Made by a program: the position numbers and the translations under genes. Below are positions 1 through 64,000 of a stretch of 64,000 nucleotides of DNA, one piece after another. The notes below the pieces were generated by a model. The model did not search any database, was not told the DNA's origin, and saw nothing but the letters and a program-made list of their open reading frames with translations. Positions within the stretch are counted from its first letter, which is position 1, and each line of letters starts with the position of its first letter. Source of the DNA: Sphingomonadaceae bacterium (lineage in GTDB: Bacteria; Pseudomonadota; Alphaproteobacteria; Sphingomonadales; Sphingomonadaceae); NCBI GenBank assembly GCA_947472735.1, contig CANJBY010000004.1, positions 24,311-88,310 of the forward strand, given 5' to 3'.

Positions 1-2
1 AC

Positions 3-1019
3 CTCAACCCCGAGGCTTATGCCCCCTTTCGTGATCCACGTGACTACATCCTGAGCTGGACCGACCAGATCTGGATCGACAAGGGTCTTGGCCGGCTGGG
101 CGAACACTATGCAGACGATATCAAGGTTCACACTGCCTATGGCGAGACCTATGATTTCGATCATGTCCTGACCAACAGCGTCCAGAAAATGAGCGCTTTC
201 CCCAACGGCGGCGGCGGTTCGGGCGAAGACGTCGTGTGGGAACAGCGCGGCCCCATGGGCTTCATCAGTTCGCATCGCGTGCTCAAGACGGGTACCAATC
301 TGGGCTATTGGAACTATGGCCCCCCCACTGGTCGCAACTGGGTTTCGCGCACGATCGCACATTGCCTCGTGCAGGATGGCAAAGTGGTCGAAGAGTGGCT
401 GGTACGCGATGAATACGCGGTTCTTCAGTCGCTGGGGATTGACCCCGAACAGGTGGCGGCCGACATGCTACGCGCATCACCCGTGACCGGAGAACTCCTG
501 ACGATTACGGAGGATACGCCCGCCTTTTCGGGGACTTATCCCGATCCCGCCCGAGAAGGCATTTCTGGGAAGCGCCCCGATCGCTTCAACGAGGAATGCC
601 AGGCGATCGCGGCCATGTATGACGAGGTATGGAACCGCAAGCGTTTCGACCGTGCCTCTGCCTATTGCGATCCGAAGGTTGTGTGCCACACCGTGCGCAT
701 GCACCGGGCACAGGGCATCGATGGTTATCAGCAACAAATCATCGACCTGCTGGCCGCCTTCCCTGACGGCCGTATCGAATTACGCGACGTTGTGGTGTGC
801 CAATCGAACGAACTGGGCATGCGCATCGCGGCGATCTGGACGATGCACGCGACTTACAGCGGCGTTCCGCTTTACGGCCCGCCTACCCGCACCCCGGTGA
901 AGATCATGGGGGCATCCCACTTCGAAATGAAGGACGGCAAGATCCTGCGCGAATGGCGCCTGTTCGATGAAATCGCAGTAATGGCCCAGATCATCGGAGC
1001 GCGCCAGACGCTTGCCTGA
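3..1019 (+). CDS. SnoaL-like / ester cyclase family protein, 5' end outside window
   Basis: Frame of ORF 189..1019 stays open upstream to base 3 (LNPEAYAPFRDPRDYILSWTDQIW...), so the listed ATG is internal; duplicated SnoaL-like pattern. Confidence 0.7.
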   Translation, partial: LNPEAYAPFRDPRDYILSWTDQIWIDKGLGRLGEHYADDIKVHTAYGETYDFDHVLTNSVQKMSAFPNGGGGSGEDVVWEQRGPMGFISSHRVLKTGTNLGYWNYGPPTGRNWVSRTIAHCLVQDGKVVEEWLVRDEYAVLQSLGIDPEQVAADMLRASPVTGELLTITEDTPAFSGTYPDPAREGISGKRPDRFNEECQAIAAMYDEVWNRKRFDRASAYCDPKVVCHTVRMHRAQGIDGYQQQIIDLLAAFPDGRIELRDVVVCQSNELGMRIAAIWTMHATYSGVPLYGPPTRTPVKIMGASHFEMKDGKILREWRLFDEIAVMAQIIGARQTLA

Positions 1020-1043
1020 TAGGCCGCGATACTATGAAACAGG

Positions 1044-1077
1044 AAAGGGGTGGCGCGCAGGCGCTGCCCCTTTTTTT
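1044..1077 (+). terminator. Rho-independent terminator
   Basis: AAAGGGG-tGGCGC-gcag-GCGCtg-CCCC followed by T7, 25 nt after the stop codon. Confidence 0.75.
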
Positions 1078-1231
1078 CAAAGCCCGTAGGCACTTGGGTC
1101 CGCCTGCCCCTCCGTCCCTGCCAAGCGCTACGGCGGAACTTTGACCTCAGCTTGCGACAGCCTGACAGGCCTCGCCTTGCTTCGATCTGTCTGTTGCAGA
1201 TTGTTGGAAGAGGATGAACGTCACCAACGAA

Positions 1232-1261
1232 AAAGGGGGCAGCTTTAGGGCTGCCCCCTTT
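1232..1261 (-). terminator. Terminator for TonB-dependent receptor gene
   Basis: AAAGGGGGCAGC / GCTGCCCCCTTT perfect 12-bp stem, 6-nt loop. Confidence 0.75.
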
Positions 1262-1289
1262 CCGGAAGGGTAGATAAGAGCCGAAAGAC

Positions 1290-3737
1290 TTAGAAAGTCA
1301 GTCGGGTACGAATGCCAAAGTTGCGTGGCATGCCCCAGTTCGCCTGCTGCAGCCCGTCACCGCCGGTCTGCGTACGCTGGTTCAGCATGTTGTCTTCGAT
1401 GTTTTCAACGAAGACTTCGACGCTGTAGCGGCGATCATAATCGGAAACCGCCAAGCGCAGGTCGCTCTGCGTAAAGCTCGGCTGGAAGCCCGACAAGTCG
1501 AACGGCAACCCCCCATGGGCAAAGTAGCTACTGCTATAGCGCATCTGTGCCTGCGGCGTCAGATAACCAAAACCTACGTCGATGTCATAGCTGGTACCAA
1601 TGGTGAAGCTGAACTCAGGCGTATATGGCGGGCGATACCCGGCCAGGTTGATAAAGCGGCTGGCGGGAACGGCACCGTTCAGTACCTGGAAACCACCCGG
1701 CAGGTTTATGCCGAACGAGGCGTATTCCGGGTCCTGGTAGGCTGCACCAAAAGAAATCCGCCAGTTTTCAACTGGCAGAACAGCGCCAGACACTTCGATA
1801 CCCTTGGCATTCAACACGCCGCCGTTTGACGACAGGGTAAGGAACGAGCCGGGATTGGCGGGGTTCGGGATCTGGAAGGTAGTAGCCAGATCCGAATAAC
1901 GCACCTGATAAAGGGCGATATTGAGTTCTGCCCGACGATCCCAGAAACGCGACTTGAGGCCAAGTTCAAACGACCGCGATTTCTGAGGCTGGGTAACAGT
2001 CCCGTTCTGGTTCATTGCCCCGGAAAGGAACCCTGTCGATGCAGTAAAATAGGCCATGACATCGTCAGCCAGGTCATATTCCGTACCAGCGCGCCACGTA
2101 ACGTTCTTAAACGTCGCCGTGACGTCACTCTTTGCCGTCGCAGTCGCGCTAACATAGGGAAACACGACACGAGGATCGTTGGGCGGGGTCGTTGGCGTCA
2201 AGCTGCCAACATAAGCCGCGTTACCGTTGATCGCATGCTTGCGCTCATTGTTATAACGCACGCCACCGATCACGCGCCACTGGGGCGAGAGCGAATAGGT
2301 CGCTTCACCAAACGCGCCAAGATAACGGCTGTCGATGAATTGCGTGGTGTTCGAGGTGGAGTTGATCAAGTTCGCAAGCGAAACCAGCGGCGTGCCGGTT
2401 TGCACGCGCAGAACCGTGCCGTTGGTTGAAACCGCAGTGGGCCGAGCGTTCAGGTCATCCACCGTATGACGCAGCGATGAATACGAGAAGAACAGTTCGT
2501 CATAGGACGCGTAACCGCCAAGAGTAAGCTGAAGCGGTCCATCCCACTGGGAAATCAGCTGAACTTCCTGAGTGTACGACTTGTTATTTTCCTCAACCCA
2601 TTCACGCGCATTCGGGTTAGAGCTGTAGTCCGCATCGTTGCCCAGCAGCGAAGTGTAATTGGTGAACGAAGTGATCGACCGCAGCAGCATGCTGCCCAGA
2701 CCCACATTGGCATCCAGCGTCGCGTTGGTCTCGCGCAGACGATCCTTGTTCACGAAATCGCGCGAAACCGTGCGCTTATCGAGGTTGGACATACCAGGCG
2801 TGCCATCGAGCATGTCAAACGCTACGGTGCCACCTGAACCGCGACGAGGGTTCTGACAATCAAACACCGGACCATAAGGGTCGGTTAGGCCATTTGCCTG
2901 AACGGTGCGGCAAGCGCCGTTGATCGCGAACATCCCCGCAGGGTTACCCTTTTCGGAAATGCTGGACACGCGAAGGGTAATGTCAAGATCGCTGCTGGGA
3001 TTGTACCGTGCCGACCCTCGCAACGAGAGCGTGTCAGCGACGCCAAGATTGCCGCCAACAAGATTTTTGACCCAGCCATCGCTCTTGTCGCTCAGTGCCG
3101 CAAAGCGCACCGCGAAATTGTCAGTAATCCCCGCATTTACATACATTTCGTTGCGGAATTCATTAAACCGGCTGTATCGGCTATCGATCCCAGCTGTAAT
3201 GCCCTGAGCCTTGATGTCCGGACCGTTGGAATAGAGATTGATCGCGCCGCCCAGCGTATTTCGACCGTAAAGCGTACCTTGCGGGCCACGCAATACTTCA
3301 ACGCGGCTCACGTCAAAAAAGGCGCGCGTCTGTTGCGAAGCCCGCGGCTTGTAAACGCCGTCGACAAAAACGCCGACAATCGATGCGGTATCACCATAGG
3401 TAGCGTTGGAGTTTGCGCCGCGCAGAGCGATCTTGGCGTCATTGCCTCCCTTGGCAAAAACAAGACCCGGTGCAAGCTGCTCGAGACGAGACACGTCCTT
3501 GATGCCAGAGCGCGCCAAATCTTCACTCGTCAAAGCTTGAACCGAGGCGCTGACGTCCAGCAGATTTTGCTCCCGCTTATTGGCGGTGACAACGATATCG
3601 GCCAGTCCTTCGTTGGAATCTTGCGCCGCAGCTTCGGGCGCGGAAGCCGTCTCGGCCATCGCCGAAACAGGCAGCGCAGCCATTGCAAGTACGGCACCCG
3701 CCGCGCTCGTCCTCAAAATTATCCGAGTCATCGTCAT
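1290..3737 (-). CDS. TonB-dependent receptor
   Basis: 815 aa; signal peptide, plug motif (IVVTANKREQNLLDVSASVQALT, RVEVLRGPQGTLYGRNTLGGAINL), C-terminal Phe beta-strand. Confidence 0.95.
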   Translation of the reverse strand: MTMTRIILRTSAAGAVLAMAALPVSAMAETASAPEAAAQDSNEGLADIVVTANKREQNLLDVSASVQALTSEDLARSGIKDVSRLEQLAPGLVFAKGGNDAKIALRGANSNATYGDTASIVGVFVDGVYKPRASQQTRAFFDVSRVEVLRGPQGTLYGRNTLGGAINLYSNGPDIKAQGITAGIDSRYSRFNEFRNEMYVNAGITDNFAVRFAALSDKSDGWVKNLVGGNLGVADTLSLRGSARYNPSSDLDITLRVSSISEKGNPAGMFAINGACRTVQANGLTDPYGPVFDCQNPRRGSGGTVAFDMLDGTPGMSNLDKRTVSRDFVNKDRLRETNATLDANVGLGSMLLRSITSFTNYTSLLGNDADYSSNPNAREWVEENNKSYTQEVQLISQWDGPLQLTLGGYASYDELFFSYSSLRHTVDDLNARPTAVSTNGTVLRVQTGTPLVSLANLINSTSNTTQFIDSRYLGAFGEATYSLSPQWRVIGGVRYNNERKHAINGNAAYVGSLTPTTPPNDPRVVFPYVSATATAKSDVTATFKNVTWRAGTEYDLADDVMAYFTASTGFLSGAMNQNGTVTQPQKSRSFELGLKSRFWDRRAELNIALYQVRYSDLATTFQIPNPANPGSFLTLSSNGGVLNAKGIEVSGAVLPVENWRISFGAAYQDPEYASFGINLPGGFQVLNGAVPASRFINLAGYRPPYTPEFSFTIGTSYDIDVGFGYLTPQAQMRYSSSYFAHGGLPFDLSGFQPSFTQSDLRLAVSDYDRRYSVEVFVENIEDNMLNQRTQTGGDGLQQANWGMPRNFGIRTRLTF

Positions 3738-3893
3738 GAATACCCCCCTGATTGTTTTACGCGAGACGCGTCATTGCGGCTCTTCCCAAACAATGTACTC
3801 CGGATGCATTTTGACGCAAGCGAAATTATTTTGATCTAAATCAATGTTATAAGCGAAATGCCCAATTTCCCCAAACTGCAGACATCCCTTTTG

Positions 3894-3910
3894 TGCAATA
3901 ATTGATTGCA
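3894..3910. promoter_or_regulatory. Candidate operator dyad in divergent promoter region
   Basis: TGCAAT-AATTG-ATTGCA perfect inverted repeat between divergent TonB receptor and MFS genes. Confidence 0.4.
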
Positions 3911-3975
3911 TCCCGCTGCACACGGTTGCATTTGAAACATAGCTTGCAGCCATTAGGTGCTAAAAGGGGTGAATT

Positions 3976-5229
3976 ATGATGCAGCAGCGTGCAGAAGATT
4001 TGGGATTGCCCAGCAGGCTGCGAGCATTGGCCTTCCTTGCGATCGCCTACATTTTTTACAGTTGGTCATGGAACACCGTAGACGTGCTGCGACCATACAT
4101 CGCTGCCGATCTTGGCCTGTCACTGACTGAAGCCGGCTCGCTTTACAGCGCTCAGGCATTGGGTGCGCTTTGCGGTGCGATCATCAATGGGCAGATTGCC
4201 GACCGCCTTGGGCGTCGTAACGCCCTTATGGCAGTGATGATCGGTTTTGGCACGATGCTAATCGCTGGAACGCTAGTCACCAGCTATCTTCAGGTGCTTG
4301 GGCAACGCTTCATGCTCGGTTATTTCACCGGCTCTATGTATCCGATTACAGTGGGCATCTACGCAGGCCTGTTTGGTCCCGCGGTGCGGGGCCGGGTGGC
4401 ATCGGTCATTATGGGATCGTCCTATCTGGCGGTTTCGCTACTCGGCATTGCTTCTGCTGCCGTTTTTTCGCGCAATGGCGATTGGCATGTCCTTCTTTGG
4501 GTAGGGATGGCGCCCATTGCACTGGCTTTCCTGGCGCCATTTGTAGTGCCTGACGATCGCAAGTTGATCGCCTTCGGTAGCGTTGAGGGAAGCCTCGGCC
4601 TGACGAAAGGCCTGCCCATCAAACAGCTGTTCGCGCCTGGACTTCGCCGGCAAACAATCATGCTGACTTTGGTATCAGGTCTGAACTTCTTTGCCTATCA
4701 GGCCTTCAGCGGCTGGGCGACCACCTATCTACGCAGCGTGCGCGGCTTCAATGACAGTGCCATTGGCGTATCGGTATCCTGGATGTTTGCAGGCAGTTTG
4801 CTCGGGGGATTTTTCTGGGGCTGGATTGGCGACCGTTTTGGCCGCAGGGCGGCGGCAAGTGGGTTTTTCGTGACCGCATTGCTGATCCTGATCTATCTTT
4901 ATGCGCCGATTTCACCGGTGGTGCTCAACTTAGTCGCGTTCGGCTATGGCGCCTGCCTGGCCTGCAGTGTGGTCTGGGGTCCATGGCTTGCGGAATTGTA
5001 TCCTCAGCACCTTAAGTCCACTGCGGCATCAATTTTCAATTGGGGTCGCATAGTGAGCTTTGTTGCGCCTCTCATCACTGGCCAGATGGCTGAACTCTTC
5101 GGGCTGCCCGCAACCATGACGGTTGCCAGTGTAGTCTTTTCGATCGCTGCGTTGATCTGGTTGCGCCTGCCGGAAACCTATCGTCCTGACGGGTTGACCC
5201 CCAAGCCCTCCACAAGCGCAAGCCAATGA
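3976..5229 (+). CDS. MFS transporter
   Basis: 417 aa, 12-TM pattern, motifs GQIADRLGRRNAL and GWIGDRFGRRAA. Confidence 0.92.
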   Translation: MMQQRAEDLGLPSRLRALAFLAIAYIFYSWSWNTVDVLRPYIAADLGLSLTEAGSLYSAQALGALCGAIINGQIADRLGRRNALMAVMIGFGTMLIAGTLVTSYLQVLGQRFMLGYFTGSMYPITVGIYAGLFGPAVRGRVASVIMGSSYLAVSLLGIASAAVFSRNGDWHVLLWVGMAPIALAFLAPFVVPDDRKLIAFGSVEGSLGLTKGLPIKQLFAPGLRRQTIMLTLVSGLNFFAYQAFSGWATTYLRSVRGFNDSAIGVSVSWMFAGSLLGGFFWGWIGDRFGRRAAASGFFVTALLILIYLYAPISPVVLNLVAFGYGACLACSVVWGPWLAELYPQHLKSTAASIFNWGRIVSFVAPLITGQMAELFGLPATMTVASVVFSIAALIWLRLPETYRPDGLTPKPSTSASQ

Positions 5230-5257
5230 TTTCAAGAAGCTCGCGAAAGCATGACGG

Positions 5258-6211
5258 ATGAAAATCGGCGTGTTTGCGATGGGCGGCACCATCGCCATGC
5301 GCAGTCAGCCTGGCGGGGGCGTTGCGCCTGAAGATGGGGCAGACGCCATTTGGTCAAGCGCCCACTTGGCCTCCGACATAACGGTAGAGCGGCATGATCT
5401 CGCGCTGAAACCCAGCGCCAGCGTTGATCTCTCTGACGTAGCGGCGCTGGCTGATGCGATCCAACGGGCCGCAGCCTATGGAATGAATGGCGCTGTCGTC
5501 ACCCACGGTACGGATACGCTTGAAGAAACTGCTTTCGCACTGGAACTGATGCTTGGCAACGCGATCCCTGTCGTCGTCACCGGTGCCATGCGAAGCGCAG
5601 ACAGCATAGGTGCGGATGGGCCGGCCAATTTGGCCGCGGCCATCAACATAGCGGCAGATCCCAAGGCCCGCGATTATGGCGTAATGGTTTTGTTCGGTGA
5701 TGAAATTCACGCGGCACACATGGTCCGCAAGGTGCACAGTGCCCGGCCTCATGCGTTCTCGTCGGAACCTTACGGGCCAATTGGTCACGTCGTCGAAAGT
5801 GTCGTCCACTTCGAAATGACCTCGTGCGTGGTCTTGCCTCGCCTGACGTTAGGCGGGCCCATCCCGGTAGTTCCGATACTCCAAGCAGGTATGGATCTTG
5901 AACCAGAGACAATTCGCGCCTTCAAAGGCACCGAAATCGCTGCGTTGATTATTGCCGGCGTGGGCGGTGGGCACGTGTCAGCCAGGGCCACACCTGCACT
6001 CGAGGCTTTGGCCCGTGAAAAACCAGTCGTGATTACTAGTAGGGTTGGCATGGGCCCGACGCTGCAAAACAGCTACGCGTATTCCGGCGGCGACATCGAC
6101 CTTCAGAAAAGGGGCGTGCTGAACGGCGGGCGCTGGCGCCCCAGCCAAGTTCGGATACTGGTACAACTGGCCCTGAGCAGCGGTAAAAGCCTCCGCGAAA
6201 TTCTGAAATAA
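5258..6211 (+). CDS. Asparaginase family protein
   Basis: MGGTIAM and VVTHGTDTLEETA motifs of the asparaginase/glutaminase family. Confidence 0.9.
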   Translation: MKIGVFAMGGTIAMRSQPGGGVAPEDGADAIWSSAHLASDITVERHDLALKPSASVDLSDVAALADAIQRAAAYGMNGAVVTHGTDTLEETAFALELMLGNAIPVVVTGAMRSADSIGADGPANLAAAINIAADPKARDYGVMVLFGDEIHAAHMVRKVHSARPHAFSSEPYGPIGHVVESVVHFEMTSCVVLPRLTLGGPIPVVPILQAGMDLEPETIRAFKGTEIAALIIAGVGGGHVSARATPALEALAREKPVVITSRVGMGPTLQNSYAYSGGDIDLQKRGVLNGGRWRPSQVRILVQLALSSGKSLREILK

Positions 6212-6270
6212 TGAGTAACCACCAGATTTCTGGACGCCTTCTATCCTAATTTTGAGGACAGGAGGCGACG

Positions 6271-6540
6271 ATGGGGAAGCCCAATTTCAGTGATGAGTTC
6301 AAGCGCGATGCGGTGGCCCAGATCACCGAACGTGGGTATCGGGTAGCGGAGGTCTCGCAGCGGCTCGGGGTCAGCGCGCACTCGCTGTATGCCTGGAAGC
6401 GGCAGCTGGGCAGGCAAGTGTCTGGTGATTCCGGCAAGGATGCTGAGATCCGCCAGTTGAAGCGCGAGCTGGCCCGGGTGACCGAGGAGCGCGACATCCT
6501 AAAAAAAGCCACCGCGTATTTCGCCAGGGATGCAAAGTGA
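6271..6540 (+). CDS. IS3-family transposase OrfA (HTH)
   Basis: 89 aa, MGKPNFSDEFKRDAVAQITERGYRVAEVSQRLGVSAHSLYAWKRQ. Confidence 0.93.
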   Translation: MGKPNFSDEFKRDAVAQITERGYRVAEVSQRLGVSAHSLYAWKRQLGRQVSGDSGKDAEIRQLKRELARVTEERDILKKATAYFARDAK

Positions 6541-7412
6541 GATACGCGTTTGTTGCCGAGCATCGTGACCAGTTCAGGGTTCGGTCGATGTGTCGGTGTC
6601 TCCGCATCCAGCCCAGCGGTTTCTATGCTTGGCAGAAGAGGCCGCTGAGTCAGCGGGCTCAGGAAGATGCTCGGCAGACGAAGTTGATCCGGCAAGCCTG
6701 GAACGACAGCGGCAAGGTTTATGGCTACCGCAAGCTGCACGATGACCTGCTGGATCATGGCGAGACCTGCAGTCCGAACCGCGTTGCCCGGCTCACCAGG
6801 CTGGCCGGCATCAGGGCACAGATCGGCTACAGGCGTCGGCCGGGCAGCTATGGTGGCAAGCCGTCTTTGGCGGTCGACAACACTCTGGATCGTCAGTTCG
6901 ACGTAGCTGCGCCAGATCGGGCCTGGGTGACCGACATCACCTACATTCGCCCCCTGGAAGGCTTTGCCTATCTGGCTGTTGTGATCGATCTGTACTCCCG
7001 CCGCGTGGTGGGCTGGTCGATGCAAAGCCGGCAAACCACCGATGTGGTGCTGCAGGCGCTGCACATGGCTGTATGGCGGCGCAAACCGAAGCAGCGAGTA
7101 TTGATCCACTCGGATCAGGGCTCGCAGTTCACCAGCATGGACTGGGCCGCGTTCATCCGGGCTCACAATCTTGAGCACTCGATGAGCCGACGCGGCAACT
7201 GCCATGATAATGCCGTCGCCGAGAGCTTCTTCTCGTCGCTCAAGCGCGAGCGCATCCGGCGCCAGACATACAAAACCCGCGAAGAAGCCCGACAGGACGT
7301 GTTCGATTACGTCGAGATGTTCTACAACCCGGTGCGCAAGCAGGTCAGGAACGGGATGCTGTCACCCGCCGAGTTCGAACGGCAGCAGATTTTGAAAGCG
7401 GAAGGCGTCTAG
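6537..7412 (+). CDS. IS3-family transposase OrfB (DDE integrase core)
   Basis: 291 aa; WVTDITYIRPLEGFAYLAVVIDLYSRRVVGW, HSDQGSQFTS, NAVAESFFSSLKRE. Confidence 0.95.
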   Translation: MRYAFVAEHRDQFRVRSMCRCLRIQPSGFYAWQKRPLSQRAQEDARQTKLIRQAWNDSGKVYGYRKLHDDLLDHGETCSPNRVARLTRLAGIRAQIGYRRRPGSYGGKPSLAVDNTLDRQFDVAAPDRAWVTDITYIRPLEGFAYLAVVIDLYSRRVVGWSMQSRQTTDVVLQALHMAVWRRKPKQRVLIHSDQGSQFTSMDWAAFIRAHNLEHSMSRRGNCHDNAVAESFFSSLKRERIRRQTYKTREEARQDVFDYVEMFYNPVRKQVRNGMLSPAEFERQQILKAEGV

Positions 7413-7430
7413 AAAACTAGGGGCTACTCA

Positions 7431-7576
7431 GTGCGACAATGGAAAATACGGCTCAATCCGACGCATCTGCGCCTCGCTCAACAACCACAGATCAGACAAT
7501 CGCAGCGCCTCCTCAGCGCCGCCATTGAATCAGCCGATCGCCTCTCGCGCAAAGCAATTTAATGGGTCCTGAGCCT
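7431..7576 (-). pseudogene. IS5-family transposase N-terminal remnant with terminal repeat
   Basis: Reverse strand encodes LSDLWLLSEAQMRRIEPYFPLSH, then is cut exactly at the IS3 end; outer end AGGCTCAGGACCCATTAAATTGC resembles an IS terminus. Confidence 0.75.
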
Positions 7577-7647
7577 AGCCTGAATTCTCCAATTGATTTA
7601 ATGAATTACAACTGCATGCCGCGTGCAAATGAATTTAACCGGGAGGG

Positions 7648-8034
7648 TCATGAAACACCTTGATCGACCTTACTGTAAAGCTCTTTGACCGCTTCGATTA
7701 ACAGACCCACCAAGTTGCCGTAGGCAACGGACATAAGCCCATCCTTATTGGTCTGCACCGCTTCGGGCACAATGAGCGCCAACTCCTGGGCGATAAGACC
7801 AACGCCGCGATTGCCTGTGTCGCGCCGACTAAAGGTAACCCCACGGAGTTTCCGGACCCGGTCCAGCGCGCCAGTGATCGTCTCGATGTCAGTCTTCAGG
7901 CGGGCGTCGGAATAGGCAGTAATGTCGCCTGTCGCTGTGATTGAACCCGAGACGGAAATGCTGCCGGTGAAGCTATCACCCGCCTTGTTGGCAGGCGTAA
8001 ATCCGAGTGCACCCGTCACATCGCCTGAGGTCAT
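7648..8034 (-). CDS. Phage tail fibre C-terminal part with peptidase S74 intramolecular chaperone domain
   Basis: SDARLKTDIETITGALDRVRKLRGVTFSRRDTGNRGVGLIAQEL...YGNLVGLLIEAVKEL; the tail-fibre frame continues upstream to about 8107. Confidence 0.85.
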   Translation of the reverse strand: MTSGDVTGALGFTPANKAGDSFTGSISVSGSITATGDITAYSDARLKTDIETITGALDRVRKLRGVTFSRRDTGNRGVGLIAQELALIVPEAVQTNKDGLMSVAYGNLVGLLIEAVKELYSKVDQGVS

Positions 8035-8106
8035 TGAGGAGCCGGTCGTGACCCGCCCTTTGGCGTCAACCGTGACCTTGAGATAAGTCCCGGCCGTCGC
8101 GCCGCT

Positions 8107-8213
8107 ATCTGTGCGACCTGCTCGTCCGAGTGCGTGCGGGAGTTACGCGCGTAGGGCGTGATCTTCTCTATCGGCCAGAGCTCACTGCTCTGGGCCGGCC
8201 AGTCCTGATCCAT
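8107..8213 (-). pseudogene. Truncated ParB-like nuclease/methyltransferase N-terminus
   Basis: MDQDWPAQSSELWPIEKITPYARNSRTHSDEQVAQIA matches the start of phage ParB-domain proteins, then joins tail-fibre sequence out of frame. Confidence 0.6.
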
Positions 8214-8307
8214 AGATGTCCTTGAAATGGGTTCGGCCGCAGGAGCCCGGAGAGCTTGCGGCACTTGTTTGCAATGTCAGTAAGCCGCTATGAGAGCAGC
8301 GGAGGTG

Positions 8308-8384
8308 GGGCCTGTAGCTCAGTTGGTTAGAGCTGGCCGCTCATAACGGCTAGGTCGCGGGTTCGAGTCCTGCCGGGCCCACCA
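8308..8384 (+). tRNA. tRNA with CAT anticodon, probably tRNA-Ile2 (lysidine type)
   Basis: Cloverleaf: GGGCCTG...CGGGCCC A CCA; anticodon stem GGCCG-CTCATAA-CGGCT; T arm GCGGG-TTCGAGT-CCTGC; C4-G69 and C5-G68 pairs favour Ile2 over Met. Confidence 0.85.
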
Positions 8385-8409
8385 ACTCCCCTGAAGCCAG
8401 GCAAACGGT

Positions 8410-8949
8410 CTATCGGATCAGCAGCAAGTCCCCGGTTCCCGTAATGGACAGGTCAACATCGCGCGGCCGGAAGTAGGCCATCTGCTGGGCCACCTTGCCG
8501 CCGCATTCGAAGGTCCCCCGTGCGACCACGAACCCCCAGCCAGCCGGAAGCGTGGTCTGTCCAGCGACGCGCAGATGTTCAATCTCGCGCTCGCCGCTGT
8601 CGTTGCGCGACAGACAGATCCAGCGCGCGCCCTGCTCACCGGCCGTAATGGTCATGGGCTCGTGCCCGACTTCGTCGTTGGACCAACCATGATCACTTCC
8701 ATTGGGCAGCCAATGCCCGACGTAGTTGAACGCGCGGCCCGGGACGGCGCCGGCAGTAAGCTGGGTGACCTGGTGTTCGGCCGGGTCAGTTACTTCGATG
8801 GCATCATCAGCGCTGCGGGTCCCGCCAAGCGCGAAAATGCCATAGCTCGAACTCGCGGGCTTCTGCTGGAAAGTGAAGTTCTCGCCGGTCTCCAGCTCAA
8901 CCAGGTCAACTGAAAGCGCACTGTAGCGCAGCGATTTGTTGAGCATCAC
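8410..8949 (-). CDS. Phage-associated hypothetical protein
   Basis: 179 aa, GTG start, overlaps the upstream ORF stop. Confidence 0.6.
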   Translation of the reverse strand: MMLNKSLRYSALSVDLVELETGENFTFQQKPASSSYGIFALGGTRSADDAIEVTDPAEHQVTQLTAGAVPGRAFNYVGHWLPNGSDHGWSNDEVGHEPMTITAGEQGARWICLSRNDSGEREIEHLRVAGQTTLPAGWGFVVARGTFECGGKVAQQMAYFRPRDVDLSITGTGDLLLIR

Positions 8950-9074
8950 AGTTCTTCCGGCTCGCGGTAAATCTCGATCCGATAGACCGAGCCTTCATGA
9001 ACGCCCTCATGGACCTGCGGCTCTTTAGGTTGTTCGGACGGTACAGTCGGGGCAGGGTTTTCTTGCGCGTTCAT
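8946..9074 (-). CDS. Small phage protein (42 aa)
   Basis: Not in the ORF track: MNAQENPAPTVPSEQPKEPQVHEGVHEGSVYRIEIYREPEEL*; start overlaps the 9071 stop and stop overlaps the 8949 start. Confidence 0.5.
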   Translation of the reverse strand: MNAQENPAPTVPSEQPKEPQVHEGVHEGSVYRIEIYREPEEL

Positions 9075-9589
9075 TGAAGCACCGCCGTTGAAGTTCCCAC
9101 TCCGTCAAACGGTGAGCCGCTGAACTGGTAGGTACTGGTGTTGGTGGTTGTATCGTAGGTGATTGTTGGCGCCCCCAGGTTGGTTCCGTTGACAATCAGC
9201 GTCGTGAGAAAGCTCGGGTTGGTGGTTTGATTACCGAGGAATTGAACCTGGGTGCCCCCGATCACATTGTAGAGCGCTTTGATGAAAACGCCCTTGTAGG
9301 TCGTGGGCGAAATGCTGCCGAACAGCACCGGCGCCGTTGTACCGGTTCCTGCGTAGCCCGCGTAGACAAACGGGACCTTAAGGTTGCCGTCGTTGTAACT
9401 GCCCTCGGTGACCGTAATCGTCGTGCCTGCGCTCTTGCCATAGAGGTTGCCGAGCGAGATTGCGCCAGTGGCTTTGCCGGCGAGGTTGCGCACGGCTGTT
9501 TCGCCCAGCGAGATTGCAGCGGTGCTGGCGCGGCCGAGCTCAACGTTCACTGCCGAGAGAGCTATTGGACCGGAGGCTGGTAACGTCAT
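9071..9589 (-). CDS. Phage structural/tail-region hypothetical protein
   Basis: 172 aa with MTLPASGPIALSAVNVELG..ISLG..LYGKS pattern seen in phage tail-region proteins. Confidence 0.6.
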   Translation of the reverse strand: MTLPASGPIALSAVNVELGRASTAAISLGETAVRNLAGKATGAISLGNLYGKSAGTTITVTEGSYNDGNLKVPFVYAGYAGTGTTAPVLFGSISPTTYKGVFIKALYNVIGGTQVQFLGNQTTNPSFLTTLIVNGTNLGAPTITYDTTTNTSTYQFSGSPFDGVGTSTAVLQ

Positions 9590-9622
9590 CGCCGCCCCTC
9601 CTCTCGTTCCAATTGCGCGGGC

Positions 9623-9841
9623 TTAGAGCAGCCCCAGCTCATTCAAAATGGTCGCTGCGTCCAGCAGCTGTTCGGTCCGCACCGAAATCTCGATTGTGAC
9701 GCTATCAGCAGTCGCGCTGGCGTAGACGCCGCCCTCGTAAAGCTCCTGCTCCAACGTCTCGATCACCGTCACAATCCGGCTGCGATCAAAAGTCTCAGGC
9801 AGCGTGCGGATCGCGAGGCGGATCGTGCTAGCCGCGCTCAT
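9623..9841 (-). CDS. Hypothetical phage protein
   Basis: 72 aa from ATG at 9841, overlaps the next ORF by 4 nt. Confidence 0.5.
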   Translation of the reverse strand: MSAASTIRLAIRTLPETFDRSRIVTVIETLEQELYEGGVYASATADSVTIEISVRTEQLLDAATILNELGLL

Positions 9842-10200
9842 GCGGCCTGCGCCTTCAGGCTGAAGTAGAGGACGAAGCCCTTCAGGTAGGGCAGCCCCTT
9901 GGGCATCGTGATCTCGCGGGCGGTTTCCCGGTTGATGGTCCATCCCATCCAGCGGGTGATCCCCGCCTCGATGGCTGCGGTCAGGTCGAGCCCCGCATGG
10001 ATCCCGTTGTGGACGTCGTCGGCGAAGTGACGGCCGTGGCGACTGTCGAGAAAATCCCGAACCCCTTCGGCAGTGCCTTCGGTCGCTGCGAGCACCGCCG
10101 GGAAGGCAATCGCCCAAGCCGCATCGGCATCTGCGAAGGCGTCGCTGGTGCCGTAGAAGCCCCAGGCTTCATTGGCGGTTGGCAGGGTCGAGTTGGTCAT
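9838..10200 (-). CDS. Hypothetical phage/plasmid-type protein
   Basis: 120 aa, AWGFYGTSDAFADADAAWAIAFPAVLAATEGTAEGVRDFLDSRHGRHFADDV. Confidence 0.6.
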   Translation of the reverse strand: MTNSTLPTANEAWGFYGTSDAFADADAAWAIAFPAVLAATEGTAEGVRDFLDSRHGRHFADDVHNGIHAGLDLTAAIEAGITRWMGWTINRETAREITMPKGLPYLKGFVLYFSLKAQAA

Positions 10201-10386
10201 CTGCGTCGCTCCCGTGTTCGTGCAGCGACTACCGCTCTGTTCAGAAACGATAGCAACTCAAATATACGGAATTCTGGGACTTTCTGCTTTCTGACCCCCG
10301 GTTGCTAACTCGCGGGTGCGTGAATTTTGGGCCAGGCGCGGTTTCCCCTCCCAAGGCCCCAGACTTTCGACCCGCCCCCGGGGGGC

Positions 10387-10653
10387 TCAGCCGATCGGCC
10401 AGCCATCCGGGCCGGTGCCGATAGTCCGGCGCAGCCCGAACTGCTCGGCCGTGCGCGTCCGGTGACAGTCAGCACAGAGACAGCGGATGTTGCTGTCATC
10501 GTCGCTGCCACCCTGGGTGAGCGGCACGATGTGGTCCGGTACTGTGGCTTCCCGAACGATGCCCCTGGCAGCGCAGTCCCGGCAGAGCGGCTCGGTCTGT
10601 AATCGTCGCAGACGCTGCGCTACTGCCCGACGTCCCCGTTGCCGTTCAGCCAT
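10387..10653 (-). CDS. HNH endonuclease
   Basis: CRDCAARGIVREATVPDHIVPLTQGGSDDDSNIRCLCADCHRTRTAEQFG. Confidence 0.85.
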   Translation of the reverse strand: MAERQRGRRAVAQRLRRLQTEPLCRDCAARGIVREATVPDHIVPLTQGGSDDDSNIRCLCADCHRTRTAEQFGLRRTIGTGPDGWPIG

Positions 10654-10822
10654 GCGCAACGCCTGAAACGAACAACGCCCGGAAGCTGGTGGGCTCCGGG
10701 CGCAGTTCTTAATTCTCGAATTTCGGAACACTATGCCGGATGCCTAGTCCCGTCAACAATAAATCGAACGATACTCCAATAGATTCAGTTTGTTACTTCA
10801 ATTGGCAGGCAAGGTAATCTGG

Positions 10823-11395
10823 TCACGAACTGTCCCTCCGGACCCGGAACAGCCGGCACAACGCATCCAGGCCATGGCCAAGGTTGCGCAGATCTGCTGG
10901 CGACCACTGCAAGGCCTCGGCATCATGGCGCACCACGGCATGTACCAGGACGCTGGGTTTGCGCCCGACAGTACCGGGGGCGTCGCTGTCGGCCGTGCAC
11001 AACATCAGGATTGCACTGGCAGCCTGCCTGCGGACCTTCGCGACCAGCTCCGGATCATGATCCGGCGTGCTGCCCCCGAAGATCCCCTCGTTGATCAACA
11101 GGGCCGTCACCGAGCGCGGCTGGTCCATCGGCAGGCCCATGACCGCGCGGTTGCGGGCCATGACCTCGCCGTAGATCTGACCGGCCGCATATTGCTCGGC
11201 GTCAATCACCCCGGCGAATGCCAACCTTCCCAGCGCCGTGCCCAGGCGATCGTCCTTCGCCTGGGTGGGTGAGACGCCGTAGTGTCGCTGCCGGGCCTCC
11301 AGCACAGTGGCCATGGCATCGCGCTGGCTTTCGTCGCGCGGGCGCTTTCCGCAGGGCAGCCGTCGGCCTGCTTTCCGTTTACGACCTCGTGCCAT
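10823..11395 (-). CDS. Hypothetical phage protein
   Basis: Probable start MARGRKRKAGRRLPCGKRPRDESQ. Confidence 0.6.
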   Translation of the reverse strand: MARGRKRKAGRRLPCGKRPRDESQRDAMATVLEARQRHYGVSPTQAKDDRLGTALGRLAFAGVIDAEQYAAGQIYGEVMARNRAVMGLPMDQPRSVTALLINEGIFGGSTPDHDPELVAKVRRQAASAILMLCTADSDAPGTVGRKPSVLVHAVVRHDAEALQWSPADLRNLGHGLDALCRLFRVRRDSS

Positions 11396-11567
11396 GAGCG
11401 CCTCCGTAGAGCCGTTCGCCGATCGCCCGGATGGCTTCCCGCTCCATGGTGGTGAGCCGCTGGTCGCTGACCGACACCGCGAATATGCCGGTGCGCCAAC
11501 CATCCCGGCGCAGCTGTTCGCCGTCGCGCTGCCCGGCATGGCCGTAGATTTTCGAGATCATGGTCAT
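11379..11567 (-). CDS. Small hypothetical phage protein
   Basis: 62 aa, overlaps neighbours in a compact operon. Confidence 0.4.
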   Translation of the reverse strand: MTMISKIYGHAGQRDGEQLRRDGWRTGIFAVSVSDQRLTTMEREAIRAIGERLYGGAHGTRS

Positions 11568-11821
11568 CAGCCGATCTCCCGCAGCAGGGCGGCATAGCCG
11601 ATGACATCGACCACGCTGTCAGCATGGCGCGGATCGTAGGTCAGCCGGGTGAGCTTGAGGTCGATCATGCACAGCGCGACCTGGGCCGGTGTCACCGGTG
11701 TCCCGAGCGTGATCGACCAGCGAGCGGCAATCGCCCGGAACTGTTCGGCCGGATCGCCGTAATCGTCGCGGCGTTCTTCCAGCACCTTGGCGGTGTGGCC
11801 GAGAATGGACCAGCTGGTCAT
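11567..11821 (-). CDS. Hypothetical phage protein (DUF6378-like)
   Basis: EERRDDYGDPAEQFRAIAARWSITLG..VALCMIDLKLTRL. Confidence 0.6.
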   Translation of the reverse strand: MTSWSILGHTAKVLEERRDDYGDPAEQFRAIAARWSITLGTPVTPAQVALCMIDLKLTRLTYDPRHADSVVDVIGYAALLREIG

Positions 11822-12357
11822 CGAACACCTCCACGGGTCGCGATGGCCCAGCACAGGATGGCGATGGCATCGGCCTCGTTGTCATCGACCGGGGAGAACC
11901 CAACCTTGCGGACAGCATCGATGACGGCCGCCTTGTCGGCATTGCCCTTGCCGGTGATGAACCGTTTGATCGTGCCCACCGGCACGCCCTGGTAGGCGAC
12001 CAGGTGTTCCTCGCACCAGGCGGTCAGCACGGCCAGCAGCCCGCCATATACATGCGCGGCGTCGGTGCCGACGTGGCGGCGCACCTCCTCGAAGTAGACC
12101 GCCTCGATCGGCCCGGCATCGATGTCGAGCTGTTCGAGCCAGCGGCGGAAGCGCAGGAACCGCATCCCACCGCCATCGAAGCGGGTGTGCTTGAACGATG
12201 CGGTGCCGCTCGAGATGAAGTCGTCTCCGGTCTTCAGCGCCCAGCCGGTGCTGGTACCGAGGTCGAGGGCGAGCATGGCGCCGCGCATGATTGTGGGCCG
12301 CACAACAGCCGGCGGGGTTGCACTGCGCACCGGCGCAGGCAGAGTCAGAACATCCAT
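11818..12357 (-). CDS. RuvC-like Holliday junction resolvase (phage)
   Basis: MLALDLGTSTGWAL, YFEEVRRHVG, GKGNADKAAVIDAVRKVGFSPVDDNEADAIAI. Confidence 0.75.
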   Translation of the reverse strand: MDVLTLPAPVRSATPPAVVRPTIMRGAMLALDLGTSTGWALKTGDDFISSGTASFKHTRFDGGGMRFLRFRRWLEQLDIDAGPIEAVYFEEVRRHVGTDAAHVYGGLLAVLTAWCEEHLVAYQGVPVGTIKRFITGKGNADKAAVIDAVRKVGFSPVDDNEADAIAILCWAIATRGGVR

Positions 12358-12472
12358 GATGATTCTCCAATGGGGATGGATCGTGGTGCGGACGGCGGTG
12401 GTTTTGTGCTTGGCGGTACGGACCACCGTCGTCCGGTCTGGGGTGATGGGTTTCAGGACACCGGCGCCTCCA

Positions 12473-13015
12473 TCAGAACGGGATGTCCGAGAGCTCGTCG
12501 TCTAGCTCCTGGAGGGTTGTCTTGTTGGGCCGGACACTGATCACCTGCGCGCCGGGGAACGCGTCCTTGGCAGCAGCGAGAATCGGGTGACAGCGGATGA
12601 CGTTGGCGATCTCGTCGAGGGCCCAGACCTGGGCTTCGCGTCCGTGCCGCTGGGCCCGGCCGGTATCGCGCAGGTCCCGCACAAGGATGACGAGACCTTG
12701 CTCGGTCTCGAACTCCCACTGGTCGACCGGCAGCGGTTCGCCCTTGGCTTCGCGGGCCAGCTGATCGAGTTTGTCGTATGCCCGCAGCATCGCCTCACCG
12801 TGCTGGCGCACGAGCTTGAGGTTGAACTCCCACACCGCGGCGTTGAACAGCTTGTGCTGGGCCTGGAACCTCTCGGCCCAATCGATCGGCACCAGCATGG
12901 GCAAGCGCCCGATGCCCCAGCGTTCGTCCATCTCACGACCGCGCTGGTCGACGCAGTTGATGATGACCTGCATGTCGCTGATCTGACCATGCCGGGTCGG
13001 TGGCGCGCCTTTCAT
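12473..13015 (-). CDS. Hypothetical phage replication-module protein
   Basis: 180 aa, first gene after the repeat-containing intergenic region. Confidence 0.6.
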   Translation of the reverse strand: MKGAPPTRHGQISDMQVIINCVDQRGREMDERWGIGRLPMLVPIDWAERFQAQHKLFNAAVWEFNLKLVRQHGEAMLRAYDKLDQLAREAKGEPLPVDQWEFETEQGLVILVRDLRDTGRAQRHGREAQVWALDEIANVIRCHPILAAAKDAFPGAQVISVRPNKTTLQELDDELSDIPF

Positions 13016-13110
13016 GCGCCCCTCCTTTCTTTGCTGGAAATTTGAGGCTGACGCAGAGCAAAAAGCGGCTGCGGAAGCCCTAGGGGGTATGGGGGAACAT
13101 AAGTGCAGCC

Positions 13111-13192
13111 TTCCGCATGCTTCCGCCCGTGCTTCCGCACCCTTCCGCAGGTGCTTCCGCAGACGAAAAACCTTGCTTCCGCAGGCTTCCGC
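13111..13192. repeat. Seven TTCCGC direct repeats spaced 10/12/10/12/22/10 bp
   Basis: TTCCGC at 13111, 13121, 13133, 13143, 13155, 13177, 13187 in a noncoding gap. Confidence 0.85.
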
Positions 13193-13199
13193 AAAGCCC

Positions 13200-15224
13200 T
13201 CATCGGCCGCTCTCCAGGTACTTGAGGACCCTGAGACCAGAGGCCCGGTTCATGGATTTTCCGCCTTCGGTGGCCATGTATCCGCGCTGCTGCCACTGGC
13301 TGATGCAGGACAGGGCTTCACGGGCTGACACCCCGTAGGTGTCGGTGATCATGTCGATGATGTAGCGGCCACGACGCTTGGCCTGGGGGAACGCGGACCA
13401 GGGCGTGCCAGCGTGCCACTGCTCGTCGACAGACTTGAAGATCTCGTGGATCTGGTGCCAGCTGAGGCCCTTCTGCTGGATGGGGATGGCGGCTGGTCCT
13501 ACGACCGGCACCAGCGTGCTCTGTTCAGGGCCAAAGCCGGTGGTCAGGTCGACAACCTCCATGGTGAAATGGACGTCGTCGATTTCCTCGCCGTCTTTCT
13601 GCTTCTCGACCGACAGGACCGTGCGGTCCTCGTCCTTGGCCACCCGGATGGCGGTGTCGCAACCACCGAGCAGCACGGTCGAACCGCGCATGCCGCGATC
13701 CACATCCTTGCCCGAGTGGTGGATGCCAACGACGGTGCCGCCGCAGTGGTTCTGGATCTGCGTGCAGGCATCGATGAACAGCGACATCGCTTCCTGGCTG
13801 TTCTCGTCCTGCCCGGGGATCGAACGCGACACGGTATCGATGACGACCATGCCGATCTCGAAGTCGACCTCGGCGCGGACCTGGTCGATCGTCCGCTTCA
13901 GCTTCTCGACGCTGGCGGGATCGAGCATGTGCACCGCGACCGGCAGCAGCTTGAACGGCGCATCCACGGCCTCGAGGCCATGCTTCTTGCGCCAGCCCTT
14001 GATGCGCTGGCCGATACCGAACCGTCCTTCACCGGCGATGTAGAGGACGCCTGTCTGACGAACGGCCCGTCCGTGCCAGTCGAGGCCGTAGGCAGTCCGC
14101 AGCACCATATCGAGGGCGAGGAAGGTCTTGTGCTCGCCGGGCTTGCCATAGAGCAGCGCCAGCCCATGCTCCGGGATCAGGCCATCGATCCGCCACTGCG
14201 GCGGCGGCATGTTGACGATCTCGTCCAGACTGAGAGTCTCGAAAACTTCGGGACCGGCAGCGGCGTCGACCTCGAAGATGGCCCGGACCGCCTCCAGGCC
14301 GGAGATCGCGGCCATGTCGTTGAAATCGGTGCCGAGGCTGGCAACCGGAAACGTGGGGAATACCGCCGGACAACGCAGGATGCGGGCAGCGGCCATCGCG
14401 GCGTCGCGGCCGACATTCTTCGCCTTGCCCCGGTCATCGTCGCCGGCCACGATCCAGGACGCGCCGGGATAAGCGGCAGCAAGGCGCTCGGCGACTTTGG
14501 TGAGATTGCCGGAATTGAACGCCACGACGACGGTGCGGCCGGTGGCTTCATGCAGCGACGCGCCAGTGGCGAACCCTTCGCAGACCAGCACTGGAGCGCG
14601 GGTCTCAGCAATCGGCGGCCCGATGACGAACATCGCGCCGGCAACCGGAAGGTCGGCCTCGAACAGCTTGTGCCCGGTTCGATCGATCGACTGCAGCGAG
14701 CCCAGCGCGCCGTCGGTGTCGAACAGCGGTACCAGGACATGCTCGCGGTCGAGCCTGGTGCCGTTCGGCCCGATGCCCTTGGCAGTCAAATATGGATGGG
14801 AAGAATAGCCGGGATTGGCCGCTTCCCAGCGCAGCTGCATCTGCTCGGCAGCTGACTTGCGCCGCTCCGCCTGCTCGGCCTCAAAGCGCGCCTGACGGGC
14901 CTGGAGTTCGGCGACGCGATCGGCCGACATGACGGGGAACGTTCCGCCTGTCAGGCGCTCGGCCGCAGCCCGGATATCAAGGCCTTCCTGGTGCTGCAGA
15001 AAATCGAAGAGGTCGCCATGCGCGCCGCAGCCAAAGCAATGATACCGCTGGTCCTGCGGGTAGACGGTGAACGAAGGCGTGCGTTCCATGTGGAAGGGGC
15101 ACAGGCCGACGAGCTGGTGGCCACGGCGCTTGAGGGCAACGTGCTGGCTGACGGTCTCGGCCAGCGGATACTGGTCCTTGATCGCCTCGATATCGATGCT
15201 GCCGGTTTCAATGCGACGCGCCAT
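13200..15224 (-). CDS. Phage primase-helicase: CHC2 zinc finger, Toprim, RepA-like AAA ATPase
   Basis: LVGLCPFHMERTPSFTVYPQDQRYHCFGCGAHGDLFDFL; VLVCEGFATGASL; ALLYGKPGEHKTFLALDM; MVVIDTVSRSI. Confidence 0.9.
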   Translation of the reverse strand: MARRIETGSIDIEAIKDQYPLAETVSQHVALKRRGHQLVGLCPFHMERTPSFTVYPQDQRYHCFGCGAHGDLFDFLQHQEGLDIRAAAERLTGGTFPVMSADRVAELQARQARFEAEQAERRKSAAEQMQLRWEAANPGYSSHPYLTAKGIGPNGTRLDREHVLVPLFDTDGALGSLQSIDRTGHKLFEADLPVAGAMFVIGPPIAETRAPVLVCEGFATGASLHEATGRTVVVAFNSGNLTKVAERLAAAYPGASWIVAGDDDRGKAKNVGRDAAMAAARILRCPAVFPTFPVASLGTDFNDMAAISGLEAVRAIFEVDAAAGPEVFETLSLDEIVNMPPPQWRIDGLIPEHGLALLYGKPGEHKTFLALDMVLRTAYGLDWHGRAVRQTGVLYIAGEGRFGIGQRIKGWRKKHGLEAVDAPFKLLPVAVHMLDPASVEKLKRTIDQVRAEVDFEIGMVVIDTVSRSIPGQDENSQEAMSLFIDACTQIQNHCGGTVVGIHHSGKDVDRGMRGSTVLLGGCDTAIRVAKDEDRTVLSVEKQKDGEEIDDVHFTMEVVDLTTGFGPEQSTLVPVVGPAAIPIQQKGLSWHQIHEIFKSVDEQWHAGTPWSAFPQAKRRGRYIIDMITDTYGVSAREALSCISQWQQRGYMATEGGKSMNRASGLRVLKYLESGR

Positions 15225-15323
15225 GGCGGCCAGGCTCGCTTTCCTGAATGTGGATAAGATGCGGGATAAGTCTGGGATAAGCGGTGGATGCCGGGCCACC
15301 GCAGCAGCCCGGCATCTGACCGA

Positions 15324-15959
15324 TCAGAACAGCGGCGCCCCTGCCGGCGCGGGTGCCGAGGCTGGCGCAGGGGGCGGCATGTGTGCGGCCGGCGCTGCAG
15401 GAATTGGCGCAGGAGCCGGTGCCGCTGCCGTCGGCGCAGCCGCCGCCGCACCACCGCCGAGCGCTTCAGGCCGGTCGGTCCAGCCGATGATCTCGAACTG
15501 CGGCTGGTAGTTGGTGCCGTGCTTGTTGCCGATCGCGGTCACACCCACACAGCGCACCACGGGAAGCTGGCCGGTGGCGGTCTCGGGCGCCGCCATCCAG
15601 GCATCGTAGAGCGCGTTCATCGACTTGATCACGATGCTGGCGGTCGAGGTGAACTCGCGCAGCCCCAGCAGGTTCTTCTCGGAATAGAGGTCGAGCTGGA
15701 AGCCGCGCTTGAAGTCCTGCCCGGGATTGGGCGCGGACTCGGTGAACGACGGATCGATGACCTTTTCCGGCGCCACATTCGTGGTGAACTTGAACCAGCC
15801 GGTCTTGAGACTGGTCATGTCGAACACCGCCGTCATGTCGGTAACCTCGAACATCGGCTCGTCCTTGCCATCGCGCTTGGTATACCAGCGGCCGGCCTTG
15901 GCATTGAAGCCGACGTAGACCTTGAACACCTCGTCAGAGGTGACGTTCATGAAACCCAT
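15324..15959 (-). CDS. Hypothetical phage protein, candidate ssDNA-binding protein
   Basis: 211 aa; globular N-part, Ala/Pro linker and terminal ..GAPLF; between primase-helicase and RecB-like nuclease. Confidence 0.5.
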   Translation of the reverse strand: MGFMNVTSDEVFKVYVGFNAKAGRWYTKRDGKDEPMFEVTDMTAVFDMTSLKTGWFKFTTNVAPEKVIDPSFTESAPNPGQDFKRGFQLDLYSEKNLLGLREFTSTASIVIKSMNALYDAWMAAPETATGQLPVVRCVGVTAIGNKHGTNYQPQFEIIGWTDRPEALGGGAAAAAPTAAAPAPAPIPAAPAAHMPPPAPASAPAPAGAPLF

Positions 15960-15994
15960 TGTCCTGTTTCCTTGTTGCTTGGAGGTGCCGCGTG

Positions 15995-16786
15995 TCAGGC
16001 CTGCGGCGCGGCCTCGAGGGGTTGGCCCCAGATCTCTTCGGCCGCCGCGCGGGCAGCCGGGTCGTTCCAGTAGAAGCTGTCGAGATCGGGCGAGAGCGAC
16101 CGGGTCAGTTCCGCGCCGTCGTCCGACAGCGACAGGAACCGCTCGATCGACCGGGCAATGCTGACCACCCGATCGAGGTGGCGGCGCGGATCCTCCAGCC
16201 GGTAGACGCCCATCTTCTGGGGCGTGACATAGGCGAAGCGGATCTCGGCGTTGCCGTGGGCGGCATGGTAGATCACGCCCTGGCGGGCATGCGGATCAGA
16301 GATCTTCGAGGACAGGCGTGCCTGGGTTTTGAGGTCGACGATGATCCCATGCGCGGGATACCAGAAGTCGAGCCAGCCGATGAACGGCACCGGCACGCCG
16401 GCCAGATGGACCTCGATCCGGTGCTGGCGGTTCTCGCCGGCCGCCTCGGGCACGCCGTATTGCCGCAGTTCGGCAAGCGCGATGGCGACAGCCGGCGCGA
16501 TGTTGGCGCGTTCCTTCTGAACCGCCGGATCAGCGGACAGGGCCGTCAGCTGGTTGAACCGGGCAAGCGCAGCTTCCTGGCAGGCCTCGACCGGTGCGGC
16601 TGGATCGAACAGGCCCATCTCGACGCCGGCCTCGATGGCGGTGCCGCGGTGGGCAGCAGGGCCGACCATCGACCTGCGCCCCATCAGCTTCTGCATCGCC
16701 CACATCGCAGGCTGCGCCACGAACAGGTTGATCGACGAGGCCGAGAGGTGGTCGAGCCCATGACGCTCAAAAGCGTTCGCCATCAC
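15995..16786 (-). CDS. PD-(D/E)XK (RecB/Cas4-like) nuclease
   Basis: GWLDFWYPAHGIIVDLKTQARLS catalytic pattern; AHRGTAIEAGVE. Confidence 0.8.
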   Translation of the reverse strand: MMANAFERHGLDHLSASSINLFVAQPAMWAMQKLMGRRSMVGPAAHRGTAIEAGVEMGLFDPAAPVEACQEAALARFNQLTALSADPAVQKERANIAPAVAIALAELRQYGVPEAAGENRQHRIEVHLAGVPVPFIGWLDFWYPAHGIIVDLKTQARLSSKISDPHARQGVIYHAAHGNAEIRFAYVTPQKMGVYRLEDPRRHLDRVVSIARSIERFLSLSDDGAELTRSLSPDLDSFYWNDPAARAAAEEIWGQPLEAAPQA

Positions 16787-17124
16787 GCCGCCTCCGCCAG
16801 TTCGATGTCAGCCAGCGGATTGCGCGCACCCGGTGCCCGTGGCCGGGCGATCGCGACATAGCTGTAGGTGTCGGGACCGAGCCGTTCCTGGATCAGGTGG
16901 ACACAGCCCTTGTCCGCCGCCCACCGCGCACGGGCCGCCAGGCGCTCGAGGGCAGCACGCTGCTTTTCGTCCAGGCGGCGCTTCGGACCGCGATCGAGAT
17001 CCTTGGCGAGGAACCCGCGGTGATATTCGTAGCGGTCACCGCCTGCGGCATCGGCCAGCCAGGCACAAAACAGCAGTTCGTGCCCGATCTGTCGGCGCGC
17101 ATTTGTTCGTGATATGTTCTGCAT
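16783..17124 (-). CDS. Hypothetical phage early protein
   Basis: ATG at 17124 (MQNISRTNARRQIGHELLFCAWLADAAGGDRYEYH), 4-nt overlap downstream. Confidence 0.55.
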   Translation of the reverse strand: MQNISRTNARRQIGHELLFCAWLADAAGGDRYEYHRGFLAKDLDRGPKRRLDEKQRAALERLAARARWAADKGCVHLIQERLGPDTYSYVAIARPRAPGARNPLADIELAEAA

Positions 17125-17360
17125 TATACCCCTCTGCAAGATTCGGTGGTGGAGCGGTGGGAGGCGCGGCCGCGCGGGGCCGGCTGGTAGTCTTCCATGA
17201 AGGCCCGGATGCGTGCTTCGGTGGCGGGCCACAGCCGGCGACCGGCGCGCAGCTGGGCCACGAGCTTCCAGTCGTTGGTGGCGCGGCGGCCGAAATAGCT
17301 CTCGGCCATCTTGTGGGCCTTGAGGAAGGAATCGATCTCTTGAACGATGGGATGCGTCAT
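17124..17360 (-). CDS. Hypothetical phage early protein
   Basis: MTHPIVQEIDSFLKAHKMAESYFGRRATNDWKLVAQLRAGRRLWPATEARIRAFM; first leftward early gene opposite the repressor. Confidence 0.6.
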   Translation of the reverse strand: MTHPIVQEIDSFLKAHKMAESYFGRRATNDWKLVAQLRAGRRLWPATEARIRAFMEDYQPAPRGRASHRSTTESCRGV

Positions 17361-17375
17361 ACACCCTTTATTCCG

Positions 17376-17436
17376 GGATGAATCCAACTGCACAAGTAGG
17401 GCTGTGTCCCACAAATAAGATTGCGGGAGGCATCCC
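17376..17436. promoter_or_regulatory. Candidate repressor operators in divergent early promoter region
   Basis: Dyads GGAT-GA-ATCC (17376), TGTG-tcc-CACA (17403), GCGGGAGGCATCCCAC (about 17423) between divergent repressor and early gene. Confidence 0.4.
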
Positions 17437-17455
17437 ACAGTGTTACCCACAGCCG

Positions 17456-18181
17456 ATGACCCAGACCCCCGCCTTCAACATCGCGTTCCTGCGCAAGCTC
17501 CTCGAGGATGCGACCGCGCCAGACGCGAAGTGGAACTCGCGCTCGCTCTCGATGGCGGCCACAGCCGGGAAGAACCCCTACCTCGTGCGCGACATCATCA
17601 AGGGCAAAAGCACCAACCCGACGCTCGATACGCTGGTGGGCCTAGCGAGGGCGCTGGAGATGGATATCTCGCAGATGATCCCGGCCGCCACCACGATCAT
17701 GCACCGGGTCGGTGGCTCGCAGCCCTTCGAGACGCTCGAGGTCGTGGGCGCGGTTGCCGCCGGCGTCTGGCGCGAGGAGACCACCTGGGGCGCAGAAGAC
17801 CGTTATTCCATCGAGGTGGGCCCCAATCCCTTCCCGGGCAGTGAGCGCTTTGCTCTGCGCATGGAAGGCTATTCGATGGACAAGATCATCCCGCCGGGAT
17901 CGGATCTCGAATGCCTGCGGGTGACCTATGGCTACGTCGAGCCGCAGCCTGGCGATATCGTCATCGTCCAGCGCGACAAGCATGACCTCCACGAGCTCAC
18001 CTGCAAGCGGCTCGACCACGATGGGCAGAACTTCATCCTGCGTGGCGAGTCGACCCGGGCGGAGTTCCAGGAGCCGATAGTGATCGGCCGTCCCGATGAA
18101 AACAGCATCAGCGACGACGGCATCACGATCGTCGCCATTGTCCTGCGCGCACACCAGAGTCTCTACACCCGCCGGCGGTGA
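17456..18181 (+). CDS. Phage repressor, XRE HTH plus peptidase S24 (LexA/CI-like)
   Basis: N-terminal HTH; FALRMEGYSMDKIIPPGSDLECLR and HELTCKRL Ser/Lys motifs. Confidence 0.88.
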   Translation: MTQTPAFNIAFLRKLLEDATAPDAKWNSRSLSMAATAGKNPYLVRDIIKGKSTNPTLDTLVGLARALEMDISQMIPAATTIMHRVGGSQPFETLEVVGAVAAGVWREETTWGAEDRYSIEVGPNPFPGSERFALRMEGYSMDKIIPPGSDLECLRVTYGYVEPQPGDIVIVQRDKHDLHELTCKRLDHDGQNFILRGESTRAEFQEPIVIGRPDENSISDDGITIVAIVLRAHQSLYTRRR

Positions 18182-18221
18182 CAGGACCCCTTGTCAAGAG
18201 GGTTTGTGACACCAGACCGTT

Positions 18222-18250
18222 TTGACATGGGATATGTCCATCATTATTCC
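18222..18250 (+). promoter_or_regulatory. Candidate sigma70-type promoter for recombinase cassette
   Basis: TTGACA-17 nt-TATTCC. Confidence 0.45.
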
Positions 18251-18315
18251 TGAGCGAATACCCGGGAGCGAACCAGCGGTTCAGCGGCTCCCGGCCCTTA
18301 AGCCAGGAATGCCCG

Positions 18316-18531
18316 ATGATCGCCCAGAGCCACCCCAACGCCCTCGCGCCCGACCAGATGACGCCCGATGCCCGGATCGCCGAGTTGGGGCGCATCGTCG
18401 CCGCCGGCGTGCTGCGGCTGCGCGAACAGTCCAGTTCTATATCTGCCCACGGTGGAGATAGTTCTCTCGCTATCTCGCCCACCAGGAGCGTCAGTCGTCC
18501 CCGGGCAAAAGCCCGGAATGGAGGACGATAA
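18316..18531 (+). CDS. Small hypothetical protein of recombinase cassette
   Basis: 71 aa, immediately upstream of DUF2924 gene, 1-nt overlap. Confidence 0.5.
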   Translation: MIAQSHPNALAPDQMTPDARIAELGRIVAAGVLRLREQSSSISAHGGDSSLAISPTRSVSRPRAKARNGGR

Positions 18532-18992
18532 TGCACAAACAGGATGACAATGCGCTGGTGCTGGCCAGGCTGGCGGCGCTGAAAGACATGTCGGTCAAAC
18601 AGCTGAAGGCCGAATGGGCAAAGCTGTTCGAGACAGAGGCGCCCAACAACAGCCGGTCGTTCCTCGAGCAGCGGCTGGCCTACCGGATCCAGGAGCTGAC
18701 GTTTGGCGGCCTGTCGAAGCCGGCGCGCCAGCTGCTCGACGCGCTGGCGGACGAGGTTGAGGGCAAGAAGGTCAGGAAATCGGTGATTTCCGACCCGCGC
18801 AATCCGGTGATCGGCACGCGCCTCGTGCGCGAATGGAACGGGGCGGAGCACGTCATCACCGTATTGAAGGACGGGTTCGACTGGCAGGGGCGCCGCTACA
18901 AATCGCTGTCGGCCATCGCACGGGACATCACCGGCACGCAGTGGAACGGCTATCGTTTCTTTGGCCTGCGGGAACGGAAGGACGCAGCATGA
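18531..18992 (+). CDS. DUF2924 family protein
   Basis: LKAEWAKLFETEAPNNSRSFLEQRLAYRIQEL...GTRLVREWNGAEHVITVLKDGFDWQGRRYKSLSAIARDITGTQWNGYRFFGL. Confidence 0.85.
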   Translation: MHKQDDNALVLARLAALKDMSVKQLKAEWAKLFETEAPNNSRSFLEQRLAYRIQELTFGGLSKPARQLLDALADEVEGKKVRKSVISDPRNPVIGTRLVREWNGAEHVITVLKDGFDWQGRRYKSLSAIARDITGTQWNGYRFFGLRERKDAA

Positions 18993-20308
18993 CCGATACG
19001 ACACCCCGGCGGCGCCTGCGCTGCGCCGTCTACACCCGCAAATCCAGCGAGGAAGGGTTGGACATGGAGTTCAACAGCCTCGACGCCCAGCGCGAGTCCT
19101 GCGAGGCCTATGTTGCCAGCCAGCGCGCCGAAGGCTGGGTCTGCATGCGCGAACGCTACGACGACGGCGGGTATTCTGGCGGCTCGCTCGAACGCCCCGG
19201 TCTCAAGGCCCTGCTGGAAGATGTCGAGGCCGGCCTGGTCGACGTCATCGTCGTCTACAAGATCGACCGCCTGTCACGCTCGCTGATGGACTTCGCCAAG
19301 CTGGTCGAGGCCTTCGACCGCAACAACGTGACGTTCGTGTCGGTGACGCAGGCGTTCAATACCACGACCAGCATGGGCCGGCTGACGCTCAACATCCTGC
19401 TGTCCTTCGCCCAGTTCGAACGCGAGGTCACCGGCGAACGGATCCGTGACAAGTTCGCGGCCAGCCGCGCCAAGGGCATGTGGATGGGCGGGTTCGTACC
19501 GATGGGGTACGACGTCGTCGACCGGAAGCTGGTGATCAACGAAGCCGAGGCCGCTGCGGTCCGCCATATGTTCCAGAGGTTTGTCGAGCTGGGATCGGCG
19601 ACGCTGCTGACCCGGGAACTGGTGGCAAGCGGCACCCTCAACAAGCGCGGCAAACCGATCGACAAGGGGTTCCTGTACAAGCTGCTGCGCAACCGGCTCT
19701 ATATCGGCGAAGCGGTGCACAAGGGCACCAGCTATCCCGGCGAGCATCAGGCCATCATTGACGAGCCGCTGTGGGATCAGGTCCATGCCATCCTGCAGGA
19801 GAGCCCGCGCCAGCGCGCTGCCAACACCCGCACCCAGACGCCAGCGTTGCTCAAGGGGCTCATCTTCACCGATCGGGGTATCGCCATGACGCCGACGGTC
19901 ACCAAGAAGGGCAGCCGCCACTACCGCTACTACACCTCGATGGACGCCATCCGGAACCGGGCGTGTGAGGGCCGCGACAGCTTTGTCCGGCTCAATGCCG
20001 GCATGGTCGAGGGCGCAGTGGTACAGCACATCCGGTCACTGCTGCGCACGCCAGAAATCGCTGCACGGGCGATGGAAGCGACCCGCCGAACGGCACCGGA
20101 CATCGACGAGCAGGATGTGGTCACCGCCTTGTCGGGCTTTGACGGTCTCTGGGAATCGCTGTTCCCGGCCGAGCAGGCCCGGATCGCCCGGCTGCTGATC
20201 GAGCGGGTCACGGTCAGCGCCGATGGCCTTGCGGTCGACCTGCGCACTGAAGGCCTCGGATCGGTCATCCGGGAAATGGTCACGCCTAAACAGGAGCTGG
20301 CAGCATGA
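18989..20308 (+). CDS. Large serine recombinase
   Basis: CAVYTRKSSEEGLDMEFNSLDAQRESCEAY; YKIDRLSRSLMDFAKLVEAF; Recombinase domain. Confidence 0.93.
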   Translation: MTDTTPRRRLRCAVYTRKSSEEGLDMEFNSLDAQRESCEAYVASQRAEGWVCMRERYDDGGYSGGSLERPGLKALLEDVEAGLVDVIVVYKIDRLSRSLMDFAKLVEAFDRNNVTFVSVTQAFNTTTSMGRLTLNILLSFAQFEREVTGERIRDKFAASRAKGMWMGGFVPMGYDVVDRKLVINEAEAAAVRHMFQRFVELGSATLLTRELVASGTLNKRGKPIDKGFLYKLLRNRLYIGEAVHKGTSYPGEHQAIIDEPLWDQVHAILQESPRQRAANTRTQTPALLKGLIFTDRGIAMTPTVTKKGSRHYRYYTSMDAIRNRACEGRDSFVRLNAGMVEGAVVQHIRSLLRTPEIAARAMEATRRTAPDIDEQDVVTALSGFDGLWESLFPAEQARIARLLIERVTVSADGLAVDLRTEGLGSVIREMVTPKQELAA

Positions 20309-20682
20309 GCGCGCCGACCACCATGCGGGTGTTCATCCCGCTGACCATCCGCAAGCGCAACGGGCGGCCGAAGATCGTGCCGCCGGCCGACGTGGTGCCG
20401 GAAACCGGCGGGGTAGATCCGCATGTGCTGAAGGCGATCGCCAAGGCGTGGAGCTGGCGGCGGAAGCTGGAGATCGGGGAAGCGGCAACCCTCGCGGACG
20501 TCGCCACGGCTGAGGGTGTGACACCCGCCTATGCCGGCCGGATGCTGAAATTGACCTATTTGGCGCCGCCCGTGCTGGAGAAACTACTGATCGCGCGCGT
20601 CCCGCCAGCGGTGTCGGTGAAGGAACTGGCAGTAGCAGCCGAGTTGCCGTGGGCAGATCAGGAGGCGTCGGTATTTGGCTGA
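20305..20682 (+). CDS. Recombinase-associated HTH-like protein
   Basis: 125 aa, ATGA overlap with recombinase; LADVATAEGVTPAYAGRMLKLTYLAPPVLEKLL. Confidence 0.65.
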   Translation: MSAPTTMRVFIPLTIRKRNGRPKIVPPADVVPETGGVDPHVLKAIAKAWSWRRKLEIGEAATLADVATAEGVTPAYAGRMLKLTYLAPPVLEKLLIARVPPAVSVKELAVAAELPWADQEASVFG

Positions 20683-20946
20683 GCGAGAAGTCCGCTTCGC
20701 GCCTCATCTTCCGCCATCAGGGCGGCGGTCCGACAAACTCCAACCTAGCCGTTCCTCCGGCTAGTCTCGGCACACGCGCCCAGCGCCGACCATTCGACAT
20801 CCCTCGTTTGGCACCCTGGCAGATGAGTGGGCAGTCCTTCATAGTTCGGGCATGCAGGAAATAATATTTGCCCATGCATTGACACCTTCGCGACGCGGTG
20901 TATTTAGGGCGCATCAGAATTCCCAGTTGCCCATTTGGAGTGAGCT

Positions 20947-22002
20947 ATGCCAGACCGCGCTTCCGTAGTCAGTGAATTCGAGGCGCGCCTCAACGAGTTT
21001 CAGGAGGGGTACGAGTGGTCCGAATCCGATGGAATCTTGCGATCGTTCACCGTTGTCGGTGAACTCCTCGACGCCGCCTTCGACCCCGTAACGGCCGCGC
21101 GCGGTATGCAGGCCATGCGCCTAATAACTAACACGAAGCCCGCAGATCCAATCGATTGGTCAAAGCTTGGGGGAGAAGCCCCCGCCGACTGGGCTGAAAC
21201 CTGGGGCGACCTTGACGCCTTCAATGACTCGAGCTGGTCGTCACTCATGGAGGCTGCCCATAACCTGAATGCATTCGCCAATTTTGGCATTCTGCCCACT
21301 TGGGCCCTGTCCTTTGCCGACAGGAGTTCCGAGCAGTTCCATGATGTCCCGGCCTATGTCCGCGGCGCGGTCAACCAGCTCAACAGGTTCATCCAGTTGC
21401 TCCCGAAATCGTTGGACTTGTACGGCATCGAAAACATCGAGCGGACCTGCCTCGCTGCGATTGGGCGATTGAAGATCGACGCTAATGAGCCGCTCATCGT
21501 GCACGAGTTGGCGGCAGTGACCCAGGTCACCACCAAGCGCCTGCAAAATGCCATCTACGCGAAGTCCGCAGATGCTCCGATCGTGGCCAAGGACGGGACA
21601 ATTCCTGCTGCCGCTGCCCAACGTTGGCTCGACGCACGCGACTACAAGGCTTCAATCTGGCGCGAGTTCATCGCGTGCAAAGGTTGGGAAGAAGATGGCA
21701 ACGCCATCACCCCTGCCGCAACAGAAAACGAGGTCGGAGACTTCCTGTTCGTTCCCGAAGCCCGCGACGGCACAGTGTTCAGCCCGATTTCGTGTAAAAG
21801 AGGCGGCAAGAACGGCACAGCATATTACACAGTCGGGACAAAGGACGCCGAGGTCGACTACGAAGATTACGATGAGGCTCTTGCCGCGTTGTCGAAGATG
21901 TCGACGCCCCGCTGGCGCCGGCCGAACGAAAACGGAAACTTTGGCATCGTCAGCGCTGAACGCTGGCGCCGGCTAACCCGCGAAGAGCTGTTTGCCATCT
22001 GA
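20947..22002 (+). CDS. Hypothetical protein with central HTH-like segment
   Basis: 351 aa; IVHELAAVTQVTTKRLQNAIYAKS...IPAAAAQRWLDARDYKASIW; no family recognised. Confidence 0.65.
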   Translation: MPDRASVVSEFEARLNEFQEGYEWSESDGILRSFTVVGELLDAAFDPVTAARGMQAMRLITNTKPADPIDWSKLGGEAPADWAETWGDLDAFNDSSWSSLMEAAHNLNAFANFGILPTWALSFADRSSEQFHDVPAYVRGAVNQLNRFIQLLPKSLDLYGIENIERTCLAAIGRLKIDANEPLIVHELAAVTQVTTKRLQNAIYAKSADAPIVAKDGTIPAAAAQRWLDARDYKASIWREFIACKGWEEDGNAITPAATENEVGDFLFVPEARDGTVFSPISCKRGGKNGTAYYTVGTKDAEVDYEDYDEALAALSKMSTPRWRRPNENGNFGIVSAERWRRLTREELFAI

Positions 22003-22047
22003 CGACTTTTGAAACCCGTTCGACGCTCTTCGTCTGAGCGAGATTGA

Positions 22048-22238
22048 AAGCGACGTCGCGTGTCCTGCCTGACGCCCAACACCGCCCGCGACCTCGGTTG
22101 CGGGGGCCAGGTAACGCGACTGCTTCGTGCGATAGGGCCCGCCCTTCGCCTTGCAGCCGGAGGCAAGCGCCGCTCCGGATGAGCAGGATCGATTTAACCT
22201 TTCGGTCGACCTTGCTCCCTGAACGCGGGGACACGCGT
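22048..22238 (+). ncRNA. Candidate structured RNA / multi-hairpin intergenic region
   Basis: Nested AAGC..GTCGCGT/ACGCGAC..GCTT, CCTG/CAGG, CCCGCGAC-CTCG-GTTGCGGG; then CCGGAG/CTCCGG; GAGCAGGaTCGA/TCGAcCTTGCTC; ACGCG/CGCGT. Confidence 0.4.
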
Positions 22239-22284
22239 GACAGCCCGGAGAGACGGCACCCCAATCCGAGTAAAGAAGAATCTG

Positions 22285-22686
22285 ATGACCTACACCCCTA
22301 TGAAAGCTCTCATCATCGACGACCCCTGGATCAGCCATATCCTTGATGGCTCGAAGACATGGGAAATGCGCTCAAGGCCGACAAAAATCCGTGGGCAGTT
22401 CGGCCTGATCAAGAAGGGCAGCGGCGCCATTTCCGGCGTGGCCACACTTGTCGGTTGCGGCGAGCCTTTGCCCCCGGATGCCATGATCCGCGCCTTCGAC
22501 AAGCACCGGATTCCCGAGCAGATGATCCGTAGTGGCCAAGTCGCGAAGTGGAACTGCCCGTGGTTTCTATCCACCATACTAAAGCTCCTTCAACCCGTGC
22601 CCTATCGGCACAAGCCCGGCGCCGTCACATGGGTCAATCTTGAGCCGGAGGTGGCCGCTGCCGTCCGCGCTCAGCTCGCCGTTTGA
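22285..22686 (+). CDS. ASCH domain protein
   Basis: KALIIDDPWISHILDGSKTWEMRSRPTKIRGQFGLIKKGSGAISGVATLVGC. Confidence 0.75.
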   Translation: MTYTPMKALIIDDPWISHILDGSKTWEMRSRPTKIRGQFGLIKKGSGAISGVATLVGCGEPLPPDAMIRAFDKHRIPEQMIRSGQVAKWNCPWFLSTILKLLQPVPYRHKPGAVTWVNLEPEVAAAVRAQLAV

Positions 22687-22731
22687 ATTCTCGCAATTGA
22701 CCAGGCCGTCCCCAGCACAGGAGCTACGACC

Positions 22732-23121
22732 ATGACAATCATCGCTGACACAGACCTTGATCTTTTCTCTTATCCCTTCGCGAACACTGCCGCGACGAAG
22801 ATGCTGGCAGATGCCTTCGATACCCTCTGGAAAACACGCGGCGTGTCACAGCGGCAGGTGGCCGCAAAACTCGGATATCGAGGATCTGTGTGTCTCAGCC
22901 ACATGGCGACAGGTCGAATTTCCATCCCGGTAAGGCGAGTTCTGGACTTGGCGCGGGTACTCGAAATTGAACCAGCCGAACTGCTGCTCGCGGTTTTAGA
23001 ACAGCGGCACCCGGAAATCGCGTTCCGGGCACTTCTACAGCCTTTGATGCCTGACTCAACAAGATCAACCAATCACCGACGTTTAGCGTACGGCGGACCA
23101 CAGAATATCCAACAGGTATGA
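22732..23121 (+). CDS. XRE-family HTH regulator
   Basis: LWKTRGVSQRQVAAKLGYRGSVCLSHMATGRISIPVRRVLDLARVLEIEPAELL. Confidence 0.75.
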   Translation: MTIIADTDLDLFSYPFANTAATKMLADAFDTLWKTRGVSQRQVAAKLGYRGSVCLSHMATGRISIPVRRVLDLARVLEIEPAELLLAVLEQRHPEIAFRALLQPLMPDSTRSTNHRRLAYGGPQNIQQV

Positions 23122-23192
23122 CTAGAGTAGCCAACTACACGAGCAATTTACCTCGGATTCTCACATCGCTTTGGGTGCCGGGTTTGCCCTGA

Positions 23193-23346
23193 AAAGGTAT
23201 AGACGTGCGCGAGGCAGAAAAGCCCCGAAATGCGTCATTTCCGAGACTATACCTTCCTCGCCAAGGTTTAGGTGAAAAGAGACAAAAGCCGATCAGAGAC
23301 CAATTTCGCCGTTTCTGGCAGTCTCTGAGGTTTAGGCGCGATCGGC
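23193..23346. repeat. Repeat/dyad cluster: AAGGTATAG-like motifs and nested inverted repeats
   Basis: AAGGTATAGACG, CTATACCTT (inverted), AAGGTTTAGGTG, GAGGTTTAGGCG; GCCGATC..CAGAGAC..GTCTCTG..GATCGGC. Confidence 0.5.
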
Positions 23347-23414
23347 AAAACCGCGCGGAAGCTGGGGAATTCTTGGCCCCGTAAGGACTATCTCATTGAT
23401 TCGCATTAAGATGT

Positions 23415-23507
23415 TGGCGGAGCGGGAGGGATTCGAACCCTCGATACGCTTTTGACGTATACTCACTTTCCAGGCGAGCGCCTTCGACCACTCGGCCACC
23501 GCTCCGC
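23415..23507 (-). tRNA. tRNA-Ser(GGA)
   Basis: Reverse strand GCGGAGCGGTGGCCGAGTGGTCGAAGGCGCTCGCCTGGAAAGTGAG...TTCGAATCCCTCCCGCTCCGCCA, long variable arm. Confidence 0.95.
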
Positions 23508-23657
23508 ATGCACTGGAAGGCGCGCCCTAGCGTGCGGTGGGGGGTTTCGCAAGGCGTGGTGCGCTGGCAGGATGTGCGGGATGAGAGCTTTGACATTTCT
23601 GCCTGCCGCAGCCCGCGCGGTTGCCCTTCGCCTACCATCGTCACGGCAGGTTAAACC

Positions 23658-23984
23658 GTGAGCGGCTTTGGGACCGAAACCCTCACCCACACCGGCCAGA
23701 TATGGCGCTGGTCCGGCTCGGGTAATGGCGGCTCGTGGCACTTCCTGACCATCGACGGCGAAGCGGGCGAGGCGCTTTCGGGGACGGCGGTGATGCGGCG
23801 AACGGAGGGGACGATTGGCGGCTTCGGCTCGATCAAGGTCACCGCCCGGATCGGGGACAGCCGCTTCACTACGTCAGTCTTCCCGAGCAAGAGCGAAGGC
23901 TGGCTGCTGCCGGTCAAGGCCAGCGTGCGCAAGGCCGAGGGGCTGGCCGAGGGCGATGCGGTGGACGTGCAGCTTGAGTTCTAG
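23658..23984 (+). CDS. DUF1905 domain protein
   Basis: WHFLTIDGEAGEAL...GGFGSIKVTARIGDSRFTTSVFPSKSEGWLLPVKASVRKAEGLAEGDAVDV. Confidence 0.85.
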   Translation: MSGFGTETLTHTGQIWRWSGSGNGGSWHFLTIDGEAGEALSGTAVMRRTEGTIGGFGSIKVTARIGDSRFTTSVFPSKSEGWLLPVKASVRKAEGLAEGDAVDVQLEF

Positions 23985-23986
23985 GC

Positions 23987-24562
23987 TCAGTCCACCACCA
24001 GAAAATAGCGCACGTCCTCATTGCTGAGGTTCGCCACTTCGATCGTATAGCGCTGCGTGAATAGCGGGACCCAGCGGCAGGTGCCGCCGTGATTGGCTTC
24101 GCCCTGGCAGATGGTCCGGGCCTGCGGATCGATCACCCGCATTGCCACGCGTCCGCCGTTCGGCGCGGAGACGGCAATCTGCGCGCCGGTGCCGGAAAGG
24201 AACAGCTGCGCGAAGCTCTCCTTCGAGCCGGCCGCGATGCGCCCCGAGCGATAGCCGGGACCAAGCGTGCGACCACGCAAGGGTGGATCGGTAAAGGCGG
24301 CGTTGCTGCGCCAGGCACCCAGCGGATCATCCGCCGCGCCGGCCAGCGGATGGGCGCCAAGCCGGTCGATCAGAGCCACGGCCTGCCCCAGCGCCTGCCG
24401 GTCACCCGCCGCCTCGGCTGATGCAGCTGCGGCGAGGGCCAGAGCCAGCTGTTCGGCGCGGGTCGGTGCGGCCACGGCAGCGGGATCCATCTCCGCCCGC
24501 GCGCGGCCAGCGCATCCGGCCAGCACCATCAGGCCCGCCGCAACCATCACCGCAATCCGCAT
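23987..24562 (-). CDS. Putative lipoprotein
   Basis: 191 aa with MVLAGC lipobox. Confidence 0.65.
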   Translation of the reverse strand: MRIAVMVAAGLMVLAGCAGRARAEMDPAAVAAPTRAEQLALALAAAASAEAAGDRQALGQAVALIDRLGAHPLAGAADDPLGAWRSNAAFTDPPLRGRTLGPGYRSGRIAAGSKESFAQLFLSGTGAQIAVSAPNGGRVAMRVIDPQARTICQGEANHGGTCRWVPLFTQRYTIEVANLSNEDVRYFLVVD

Positions 24563-24565
24563 TGA

Positions 24566-25933
24566 TTACCGCTCCTCGGGCGCGATGACGAAACAGGCCC
24601 CCTGCTCCGTAGGGGAAAGCACTATCCCAAGACCATGCCGCTCGGCAATGGCGCGGGCGAGCGCCAGTCCCAATCCGGCACCTTGCTGGACCGCGGCGCC
24701 ATCGCCGGGCGGACTGTCGGCACCGCGCTGGAAGCGGACGAAGATCCGCTCGCGGTCATGAGGGGCAATGCCAGGACCGTCGTCGGCGATAGTCAGGCGC
24801 GGGCCGGGATCCAGCCGCACCCGGACCGTGCAGCCGGGCGGGACGTATTTGAAGGCATTGTCGAGCAGGTTGGTGACCAGACGTGTGAGTTGCATCTCCT
24901 CGCCGTCGATGGTCACGCCCGGTGCGACCGCGACCTCGAACCGGTGCCCGCTTTCTTCGGCACTATCGGCATAAAGATCCGCGATTCGGGTAACCAGGGC
25001 CGAGAAATCGACGGGGGTCAGGCCATGCGGATCCCCTTTGCGCGCCTCGCTTGAAGCGATATCTAGCAGGCTCTCAAGCATGGCGATGATGTGGCGGATC
25101 TCGGTCCGGGCGTCGGCAATGCCAGCCCGCACCGCATCATCGGGAGCTGCCTTGAGCGCCCGCACCAGCCGGTTATCGAGATGCATCAGCGGCGTGCGCA
25201 ACTCGTGCGCGATCTGGTCCGAAGTCCCGCGGTGCGTAGTGACCAGCCGCTTGAGCCGGGCCAGCGCCTCGGCCGAATGGCGCGTCAGTTCGCCAATTTC
25301 GTCCTGTGCATCGCGGCCCTCGGCCAAGGCTTCGAGCGACCGGTCATCCTGTTCCCGAAAGGCGTGATTGATCCGGTCAATCCGCCCCGCAAGCCGCCGC
25401 GCCATCCAGCGGCCGAGCAAACCCACGGCCAGCACCGCGAAAGTCCCGGCCAGGATGAAGGCCATGCGCAACTGCGATTGCAGTTCGGTATCATGGCCAT
25501 ATTCACGCGCCACCAGCAGCTTGAGCCCCGGCCCGAGCTGCGTCGCCCGCGCTTGTGCCCGCTGATCGTCCATCAACCGCACTTCGCCAGCTTCGGAGCG
25601 GTTGGCGGTGAGCGCCGGCCAGCGCATGATGTCACCCGCGATGCGCGCGCCGGCATCGTCAGCCAGCATGTAATGCGGCGCGTTGCCATCACTACTGGCG
25701 AGCGCGAGGCGATCGGCGATCCGCCGCTCGAGCTCGACTTGCCCGCCCGAGGCGTAGATATCGGCCAGCCCGGCCAGATCGACGTCTACCGCACGCGACA
25801 GGGTCGCCCGCCCGGTCCGGTCGATCGTCGTCGCGGTCACCGCCCACAACAGCAGCGTCACGCCCGCCGATACCGCAATCGCGATCAGCGCAAGCCGGGC
25901 GAAGATCGACCGGTGAAACGGAACTTCGCTCAC
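24566..25933 (-). CDS. Sensor histidine kinase
   Basis: HAMP; IAHELRTPLMHL H-box; NLLDNAFKY; IADDGPGIAP. Confidence 0.93.
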   Translation of the reverse strand: MSEVPFHRSIFARLALIAIAVSAGVTLLLWAVTATTIDRTGRATLSRAVDVDLAGLADIYASGGQVELERRIADRLALASSDGNAPHYMLADDAGARIAGDIMRWPALTANRSEAGEVRLMDDQRAQARATQLGPGLKLLVAREYGHDTELQSQLRMAFILAGTFAVLAVGLLGRWMARRLAGRIDRINHAFREQDDRSLEALAEGRDAQDEIGELTRHSAEALARLKRLVTTHRGTSDQIAHELRTPLMHLDNRLVRALKAAPDDAVRAGIADARTEIRHIIAMLESLLDIASSEARKGDPHGLTPVDFSALVTRIADLYADSAEESGHRFEVAVAPGVTIDGEEMQLTRLVTNLLDNAFKYVPPGCTVRVRLDPGPRLTIADDGPGIAPHDRERIFVRFQRGADSPPGDGAAVQQGAGLGLALARAIAERHGLGIVLSPTEQGACFVIAPEER

Positions 25934-26640
25934 CGGCCCTCCAGCAGACGGTAGCCCGTACCCCAGATGGTCTCGAGCGCGGGCGAGGTGAAACCATCCT
26001 CTAGCTTGCGGCGAAGGCGGCCGATGTTGACGTCAACCACGTTGGTCTGCGGGTCGAAGCTCATGTGCCAGACGTCGCGCAGCAACATCTCGCGCGTCAC
26101 CACTTCGCCGGCATTTTCCATGAAATAGCGGAACAGCTCGAATTCCTTGGGACTTAACGCCAGGTGCCGGTTGTCCCGAAAGGCGGTGCGGGCCTTCACG
26201 TGGCATTCGAAGGCGCCGAATATGATCACCGCGCTGTGCGACCGGCCGGAAGAGCGGCGATGCAGCGCGCGCAGCCGCGCCAGCAGTTCTTCCGACTCGA
26301 ACGGCTTGGCCAGATAGTCATCCGCTCCGGCATCGAGGCCCTCGGCGCGGTCGATCGTGCGGCCGAGCGCGGAGAGCATCAGCACCGGCGTGCCCACCCC
26401 GCTTTCGCGCAGCCGGGCCAGGATCGTCATGCCGTCGAGATCAGGCAGCATCCGGTCTAGAATGATCACGTCGAACGCGTCACGACCGGCGCGCAGCAGG
26501 CCGCCACCGCCAGTCGCTTCCCAAACAAGTCGGTCACCATTGCGCGAGGCGAGCTCCTGCACTTCGGCCGCAACGCGGGCGTCGTCCTCGACATAGAGGA
26601 TCGACAGCCCGGTTCCCGCCTGGTTCGGAGCCCCCTCCAT
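25930..26640 (-). CDS. OmpR-family response regulator
   Basis: Receiver domain (DVIILDRMLPDLDG) plus winged helix (NVVDVNIGRLRRKLE). Confidence 0.93.
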   Translation of the reverse strand: MEGAPNQAGTGLSILYVEDDARVAAEVQELASRNGDRLVWEATGGGGLLRAGRDAFDVIILDRMLPDLDGMTILARLRESGVGTPVLMLSALGRTIDRAEGLDAGADDYLAKPFESEELLARLRALHRRSSGRSHSAVIIFGAFECHVKARTAFRDNRHLALSPKEFELFRYFMENAGEVVTREMLLRDVWHMSFDPQTNVVDVNIGRLRRKLEDGFTSPALETIWGTGYRLLEGR

Positions 26641-26646
26641 GCCCGG

Positions 26647-27363
26647 TCAGCGCTGCGAAGCAGCAGCTGGCGCCGGCTGCGGCGCGGATGCAGCCGGGAT
26701 CGGAGCGGCTGGCATGGTCATCGCGGAAATCGCCGGACCCTGCTGCGTGACCGCGTTGAAGGCCTTGATGAAAGCCTCGACCAGCAGCTGTCCGTCCTTG
26801 TTGGAGCCGTAGGCCGCGGCGGTGGAATTCGAGCTCACCGTGCCGAGCCCGGAAATCGAGATCGTGGTCTTGCTGGACTCGCCCTGCCCGGTGACCAGCG
26901 TCTGCCCGGACGCCGGGCTGATCAGGCGCAGCGCGGCGGCGAGGGTCTTCTTCTTGCCTCCAAGCCCACCCATAAGGCCGCCCAGGGCGCGCCCGCCTAT
27001 CCCGCCGACCAACTTGTTCGCCGCCGTCTTGCCCACGTTGCTGGCCATCGCAACGGTGCGGTCGATTTCTTCCTTGTCGCCGGCCGAGACGTTCATCAGG
27101 AACGTGGCGGGCCTTCCAGCGGCAGGATCGTAGGGAGCGAAGCAGCCGGATTCGAGCGCCAGCGCCGCGATCAGATCGCGCGGGGAGCCGAGTCCGAATT
27201 TGAGCCAGCCTTGCGTATCGCCATCGACCATCGCGATCGTGCCCAGGCTGGCGGTGCACTTGTCCAGCGTGACGGGCGGCGGCGGCGGATCCTTGGCCAG
27301 TGTCGGTGCCGAAACCAGCACAGCGGAAAGGATCATCGTCGAAATTGCAAGCCTGCGGATCAT
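26647..27363 (-). CDS. Exported hypothetical protein
   Basis: Signal peptide MIRRLAISTMILSAVLVSAPTLAK. Confidence 0.65.
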   Translation of the reverse strand: MIRRLAISTMILSAVLVSAPTLAKDPPPPPVTLDKCTASLGTIAMVDGDTQGWLKFGLGSPRDLIAALALESGCFAPYDPAAGRPATFLMNVSAGDKEEIDRTVAMASNVGKTAANKLVGGIGGRALGGLMGGLGGKKKTLAAALRLISPASGQTLVTGQGESSKTTISISGLGTVSSNSTAAAYGSNKDGQLLVEAFIKAFNAVTQQGPAISAMTMPAAPIPAASAPQPAPAAASQR

Positions 27364-27462
27364 CACGTCACTCCCTGTTGCGCGTGACTTGAGCCTTAAG
27401 ACCCCGGCCGACCGCGACACACACAACAAGACTGTTAGAAGTGTGACAAGTGCTGTTAGCCC

Positions 27463-29358
27463 TCAGTCCCGCAACGGGGCGAAAATCCGTCCGGCTAGCG
27501 CTACCCAGCCCTGGCCGGCAGAGTCGCGCCGCTGCGGCGCCGCACTGACCGGGCAATCGATACACAGCGCTTGTGCCCCGCGCGCTCCAAACATGCGCTC
27601 GAACTGGGAGAATGCGCGGGCCAGGTCGTCCTGCTGGCGCGCGGCGACGATGCCGGCGAAATCGGCAACGGCCTCCGGAGCATCCTCGTCGTCCGATCCG
27701 CGCAAGCGCTCCAGCAGCGAGGCATAGGGATTGGCATCGCCGCCGAGATAGACCGCATGCCATGCCCCGTCTTCGAGCTTGGCCTGCCGCGCAACCCACG
27801 CCACTGCATCTTCCAGTCCGCCGAACTGATCGACTAGCCCGAGCTGCCGCGCGGTGCCGCCATCCCAGACCCGGCCTTGGGCAATCGCGTCCACCTGTTC
27901 CGGCGTCTTGCCGCGCGCCTTTCCGACCAGACCAATAAAGCGGGCGTAGCCGTTCTCGATCCCCGCCTGGATCATCGCGTCCACTTCCGGCGTGAACCCG
28001 GTGATGACGTCTGGTTGCCCCGAAAGCGGCGTGGTTCGCACTCCGTCTCCGGTCACGCCATAATTGGCCAAAACCTTCTCGAAACTGGGAATCGCCGCCA
28101 GGATGCCGATCGAACCGGTGATCGTGCCCGGTTCGGCAAAGATCCGCTGTCCGGGAGTCGAAACCCAATAGCCGCCACTGGCCGCGAGGTTGGCCATCGA
28201 GACCGCGATCGGGATGCCCTTCGCCTTGTGTCGCAGGATGGCGGTGCGGATCATCTCGCTGGCGAGCACCGAGCCGCCGGGAGAATCGATGCGGATGACC
28301 AACCCGGCCAAATCCTCGGACAGGGCCTCGTCAAGCAGCCGGGCAATCCGGTCGCCTCCGGCGCTGCCTGGCCCCGCTTTGCCATCAACGATCGCACCGG
28401 CAATCGTCACGACGCCGATCGGCTTGCCGGTTTGCGGCTCCGGATTGGCAGCCAGCCAGGTGGCAAGGCCGGTGTGGGCAAAAACACCCGGCAAGGTGCT
28501 CGTGGTATCCTTCCCGGCCAGCGCCGCCACCCGGTCGCCGAACTCGGCGCGAGTGCCGATGCTGTCGACCAGCCCGGCGGCTTTTGCGGCTGCGGCAGAA
28601 TCACCGCCCGCAGCCTTGAGCCAGCCAACCGGATCGCCCGTTACCAACTTGATGTTCGCCTTGGGCCGGGCCTTGGCTACGTCGTCCTGCCAATCCTGCC
28701 ACAACGCATCAAGCAAGGCCTTGCGCGCAGTCCGCGCCTCGTCCGACTGGTTGTTGCGCAGATAGGGTTCGACATAGTCCTTGTACGTGCCGACCCGGTA
28801 GACGTGGTAGTTGATCTTCAACCGGTCGAGCAACTGGCGATAGTAGACGGTATAGCCGCCAGGGCCGGTGATGTAGGCGCCGCCCATCGGATCCACCCAG
28901 ACTTCGCTGGAATGCGCCGCGAGCAGATATGCGTCGTCGGAATAGGCCAGGGCATAAGACAGCACCGGCTTCTTCGCAGCCCTGACCGTATCCAGCGCGG
29001 CGGCAATCTCCTGCATGTGGACCTGCCCACCCCCGGTGAAGCGCGAGAGATCGAGCACTACCGCTTTGATGCGCGCATCTGTTGCCGCCCGGCGCAAGGC
29101 GCGGGCCAGGTCGCGGGCGCGATACTCGTGGGTCGGCAGCTCGCTGGAAAGCAGGGTCTGCAATGGATCGATCGCGGCCGGCTCCTCGACCACGTGGCCA
29201 TCCAGCTTGAGGAGCAATGCGCCCTCCGCGACCGGCGCGACATGCGGCCGGGCGGAGAGGATTCCGAACAGCCCGATGAAGAACAGCAACAGGAAAGCCA
29301 GCGCCAGGCCATCCTTGATTGCCACCAGCAGCTTCCAGACCTTGCGCGCGAAATCCAT
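27463..29358 (-). CDS. sppA: Signal peptide peptidase SppA, 67-kDa type
   Basis: Tandem S49 domains; [36 protein letters not shown]. Confidence 0.93.
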
Positions 29359-29455
29359 GAAATACCTCTTTGAACTCATGGCACTCTATGCGCTGGGGAT
29401 GGAATGGCAAAGCGCCTTGCGCATCGGCCCTACGCAGCTTATGCCGCTGTCTTCA

Positions 29456-30448
29456 ATGACATCGCCGAAAAACACGCAAGCGGGCCGCTATCCAGCAGGC
29501 TCCGCTGCCTTCCCGCACCGTGGTCTCGTGGGCCTCGCCGGCATCGCTCCGCACGAACTGCTGTTCCTGCTCGACGAGGCCGAGCAATGGGTCGAACTCA
29601 ACCGCTCGACCAAGAAGCGTGATGAGCGGCTGGCCGGGCTGACCATCATCAACGCCTTCTTCGAGAACTCCACCCGCACCCTGCTGTCATTTGAAATCGC
29701 AGGAAAAAGGTTGGGCGCAGACGTGGTGAACATGCACGCCGCGCAGTCATCGGTGAAAAAGGGCGAGACGCTGATCGACACGGCGATGACCCTCAACGCG
29801 ATGCGCGCCGACGCGATCGTGATCCGCCATGCCAGTTCGGGCGCCGTGCAGTTGATCGCGGACAAGGTCGATTGCCCGGTGCTCAACGCCGGAGACGGGC
29901 AGCACGAGCATCCTACCCAGGGCCTGCTTGATGCCCTGACCATTCGCCACGCCAAGGGTGACATCAACGGCCTGACGGTGACAATCTGCGGCGACATCCT
30001 GCATAGCCGGGTCGCGCGTTCCAACATCCATTGCCTGACAACGCTGGGCGCAGAAGTGCAGGTCTGTGCCCCGCCGGCGCTGATGCCGGCCGGCATTGAA
30101 AGGATGAAGGTTACGCCTTTCCATGATTTTGACGCAGCGCTGGTCGGCGCGGACGTGGTGATGATGCTGCGGCTCCAGCAGGAGCGGATGCAGGGCCAGT
30201 TCATTCCCTCGCCGCGCGAGTTCCGCCATCTCTATGGCCTGACGTCAGACCGCCTCGCCATGGCGAAGCCCGACGCGCTGGTGATGCACCCCGGACCAAT
30301 GAACCGGGGGATCGAAATTGACAGCAACGTGGCCGATCTGCCCGAACGATCAGTCATTACGCGGCAAGTCGAGATGGGGGTGGCGATCCGCATGGCCTGC
30401 CTCGATGTGCTGACCCGCAAGACCCGCGGCGTGGAGGGCTGGGCATGA
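29456..30448 (+). CDS. pyrB: Aspartate carbamoyltransferase catalytic subunit
   Basis: [43 protein letters not shown]. Confidence 0.96.
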
Positions 30449-31677
30449 GCAAAGCGGCGCCCCTCACCATCACCAACGGGCTGCTCCTTCCGGCTGTGGG
30501 CGCACCGCAACGCGGTGGCTTGCGCGCTGAGGACGGCCGGATCGTCGCGCTCGGCAACGTCACCGCACAGCCGGGCGACGCGGTGATCGACGCCAAGGGC
30601 GCACTGATCGCGCCCGGGTTGGTCGATCTGGGTGTTTTCGCGATCGACAAGCCGGCCTTTCACTTCGGCGGTATTACCCGCGCGGCGCTAATGCCCGATC
30701 AAAGCACCGTTCTGGATCGCCCTTCGGCGGTGCGGTACGCCGCGCAATCAGGCAAGCCGGGTTTGTGGGTCCACCCGCTCGCCGCTGCAACGGTCGGTCT
30801 CAAGGGACAGGAACTCGCCGAGATTGCGTTGATGCGCGACGCCGGGGCCCGCGCGGTAGCAACCGGGCGGCACTGGATCGGCGACTCGGGCACCATGGCC
30901 CGCCTGCTGTCCTACTGTGCGATGCTGGGGCTGGTGGTGGTCACCCATGCCGAGGACGGCGGATTGACAGGCAGCGCCGTAGCCACAGCCGGTGAGATGG
31001 CGACACGGCTGGGCCTGCCCTCTGCGCCGGCCGAGGCCGAGGCTTTGGCAGTTGCCCGCGACATTGCGCTTGCCGAAATGACCGGGGCCCGGCTCCATAT
31101 TCGCCAGCTCACCACGGCTTCGGCCATAGCTTTGGTGCGCGCCGCAAAGCTGCGAGGCGTGGCCGTTACTGCGGGGGTGACTCCGGCGCATTTCATGCTT
31201 TCAGACCTCGCCGCGGCCGAGTTCCGCACTTTCGCCCGGCTCTCCCCGCCGCTGCGCTGCGAGGCGGACCGGCATGCGGTACGCGCCGCTCTGGCCGACG
31301 GGACCATCGACGTAATCGCATCGGGACACGATCCGCGCGGCCCGGAGGACAAGCGCCTGCCTTTCGCCGACGCCGAGCCCGGCATGGCCGGCGCGGAGAC
31401 ACTGCTCCCGATGACCCTGTCACTGGTACGCGACGAAGTGATCGACTTCGCCCGAGCCTTTGCACTGCTGGCTGCCAATCCGGCGCAACTTCTGGGAGTC
31501 GACGCGGGCGCGCTGGCAGTGGGCATGCAGGCGGACGTCGCGATAATCGACCCGGACAAGCCATGGATCGTAGATTCCGGCAAGATGGCTGCGGCAGCCG
31601 GAAACACGCCATTCGACCGGCAGCCCGTGCAGGGCCGGGTCCTGTCGTTGTTCAAGGGCGGCGCGCCTGTCGGATAA
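30445..31677 (+). CDS. Dihydroorotase (PyrC-like)
   Basis: Dihydroorotase fold downstream of pyrB with ATGA overlap; some metal-ligand motifs not evident. Confidence 0.85.
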
Positions 31678-31682
31678 AAAAA

Positions 31683-31705
31683 GCCCCGGTCTTTGGAACC
31701 GGGGC
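31683..31705. terminator. Bidirectional terminator
   Basis: GCCCCGGT-ctttgga-ACCGGGGC flanked by A-run and CTTT. Confidence 0.75.
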
Positions 31706-31728
31706 CTTTCAGGAGGGAGCTTTGGATT

Positions 31729-32912
31729 CTAGCGACGGACGCGGATCGGCCCGCTGGCGCGACCGGCCGGAGCCGCCGGCGCCTGTCCGCGCACCGAAGA
31801 AGTCGCCGCGTAATCGAAGCAGGCACCGCCGCGGTTCTTGACTGACGAGCACAGACCGCTCGCACCGCCGGCATTGAGGCCGGCCGCAGCCACGCGCCAG
31901 TAGGTCTTGCCGCGGACGACCGCCGAGGCGATGGTCATGCGGGTGTTCTTGAGTTCGGGATTACGCGCGGCAAAAATGCCCCAGGCGCGGCGCGCGCCCT
32001 GCTCGCTTGAGAACGAGCCGAGCTGGACGAGATGCGTGCCGTTCACTTTCGGGGCGGCTGGCACCGTGACAGGACGTGCCGCGGAATGGACTGCGACTGC
32101 GGGACGGGCCACCGGAGCGGCGACCGGCCGGACCGCCGGTTGCGCCAATGCCGCCTGAACCGCGACAGGTGCAGGAGCGCTCCAGCTGGTAACCGGTCCC
32201 GGCGTCGGCGCGGCGATCGCAACGGCCGGTTCGGCGACGGCTGCGGTTGCCGGCAGTTCGGAAAGTGGCTGCTGGTCCGGACGGACCGCAGACGATTCTG
32301 CGGCGAGTTGTTCCGCCGAAGGCGAGTTGGCCAGCGCCAGGCGAGCGCATAGGCATAAGCAAGGTTCTGGCGGGTCTTGGCTTCGCCATCGCCAGAGCGG
32401 ATAGCATCGGAAAGGATCGCCACGCCGCGCGAGGATTCGCCCGCGAGGGCAAGAGCCAGGCCGAGATCGCTCGCCGGGATGGAATCGCGCCAGTCATCCA
32501 GCAGCGCCACTGCTTCGGCATTCCGGCCTGCGCCGATCTTTGCCAGCGCCAGGGCCAGAGCCGTGCGAGTGCTGTTGTCCCCAAGGCTCATGGCATCGTC
32601 AAAAGCAGTCGCAGCCGAATCGAACCGACCCGACTTGAGATAGGCATGGCCCAACAGCGCGCGCTTATCGGCGGCGCGGGGATCGGCCTCAACCGATGCT
32701 TCGGCCAGATTGACCGCCCGACCGGTCTTGCCCTGCGCCAGTGCGGCCTGGGCTTGCGCGGCCGAGCCATCGACTTTGCCGATCTTGCCGGTCGAAGCGC
32801 AGCCGGCGAGCGAAACCGCCGCAAGCACGCCGGTTACGGCGAAGCGAAGCGACCGGGGGGCGATGCGCGGTGCGATCTTGGGGGCGATCATGGGCATTCT
32901 CCTGTCAGTCAT
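31729..32912 (-). pseudogene. TPR/SPOR-domain lipoprotein, frameshifted
   Basis: TPR half (32912 down to about 32340) runs out of frame after NLAYAYALA; SPOR half (VQLGSFSSEQGARRAWGIFAARNPEL...GGACF) is in another frame. Confidence 0.7.
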
Positions 32913-32918
32913 TCAGTT

Positions 32919-33449
32919 TCAGCGCTTGACCGCGACTTGGGCGGCCAGAGTCTCGACTTCCGGCAACTCGTCGATCAGGCGATCGAGCGCTTCGGTCACC
33001 AGCTGCTGCGCGCTGCGATTGCGAATGGTGCAAGCGAGGCGAAGCTTGAGATGACGTTCGGCATCAACCCGCAACGTGAAAGCGGCGCGGCGACCTTCAC
33101 TCAGCGCGTTGCGCCGGGTAGGAGCGGCCTTGCGGACCGGCATGATCGTAACCCGGGCCTGGGTTTCGACGCGCTCGGCGATTGCTTCCTGCTGGCGGAC
33201 GATTTCGGGCACCTCGGCCGACACGGGGGTCGGGGAATCGTTGAGAGACACGACCTCGCCGACGGGATTTTCGTCGGCCTCGTACCCCATGTCGTTCCAC
33301 CCGAGATCATCGTGACCGGAGTGATTCGGCACCTGGCCGTAGTCGATGTCGATCAGCGCCTGGAGTTGCGGGCGCATGGCGGGCTTGGCGCCGCCCTTGC
33401 GGGCCTGCAAGCCGGAGGAGAGCGATGCGAAAGGCTTGGCTTCAGACAT
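32919..33449 (-). CDS. Hypothetical protein downstream of ParA
   Basis: MSEAKPFASLSSGLQARKGGAKPAMRPQ; C-terminal ribbon-helix-helix-like segment. Confidence 0.7.
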   Translation of the reverse strand: MSEAKPFASLSSGLQARKGGAKPAMRPQLQALIDIDYGQVPNHSGHDDLGWNDMGYEADENPVGEVVSLNDSPTPVSAEVPEIVRQQEAIAERVETQARVTIMPVRKAAPTRRNALSEGRRAAFTLRVDAERHLKLRLACTIRNRSAQQLVTEALDRLIDELPEVETLAAQVAVKR

Positions 33450-33463
33450 GGTGACCATCCCCC

Positions 33464-34186
33464 TCACGAGCCCGCGACCCGGCGGCCGAAGCCTCCGGCC
33501 GATCGATGCGCACCCGGCATCACTGCTGCGGGGCTGTTGGGAGCGGCGAACACGGTGCGGCGGAAGTTCTTTTCCAGCCGGTCCGAAATGTAGTTCCACA
33601 GCGCGACCACTTCAGCCGCGCTCCGGCCGTTGGGATCGACTTCCATCACCGTGCGGCCATCGATCATCGAGGCAGCGTAATCGGTGCGGTGGTGCAGTGT
33701 GATCGGGGCGACGGTGCCGTGCTGCGATAGCGCGACCGCCGCCTCGCTGGTGATCTTGGCCTTGGGGGTGGCGGCGTTCACAACGAAGATGAGGGGTTTG
33801 CCGGCACGTTCGCACAAGTCGACGGTAGCGCCGACGGCGCGCAGATCATGTGGACTGGGGCGGGTGGGAACAACGATCAACTCGGCAACAGAGATGACAC
33901 TCTGGATCGCCATGGTGATCGCGGGCGGCGTGTCGATCACCGCCAGGCGGAAGCCCTGCTGGCGCAACACGGCGAGATCGCTGGCCAATCGGGCGACGGT
34001 GGTTTGCGCAAAGGCAGGAAATTCAGCCTCGCGTTCGTTCCACCAATCGGACAGCGAACCTTGCGGGTCGATATCGATAAGTACGACCGGGCCGGCGCCC
34101 GCCCGTTGAGCCTGCACAGCGAGGTGTCCGGACAGGGTTGTCTTGCCCGATCCGCCCTTCTGTGATGCCAATGCCAATACGCGCAA
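33464..34186 (-). CDS. ParA family ATPase
   Basis: ASQKGGSGKTTLSGHLAVQ Walker A; VVLIDIDPQGSLSDW. Confidence 0.93.
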   Translation of the reverse strand: MRVLALASQKGGSGKTTLSGHLAVQAQRAGAGPVVLIDIDPQGSLSDWWNEREAEFPAFAQTTVARLASDLAVLRQQGFRLAVIDTPPAITMAIQSVISVAELIVVPTRPSPHDLRAVGATVDLCERAGKPLIFVVNAATPKAKITSEAAVALSQHGTVAPITLHHRTDYAASMIDGRTVMEVDPNGRSAAEVVALWNYISDRLEKNFRRTVFAAPNSPAAVMPGAHRSAGGFGRRVAGS

Positions 34187-34424
34187 AGTCTGGTCCCCCC
34201 AGAGACAAATGATGCCAATCTGTCCGGGGGATCGCAGATCGTTCCTAATTTAGAGTTAACGATGGAGCTCCCGGCACAACTTGGTCGCCGATTGGGGCTG
34301 CCAAAAAACTTTTGCTAACCGGCTATTTACTGTGTCAATTAGGCATCGCGGACCGCACTGGATCGCCGCCCGGGAGTGAAAAACCCCTAGTGCCGGGCAG
34401 GAAATGGGCTTCAGGAACCTTTCG

Positions 34425-35483
34425 ATGAAATCCTTGTCCGCTCTGGCAGCAATTCTCGCGGCTGCGGCAATATCGATCGCGAATCCCGCGCATGCCGACG
34501 TGCGCAAAGGCGTTGATTCCTGGACCAACGGAGATTTCGCGGCAGCGGTTCGGGAATGGCGGCCGCTGGCTGATGCGGGCGATCCCGACGCCCAGTTCAA
34601 CCTCGCGCAGGCTTACAAGCTCGGCCGCGGTGTGCCGCAGGACCTCGCTCGCGCCGAGGATCTGTTCGCCCGCGCCTCGGACAAGGGGCACCTGCAAGCC
34701 GCTGACAACTATGGCCTGCTGCTGTTCCAGCGGGGCGAGCGCGCGAAGGCCCTGCCCTTCATCCGAGCTGCTGCCGACCGGGGCGAGCCGCGTGCGCAGT
34801 ACTTGCTCGGCATTTCGCACTTCAATGGCGAGAACGTGCCCAAAGACTGGGTGCGGGCCTATGCATTGGTCAGCCTGGCACACCAGTCCGGACTTACGCA
34901 GGCCAAAGTAGCGCTGACGCAGATGGATCAATTCGTTGCCATCGAGCAGCGCCAGCAAGCCGTGGCCCTAGCGCAGGAGCTGCGCAGCCAGGCCGATGCC
35001 ACCCGCGCGCGCCAGTTCGCCGCTCAGGACCTCGGGACCAGCGCGCCAGCACCGGCCGATGTCGTGACTCAACCGCTGCGCACCGCTCCGCGTCAGGCTC
35101 ACGTTGAACCCGTGGCCACTGCCCGGCAAGCTGCGGCCGGCGCCACTCCGGCCAGCGCCGGGGCGGACTTCGCGCGCCCCGCCCCGCATCCGTCCCCACC
35201 CCGCCCGCAAACTGCGCCGGTACGGACACCTGCTCCAACCGCGGTTCCTTCCACAGGCATCTGGCGGGTCCAGCTCGGCGCGTTCGGAGTGGCGGCCAAC
35301 GCCGATGCATTGTGGAACCGGATCAAGGCCCGCCCGGAGCTGGCCGGTCATCCCAGGATCAACGTACTCGCCGGCGCGGTGGTCAAGCTGCAGGCGGGAG
35401 GGTTCGCCACGCAGCAAGCGGCCCAGACAGCTTGCGGCTCCCTCAATGCGGCAGGCATCGGCTGCCTTGCGGTAAAGGGTTGA
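34425..35483 (+). CDS. Sel1-repeat and SPOR-domain protein
   Basis: Sel1 repeats (ADAGDPDAQFNLAQAYKLGRGVPQDL) and C-terminal SPOR (WRVQLGAFGVAANADALWNRIKARPEL). Confidence 0.88.
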   Translation: MKSLSALAAILAAAAISIANPAHADVRKGVDSWTNGDFAAAVREWRPLADAGDPDAQFNLAQAYKLGRGVPQDLARAEDLFARASDKGHLQAADNYGLLLFQRGERAKALPFIRAAADRGEPRAQYLLGISHFNGENVPKDWVRAYALVSLAHQSGLTQAKVALTQMDQFVAIEQRQQAVALAQELRSQADATRARQFAAQDLGTSAPAPADVVTQPLRTAPRQAHVEPVATARQAAAGATPASAGADFARPAPHPSPPRPQTAPVRTPAPTAVPSTGIWRVQLGAFGVAANADALWNRIKARPELAGHPRINVLAGAVVKLQAGGFATQQAAQTACGSLNAAGIGCLAVKG

Positions 35484-35490
35484 ACCGGCA

Positions 35491-36735
35491 GTGGAGGGTG
35501 CACCCGGACGGATCCGCACCCTCGATCTGATCCGCGGCGTCGCCGTCCTCGGCATCCTCGCCGTCAACATCACCGGTTTCGCAGGGCCGATCGGGGCAAC
35601 CCGGTCCCCGCACATACCTGCTCCCGGCAGCGCCGTTGACGAAGCGGCGTTCGCATTGATGCTGCTGGTGTTCGAAGGCAAGATGCGGATGCTGTTCTGC
35701 ATGTTGTTCGGGGCCAGCCTGGTGCTGTTCGTGGACCGAACCGACGCGCAGGGACGCGGCGGTGACGCGCTGCAATTGCGCCGTCTAGGGTGGCTCGCGC
35801 TGTTCGGAATGGCCCATTACCTGCTGCTGTGGTGGGGCGACATCCTGTTTGCCTACGCCGCCATCGGGCTGGTGGTCCTGGCCCTGCACCGCCGCCCGCT
35901 CCTTCATCTCGGAGTGCTGGCGCTGATGGTTTTTTCGGTCTGGACCCTGACCGCTCTGGCCGCCACCGTCGGTGATGCCGCCGCCGCTGAACAGCTCCAC
36001 CGCGGGACGGCGACCGCCGCTCAGATGAGCGATCACGCGGCGGCACTGGCTGACTCACTCAAAAACGCGGCTGCCGATCTCGGGATGATGCATGCCAGCT
36101 ACAGCCAGCAGTTCGCCCACCGGCTCGTCGAACACCCGCTGTGGTTGCCCAACATGGCGCTTAACAATCTTTGGGAACTGCTGCCGTTGATGCTGATCGG
36201 CGTGATCTTCCAGCGCAGCGGATTCTTCGCGGGCGAGTGGCCCCGCCCGCTGGTGCTGCGGATGGTCCGATCCGGCATTCTGGGCGGCGGCCTGCTTTCG
36301 CTCGCGGTGATCGGCTGGGCCTGGTGGCGCCATTTCGACCCGGTGCATGTCGGGGAGGTGGTCGCAGTCTGGTCGGCCGCGCCGCATCTGCTGATGGCAA
36401 CGGGCTACGCCGCGGCGCTTGTCCTGCTGGCACCCCGGCTGCTGCACACGCGGCTGGGGCGACGGATCGAGGCGACCGGGCGGATGGCGTTCAGCAACTA
36501 TCTGGGCACCACCGTGGTGATGACGGCGATGTTCAGCGGCTGGGGCCTGAACCTTGCCGGGACGGTACCGGAATCACGCATGGGCTGGTTCGTGCTGCTC
36601 GGATGGACGCTGATGCTTGGTTGGAGCCAGCCCTGGTTGCGCCGTTTCCGCCAGGGGCCCCTCGAGTGGGCCTGGCGCTGTTTGACCGAGTGGCGCCGGC
36701 TACCCTTGCGGCGGGCGGATCAATCCCGCTTGTAA
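35491..36735 (+). CDS. DUF418 family membrane protein
   Basis: RIRTLDLIRGVAVLGILAVNI; C-terminal DUF418 pattern. Confidence 0.88.
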   Translation: MEGAPGRIRTLDLIRGVAVLGILAVNITGFAGPIGATRSPHIPAPGSAVDEAAFALMLLVFEGKMRMLFCMLFGASLVLFVDRTDAQGRGGDALQLRRLGWLALFGMAHYLLLWWGDILFAYAAIGLVVLALHRRPLLHLGVLALMVFSVWTLTALAATVGDAAAAEQLHRGTATAAQMSDHAAALADSLKNAAADLGMMHASYSQQFAHRLVEHPLWLPNMALNNLWELLPLMLIGVIFQRSGFFAGEWPRPLVLRMVRSGILGGGLLSLAVIGWAWWRHFDPVHVGEVVAVWSAAPHLLMATGYAAALVLLAPRLLHTRLGRRIEATGRMAFSNYLGTTVVMTAMFSGWGLNLAGTVPESRMGWFVLLGWTLMLGWSQPWLRRFRQGPLEWAWRCLTEWRRLPLRRADQSRL

Positions 36736-38090
36736 GGATTCTTGGCGCTGCGCAGGGTCAGCCGCACCGGCACCGCTTCAAAGCCCAGGTCACGCCGGAT
36801 ACCGTTGACCAGATAGCGCCGGTAGCTCTCCGGAAGCTCGTCCAGCCGCGTGCCAAACAACACGAAGCCCGGCGGGCGAGTCTTCGCCTGAGTGATGTAG
36901 CGCAGCTTGATCCGCTTGCCTCCGGGGGCGGGAGGCGGGTTCTTTTCCAGCGCCTCGTCGAACCAGCGGTTGAGTAGCCCGGTCGAGACGCGCTTGCTCC
37001 AGGCTTCGCGCAATTCGAAAGCTGCGCGCAGCAGATCGTCGAGCCCTTTGCCCGTGCGTGCCGAAACAGCAAGCAGCGGCAACCCGCGAACCTGCGCCAA
37101 GCCTTCGTCCAGCGCGCCGCGGATGCCGTTGAACAGGCCCGAGGCACCCTCGGCGACGTCCCACTTGTTGATCGCAACGATCAACGCGCGGCCTTCCTCG
37201 ATCACCATCGAGGCGATCTTGAGGTCCTGATGCTCGAGCCCGCGAGTCGCATCGAGCAGCAGCACCACCACTTCGGCGAAATCGACGGCGTGGCGGGCAT
37301 CGGCCACCGCCATCTTCTCGAGCTTCTCGACGACTTGCGCCTTCTTGCGCATACCTGCCGTGTCGATCAGCCGCACCGGGCGTGGATCGCCGCCTTTCGG
37401 ATCGGTCCATTGCCAATCGACTGCAATCGAATCCCGGGTGATCCCGGCCTCGGGCCCGGTCAGCAAGCGGTCTTCGCCCAGCATGGCATTGATGAGGGTC
37501 GACTTGCCGGCATTCGGGCGACCAACGATGGCGAGCTTGAGCGGGCCGGAGAGGTCATCCTCATCCACCTCGGGCTCAAACCGCTCATCCTCGTCGCGCT
37601 CGATCAGCGGTTGCAAGGCTTCGAACAAGTCCGCCAGACCCTCGCCATGCTCCGCTGAAAGCGCCACCGGCTCACCCAGGCCGAGGCTGAAGGCCTCGAA
37701 CAACCCGCCGTCGCCCGCCCTGCCTTCAGCCTTGTTGGCAATGACGATCACCGGAACGGTGGAGGCGCGCAGCCACCGGCCGATCTCTTCATCAAGCGGA
37801 GTCAGCCCGGCGCGCGCGTCGATCACGAACAGAGCCACATCGGCGCCGTGCAACGATACTTCCGTTTGCTGGCGCATGCGCCCCGGCAAACTGGCCGCGT
37901 CCTCATCCTCCCAGCCCGCCGTATCGACGATGGTGAACTCCAGGCCGAGCAAGTGCGCTTCGCCAAAACGCCGGTCACGCGTCACCCCCGGCTGGTCGTC
38001 GACCAGCGCAAGCTTCTTGCCGACCAGCCGGTTGAACAGCGTCGACTTTCCGACATTGGGCCGGCCGATGATGATCACCTGGGGGAGCAT
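36720..38090 (-). CDS. der: Ribosome biogenesis GTPase Der
   Basis: Two G domains (GRPNVGKSTLFNRLVG, GRPNAGKSTLINAMLG) and KH-like C-terminus. Confidence 0.97.
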   Translation of the reverse strand: MLPQVIIIGRPNVGKSTLFNRLVGKKLALVDDQPGVTRDRRFGEAHLLGLEFTIVDTAGWEDEDAASLPGRMRQQTEVSLHGADVALFVIDARAGLTPLDEEIGRWLRASTVPVIVIANKAEGRAGDGGLFEAFSLGLGEPVALSAEHGEGLADLFEALQPLIERDEDERFEPEVDEDDLSGPLKLAIVGRPNAGKSTLINAMLGEDRLLTGPEAGITRDSIAVDWQWTDPKGGDPRPVRLIDTAGMRKKAQVVEKLEKMAVADARHAVDFAEVVVLLLDATRGLEHQDLKIASMVIEEGRALIVAINKWDVAEGASGLFNGIRGALDEGLAQVRGLPLLAVSARTGKGLDDLLRAAFELREAWSKRVSTGLLNRWFDEALEKNPPPAPGGKRIKLRYITQAKTRPPGFVLFGTRLDELPESYRRYLVNGIRRDLGFEAVPVRLTLRSAKNPYKRD

Positions 38091-38217
38091 TTCGCGCCCC
38101 AAGTGGTCGCTTGCGGGCCGAAAGGCAAGCTTCGGTTCGTCGCGATTATCAAAGGTAATGCGGAATTAACCACACCCCTCAGCCCAAGGTTAACCACGAG
38201 TTTCGCAAAGACGCCAA

Positions 38218-38616
38218 ATGTCGCTGCGATATTTCACTTGTCTGGTCGGCCTTTGCCTCGGGCTTGCAACCCCGCTCGCGGCGCGTTCAACCATCGACGT
38301 CGAAGATGTTTCCGGCGGCGGATCGATCGAGGACGACGTGCGCGCCGTCGACGTTTCGCCGGATAACGACTGGAGCGAGGTCCGGGTGTGGTACGCGCCG
38401 ATTCAGGATCTTGGCGGCACGCACTGGCCGGTGACCGGCTTCATCTACAACCAGAAGGCCAAACCAGCCGAAACCACCCTGGAGCGCGGCCTATCAGGCA
38501 CCGACGATCCGATCGGGGCAATCATTGCGGCGCGTCAGGCGCCGGCCGCTCTCAAGCCTTCGCGATTGGCGGATTCTCGCCAAGATCTTCGAACCAGGCT
38601 TCGACCGGGCCGTTAA
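38218..38616 (+). CDS. Exported hypothetical protein
   Basis: Signal peptide; convergent overlap with DUF3297 gene. Confidence 0.55.
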   Translation: MSLRYFTCLVGLCLGLATPLAARSTIDVEDVSGGGSIEDDVRAVDVSPDNDWSEVRVWYAPIQDLGGTHWPVTGFIYNQKAKPAETTLERGLSGTDDPIGAIIAARQAPAALKPSRLADSRQDLRTRLRPGR

Positions 38617-38839
38617 GCTTGATCGTCAGCGGCTGCCCGTTGCGATCCATCGACTTGCCGGCCTGGACCCGCACCCATCCTTCGGAAATGCAGTATTCCT
38701 CGATATTGTTGCGCACCACGCCCTTGAAGCGGATGCCAATGCCACGGCTCAGCAGTTCCATATTGAAATGGGGGCTTTTCGCGCTGATCGCGAGCCGGTC
38801 GGGCGGCAGGTCGGGGCTAGGTGTGATGTCTTCGCTCAT
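38552..38839 (-). CDS. DUF3297 family protein
   Basis: PPDRLAISAKSPHFNMELLSRGIGIRFKGVVRNNIEEYCISEGWVRVQAGKSMDRNGQPLTIKL. Confidence 0.88.
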   Translation of the reverse strand: MSEDITPSPDLPPDRLAISAKSPHFNMELLSRGIGIRFKGVVRNNIEEYCISEGWVRVQAGKSMDRNGQPLTIKLNGPVEAWFEDLGENPPIAKA

Positions 38840-38919
38840 GCGCCAGCGCCATAGGCCACTTTGCCCGCTTGTCAATTTGCCCGGGCCCCTCTAATGGCGC
38901 GCCTTCCGCATGGCATTGC

Positions 38920-38994
38920 GGGCGCGTAGCTCAGCGGTAGAGCACACCCTTCACACGGGTGGGGTCACAGGTTCAATCCCTGTCGCGCCCACCA
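38920..38994 (+). tRNA. tRNA-Val(CAC)
   Basis: GGGCGCGTAGCTCAGCGGTAGAGCACACCCTTCACACGGGTGGGGTCACAGGTTCAATCCCTGTCGCGCCCACCA. Confidence 0.95.
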
Positions 38995-39286
38995 TGACTG
39001 GCCAGGAGAATAGCGTTTCTCCGCTAGAGTTGCTTCGCCTGGCCCTTTCGGTTGAGATGCCTTTAGGCTGCAAGTGCGCTTGTCAGGCGGCAACAAGTTC
39101 CGTTTCGAGAGGATACGACGCTGGTTCCGCCGCACCGGAACGCGCGCGGTAGACGTTTGCCTCGGGTGATTGGAGGTGGCGTTCCAGCATCGTCGTCGGT
39201 GAACGTTCCGCGTGGCAGCAACATCTATGCCTACGATGCGAAGAGTAGACAGATTTCGAGCGTGCTTGGAGGGTAAAATATACAAC

Positions 39287-39310
39287 AAAGCCCCACATGT
39301 GCTGGGCTTT
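39287..39310. terminator. Terminator-like hairpin
   Basis: AAAGCCC-cacatgtgct-GGGCTTT. Confidence 0.55.
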
Positions 39311-39335
39311 CAAATCACAGAATTTAAGAGAAAAA

Positions 39336-39411
39336 TGGTGCCGCCTATAGGATTCGAACCTACGACCCCCGCATTACGAATGCGATGCTCTACCAACTGA
39401 GCTAAGGCGGC
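39336..39411 (-). tRNA. tRNA-Thr(CGT)
   Basis: Reverse strand GCCGCCTTAGCTCAGTTGGTAGAGCATCGCATTCGTAATGCGGGGGTCGTAGGTTCGAATCCTATAGGCGGCACCA. Confidence 0.95.
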
Positions 39412-39474
39412 AATGACGCGCCCATTAGCGTCATCTAGGCGATTTTCATACCCCCTTTTTTGCTTGGTTTGCAG

Positions 39475-40187
39475 TCATTTCCTTCTTTTCTGCATTGTCT
39501 GGAGATTTCCGTGCCTTGCGACCATGCGCTCCATCCTCTTCGCATCGGACAGGACATGCAGCACCAGCAGCGGCGCGGTGAGGCCCAGGTGCTCGCGATA
39601 GGCACCACCCGCGACATAGGCGTCATACTGCAACAGGTTCCGCTCGAAACTCTTCCGGTTCCAGTTGCTCGAAGTTGTCGGCTCGGTAGCGCGATCCGCC
39701 TCGACCGCAAAGAAGCGGAAGCGGTCGCCATTCGCAGTACGGTAGCGCAAGCCGAAAACCGCATCCGGTATCAGGTCTTTCGGCCCGATCCATCCAGTTG
39801 CGGGATCGGCAATGGTGACGGGAAAGCGCAGTTCGACCTCGGCTCGCGCCAGAATCTGCGACTGCGGAATGAAGGTAATGTCCTTGCGGTCAAGCGTGGC
39901 CAGCTCGACCGACGCCGTGATGCAGCTCGTCATGAAGCGGTGCAGCCACGGCCCGGATGGTGAGTTGTTCTTCAGCCTATCAATGCCTCTGCGTTCCAAG
40001 GCACGCCGTCCCGCCGGGGCAAGGTCATAGACAAGCTGATTGTACCGGCTGTTGAGGGTGCGGAACTGTTGCGGCGGACGGATCAGGTATGCGCCGTTGC
40101 CAGGCGTATTATCCTCGTGGAAGAGGTCGGTAAGCCGCTCGCGTGTGCGCTTGGCGCTGCGATGGAAACAAAGGATGCAGAAGGGTC
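39475..40187 (-). pseudogene. 5'-truncated replication-relaxation-like protein
   Basis: Frame extends upstream of the listed start: FHRSAKRTRERLTDLFHEDNTPGNGAYLIRPPQQFRTLNSRYNQLVYDLAPAGRRALERRG, preceded by TGA with no good start. Confidence 0.6.
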
Positions 40188-40231
40188 AAGACCAAATTTA
40201 CAATAGGCGGATGATGGGGGTGATGGTGGGG

Positions 40232-40262
40232 TTCATAAATTATGCGGAACATAATTTATGAA
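40232..40262. repeat. Perfect 13-bp inverted repeat with 5-bp spacer
   Basis: TTCATAAATTATG-cggaa-CATAATTTATGAA. Confidence 0.95.
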
Positions 40263-40343
40263 GTCACGAAGCGGCAGCTTGCTGTTCAGCGCCACTGTGT
40301 GGTGCCATGTTCCTCTTTGGATAGGGAACGAATTTGGGGCGAG

Positions 40344-40377
40344 ATGGGGATACAGGAATAAGGGCTTGTATCCCCAT
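40344..40377. repeat. Perfect 11-bp inverted repeat, 12-nt loop
   Basis: ATGGGGATACA-ggaataagggct-TGTATCCCCAT. Confidence 0.9.
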
Positions 40378-40433
40378 GTCCGGTCTGCTCGGGAAATGGG
40401 TGACCGGGCTTGCAATCCCGGCCACCCGCTCCT

Positions 40434-40634
40434 TCAGAAGGAGTGTCGGCTAGGCGCTTCTCTGCAATCCAACCGTTTTTGGAGCCAGTCGAGCACTTCA
40501 GCCTCAACCCATCCCACTCGGCTAGGGCCAAGGTGTACCCGCTTGGGGAATTGCCCGGCCTTTTCCAATCGTGCGATGTGCTGCGGTGAGTACAGAACCA
40601 ATTCCTTGAGCTGACGCTTTGATAGAATCCTCAT
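40434..40634 (-). CDS. AlpA-family DNA-binding regulator
   Basis: MRILSKRQLKELVLYSPQHIARLEKAGQFPKRVHLGPSRVGWVEAEVLDWLQKRL. Confidence 0.85.
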   Translation of the reverse strand: MRILSKRQLKELVLYSPQHIARLEKAGQFPKRVHLGPSRVGWVEAEVLDWLQKRLDCREAPSRHSF

Positions 40635-40847
40635 CACGATGTTCCCATGAAGAGAGCATCGCGATGCCCCGGTTACGACAATACCCAGGCGGGCTGACGT
40701 TATCAGGATCGTGAAGTGTCGCCAATGGACTGAGCATAGGTGCGCATCGCGTCTCATTGCTTCGCAGAGTTCAGGGTGGACCAAAGGGTGGGCCAAATTT
40801 CAGAGTGGCCCCTAAGGGGTTGAAATTAAGCTATAAAATTAGTGAAA

Positions 40848-40934
40848 TGGTGCCCAGAAGAGGACTCGAACCTCCACGCCCTTGCGAGCGCCAGCACCTG
40901 AAGCTGGTGCGTCTACCAATTCCGCCATCTGGGC
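40848..40934 (-). tRNA. tRNA-Leu(CAG)
   Basis: Reverse strand GCCCAGATGGCGGAATTGGTAGACGCACCAGCTTCAGGTGCTGG...GGTTCGAGTCCTCTTCTGGGCACCA. Confidence 0.95.
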
Positions 40935-41131
40935 ACGGTGCGCCGTGCCGGAACGCACGGTGCGAGGTAGGAGCGGGCCGATAGCGGGCGGCGGGGGCGC
41001 TTGTCAACGGCAAGGGTGGGAGATTCTTCCAGACCGGCCAGGCGGGCCCGGCATAGGCCGTTGCACTGAAGGCCGAGACTGTGCCAAGGGGCCGCTTAGA
41101 GGCAGGCATTCACAGCTGCGGCGAGGACGAG

Positions 41132-42097
41132 ATGACGGTCAGGACGGACAGCGAGGCATTGCGCGGCAAGCTGGTGGTGCTGATCGGCGGCAGTGGCTTT
41201 TTCGGTCGGCACGTGGCGCAGGAGCTCCTGGCGCGAGGCGCGCGGTTGCGGATCGCCAGCCGTAATCCGCGGCGCGCTTTCGCCATCAAGCCGCTGGGCA
41301 ACCTGGGACAGGTGCAGTTTACCGGGATCGACGTGACCAAGAGCAAGCACCTCGGCCTTCTGCTCGAGGGCGCGCACGCCGTCGTGAACCTGGCCGGCGC
41401 GTTCAAGGGCAATCTCGACGCATTGCAGGGCAAAGGTGCGGGCCGGATCGCAGCGGTCGCAAAGGCTGCCGGAGCGACGGCCTTCGTCCATGTTTCCGCA
41501 CTGGGCGCCGACGCCGAAAGCCCTATCGACTATGCCCGGACCAAGGCGGAGGGTGAGACCGCAGTGCTGGGCGCATTCCCGACCGCGACGATCCTGCGGC
41601 CGTCGGTCCTGTTCGGCGGAGACGACAGTTTCGTGAACCTGTCCGCCGGACTGATCGCCACCTTGCCGGCCGTGCCGGTATTCGGCCCGGCGGCGCAGTT
41701 CCAGCCCTGCTTCGTCGATGATGCCGCCGAAGCGGTAGCGGCAGCGCTGGTCGATTCCGCCGCCCACGGGGGCAAGACTTTCGAACTGGTCGGCCCCGAG
41801 ACCATCACCATGGGTGACCTGAACCGCCGGATTGCCGCCGCGCAGGGGCGCAAGCGCTGGTTTGCCGAACTGCCGGATGCGGTATCGGGGGTGATCGCCA
41901 CGCTCACCGGTTGGTTGCCGCTGGCGCCGCTCACGTCCGATCAGTGGCAACTGCTCAAGGCGGGCAGCATTGCTTCAGGAAAACTGCCGGGCTTCAAGGC
42001 GCTGGGCATCGCCCCGCGGCCGCTCGACCTGTTCCTTGATCGCTGGATGACGCGATATCGCCATCACGGCCGGTTCGGCGGCACCAGCGCGGCTTGA
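41132..42097 (+). CDS. Complex I NDUFA9-like NAD(P)-binding protein
   Basis: VVLIGGSGFFGRHVAQELLARGARLRIASRNP atypical SDR; conserved NDUFA9 family features. Confidence 0.85.
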   Translation: MTVRTDSEALRGKLVVLIGGSGFFGRHVAQELLARGARLRIASRNPRRAFAIKPLGNLGQVQFTGIDVTKSKHLGLLLEGAHAVVNLAGAFKGNLDALQGKGAGRIAAVAKAAGATAFVHVSALGADAESPIDYARTKAEGETAVLGAFPTATILRPSVLFGGDDSFVNLSAGLIATLPAVPVFGPAAQFQPCFVDDAAEAVAAALVDSAAHGGKTFELVGPETITMGDLNRRIAAAQGRKRWFAELPDAVSGVIATLTGWLPLAPLTSDQWQLLKAGSIASGKLPGFKALGIAPRPLDLFLDRWMTRYRHHGRFGGTSAA

Positions 42098-42101
42098 GTA
42101 G

Positions 42102-43460
42102 TCAGCCGGCCACTCCGGCATCCGCATCCAGCTTCTGGCGATAGAACCGCGCGTAAGGACGGATCGCCCGCCAGATGCAGAACACGGCGAGCGGACCGAA
42201 AATCACCTTCACCGCAACCAGAACATAGCGCAGGTCGCCTTCCGAGCGGGCGAGATGATCGGACATGAAGCCGATCAGCGTCGGTCCGATCGACCCCCCG
42301 ATGGCGGTGATGCTGGCCGCATATAGGACCGTCACCTGCGCCCGCATTTCGTTCGGAGTGGTCACCTGGATCGCCGCGCTGAAGGCGGGACCGCCCATCA
42401 CTTGCGCGATGCCGGCAACTGCGCCGCAAGCCAGCGCGGCCCAGGGATTCGGCATGAGCGGCATGATCACCAGCAGCGGCTGGGCCAGCAGATGCGACAG
42501 GAACATCACGGGGAGATTGGCGTCGTCGCGGGTCTTGGCATACCGTTCGGCCAGCATGGCGCCCAGAAACAGCCCGCCGAGCGAAGTGAACAACGAAACA
42601 ATGCCGAGCAAGGGACCGATCTTGGCAGGCCCCCACCCATAAGTCCGGTCATAGAATGCCGGCATCCAGGCGGTATAGCCGTGCGTCATCACGGCCAGCA
42701 GCAGCATCCCCAGCAGCAGCGGGACGTGAAGCGAAGCTTGCCCGCGCACGAAAGCAAAGACCTCGCGCAGCGGATAGCCACCGGGACGCGACGCACCCTT
42801 GCGGCGCGGCTCGGGCACCGTCAGCAGCATCAGCAAGGCGACCATGATCCCGGGCAGGCCCACAATCATCAGCACCAGTTGCCAGTTATGGATCGTGCCC
42901 AGCCCGGCAATCTGGATAGGCTCGATATGGGCCAAGGCGCCGTACAGCACCCCGCCGATCAGCAATGAGAGCGCTGATCCGCCGGCCACCCCAAGCGATT
43001 GCACCGCGAAGGCCCGCGGCAACCGCTCGCGCGGGACTGCGTCAGCGATGATCGACAGCGAGCCGGTGGTGTTGACCGACTCCGCCCCGCCAGTCACGAA
43101 GCGGCAGACCGCCAGCGTCCAGTAGTTCTGGGCGATTCCGCACAGCGCCGTGGCAAAGCTCCACAATGCAAGGCATCCGGCGATCAGACTGCGGCGATTG
43201 CCGCGATCGATCAGCCGCGCCATCGGCAGTCCGACGACGAAATAGGGAAGCGTAAAGGCGAGTCCCAGCAGCAGGCTGACCTGGGTATCCGACAAGTTGA
43301 AATCGCGCTTCATTGGCTGGACGAACAGCGCCATGACGCCCCGGTCGATGAACGAGAGCATCGATACTACGCCGAGCAGGATTACCGTGTACCAGCCCCT
43401 TGGCGCAGTACCGTCATCGGATGGGGCGTCGGCGGCAATCGTTTCCTCGGCAGCCGACAT
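42102..43460 (-). CDS. MFS transporter
   Basis: 12-TM MFS, spinster-like (MLSFIDRGVMALFVQPMKRDF). Confidence 0.92.
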   Translation of the reverse strand: MSAAEETIAADAPSDDGTAPRGWYTVILLGVVSMLSFIDRGVMALFVQPMKRDFNLSDTQVSLLLGLAFTLPYFVVGLPMARLIDRGNRRSLIAGCLALWSFATALCGIAQNYWTLAVCRFVTGGAESVNTTGSLSIIADAVPRERLPRAFAVQSLGVAGGSALSLLIGGVLYGALAHIEPIQIAGLGTIHNWQLVLMIVGLPGIMVALLMLLTVPEPRRKGASRPGGYPLREVFAFVRGQASLHVPLLLGMLLLAVMTHGYTAWMPAFYDRTYGWGPAKIGPLLGIVSLFTSLGGLFLGAMLAERYAKTRDDANLPVMFLSHLLAQPLLVIMPLMPNPWAALACGAVAGIAQVMGGPAFSAAIQVTTPNEMRAQVTVLYAASITAIGGSIGPTLIGFMSDHLARSEGDLRYVLVAVKVIFGPLAVFCIWRAIRPYARFYRQKLDADAGVAG

Positions 43461-43567
43461 GGATCACTTCTCCCAAAGACGCGATGCCGTGTCCGGCGCA
43501 GCCGCTCGGCACCCTTTATTTAACGACGTTAACGAATACCCGCCACCAGTCAATCGCCGCCTGCGGC

Positions 43568-44449
43568 TCAACCCAACAAACGCTGCGCCATGGCGCGAAC
43601 CTCGTCCGCCATGTCCTCGCGCTCCAGCGCTATGGCCAGCGTCGCCTCGACAAAGCCGATCTTCGACCCGCAATCATAACGCTTGCCGGCGAAAGTGACC
43701 GCGTGGAACGGTTGCTCACCGATCATCCGGGCCATCGCGTCGGTCAACTGGATTTCGCCGCCGGCGCCTTTTTCCTGGCTCTCCAGCACGCGCATCACTT
43801 CGGGTTGCAGGATGTAGCGGCCGGAAATGATGAGGTTCGAGGGAGCCTCTTCCCGCTTCGGCTTCTCGACCAGGCCTTTGACTTCGGTCAGCGCGCCATT
43901 CGCCTTGCCCGGCGCGATCACACCATAGCTGGAAACCTCGTCCTCCGGCACTTCCAGCACCGAAATCAGGTTTCCACCCACCTCGTTGTAGGCCTCGACC
44001 ATCTGCTTCATGCACCCGGGCGAACCGATCATTAGTTCGTCAGGGAGGAAGATCGCGAAGGGTTCATCCCCGACGATCGCCCGCGCGCACCAGATGGCAT
44101 GGCCCAGCCCAAGCGGCACCTGCTGGCGCACCGTGACCAGGTTGCCCGGCTGAATCCGGGTCGGCTCCAGCACTTCGAGCGACTTGTCGCGGCCTGCCAT
44201 GGTGGTTTCAAGTTCGAATGCCATGTCGAAATGTTCGACGATGGCAGTCTTGCCGCGTCCGGTAACGAAGATCAGCTGCTCGATCCCGGCCTCGCGCGCC
44301 TCATCGACCGCGTACTGGATCAGCGGCCGGTCGATAACCGGGAGCATCTCCTTCGGGATAGCCTTGGTGGCGGGCAGAAAGCGCGTGCCGAGCCCCGCGA
44401 CGGGAAAGACGGCTTTGCGAATGGGTTTGCGATTTTGTGACTGTGTCAT
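43568..44449 (-). CDS. galU: UTP--glucose-1-phosphate uridylyltransferase
   Basis: KAVFPVAGLGTRFLPATKAIPKEMLPVIDRPLIQYAVDEA. Confidence 0.96.
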   Translation of the reverse strand: MTQSQNRKPIRKAVFPVAGLGTRFLPATKAIPKEMLPVIDRPLIQYAVDEAREAGIEQLIFVTGRGKTAIVEHFDMAFELETTMAGRDKSLEVLEPTRIQPGNLVTVRQQVPLGLGHAIWCARAIVGDEPFAIFLPDELMIGSPGCMKQMVEAYNEVGGNLISVLEVPEDEVSSYGVIAPGKANGALTEVKGLVEKPKREEAPSNLIISGRYILQPEVMRVLESQEKGAGGEIQLTDAMARMIGEQPFHAVTFAGKRYDCGSKIGFVEATLAIALEREDMADEVRAMAQRLLG

Positions 44450-44594
44450 GCCCTACCATTAAAGAGTTTGCTCTTGCAGGACCATTAAGGCGAGGCTTTT
44501 TCGCCCTGCAATGGACAAACTCGATATCACGCCTTTTGTTCAAAGCGATGTCCCATGCTTGTCGCGCCGACAAAACCGGCTAAATCGGCTGGAT

Positions 44595-45878
44595 ATGGAC
44601 AAAATCATCATTGAAGGCGGCAAGCGCCTCTCCGGCACCATCCCTATTTCCGGCGCAAAGAATGCGGCACTGACCCTGCTGCCGTGTGCCCTGCTTACCG
44701 ACGAACCGCTGACGCTGCGCAATCTGCCGCGCCTTGCGGACATCGACGGATTTCAGCACCTGCTGAATCAGTTCGGCATCTCCACTACGATCGCCGGATC
44801 GCGACCCGAGGACTTCGGCCGGGTGATGACCCTGGCTGCGACGCGGATCACTTCTTCCGTCGCGCCTTACGAGCTGGTGCGCAAGATGCGGGCCTCGATT
44901 CTCGTACTGGGACCGATGCTCGCGCGGATGGGCGAGGCGACAGTTTCGCTTCCCGGCGGGTGCGCGATCGGCAATCGTCCGATCGACCTCCACCTCAAGG
45001 CTCTGGAGGCGCTCGGCGCGCAGATCGAAATGGCGGCTGGCTACGTGCGCGCGATCGCGCCCGATGGCGGTCTGCCGGGCGGGCGCTATTCCTTCCCGGT
45101 TGTCTCCGTGGGCGCAACCGAGAACGCGCTGATGGCGGCGGTGCTGTGCACCGGCAAATCCAGCCTGCACAACGCCGCGCGCGAGCCCGAGATCGTTGAC
45201 TTATGCAACCTGCTGGTCGCGATGGGTGCGCAGATCGAGGGGATCGGCACGTCCGACCTCACGATCCACGGTGTGCCCCGGCTTCATGGTGCGACGTATC
45301 GGGTGATGAGCGACCGGATTGAAGCCGGCTCCTACGCCTGTGCCGCCGCGATCACCGGCGGAGACGTGTTCCTGAAGCACGCGGTGATCGAGGAAATGGA
45401 CGCTACGGTCCAGGCGCTGCGCGATGCCGGCGTGCTGGTCGAGCCGCGGGCCGACGGCATCTACGTCGCGGCCGATGGTCCGCTGAAGGCGGTCACCCTG
45501 TCGACCGCCCCTTACCCCGGCTTCGCCACTGACATGCAAGCGCAGCTCATGGCGATGCTCTGTCTGGCGCAGGGCTCCAGCGTGCTGACCGAGACGATCT
45601 TCGAAAACCGCTACATGCACGTCCCCGAACTGAACCGCATGGGCGCACACATTGAAACCAAGGGCCGCACCGCCGTGGTTCACGGGGTCGGCAAGCTGAC
45701 CGGCGCCGAAGTCATGGCCACGGACCTGCGTGCGTCAATGAGTCTGGTGATCGCCGGTCTGGCCGCAGAGGGCGAAACCCAGGTGCACCGGCTCTATCAT
45801 CTGGACCGTGGGTACGAACGGCTGGAAGAGAAGCTGGCGCTGGCGGGAGCACAGATCGAACGGGTGGGCGGAGACTGA
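44595..45878 (+). CDS. murA: UDP-N-acetylglucosamine 1-carboxyvinyltransferase
   Basis: [34 protein letters not shown]; full-length EPSP-synthase-like fold. Confidence 0.96.
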
Positions 45879-45950
45879 ACTCAAAGCTGGAACAACTGGG
45901 TGGGCCGCTGGTTGCTGTGCCAGTATTGTTCCTCACATAAGGCCACTGCC

Positions 45951-46190
45951 ATGTTGTTCAAACTCGCTGCCGCAAGCATCGCCGGTTATGCCCTTTATCG
46001 TTACGCGAGCCGGGCACGCTCGGAGCTGACACCTGCTGCATTTGCCGTCGGGGAAGGTGGTGACACGAGTTTCGCGCAAGTGCGCAACGCCGGTCCCGAC
46101 GCGATGCGCAGCGACGTGGACGATTGGGACAAGGTCGACGAGGCGGTGGATGAGAGCTTCCCCGCCAGCGACCCCCCATCGACCTACTGA
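45951..46190 (+). CDS. Small hypothetical protein
   Basis: MLFKLAAASIAGYALYRYAS...WDKVDEAVDESFPASDPPSTY, a recognisable C-terminal motif. Confidence 0.65.
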   Translation: MLFKLAAASIAGYALYRYASRARSELTPAAFAVGEGGDTSFAQVRNAGPDAMRSDVDDWDKVDEAVDESFPASDPPSTY

Positions 46191-46343
46191 TCCCTGGCGC
46201 ACCTGATCCGGCGTCTCTTGCGTTACGAGTCAGGCGCGCTAAGTACCCCTTCTCGGGGCAAAGCAACCTCCCGGTCAGGCGCCTGCGCCCAAGCGTTGCC
46301 TTGATCGTCCGCTGCTTCGCGGACGAAGAGGCATGGGATCGAC

Positions 46344-47648
46344 GTGACCGATACAACTCCAAGTTTCCGCGAACTCCTGCGGGTGTTCACGCGCATCGGT
46401 TTTCTCAGTTTCGGCGGCCCCGCCGGACAGATCGCGCTGATGCATCGCGAGCTCGTCGACGAGCGGCGGTGGGTGAGCGAAGAGCAATACCTGCACGCGC
46501 TCAACTTCTGCCACCTTCTGCCCGGGCCTGAAGCGCAGCAGCTTGCCACCTGGGTCGGCTGGCGCCTGCACGGCTGGCGTGGCGGTCTGGCCGGCGGCCT
46601 GTTGTTCGTCATTCCTGGCGCCGCGGTGATGCTGGCACTGTCGATGTTATATGCGGTGGCGGCCAACCTCGGCTGGTTCGCTGCCTTGTTTCTGGGGATC
46701 AAGGCAGCCGTGCTGGCGGTGGTGGTGCAAGCGCTGCTGCGGATCGCGGGCCGCGCACTAAACACCACGTTCAAACGCGCGCTGGCCGTTGTGGCGTTCC
46801 TCTGCCTGTTCCTGCTCGACCTGCCGTTTCCGCTGGTGGTGCTCGGCGCCGGCGCGATCGGGATTGCGGTTGCCGCCGTGCGACCGGGCTGGCTCGCCCT
46901 GAAAGCGGATTCCGGACCGGCTCCTACCAGCCCGCGCCCTTGGGGCCAGAGCCTGCGAGCGGTGATGCTATGGGGAACGATCTGGGCGGCACCGATGGTG
47001 CTGGTGGCAGTGACGCTGGGGCGCGGCCATGTGTTGTGGCAGATCGGCGCGTTCTTTTCGCAATTGGCCGTGGTAACGTTCGGCGGTGCATATGCGGTGC
47101 TGGCCTACATGGCCCAGCAAGCGGTGCAACATTACCACTGGCTGAGCGCAGGCGAGATGGCTGACGGGCTTGGTCTCGCCGAAACCACCCCCGGACCATT
47201 GATCATGGTCACGCAATTCGTCGGCTATCTTGCCGCGTTCCGCACGCCCGACCCTTTCTCGCCGCTGGTCGCCGGGATGCTCGGGGCGGTGCTGACCACC
47301 TGGGTCACTTTCGCGCCCTGCTTCATGTGGATCTTCGCGCTGGCGCCGTGGATCGAACGGCTGGAGCACGCGAAGAAGCTGAAGGGCGGACTCGCGGCGG
47401 TGACCGCAGCGGTGGTCGGCGTGATCGCCAACCTCACCTTGTGGTTCGCGCTGCATGTGTTGTTTGCGCGGGTCGGCGAAGTGCGCAGCGCAGGGCTGCG
47501 GTTCTACGTGCCGGAGCTGACCAGCTTTGACTGGCGCGGCGGACTCCTGGCCGCAATGGCCATGGTGCTGGTCTTCCGCTTGCGCTGGAACATGATCGCC
47601 GTGCTCGGCACCGCAGCGGCCGGCGGGCTGCTGCTCGCGGGGATATGA
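46344..47648 (+). CDS. chrA: Chromate transporter, long-chain ChrA type
   Basis: Two homologous halves (GFLSFGGPAGQIALMHRELVDERRW; VTFGGAYAVLAYM). Confidence 0.92.
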   Translation: MTDTTPSFRELLRVFTRIGFLSFGGPAGQIALMHRELVDERRWVSEEQYLHALNFCHLLPGPEAQQLATWVGWRLHGWRGGLAGGLLFVIPGAAVMLALSMLYAVAANLGWFAALFLGIKAAVLAVVVQALLRIAGRALNTTFKRALAVVAFLCLFLLDLPFPLVVLGAGAIGIAVAAVRPGWLALKADSGPAPTSPRPWGQSLRAVMLWGTIWAAPMVLVAVTLGRGHVLWQIGAFFSQLAVVTFGGAYAVLAYMAQQAVQHYHWLSAGEMADGLGLAETTPGPLIMVTQFVGYLAAFRTPDPFSPLVAGMLGAVLTTWVTFAPCFMWIFALAPWIERLEHAKKLKGGLAAVTAAVVGVIANLTLWFALHVLFARVGEVRSAGLRFYVPELTSFDWRGGLLAAMAMVLVFRLRWNMIAVLGTAAAGGLLLAGI

Positions 47649-47687
47649 GCGGACAGTAAGGCGGCGCGGCGGTTGTGGAAGGAGCAG

Positions 47688-47930
47688 TCATGCCAGCCGC
47701 CGCGCCAGCCACGCCACCAGCCACAACCGCACCGCCGTGGCCAAGCCGGGCGGGGTCGGCGAGGCAATCCTTTCGGCGTCGATCCGCGCCACCAGCGCAT
47801 TCAGCGGCAAGCCTTCGCTCTCGGCCGCCTGCTTGAGCAGGGCCCAGTAAAGCGGCTCGAGGCTGATCGAGGTCTTGTGCCCGGCGATCTCGACTGAGCG
47901 TTTGACGGGGGGGTGATAGGGACTGGTCAT
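47688..47930 (-). CDS. Ribbon-helix-helix domain protein
   Basis: KRSVEIAGHKTSISLEPLYWALLKQAAESEGLPLNALVARID. Confidence 0.85.
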   Translation of the reverse strand: MTSPYHPPVKRSVEIAGHKTSISLEPLYWALLKQAAESEGLPLNALVARIDAERIASPTPPGLATAVRLWLVAWLARRLA

Positions 47931-47955
47931 GGTTCCGACCGGTGTTGCGCGCGGG

Positions 47956-48023
47956 CTTCGACAGGCTCAGCCTGAGCGGGTTGGCGAAAATACAAACTCC
48001 GTTCATCCTGAGCCTGTCGAAGG
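47956..48023. repeat. Palindromic intergenic repeat pair
   Basis: CTTCGACAGGCTCAGCCTGAGCGG ... CCGTTCATCCTGAGCCTGTCGAAGG. Confidence 0.8.
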
Positions 48024-48041
48024 ATGCCATGCATCTCTCGC

Positions 48042-48764
48042 TCAATACATGTGCTGACCACCATTGATGCTCATGGTCGATCCGGTGACGAAACCGGCGT
48101 CCTCCGAACAGAGGAAGGCCACGCCGCGCGCAATCTCGTCGGCATGGCCAAGACGGCCGACCGGAATCTTGGCAACGATCTTTTCCAGCACCGGGGCGGG
48201 CACTGCGGCAACCATGTCAGTGTCGATATAGCCCGGCGCGATCGCGTTGACGGTAACCCCGTACCTGGCACCTTCCTGGGCCAGCGCCTTGGTGAAGCCG
48301 TGAATGCCGCTTTTCGCGGCAGCATAATTGACCTGGCCGTATTGGCCGGCCTGTCCATTGATCGAGCCAATGTTGACGATCCGCCCCCAGCCGCGCTCGC
48401 GCATACCGGGGAATGTCGCCTTGGCCATGTTGAAGCAACCGCCGAGGTTGATGCGCATCACCTCGTTCCAGTCTTCGAAGCTCATTTTGTGGAGCACGCC
48501 GTCGCGGGTGATGCCGGCATTGTTGACGACGATGTCCACCGGGCCATGGTCCACGGCAACCTGCGCGCAACCGGCCAGGCAGGCCTCGTGGTCGCCCACA
48601 TCCCATTGGTAGGCGGGAATGCCGGTGTCGGCGGTGAACTGGGCAGCTCTGGCTGCATTGCCGCCATAGTTGGCGACGACGGTTACGCCCGCCTGTTTGA
48701 GAGCAAGGCAGATAGCCTCGCCGATACCCCTCGTTCCACCGGTAACAATTGCAACTCGCGCCAT
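48042..48764 (-). CDS. phaB: Acetoacetyl-CoA reductase
   Basis: SDR: VTGGTRGIGEAICLAL, YAAAKSGIHGFTKALAQE; PhaB-like. Confidence 0.9.
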   Translation of the reverse strand: MARVAIVTGGTRGIGEAICLALKQAGVTVVANYGGNAARAAQFTADTGIPAYQWDVGDHEACLAGCAQVAVDHGPVDIVVNNAGITRDGVLHKMSFEDWNEVMRINLGGCFNMAKATFPGMRERGWGRIVNIGSINGQAGQYGQVNYAAAKSGIHGFTKALAQEGARYGVTVNAIAPGYIDTDMVAAVPAPVLEKIVAKIPVGRLGHADEIARGVAFLCSEDAGFVTGSTMSINGGQHMY

Positions 48765-48846
48765 GATTATCCTTTCCTGTCCTCCCCGTAGTCCATGCTA
48801 GGCACCGCGCACCCGTGCGGCAACCTGCAAACGAATGCGGGGTGGA

Positions 48847-49608
48847 TCAGAAGCGGAATTGCGTGCCGACGTAGACGGCCTGGCTATTCTGCTTGCCATC
48901 GACCAGCGGTGCCAGCCGATCGCGCTCGGTGGAATAACGGACGCCCGCCGTGACATCGAGATTGCGGGTGATGCGATAGGCTCCGCCGACGTCGACCGTC
49001 TGGTTGCTGCCTTCGAAGGTCCGCGGCGCCCGGCCAGGCTTCTCGCGCCCATCCAGCGCGACGCGCGGCGCGAACCGCGACGGATCACCGTCGGGCCCGG
49101 TGGCCGGGTGGAAAGTGGAAAGATCGGGCATTTCGATCCGCCGTACATCGGGACCGAGGGCGGTCTGTCCACGCATCGCGCGGGTCGGGCCAAGACTGTA
49201 GGCGGTCGGGGCCAGGCGGACGGTCCCCAACCCAGGTTGCACTTGTGCGGGACGAATACCGGCGCGCACCGTGATTGCCCGGGCGGTTTCAGCATCGACG
49301 CGCACCGCCACCGTCACCGAGCGATCCGGCCGGCTTGACGTTCCTGCCGGTGTGAAACGGAACAGGCCCCCGGCCTCGCCCGAACGAGCAACCAGCGCGC
49401 GGGCCAGTTGCGGATCCACTGCGCCGGGTTTGTAGCGATCCAGTTCGTTGCCGATCTGCTCTTCGGGAACGGACATTTCGAGACGGCTGGAAAAAGCAAG
49501 CACGGCACTAGGCAGAGCCAGCGCGCCCACCGCAGCCGCAATCAACACCGCGGGCGTGGCCGCCTGCCGTCTTACCGCGAACCTGCCGATTCTGGCGCCT
49601 GCGCGCAT
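48847..49608 (-). CDS. Exported hypothetical protein with porin-like C-terminus
   Basis: 253 aa; C-terminal beta-strand pattern ending QFRF. Confidence 0.6.
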   Translation of the reverse strand: MRAGARIGRFAVRRQAATPAVLIAAAVGALALPSAVLAFSSRLEMSVPEEQIGNELDRYKPGAVDPQLARALVARSGEAGGLFRFTPAGTSSRPDRSVTVAVRVDAETARAITVRAGIRPAQVQPGLGTVRLAPTAYSLGPTRAMRGQTALGPDVRRIEMPDLSTFHPATGPDGDPSRFAPRVALDGREKPGRAPRTFEGSNQTVDVGGAYRITRNLDVTAGVRYSTERDRLAPLVDGKQNSQAVYVGTQFRF

Positions 49609-49907
49609 CCTGCCTCATGCTCCTTCCGCCGGTTTTCCCGGGCCGGTTCTATTTAGACTCACCCTAGCTGAACCGCACCTTGATTTTCGCTTGTTTCGCG
49701 ACGAATTCCAACCCGGGAATCGACGAGCCGAAGTGCGGGGACCGGAAAGGGCAATCCGGTATTCAGCACGGGTTCACCGCTTGGAGCCAGATTCCGGCTT
49801 TGCTTGCCTGCAAGCGCCCTTGCCGCGCCCGCCGCTAAGGCTATAGAGGCGGCAGCACCCCGGCTCCGTTCGGAAGTCCGGCCACAGTAACGGGATCTGG
49901 AACGACG

Positions 49908-50372
49908 ATGACTGGCAGCCTCTCTACCGGCCTTACCCCCAAGCGGCTGCTCACCCATGCCGGCATCGCAGCGATGATGGCGCTGGCTCTCGCCGGCTGC
50001 GGCAAAAAGAATCGCCCTAAGGCCGATCTTGCCGCCTCGCAGGTCACCACGATCGGAATAAATTCCTACTTGTGGCGCGCCAGCCTCGATGCCCTTTCGT
50101 TCATGCCGCTGCTCCAGGCCGATAGCGCCGGCGGTGTCATCGTCAGCGATTGGTACACCAATCCCTCCAATCCGAACGAGCGGATGAAGGTGACGGTTAC
50201 GATCCTTGACCAGGATCTGCGCGCCGATGCCTTGCGCGTCGCCGCCAGCCGTCAGATCCAGCAGAACGGCGGCTGGGTGGATGCGCCGGTGCAGGCTGCA
50301 ACCGTGCAGCGGCTCGAAGACGTGATCCTGACCAAGGCCCGCGACCTGCGCCGTTCCACCATCGGCGGTTGA
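49908..50372 (+). CDS. DUF3576 lipoprotein
   Basis: [11 protein letters not shown] lipobox; [35 protein letters not shown]. Confidence 0.88.
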
Positions 50373-50385
50373 CGCCGCCAGCGGG

Positions 50386-52920
50386 ATGAATGCGATGACT
50401 GAGCGTTTCGAACCGTCCGGTGCCGACGGCAAGTGGCAACGCATCTGGGAAGAGCGCCAGTGCTTCCGCGCCGACGACGCTTCCGACAAGCCGCGCAGCT
50501 TCGTGCTTGAGATGTTCCCCTATCCCTCGGGGCGCATCCACATCGGCCACGTCCGCAACTATACGATGGGCGACGTGCTGGCCCGCTACAAGCGGATGCA
50601 GGGCCACGAGGTTTTGCACCCGATGGGCTGGGACGCCTTCGGGATGCCGGCCGAAAACGCCGCGATGGAAAAGGGCGTCCATCCCGGCGGCTGGACCCGC
50701 GACAACATCGCCAACATGAAGGCGCAATTGAAACGCCTCGGCTTCGCGCTTGACTGGAGCCGTGAGCTCGCAACCTGCGAGCCTGAATACTACGGCCACG
50801 AACAGGCTCTGTTCCTGGATCTCTATGCGGCGGGCCTGGTCTATCGCAAGGAAAGCGCGGTCAACTGGGACCCGGTCGACATGACCGTGCTGGCCAACGA
50901 GCAGGTGATCGACGGACGCGGCTGGCGCTCTGGCGCTCTGGTCGAGAAGCGCAAGCTCAGCCAGTGGTTCCTCAAGATCACCGATTTTGCCGAGGAGTTG
51001 CTCGAAGGCCTCTCCACCCTGGAAGGTTGGCCCGAGAAGGTCCGGGTCATGCAGGAGAACTGGATCGGCAAGAGCCAGGGCCTGCGCTGCACCTTCCGCT
51101 TCGTCGACAGTGCCGAGGGCATCGACGTATTCACGACCCGGCCCGATACCATGTTCGGTGCGAGCTTCGTGGCGATCGCAGCCGATCATCCGGTCGCGCA
51201 GGCCATGGCCGAGACCGTGCCGGAACTGGCCGCGTTCATTGCCGAATGCAAGCAAGGCGGCACCACTGCGGCGGAGCTGGAAACGGCGGAAAAGAAGGGC
51301 TTCAACACCGGGCTGTCAGTGGAGCACCCGCTCAAGAAGGCCTGGCACTTGCCGGTCTACGTCGCCAACTTCGTACTGATGGACTACGGCACCGGAGCGG
51401 TGTTCGGTTGCCCGGCACATGACCAGCGCGACCTCGACTTCGCCCGGAAGTACGAGCTGCCGGTTACCCGCGTGGTCTCCGATGCTGAGCATACCGCGGC
51501 GGATTTCCCGAGCGACGAGGCCTATACCGGTCCCGGCCGGATCGTGAATTCCGAGTGGATGGACGGCATGTCCGTGGCCGAGGCCAAAGCCGCGGTGATC
51601 GCCAAGGCGCAGCAAGAAGGCTGGGGCCAAGGCGAGACGCAGTACCGCCTGCGTGACTGGGGCGTCAGCCGCCAGCGCTACTGGGGCACCCCGATTCCCT
51701 TCATCCACTGCGAGCACTGCGGCATCGTTCCGGTGCCCAAGGCGCAGTTGCCCGTGGTGCTGCCCGAGGACGTCGATTTCCAGACACCAGGCAACCCGCT
51801 GCTGCGCCATCCGACCTGGATGCACGTCGATTGCCCGACCTGCGGCAAGCCGTCCACCCGCGAGACCGATACGCTCGACACCTTCGTTGACAGCTCTTGG
51901 TATTTTCTGCGCTTTGCCAGCCAGCCGGGCGACAAGCCGTTCGATCGCGAAGCGATCGCGAAGTGGCTGCCGGTCGAGCAGTATATCGGCGGGATCGAAC
52001 ATGCGATCCTCCACTTGCTCTACGCCCGCTTCTGGACCCGCGCGCTGCAGCGGATTGGCCTGATCGACGTGAAGGAACCCTTCGCCAGCCTGTTCACACA
52101 GGGGATGGTGACCCACGAGACTTACTCCAGGATCGATCCGTCGAACGGCCAGCCGATCTATTTCGCACCAGCCGAAGTCGCCAAGCGTGGCGAGAGCGCA
52201 GTGCTCGTGGCCGACGACGCCCCAGTCGAGATCGGCCGCGTCATCAAGATGTCGAAGAGCAAGAAGAATGTCGTCGATCCCGACGACATCATTGCCCAGT
52301 ACGGCGCCGACGCAGTGCGCTGGTTCATGCTTTCCGACAGCCCGCCCGAGCGTGACTTGCCATGGTCCGAAGCCGGGATCGAAGGCTGCGCCCGTTTCGT
52401 GCAGCGGCTGTGGCGGCTGTTCGGGCAATACGACGCCGCCGCCACTGGGGAGGACAAGGCGCTCGATCGCAAGCGCGATCAGATTGTCCATGCCGCCGCG
52501 CAGGACATCGAGTCGCTGGGCTTCAACAAGGCCGTGGCGCGGATCTACGAGCTGACCAGCGCCACCGAGAAAGCCGCACCTTCCGCGAGCCGCTCTGCTG
52601 CGATCAAGACGCTGCTGCTGCTGGTCGCGCCGATGATGCCGCATCTTGCCGAAGAGGCCTGGGCGGAGATGGGCGAAGGGCTTGTTGCGGACGCGGCCTG
52701 GCCGACGGTCGATCCGGCGCTGCTGGTCGACGACGAGGTGACCGTGGCGATCCAGGTCAAGGGCAAGCTGCGCGATACCATCACCGTCGCCAAGGGGTTG
52801 CCGAACGCCGAGCTGGAGAAGCTTGCTCTCGCCTCCGACAAGGTGCAGCGTGCCATCGACGGAGCTCCGGTAAGGAAAATGATCGTAGTGCCCGACCGGC
52901 TGGTGAATATCGTCGCATGA
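50386..52920 (+). CDS. leuS: Leucyl-tRNA synthetase
   Basis: 844 aa; [28 protein letters not shown] (HIGH), KMSKSKKN (KMSKS). Confidence 0.98.
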
Positions 52921-53423
52921 TCCGGCGCGCCGCCTTGCCGCTGGCGCTGCTGCTGGCCGGGTGCGGCCTCCAGCCGATGTACGCTGGTGGCAGCAGCGGC
53001 GCAGTCGCGCAGGGACTGGCGGCGATCGACGTTCCGGCAATCGAAGGCAAGGCCGGCTGGCTGGTACGCAATGCGCTGACCGACCGACTGAGTGCCGCAG
53101 GTTCGTCCGCAGATGGCCCCCGGTACCGTCTCGACGTGCGGCTGGACGACAAGCTTGAAGGCCTTGGCCTGCTTTCGGATGATACCATAGCGCGCGAACG
53201 CCGCACCTTGCGTGCGCGCTACCAGCTGGTCGACCTGGCCAGCGGCGAGATCGTGCTGGATGCCACAGCCGGTTCGGACGCCGGTATCGACGTGGTTTCC
53301 TCCGAATATGCCACCATCGCTGCGGAGCAGACGGCGCTGGAGAACCTAGCTCGCCAGGTCGCCGACCGGATTGTCACCCGCCTCTCGCTGCAACTGCGCG
53401 CGGGCGCCGAACAGCCGCAGTGA
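52917..53423 (+). CDS. lptE: LPS assembly lipoprotein LptE
   Basis: [15 protein letters not shown]; between leuS and holA. Confidence 0.88.
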
Positions 53424-54445
53424 AAGCTTCGCAGCGCGATTTTGCAACTGTCGCGCCCCGCGCTGCGCAGGCGGCCAAAGTCTTCTTTTTCTGCGGCCCC
53501 GACGAAGCCGGCGCACATGATGCCGCGCAGAAAATCCTTTCCCTGTTGCCCGATCCGGGCGAGCGAATCGAACTGTCCGGCGCCGATCTGAAACGCGATC
53601 CGGTCAAACTCGGGGATGAGGCGCGCTCCTCCTCGCTGTTCGGCGGAACCCGGCACATCATGGTCCGTGCCAGCAATGAAGAGGCCTTCGAGGCGCTGGA
53701 GATCCTGCTCGCCGGAGAGGTTGAGCCTTGCCCGGTTCTGGTCGTGGCCAGCGGCGCGACCGACAAGTCACGCACCGCCAAGTTGCTGGCCGATCGTCCC
53801 GATGCACTGGTAGCGATGTTCTATCCCCCCGATCTGCGCAGTGTGGCCACCACGGTCCGCGCCATGGGTGATGCGGCAGGACTGCGGATCGGGGGAGACA
53901 TCGCCGAACGGATCGCGCGCGGTGCGGGGCTGGATACGCGGCTCGCCCAGTCCGAAGTGACCAAACTTGCACTGTACCTTGATGCCGCACCGGAAAGTCC
54001 CCGCACCGCCAGTGCCGAAGCTCTCGATGCGATCGGGGCTTCGACCGAGGAAGACGGGTTCAACCCACTGGTAAACGCCGTGCTCGCTGGCGAAACGACG
54101 CGAGTCCCCGGCGAACTCAGGCGGATGCGCGAACTCGGGCTCAATCCGGTCGGCGTCCTTCTGGCCTTCGAGCGGCGCACCGCACAGCTCGCTCAGCTCG
54201 CGGCCAAGCTTGGGCCGCGCGGCGACGTGGCGGCGCTACTCAAGGCGGAAAGCACCGCCCGGCGGATCTTCTGGAAAGACGAACGAGACCTCGGCGCGCA
54301 ACTGAAACGTTGGCGGGGCCGCAAGCTGGAGCGGCTTATTGCCCGTCTCGCCGAATTGCACCGAGCCTTGATGGCGCACAGCCAGGATGCCGAGCTGCTG
54401 CTCGCGCAGGGGCTGGCCGAAATCGCCCGCGCCGCAGCGCGCTAG
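53420..54445 (+). CDS. holA: DNA polymerase III subunit delta
   Basis: FFCGPDEAGAHDAAQKI; context leuS-lptE-holA. Confidence 0.9.
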   Translation: MKASQRDFATVAPRAAQAAKVFFFCGPDEAGAHDAAQKILSLLPDPGERIELSGADLKRDPVKLGDEARSSSLFGGTRHIMVRASNEEAFEALEILLAGEVEPCPVLVVASGATDKSRTAKLLADRPDALVAMFYPPDLRSVATTVRAMGDAAGLRIGGDIAERIARGAGLDTRLAQSEVTKLALYLDAAPESPRTASAEALDAIGASTEEDGFNPLVNAVLAGETTRVPGELRRMRELGLNPVGVLLAFERRTAQLAQLAAKLGPRGDVAALLKAESTARRIFWKDERDLGAQLKRWRGRKLERLIARLAELHRALMAHSQDAELLLAQGLAEIARAAAR

Positions 54446-54451
54446 TTCAGG

Positions 54452-55630
54452 TCAAAGCACCTCGAACAGACCGGCCGCACCCATGCCGCCGCCGACGCAC
54501 ATCGTCACGACCACATACCTGGCGCCGCGCCGCTTGCCTTCGATCAGCGCATGCATCGAGCAACGGGCGCCGGTCATGCCATAGGGATGCCCGATCGAAA
54601 TCGAGCCACCGTTGACGTTCAGCAGCTCGTTTGGAATTCCCAGCTTGTCGCGGCAGTAAAGCACTTGCACCGCGAAGGCCTCGTTCAATTCCCACAGCCC
54701 GATATCGTCCATCTTGAGCCCAAACCGGTTGAGCAGCTTGGGAATGGCGAAAACAGGGCCGATTCCCATCTCGTCGGGTTCCGTGCCGGCAACGGCCATG
54801 CCGAGATAGCGGCCAAGCGGGGTCAGCCCCTTCTGGGCCGCCAGTGCAGCCTCCATCACCACGACCGCGGCCGAGCCGTCCGACAGCTGGCTGGCATTGC
54901 CGGCGGTGACGATGCCTTCGGGCAGCACCGGCTGGAGCGACTTCAGCCCTTCCAGTGTGGTTTCAGGGCGATTGCCTTCGTCCTTGGTCAGGGTGACGTC
55001 CTTCATCGTGACCTCGCCGGTCTCCTTGTTGGCTACCCCCATGGTGGCCGCGCAGGCGACGATCTCGGCATCGAACTTGCCCGCCGCTTGCGCTGCTGCG
55101 GTGCGCTGCTGGGATTGCAGGGCATACTCGTCGCAGACGTCACGGCCGATGCCATAACGCTTGCCGACGATCTCCGCGGTCTGCAGCATCGGCATGTAGA
55201 TCGCCTTGTGCATCGCCATCAGACTGGGATCAGGCACTACCCACATCTGCTTGGTCTGCACCAGGCTGATCGATTCCTGTCCACCGGCAACGACCACGTC
55301 CATCCGGTCGATCACGATCTGCTTGGACGCGGTGGCAATGGTCAACAGGCCGGATGAGCACTGCCGGTCGATGCTCATGCCAGAAACGGTCGCGGGCAGG
55401 CCCGCCCTGAGCGCCGCCTGGCGGGCAATGTTACCGGCTTGCGTGCCTTGCTGAAGCGCCGCGCCCCACACTACGTCGTCAACCTCCGCGCCCTCGATCC
55501 CGGCGCGGGCAACTGCTTCCTTGATCGAATGAGCGCCAAGCGTGGCACCGGGGGTGGCGTTGAAGGCGCCCCGGTAGGCCCGGCCGATAGGAGTGCGCGC
55601 GGCGGCAACGATGACGGCATCACGTGACAT
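54452..55630 (-). CDS. Acetyl-CoA acyltransferase (thiolase)
   Basis: [47 protein letters not shown]. Confidence 0.95.
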
Positions 55631-55681
55631 GGCAAATTCCTTGAACTGAGCTTCGCGACGGCTTCCCCGGAAGGTGGCGCG

Positions 55682-56131
55682 TCAGATGAAGAACTGGGAT
55701 ATCCATTCGGCAACCAGCGCCGGCTTGTCCTCGCCCTCGATCTCGATGGTGGTCTCGATCTCCTCCTGCCATTGCCCGGGGCGCTTTTCCTGCAGCGAAA
55801 GCAGCTTGAAATGGGCACGAACGCGCTTGCCGGAGCGGACCGGAGCGAGGAAACGGACCTTGTTGCCGCCATAGTTGACGGCCATCTTGATCCCGTCCAG
55901 CCGAGGGCAATCGGAACTCGTGCGCAGCAACGGGATCAGCGAGAGGGTGAGGAACCCGTGAGCAATGGTCCCGCCGAATGGCGTCAGCTTTGCCTTGTCG
56001 GGATCGACGTGGATGAACTGGTGGTCACCGGTGGCATCGGCGAAGGTGTTGATCCGTTCCTGCGTGACCTCGACCCAGGGCGAAGTTCCGATCACCTGGC
56101 CAACCTGGGCCTGAATTTCCTGCGGGGTCAT
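55682..56131 (-). CDS. MaoC family dehydratase
   Basis: INTFADATGDHQFIHVDPDKAKLTPFGGTIAHGFLTLSLIP. Confidence 0.93.
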   Translation of the reverse strand: MTPQEIQAQVGQVIGTSPWVEVTQERINTFADATGDHQFIHVDPDKAKLTPFGGTIAHGFLTLSLIPLLRTSSDCPRLDGIKMAVNYGGNKVRFLAPVRSGKRVRAHFKLLSLQEKRPGQWQEEIETTIEIEGEDKPALVAEWISQFFI

Positions 56132-56208
56132 GGGGTTCCTCCACCAATGTCTGTCGGTGGCAAGAATGGCCCGGAAACCCGCGGATTGCAACGCGGATCG
56201 GCTTGCCG

Positions 56209-57573
56209 CTACGGCATCGCCAGCGCGGCGCGCGGGCGGGCGACGGTGGTCTTGCCGGCACGCGACGATCTATCGATTCGCCGCAAGTAGCTCCACAGTC
56301 CGCACTGCAAGCCGATCAACATCATCATGAAGGGCAGGAACGCGATTCCCACGAAAACCGAGCCCAGCAGATATACCAGCTGGGCGTGCTGCAGCGCTGT
56401 CGCCAGCGGGGCTTGCCATTGCTCACCAGCGCCTGTGCGGTTCCTCCAATGGCGGCGCAGCAGTTCCATCTGGAACAGTCCCAGACCCTGCAACAGCAGC
56501 CACAGGATCAGCCCGGGCCAGCCCTGCTCGCCAAGCATCTCGAAATAACTGGAGTGATAGGCCCGTCCGGCATCGACGATTTCGGAAGTCTCGACCGAGG
56601 CGGTGTTGCCGGACTTTTCGGTTTCGCGTGTTTCGTAGGCTATCCGGTTGCCGCGGTAAGCATCGAACCCTCCGCCGAACGGATGATCGCCGACGTAGTC
56701 GAGTGTCCATTTCCAGACTGCGAGCCTGGTCGAGGCGGATTCGTCGCCCTCATGGTTCTCGATAGTGCTCATCCGCGCCGTGTAGCTTTGCGGCAGGAAG
56801 GGGATTGCTGCCAGTGCGGTGACACCCATCAGCGCGACATAGAGGAAGCGGCGCTTCGCTGCCCGCAACGTCAGGACAGCGAGCAGGCCAATGCACAACA
56901 GGCCGGTGCGAGCCTCGGTGCCGACCGGGATCAGCAGGCAGGCAAAAGTCAGCGCCGCGGCGAAAGTGGTGACTTTCCAGTCGCGCTGGAACACCGTGCC
57001 ATGCCGGCCCAGCCACCACACCAGCGGGATGATGGCAATGGCGACGCACGATATGATCGAACCCTCATACAGCCCGGTGTTGTCGTTGACGAAGAAGTGC
57101 AGCGAGCCGTAGCCCCCGCCGGACAGCGCCGTCTTGATCCCGCCAGTGATGACGATCGACGCCGCCGAGAGCACCATGACCAGCGCCGCCGCCTCGATTC
57201 TCAGCCGGGTCCGCAGGGTCAACGGCAAGAAAGCCGCAAAAACCAGTGCCTTCCACACCCAGGCCCACTTACTCAGGGCGTTGGCGGGGAAATCCGCGCT
57301 CAATGTGGTCAATCCGCAATAGACGAGCAGCACCAGCAGCAGGCCCTGTCGCACCGTGAAGCGGCTATCGCGCTTATCGTCGAGCACAAGCCAACCACCC
57401 GCCGCAGCGAGAAAGGCGATCAGCGAGATCGGCAAGGCAGCGAGCAGGAAGTAGGATATCTTCTGCGGCGCCACGATGTCGATGTAGAGATAGGCCAGGA
57501 CCCACAGGAACGGCCGGCGCAGTCCCAGCGCAAGCAGGCCCAGGGTGAAGCCCGTAAGCGCGAGGTCAAGCAC
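56209..57573 (-). CDS. Putative O-glycosylation ligase, exosortase A-associated type
   Basis: Wzy/O-antigen ligase-like membrane protein with family N-terminus (LRRPFLWVLAYLYIDIVAPQKISYFLL). Confidence 0.85.
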   Translation of the reverse strand: MLDLALTGFTLGLLALGLRRPFLWVLAYLYIDIVAPQKISYFLLAALPISLIAFLAAAGGWLVLDDKRDSRFTVRQGLLLVLLVYCGLTTLSADFPANALSKWAWVWKALVFAAFLPLTLRTRLRIEAAALVMVLSAASIVITGGIKTALSGGGYGSLHFFVNDNTGLYEGSIISCVAIAIIPLVWWLGRHGTVFQRDWKVTTFAAALTFACLLIPVGTEARTGLLCIGLLAVLTLRAAKRRFLYVALMGVTALAAIPFLPQSYTARMSTIENHEGDESASTRLAVWKWTLDYVGDHPFGGGFDAYRGNRIAYETRETEKSGNTASVETSEIVDAGRAYHSSYFEMLGEQGWPGLILWLLLQGLGLFQMELLRRHWRNRTGAGEQWQAPLATALQHAQLVYLLGSVFVGIAFLPFMMMLIGLQCGLWSYLRRIDRSSRAGKTTVARPRAALAMP

Positions 57574-57751
57574 GGCGCACCGGCTCCTCGCGCTTCAGAA
57601 CGAAGCGCGGATCGGCCGCGGGCGCGGTGAGCGGAGTGTCTTCTGCCGTTTCTTTGGCCGCATCACGGTCGAGGTCGTCGCGCCACAGCAGCCGCCAGGC
57701 GGCGATGGCCAGCAACCCGTGGGTGAGCGCGAGAGAGAAATAGTCAACCAT
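57566..57751 (-). CDS. Small hypothetical protein
   Basis: 61 aa, overlaps the ligase start, in an exosortase-associated locus. Confidence 0.55.
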   Translation of the reverse strand: MVDYFSLALTHGLLAIAAWRLLWRDDLDRDAAKETAEDTPLTAPAADPRFVLKREEPVRRA

Positions 57752-57814
57752 TTACGGCCGATTAGCGCATCGCGGTTGACGGCGCGTTAAGCACTCTCGG
57801 CTAGGGCACAAGCC

Positions 57815-59043
57815 ATGACCCGGGTGCTGCACATCCTCGACCATTCGTTGCCGCTGCACAGCGGCTACACGTTCCGCACCCGCGCCATCATGGCCGCGCA
57901 GGCCGCTATCGGCATCGAAGCGCAGGGTATCACCGGCGTCCGGCACGTTGACGCCGGCCCTGATCCCGAGACCGTCGACGAGCTGACCTTTCACCGCGTC
58001 GCGAGCAAGGTTTGCGGCCCGCCGGTCCTGCGCGAATGGCGCGAGGTCACCGTGCTGGCTGAAGGCATCGAGCGGGTGTGCGACCAGTTTCGGCCGGACG
58101 TGTTACATGCCCACTCCCCGGCCCTGTGCGGTTTGGCAGCGCTAAAAGTGGCGCGGTGGCGCAGTTTGCCGATGGTCTATGAAATCCGTGCCTTCTGGGA
58201 AGACGCTGCGGTGGAGAACGGCACTGGCCGGGAGGGATCGGCAAAGTACCTGCTGACCCGATTGCTGGAGAACCATGTGATCGCCGAGGCGGACCATGTC
58301 GTCGCGATCTGCGACGGCCTGCGCTCCGATCTGATCGGGCGCGGGGTAGATCCGGATCGTGTCTCGATCATGCCCAATGGCGTTGACCTTTCGCTCTTCG
58401 GCGATGCACCGCAGCGCGACGGCGCGCTGGCGCGGCAATTGGGGCTCGGCGAAGGACCCGTGATCGGCTTCATCGGCAGCTTCTATGCCTACGAGGGGCT
58501 CGATGACCTGATTTCCGCGATGCCTGCCTTGCTCGAATGCCACCCGGACGCGCGCATGTTGCTGGTTGGAGGGGGGGCCCCTGCGAGGCTGTACTCAAGG
58601 CCCAAGCCTATACGCTGGGCGTGGCTCATGCCATTCGTTTTACCGGCCGGGTCCCGCATCACGAGGTGGAGCGCTATTACGCGCTGACGGACGTAATGGC
58701 CTATCCGCGCAAGCGCAGCAGGCTGACGGATCTCGTAACTCCGCTCAAGCCGCTGGAAGCGATGGCCCAAGGCAAGCTGGTTGCCGCATCCGACGTTGGC
58801 GGGCACCGTGAACTGATCGACGATGGCGTCACCGGCACGCTCTTCCCGCCAGATGCCCCCGCCGATTGCGCCGCCGCGCTGGCGCAGCTCCTGCGTGATC
58901 GCGGGAACTGGGAAGCGCGCCGCGAGGCCGGCCGCACGCATGTCCGCGAAAGGCACGACTGGATGCATAACGTTCTACGTTATCAGGATATTTACCAACG
59001 CTTGTTAGCCGGTCGGGACGGGCTTGGCCGCCGCGCGGCCTGA
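57815..59043 (+). pseudogene. Glycosyltransferase, exosortase A-associated type, frameshifted
   Basis: MTRVLHILDHSLPLHSGYTFRTRAIM...MLLVGGG in one frame, CEAVLKAQAYTLGVAHAIRFTGRVPHHEVERYYALTDVMAYPRKRSRLTDLVTPLKPLEAMA in another; junction at G7C4 (58571-58581). Confidence 0.8.
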
Positions 59044-59085
59044 GGTTTGAACGGTTCGATCGAGTGGCAGCTGGGGTAGCGACGC

Positions 59086-60534
59086 GTGGTTAGAAAGACG
59101 GGTAAATCAGGGACCGGGCGCAAGTCCGTGGCGAGCCATCCGCTCTTTCCGGTTGTCGCCGCCTTGTGGTTCGGCGCCCTTTTCGGACTGGGCAGCCTCT
59201 GTATCAGGCTGCAGGTGCTCGAAGAACTCGCCCGGTCGAGCAGGCTCGACTTGCTGATCCCCATTGCCAGCCCGCCATTTGGCATGACCGCGAGAATTCT
59301 GCTGGCGCTGGCACTGTGTCTGATTGGCGGCGCCATCGGTGGGGCGATCGCCCGGCGCATAGCACGTCCTCGCCCGGACCGGTCCGGGCGCCGCCGGTCA
59401 GCCTCGGATGCGGCGTCAGCTGCCATGGAGCGGCACAGTACCCATTCCGCCGCACCCGCGCGAAAGCCCATCTCGGTTCGCGAAGACTTGCCCGAAGTAG
59501 CAATCGCTGCGCCGGTCTCCCCGGAAAGTGAATTTTTCGGATCTCGGCGTCGGCCGCTCACTCTGCCCGACGAACCTCGGACCGATTTCGTGGAATTCGC
59601 GCCGCTTCCGGGCGAGGACTGGTATTCGCCCGCCGCCGCTGTCGCGCAGCCTGCCGAGCCGCTGGATCTGGCCGATTATTCGCCCCCGACCACTCAGCCG
59701 GCGCTGGAACCGGAGCCCGCCGCTGCCTTCACGTCCGCCGAGCCGGCCGATGAGCCTGCGCCCGGCATACCGACGCCATGGCCGCAGGACGCCCAGCCCC
59801 GCTCCGCCCTTTCCGAAATTGGCAGCGAGGAATTGATGCAGCGCCTTGCGGCATCCCTGCAGCGACGCCGCCGCGCGCAATCGGCCCCAGTCGTTCCCGC
59901 GGCTGTCCCGATTGCAGCGCCCGAACTCGCCTGCGCCCTGCCCCGCCTGCGCCCGCAACCGCCTGCCGGTGCGGCGGCAGACCCAGCGCCGCCCACCACC
60001 GGACCGACCGCGATGCCCAATGCATTGCGGCCTTTCGACTTCGGCGCGCTGGATGATGACGCGGATTTTGAAGATCTGCCCGCCCGCCATTTGCCATTCA
60101 CGCAGCCCGGGCTCGCAGCAATGCAAGGCACGGCCGCAGACGAGCTTGCTGCGTCGTTGGCCCTTTCCCGCCAGATGGCGGCAACCAAGGCCCTCGAGGA
60201 TGAGGAGCCGGCCGAAATTGTGGAAGAGGCCTACTCTTCGCTGATCGACATGACCGCGCTGCCAACGCCGCCGCGGCAGGACTTCGTCCGCATCGCTGAT
60301 GAGCCAGATGCTGCCGATGCGGTCGAGCCCGTGGTGATCTTTCCAGGCCAGTCGCCCGCCGAACGGCTTGCGGCAACGCCTTGGCCCGGGCAGGACAACG
60401 ACAGTATTGCCAATGGCAACGAATCGGCTGCAATAGCGCGCGCACCGCAGCTCCAGCTACGCGATCCCGAAGAGACCGAAAGAGCCCTGCGCGCAGCCCT
60501 CGCCTCGCTTCAACGGATGAGCGGCGCGGCTTGA
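59086..60534 (+). CDS. Hypothetical membrane-anchored Ala/Pro-rich protein
   Basis: 482 aa, two N-terminal TM segments, low-complexity cytoplasmic part. Confidence 0.6.
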   Translation: MVRKTGKSGTGRKSVASHPLFPVVAALWFGALFGLGSLCIRLQVLEELARSSRLDLLIPIASPPFGMTARILLALALCLIGGAIGGAIARRIARPRPDRSGRRRSASDAASAAMERHSTHSAAPARKPISVREDLPEVAIAAPVSPESEFFGSRRRPLTLPDEPRTDFVEFAPLPGEDWYSPAAAVAQPAEPLDLADYSPPTTQPALEPEPAAAFTSAEPADEPAPGIPTPWPQDAQPRSALSEIGSEELMQRLAASLQRRRRAQSAPVVPAAVPIAAPELACALPRLRPQPPAGAAADPAPPTTGPTAMPNALRPFDFGALDDDADFEDLPARHLPFTQPGLAAMQGTAADELAASLALSRQMAATKALEDEEPAEIVEEAYSSLIDMTALPTPPRQDFVRIADEPDAADAVEPVVIFPGQSPAERLAATPWPGQDNDSIANGNESAAIARAPQLQLRDPEETERALRAALASLQRMSGAA

Positions 60535-60721
60535 TCAAGCGCTGAATTGGTATGCATTCCAGCGATCTGCCGTCCCCGGGTAACCGGGGGTGGCATTCGC
60601 AGTTGCAAAAATACATTCCTGTCGTCATGGGGACCGTTCGCGTAACTTTCGCTGCTTTTTGCGGCAGGGTGAGTCGCGCTTCATTGCCGGTTTGAGTGGC
60701 GCTGAACCGGCCGACGTCAGG

Positions 60722-64000
<3,279 letters not shown>

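Follow-up and report, generated by a model that had tools for sequence, protein, structure and literature searches.

The put RNA of phage HK022 acts in cis through the zinc-binding domain of the β′ subunit of RNA polymerase (RNAP), suppressing both termination and pausing. It is built from two long stem-loops and a short triplex (PMC9378689). Antiterminators consisting of RNA only are known in put (PMC9378689) and in EAR and canT (PMC11658703), and the conAn2 antitermination RNA works together with a protein (PMC8955417). EAR, canT and conAn2 belong to Gram-positive bacteria and act in cis; they are located close to where a long operon or a mobile element begins (PMC11658703, PMC8955417).

In a stretch of 64,000 nucleotides from a Sphingomonadaceae bacterium (the window), positions 22217-22257 are a copy of a compact structured RNA whose core is carried by hundreds of unrelated phages and viral contigs. 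An H-type pseudoknot, a GAC(A) linker and the short P2 hairpin make up the copy, in the order S1a - (G)A - P1a - S1b - loop - P1b - GAC(A) - P2. It lies in the intergenic region 22003-22284, between the gene of a 351-aa protein and that of an ASCH-domain protein, the start codon of which is 27 nt 3′ of P2. The features of the locus are as follows.

20947-22002, + strand: 351-aa protein, function not assigned; upstream family A of the cassette
22048-22122, + strand: nested hairpin of the original prediction, unsupported as a conserved structure (z -0.64; arms broken in a relative)
22181-22217, + strand: long hairpin with loop (C)ACCUUU, common to window-type sphingomonad elements
22208-22265, + strand: match of covariance model R1 to the whole core (58 bits, E 2.4e-15); the score marks the extent only, since the 38 sequences of the model include the window copy
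22217-22230, + strand: pseudoknot arms S1, CCC 22217-22219 with GGG 22228-22230 (where the P1 loop begins)
22222-22238, + strand: P1, AACGC(G) 22222-22227 with (C)GCGT 22234-22238
22239-22242, + strand: conserved linker GACA, following the P1 arm ending in GU
22243-22257, + strand: P2 hairpin, GC-(C bulge)-CG, hexaloop GAGAGA 22248-22253, CGGC
22285-22686, + strand: ASCH-domain protein, cargo gene (PF04266, E 5.2e-5)
22732-23121, + strand: HTH_31 protein, second cargo gene (PF13560)
23418-23505: tRNA-Ser, after the HTH gene

P1 is formed by the pairs A22223-U22238, C22224-G22237, G22225-C22236, C22226-G22235 and G22227-C22234, the last of which is absent in some relatives. We are almost certain that this is a real structured RNA.

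A structured RNA in this region had been proposed before from the letters of the window, and this part of the original prediction is confirmed, but it was mistaken about the important hairpins and about the link to the ASCH gene. The complementary segments that it listed are all present where it had placed them. The large nested hairpin at 22048-22122 has the stability of shuffled sequences (z for 22040-22140, -0.64), and its AAGC/GCTT and GTCGCGT/ACGCGAC arms are disrupted without compensation in the closest relative, which is 92% identical over 266 nt. In the same relative the 22181 stem and the ACGCG/CGCGT hairpin (22223/22234) are undamaged, and the latter corresponds to P1 of the widespread covarying motif. 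The pseudoknot arms 22217-22219/22228-22230 and the hairpin 22243-22257 had been missed. Dinucleotide shuffling, which had been suggested as a check, gave only modestly better folding for the whole region (z -1.84 for 22040-22262 and -1.44 for 22048-22262), with better folding in the 3′ half (22150-22262, z -2.16) and not in the 5′ hairpin. That no ORF explains the region is borne out by this relative, where crossing ORFs lose their frame through a one-base indel. The full ~265 nt are common to one relative only (L002/L022/L390), and searches of plasmid and phage collections for conservation of the whole region returned nothing; the final ~45 nt recur in other sphingomonads before different genes.

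Lack of covariation had been named as a reason to abandon the prediction; it was looked for, and the RNA covaries in P1, P2 and the pseudoknot arms. P1 rows of the broad alignment (A1) were partly picked for complementarity and are biased, and the unbiased evidence consists of the permutation and arm-swap tests of P1, the tests of S1 and P2, and their repeat on an independent contig set. The P1 pattern GAC/GTC was found in 35 contigs and the swapped-arm control GAC/GAC in 1, and therefore P1 is a real helix; it was also examined by a permutation test and by pair counts. Of 131 nonredundant matches, 113 form at least 3 bp in P2, against 34 expected from permutation; in the independent set P2 is paired in 52 of 60, against 17.5. 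For S1, the ~10 nt before AAC form 3.58 bp with the first nucleotides of the P1 loop, compared with 2.91 bp with permuted partners (0/1000), and the independent set gave 3.13 versus 2.05 Watson-Crick bp (0/1000 permutations). When the linker was left unconstrained in the search, UGAC was retained in 45 of 55 matches, and with an unconstrained loop the hexaloop was still mostly GAGAGA. Unpaired GAC, AAC and GAGAGA are fixed, and the helices vary freely. An alignment of sphingomonads only (A2) is paired, but too highly conserved to reveal covariation.

The pattern GTGACAGCN{0,3}GGAGAGACGGC occurs in at least 118 viral stretches of IMG/VR, and P2-free patterns with P1 as GCC/GGC or GTC/GAC occur in at least 110 and at least 114, respectively. 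Matches come mostly from proteobacterial and in part from cyanobacterial phages, and the cultured phages with the motif include mEp390, Itty13, phiSHP3 and the phiCbK group; a few short matches found by BLAST only (e.g. RcCWillis) are possibly due to chance. Cellular genomes carry it sparsely (19 of 401 in the family set and 23 of 399 in the phylum set), as expected of mobile DNA. Rfam 15 gave no hit to the motif above any cut-off, whether in the window, in 22003-22300 alone (E limit 5), at sphingomonad loci (E limit 10) or at viral loci, and an RNA of ~45 nt spread over hundreds of viral contigs is uncatalogued there. Searches of the open-access literature, a scope outside which preprints and most subscription journals fall, found no description of it. 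Proteo-phage-1 RNA (RF03044), also a phage RNA, matched the 5′ half of one element with 20.7 bits (cut-off 42); this candidate was rejected, the match being below threshold and true Proteo-phage-1 loci being devoid of the motif. A reading of GAAC/GUGAC as a kink-turn was set aside for want of a conserved C-stem.

Counted in viral contigs of <58% GC, the next ORF downstream runs in the same direction as the element in 57 cases and against it in 11; upstream, the corresponding numbers are 40 and 24. Start codons concentrate 14-31 nt 3′ of P2, where the lower bound of 14 nt is set in part by the Shine-Dalgarno-like sequence required of candidates. A tRNA gene lies within 300 nt at 27 of 216 loci versus 7.7 expected, always on the same strand (27/27, and 8/8 in the independent set, 35/35 over both), and about half of the 27 begin 6-15 nt 3′ of P2. 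Among neighbouring copies less than 500 nt apart, 48 pairs are on the same strand and 0 on opposite strands; tandem copies occur in Itty13, a Planktothrix phage and a phiCbK-like phage. Genes of many sorts follow the element, among them those for methyltransferases, DNA polymerase, primase and head-tail adaptors, and one for a Tad2-like anti-defence protein. In mEp390 and Medea1 the element marks the beginning of the early operon, next to cI; it lies in Itty13 upstream of the terminase and late operon, in phiSHP3 3′ of the capsid gene, and in phiCbK-like phages and MD18 between tRNA genes; a counter-example is Alexa, where the closest gene annotated downstream faces the opposite way. The location at operon starts in co-direction with the operon is that of a processive antitermination element, but divergent upstream genes exceed the background only modestly (7/24 versus 25/147). 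No partner gene accompanies the element. From this arrangement the element is very probably a cis leader.

Some details of these neighbourhoods deserve mention. Viral contigs L205, L236 and L245 contain arrays of three to four copies, mostly spaced by ~65-73 or ~145 nt, and the L205 array of ~65-nt units is directly 3′ of tRNA-Met; in some of these arrays a degenerate P1 lead has GAC replacing AAC. Locus L289, from a cellular genome, has four model matches in tandem. In some mobile elements (L397, L398, L209, L134 and others) the product of the gene before the motif has an acidic, SSB-like C-terminal tail (...PF stop); a fixed association with ssb was rejected, since such a tail precedes only 4 of 198. 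In the alignment of viral downstream genes (A3), the protein directly behind one element resembles Thoeris anti-defence 2 (Tad2), and the element may aid in finding early anti-defence genes.

Recurrence before unrelated genes and tRNAs indicates a general, host-directed function. Since tRNAs and ORFs both lie downstream, no partner gene is present and some copies are at operon starts, the host transcription machinery is the most likely target; and since copies are found before tRNAs and any ORFs, unterminated and sometimes in tandem, an effect on RNAP or on transcript processing is more economical than one on translation of a single gene. We therefore lean, tentatively, towards a compact cis leader RNA of phages and mobile elements that acts most likely at the level of transcription through host machinery. 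In such a model, the nascent transcript would fold into the pseudoknot (S1 and P1), the GAC(A) linker and the GAGAGA-hexaloop hairpin, and the element would act in cis, forming the final folded portion of the leader immediately ahead of a gene, tRNA or whole operon, whatever the identity of the downstream gene. By analogy with HK022 put RNA, it might modify host RNAP and cause read-through; the window copy would be a leader of phage origin that drives an accessory cassette (ASCH and HTH).

A put-like effect on transcription is our best but unproven guess, and antitermination proper is possible but doubtful. Like put (putL/putR), the motif is a phage-borne, compact and highly structured nascent RNA without a partner gene, with several copies per genome, some at early-operon starts. 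However, its sequence and fold differ from those of put, its occurrence is far wider, and antitermination by it is only putative. Neither the motif nor R1 found a match in the HK022 genome, which carries put, and this counts against put-like antitermination; identity with put RNA was rejected on this absence and on the different fold. Antitermination would also call for intrinsic terminators within the downstream operons; with a simple predictor these showed no enrichment downstream of the element, which may speak against it. EAR, canT and conAn2, compared by description, share with the motif the character of a cis RNA close to an operon start, but they are Gram-positive, whereas the motif belongs to proteobacterial and some cyanobacterial phages, and canT has ~340-450 nt whereas the motif core has ~45 nt. 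It is plausible, with the same reserve, that the motif represents a general and new class of processive antitermination RNAs that need no protein (or a new class of small ribozyme), with a fold unrelated to put, used as a plug-in leader ahead of any gene or tRNA in phages of Proteobacteria and some cyanobacteria and co-opted by accessory cassettes of bacterial islands. If it is an antiterminator, put would become a common phage strategy rather than a curiosity of one phage group; if it is a ribozyme, one more ribozyme class would be added. The element is small, backed by covariation and present in cultured phages, and therefore its action is directly testable.

The main rival is a small self-cleaving ribozyme or a host RNase site that creates the 5′ terminus of the mRNA or tRNA behind it, which we judge rather unlikely. 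The short distances to start codons and to the 5′ ends of tRNAs would be explained equally well by processing or 5′-end formation: tRNAs begin 6-15 nt after P2, ORF starts cluster shortly 3′ of it, and ~65-nt units stand in tandem beside a tRNA. A pseudoknot plus hairpin with ~15 fixed, partly unpaired nucleotides, in which GAC, AAC and GAGAGA are constant and the helices free to vary, would also suit a ribozyme. However, no Rfam family matched, known ribozymes included, and 5′ of S1 conservation is confined to family-specific domains.

The peak of start codons 14-31 nt after P2 and the downstream strand bias could alternatively reflect a translational enhancer, a standby site or a stability element that shields or presents the Shine-Dalgarno sequence. 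The same motif, however, directly precedes untranslated tRNAs and occurs in tandem copies, and this explanation is unlikely. A riboswitch-like or trans-acting RNA that carries a sensing domain on its 5′ side (165 nt in enterobacterial phages, ~220 nt in the window) would account for 5′ domains that are conserved and paired within families, but downstream genes share nothing and neither a terminator nor an own 3′ end was found, so this is improbable. A terminated small RNA was rejected, no terminator having been found after P2. Scans of the window found no promoter, which counts against the favoured leader model.

An RNA partner or antitoxin-like RNA of the ASCH protein, as the original prediction envisaged in cis or in trans, is extremely improbable: the two are adjacent only in the window and L002/L390, among ASCH relatives the element occurs only in the 90%-identical L002/L013, and those elsewhere (rhizobia and others) are without it. 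In other sphingomonads the gene behind the element is a DUF4357 or a glycosylase-like one, and in phages it can be any gene or a tRNA. The ASCH linkage is incidental, and what stands of the partner idea is a cis-acting structured RNA.

In enterobacterial phages, a unit of ~165 nt with its own paired helices moves between gene contexts, often directly 3′ of an intrinsic terminator and before unrelated genes. This version was found at L071, L085, L094, L119, L132, L150, L133 and L458, and its 5′ helices covary (GUUGU/ACAAC versus GGUUAU/AUAACC). Nine window-type sphingomonad elements keep the (C)ACCUUU loop, and their stem sequences differ. Sphingomonad loci have a cassette layout in which one of two uncharacterised protein families is followed by the RNA element and then by exchangeable cargo (20947-23121 in the window, L391, L393, L395, L399 and L408); the cargo comprises ASCH, glycosylase-like, DUF4357 and other genes. 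The cassette is possibly a regulated accessory or defence cassette, and PADLOC matched no defence system in the sphingomonad cassettes.

The 351-aa protein (20947-22002) had no match in Pfam, NCBIfam or PADLOC; it is 52% identical to the product of the gene preceding the L393 element, and its predicted fold, with a pLDDT of 38, is uninformative. GC content drops from ~65% to 59% across 21000-23999 and a large serine recombinase, CcrB-like by an NCBIfam match below cut-off, is encoded at 18833-20308; therefore the region around the ASCH gene is probably an acquired cassette. A DUF2924 gene and the recombinase gene span 18531-20308, upstream of the cassette and near tRNA-Ser, and probably represent an integrative island. 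Elsewhere in the window, Rfam matched Trans44 sRNA at 40405-40666 (203 bits) and chrB-b RNA at 46253-46299 (47 bits), both unrelated to the leader element.
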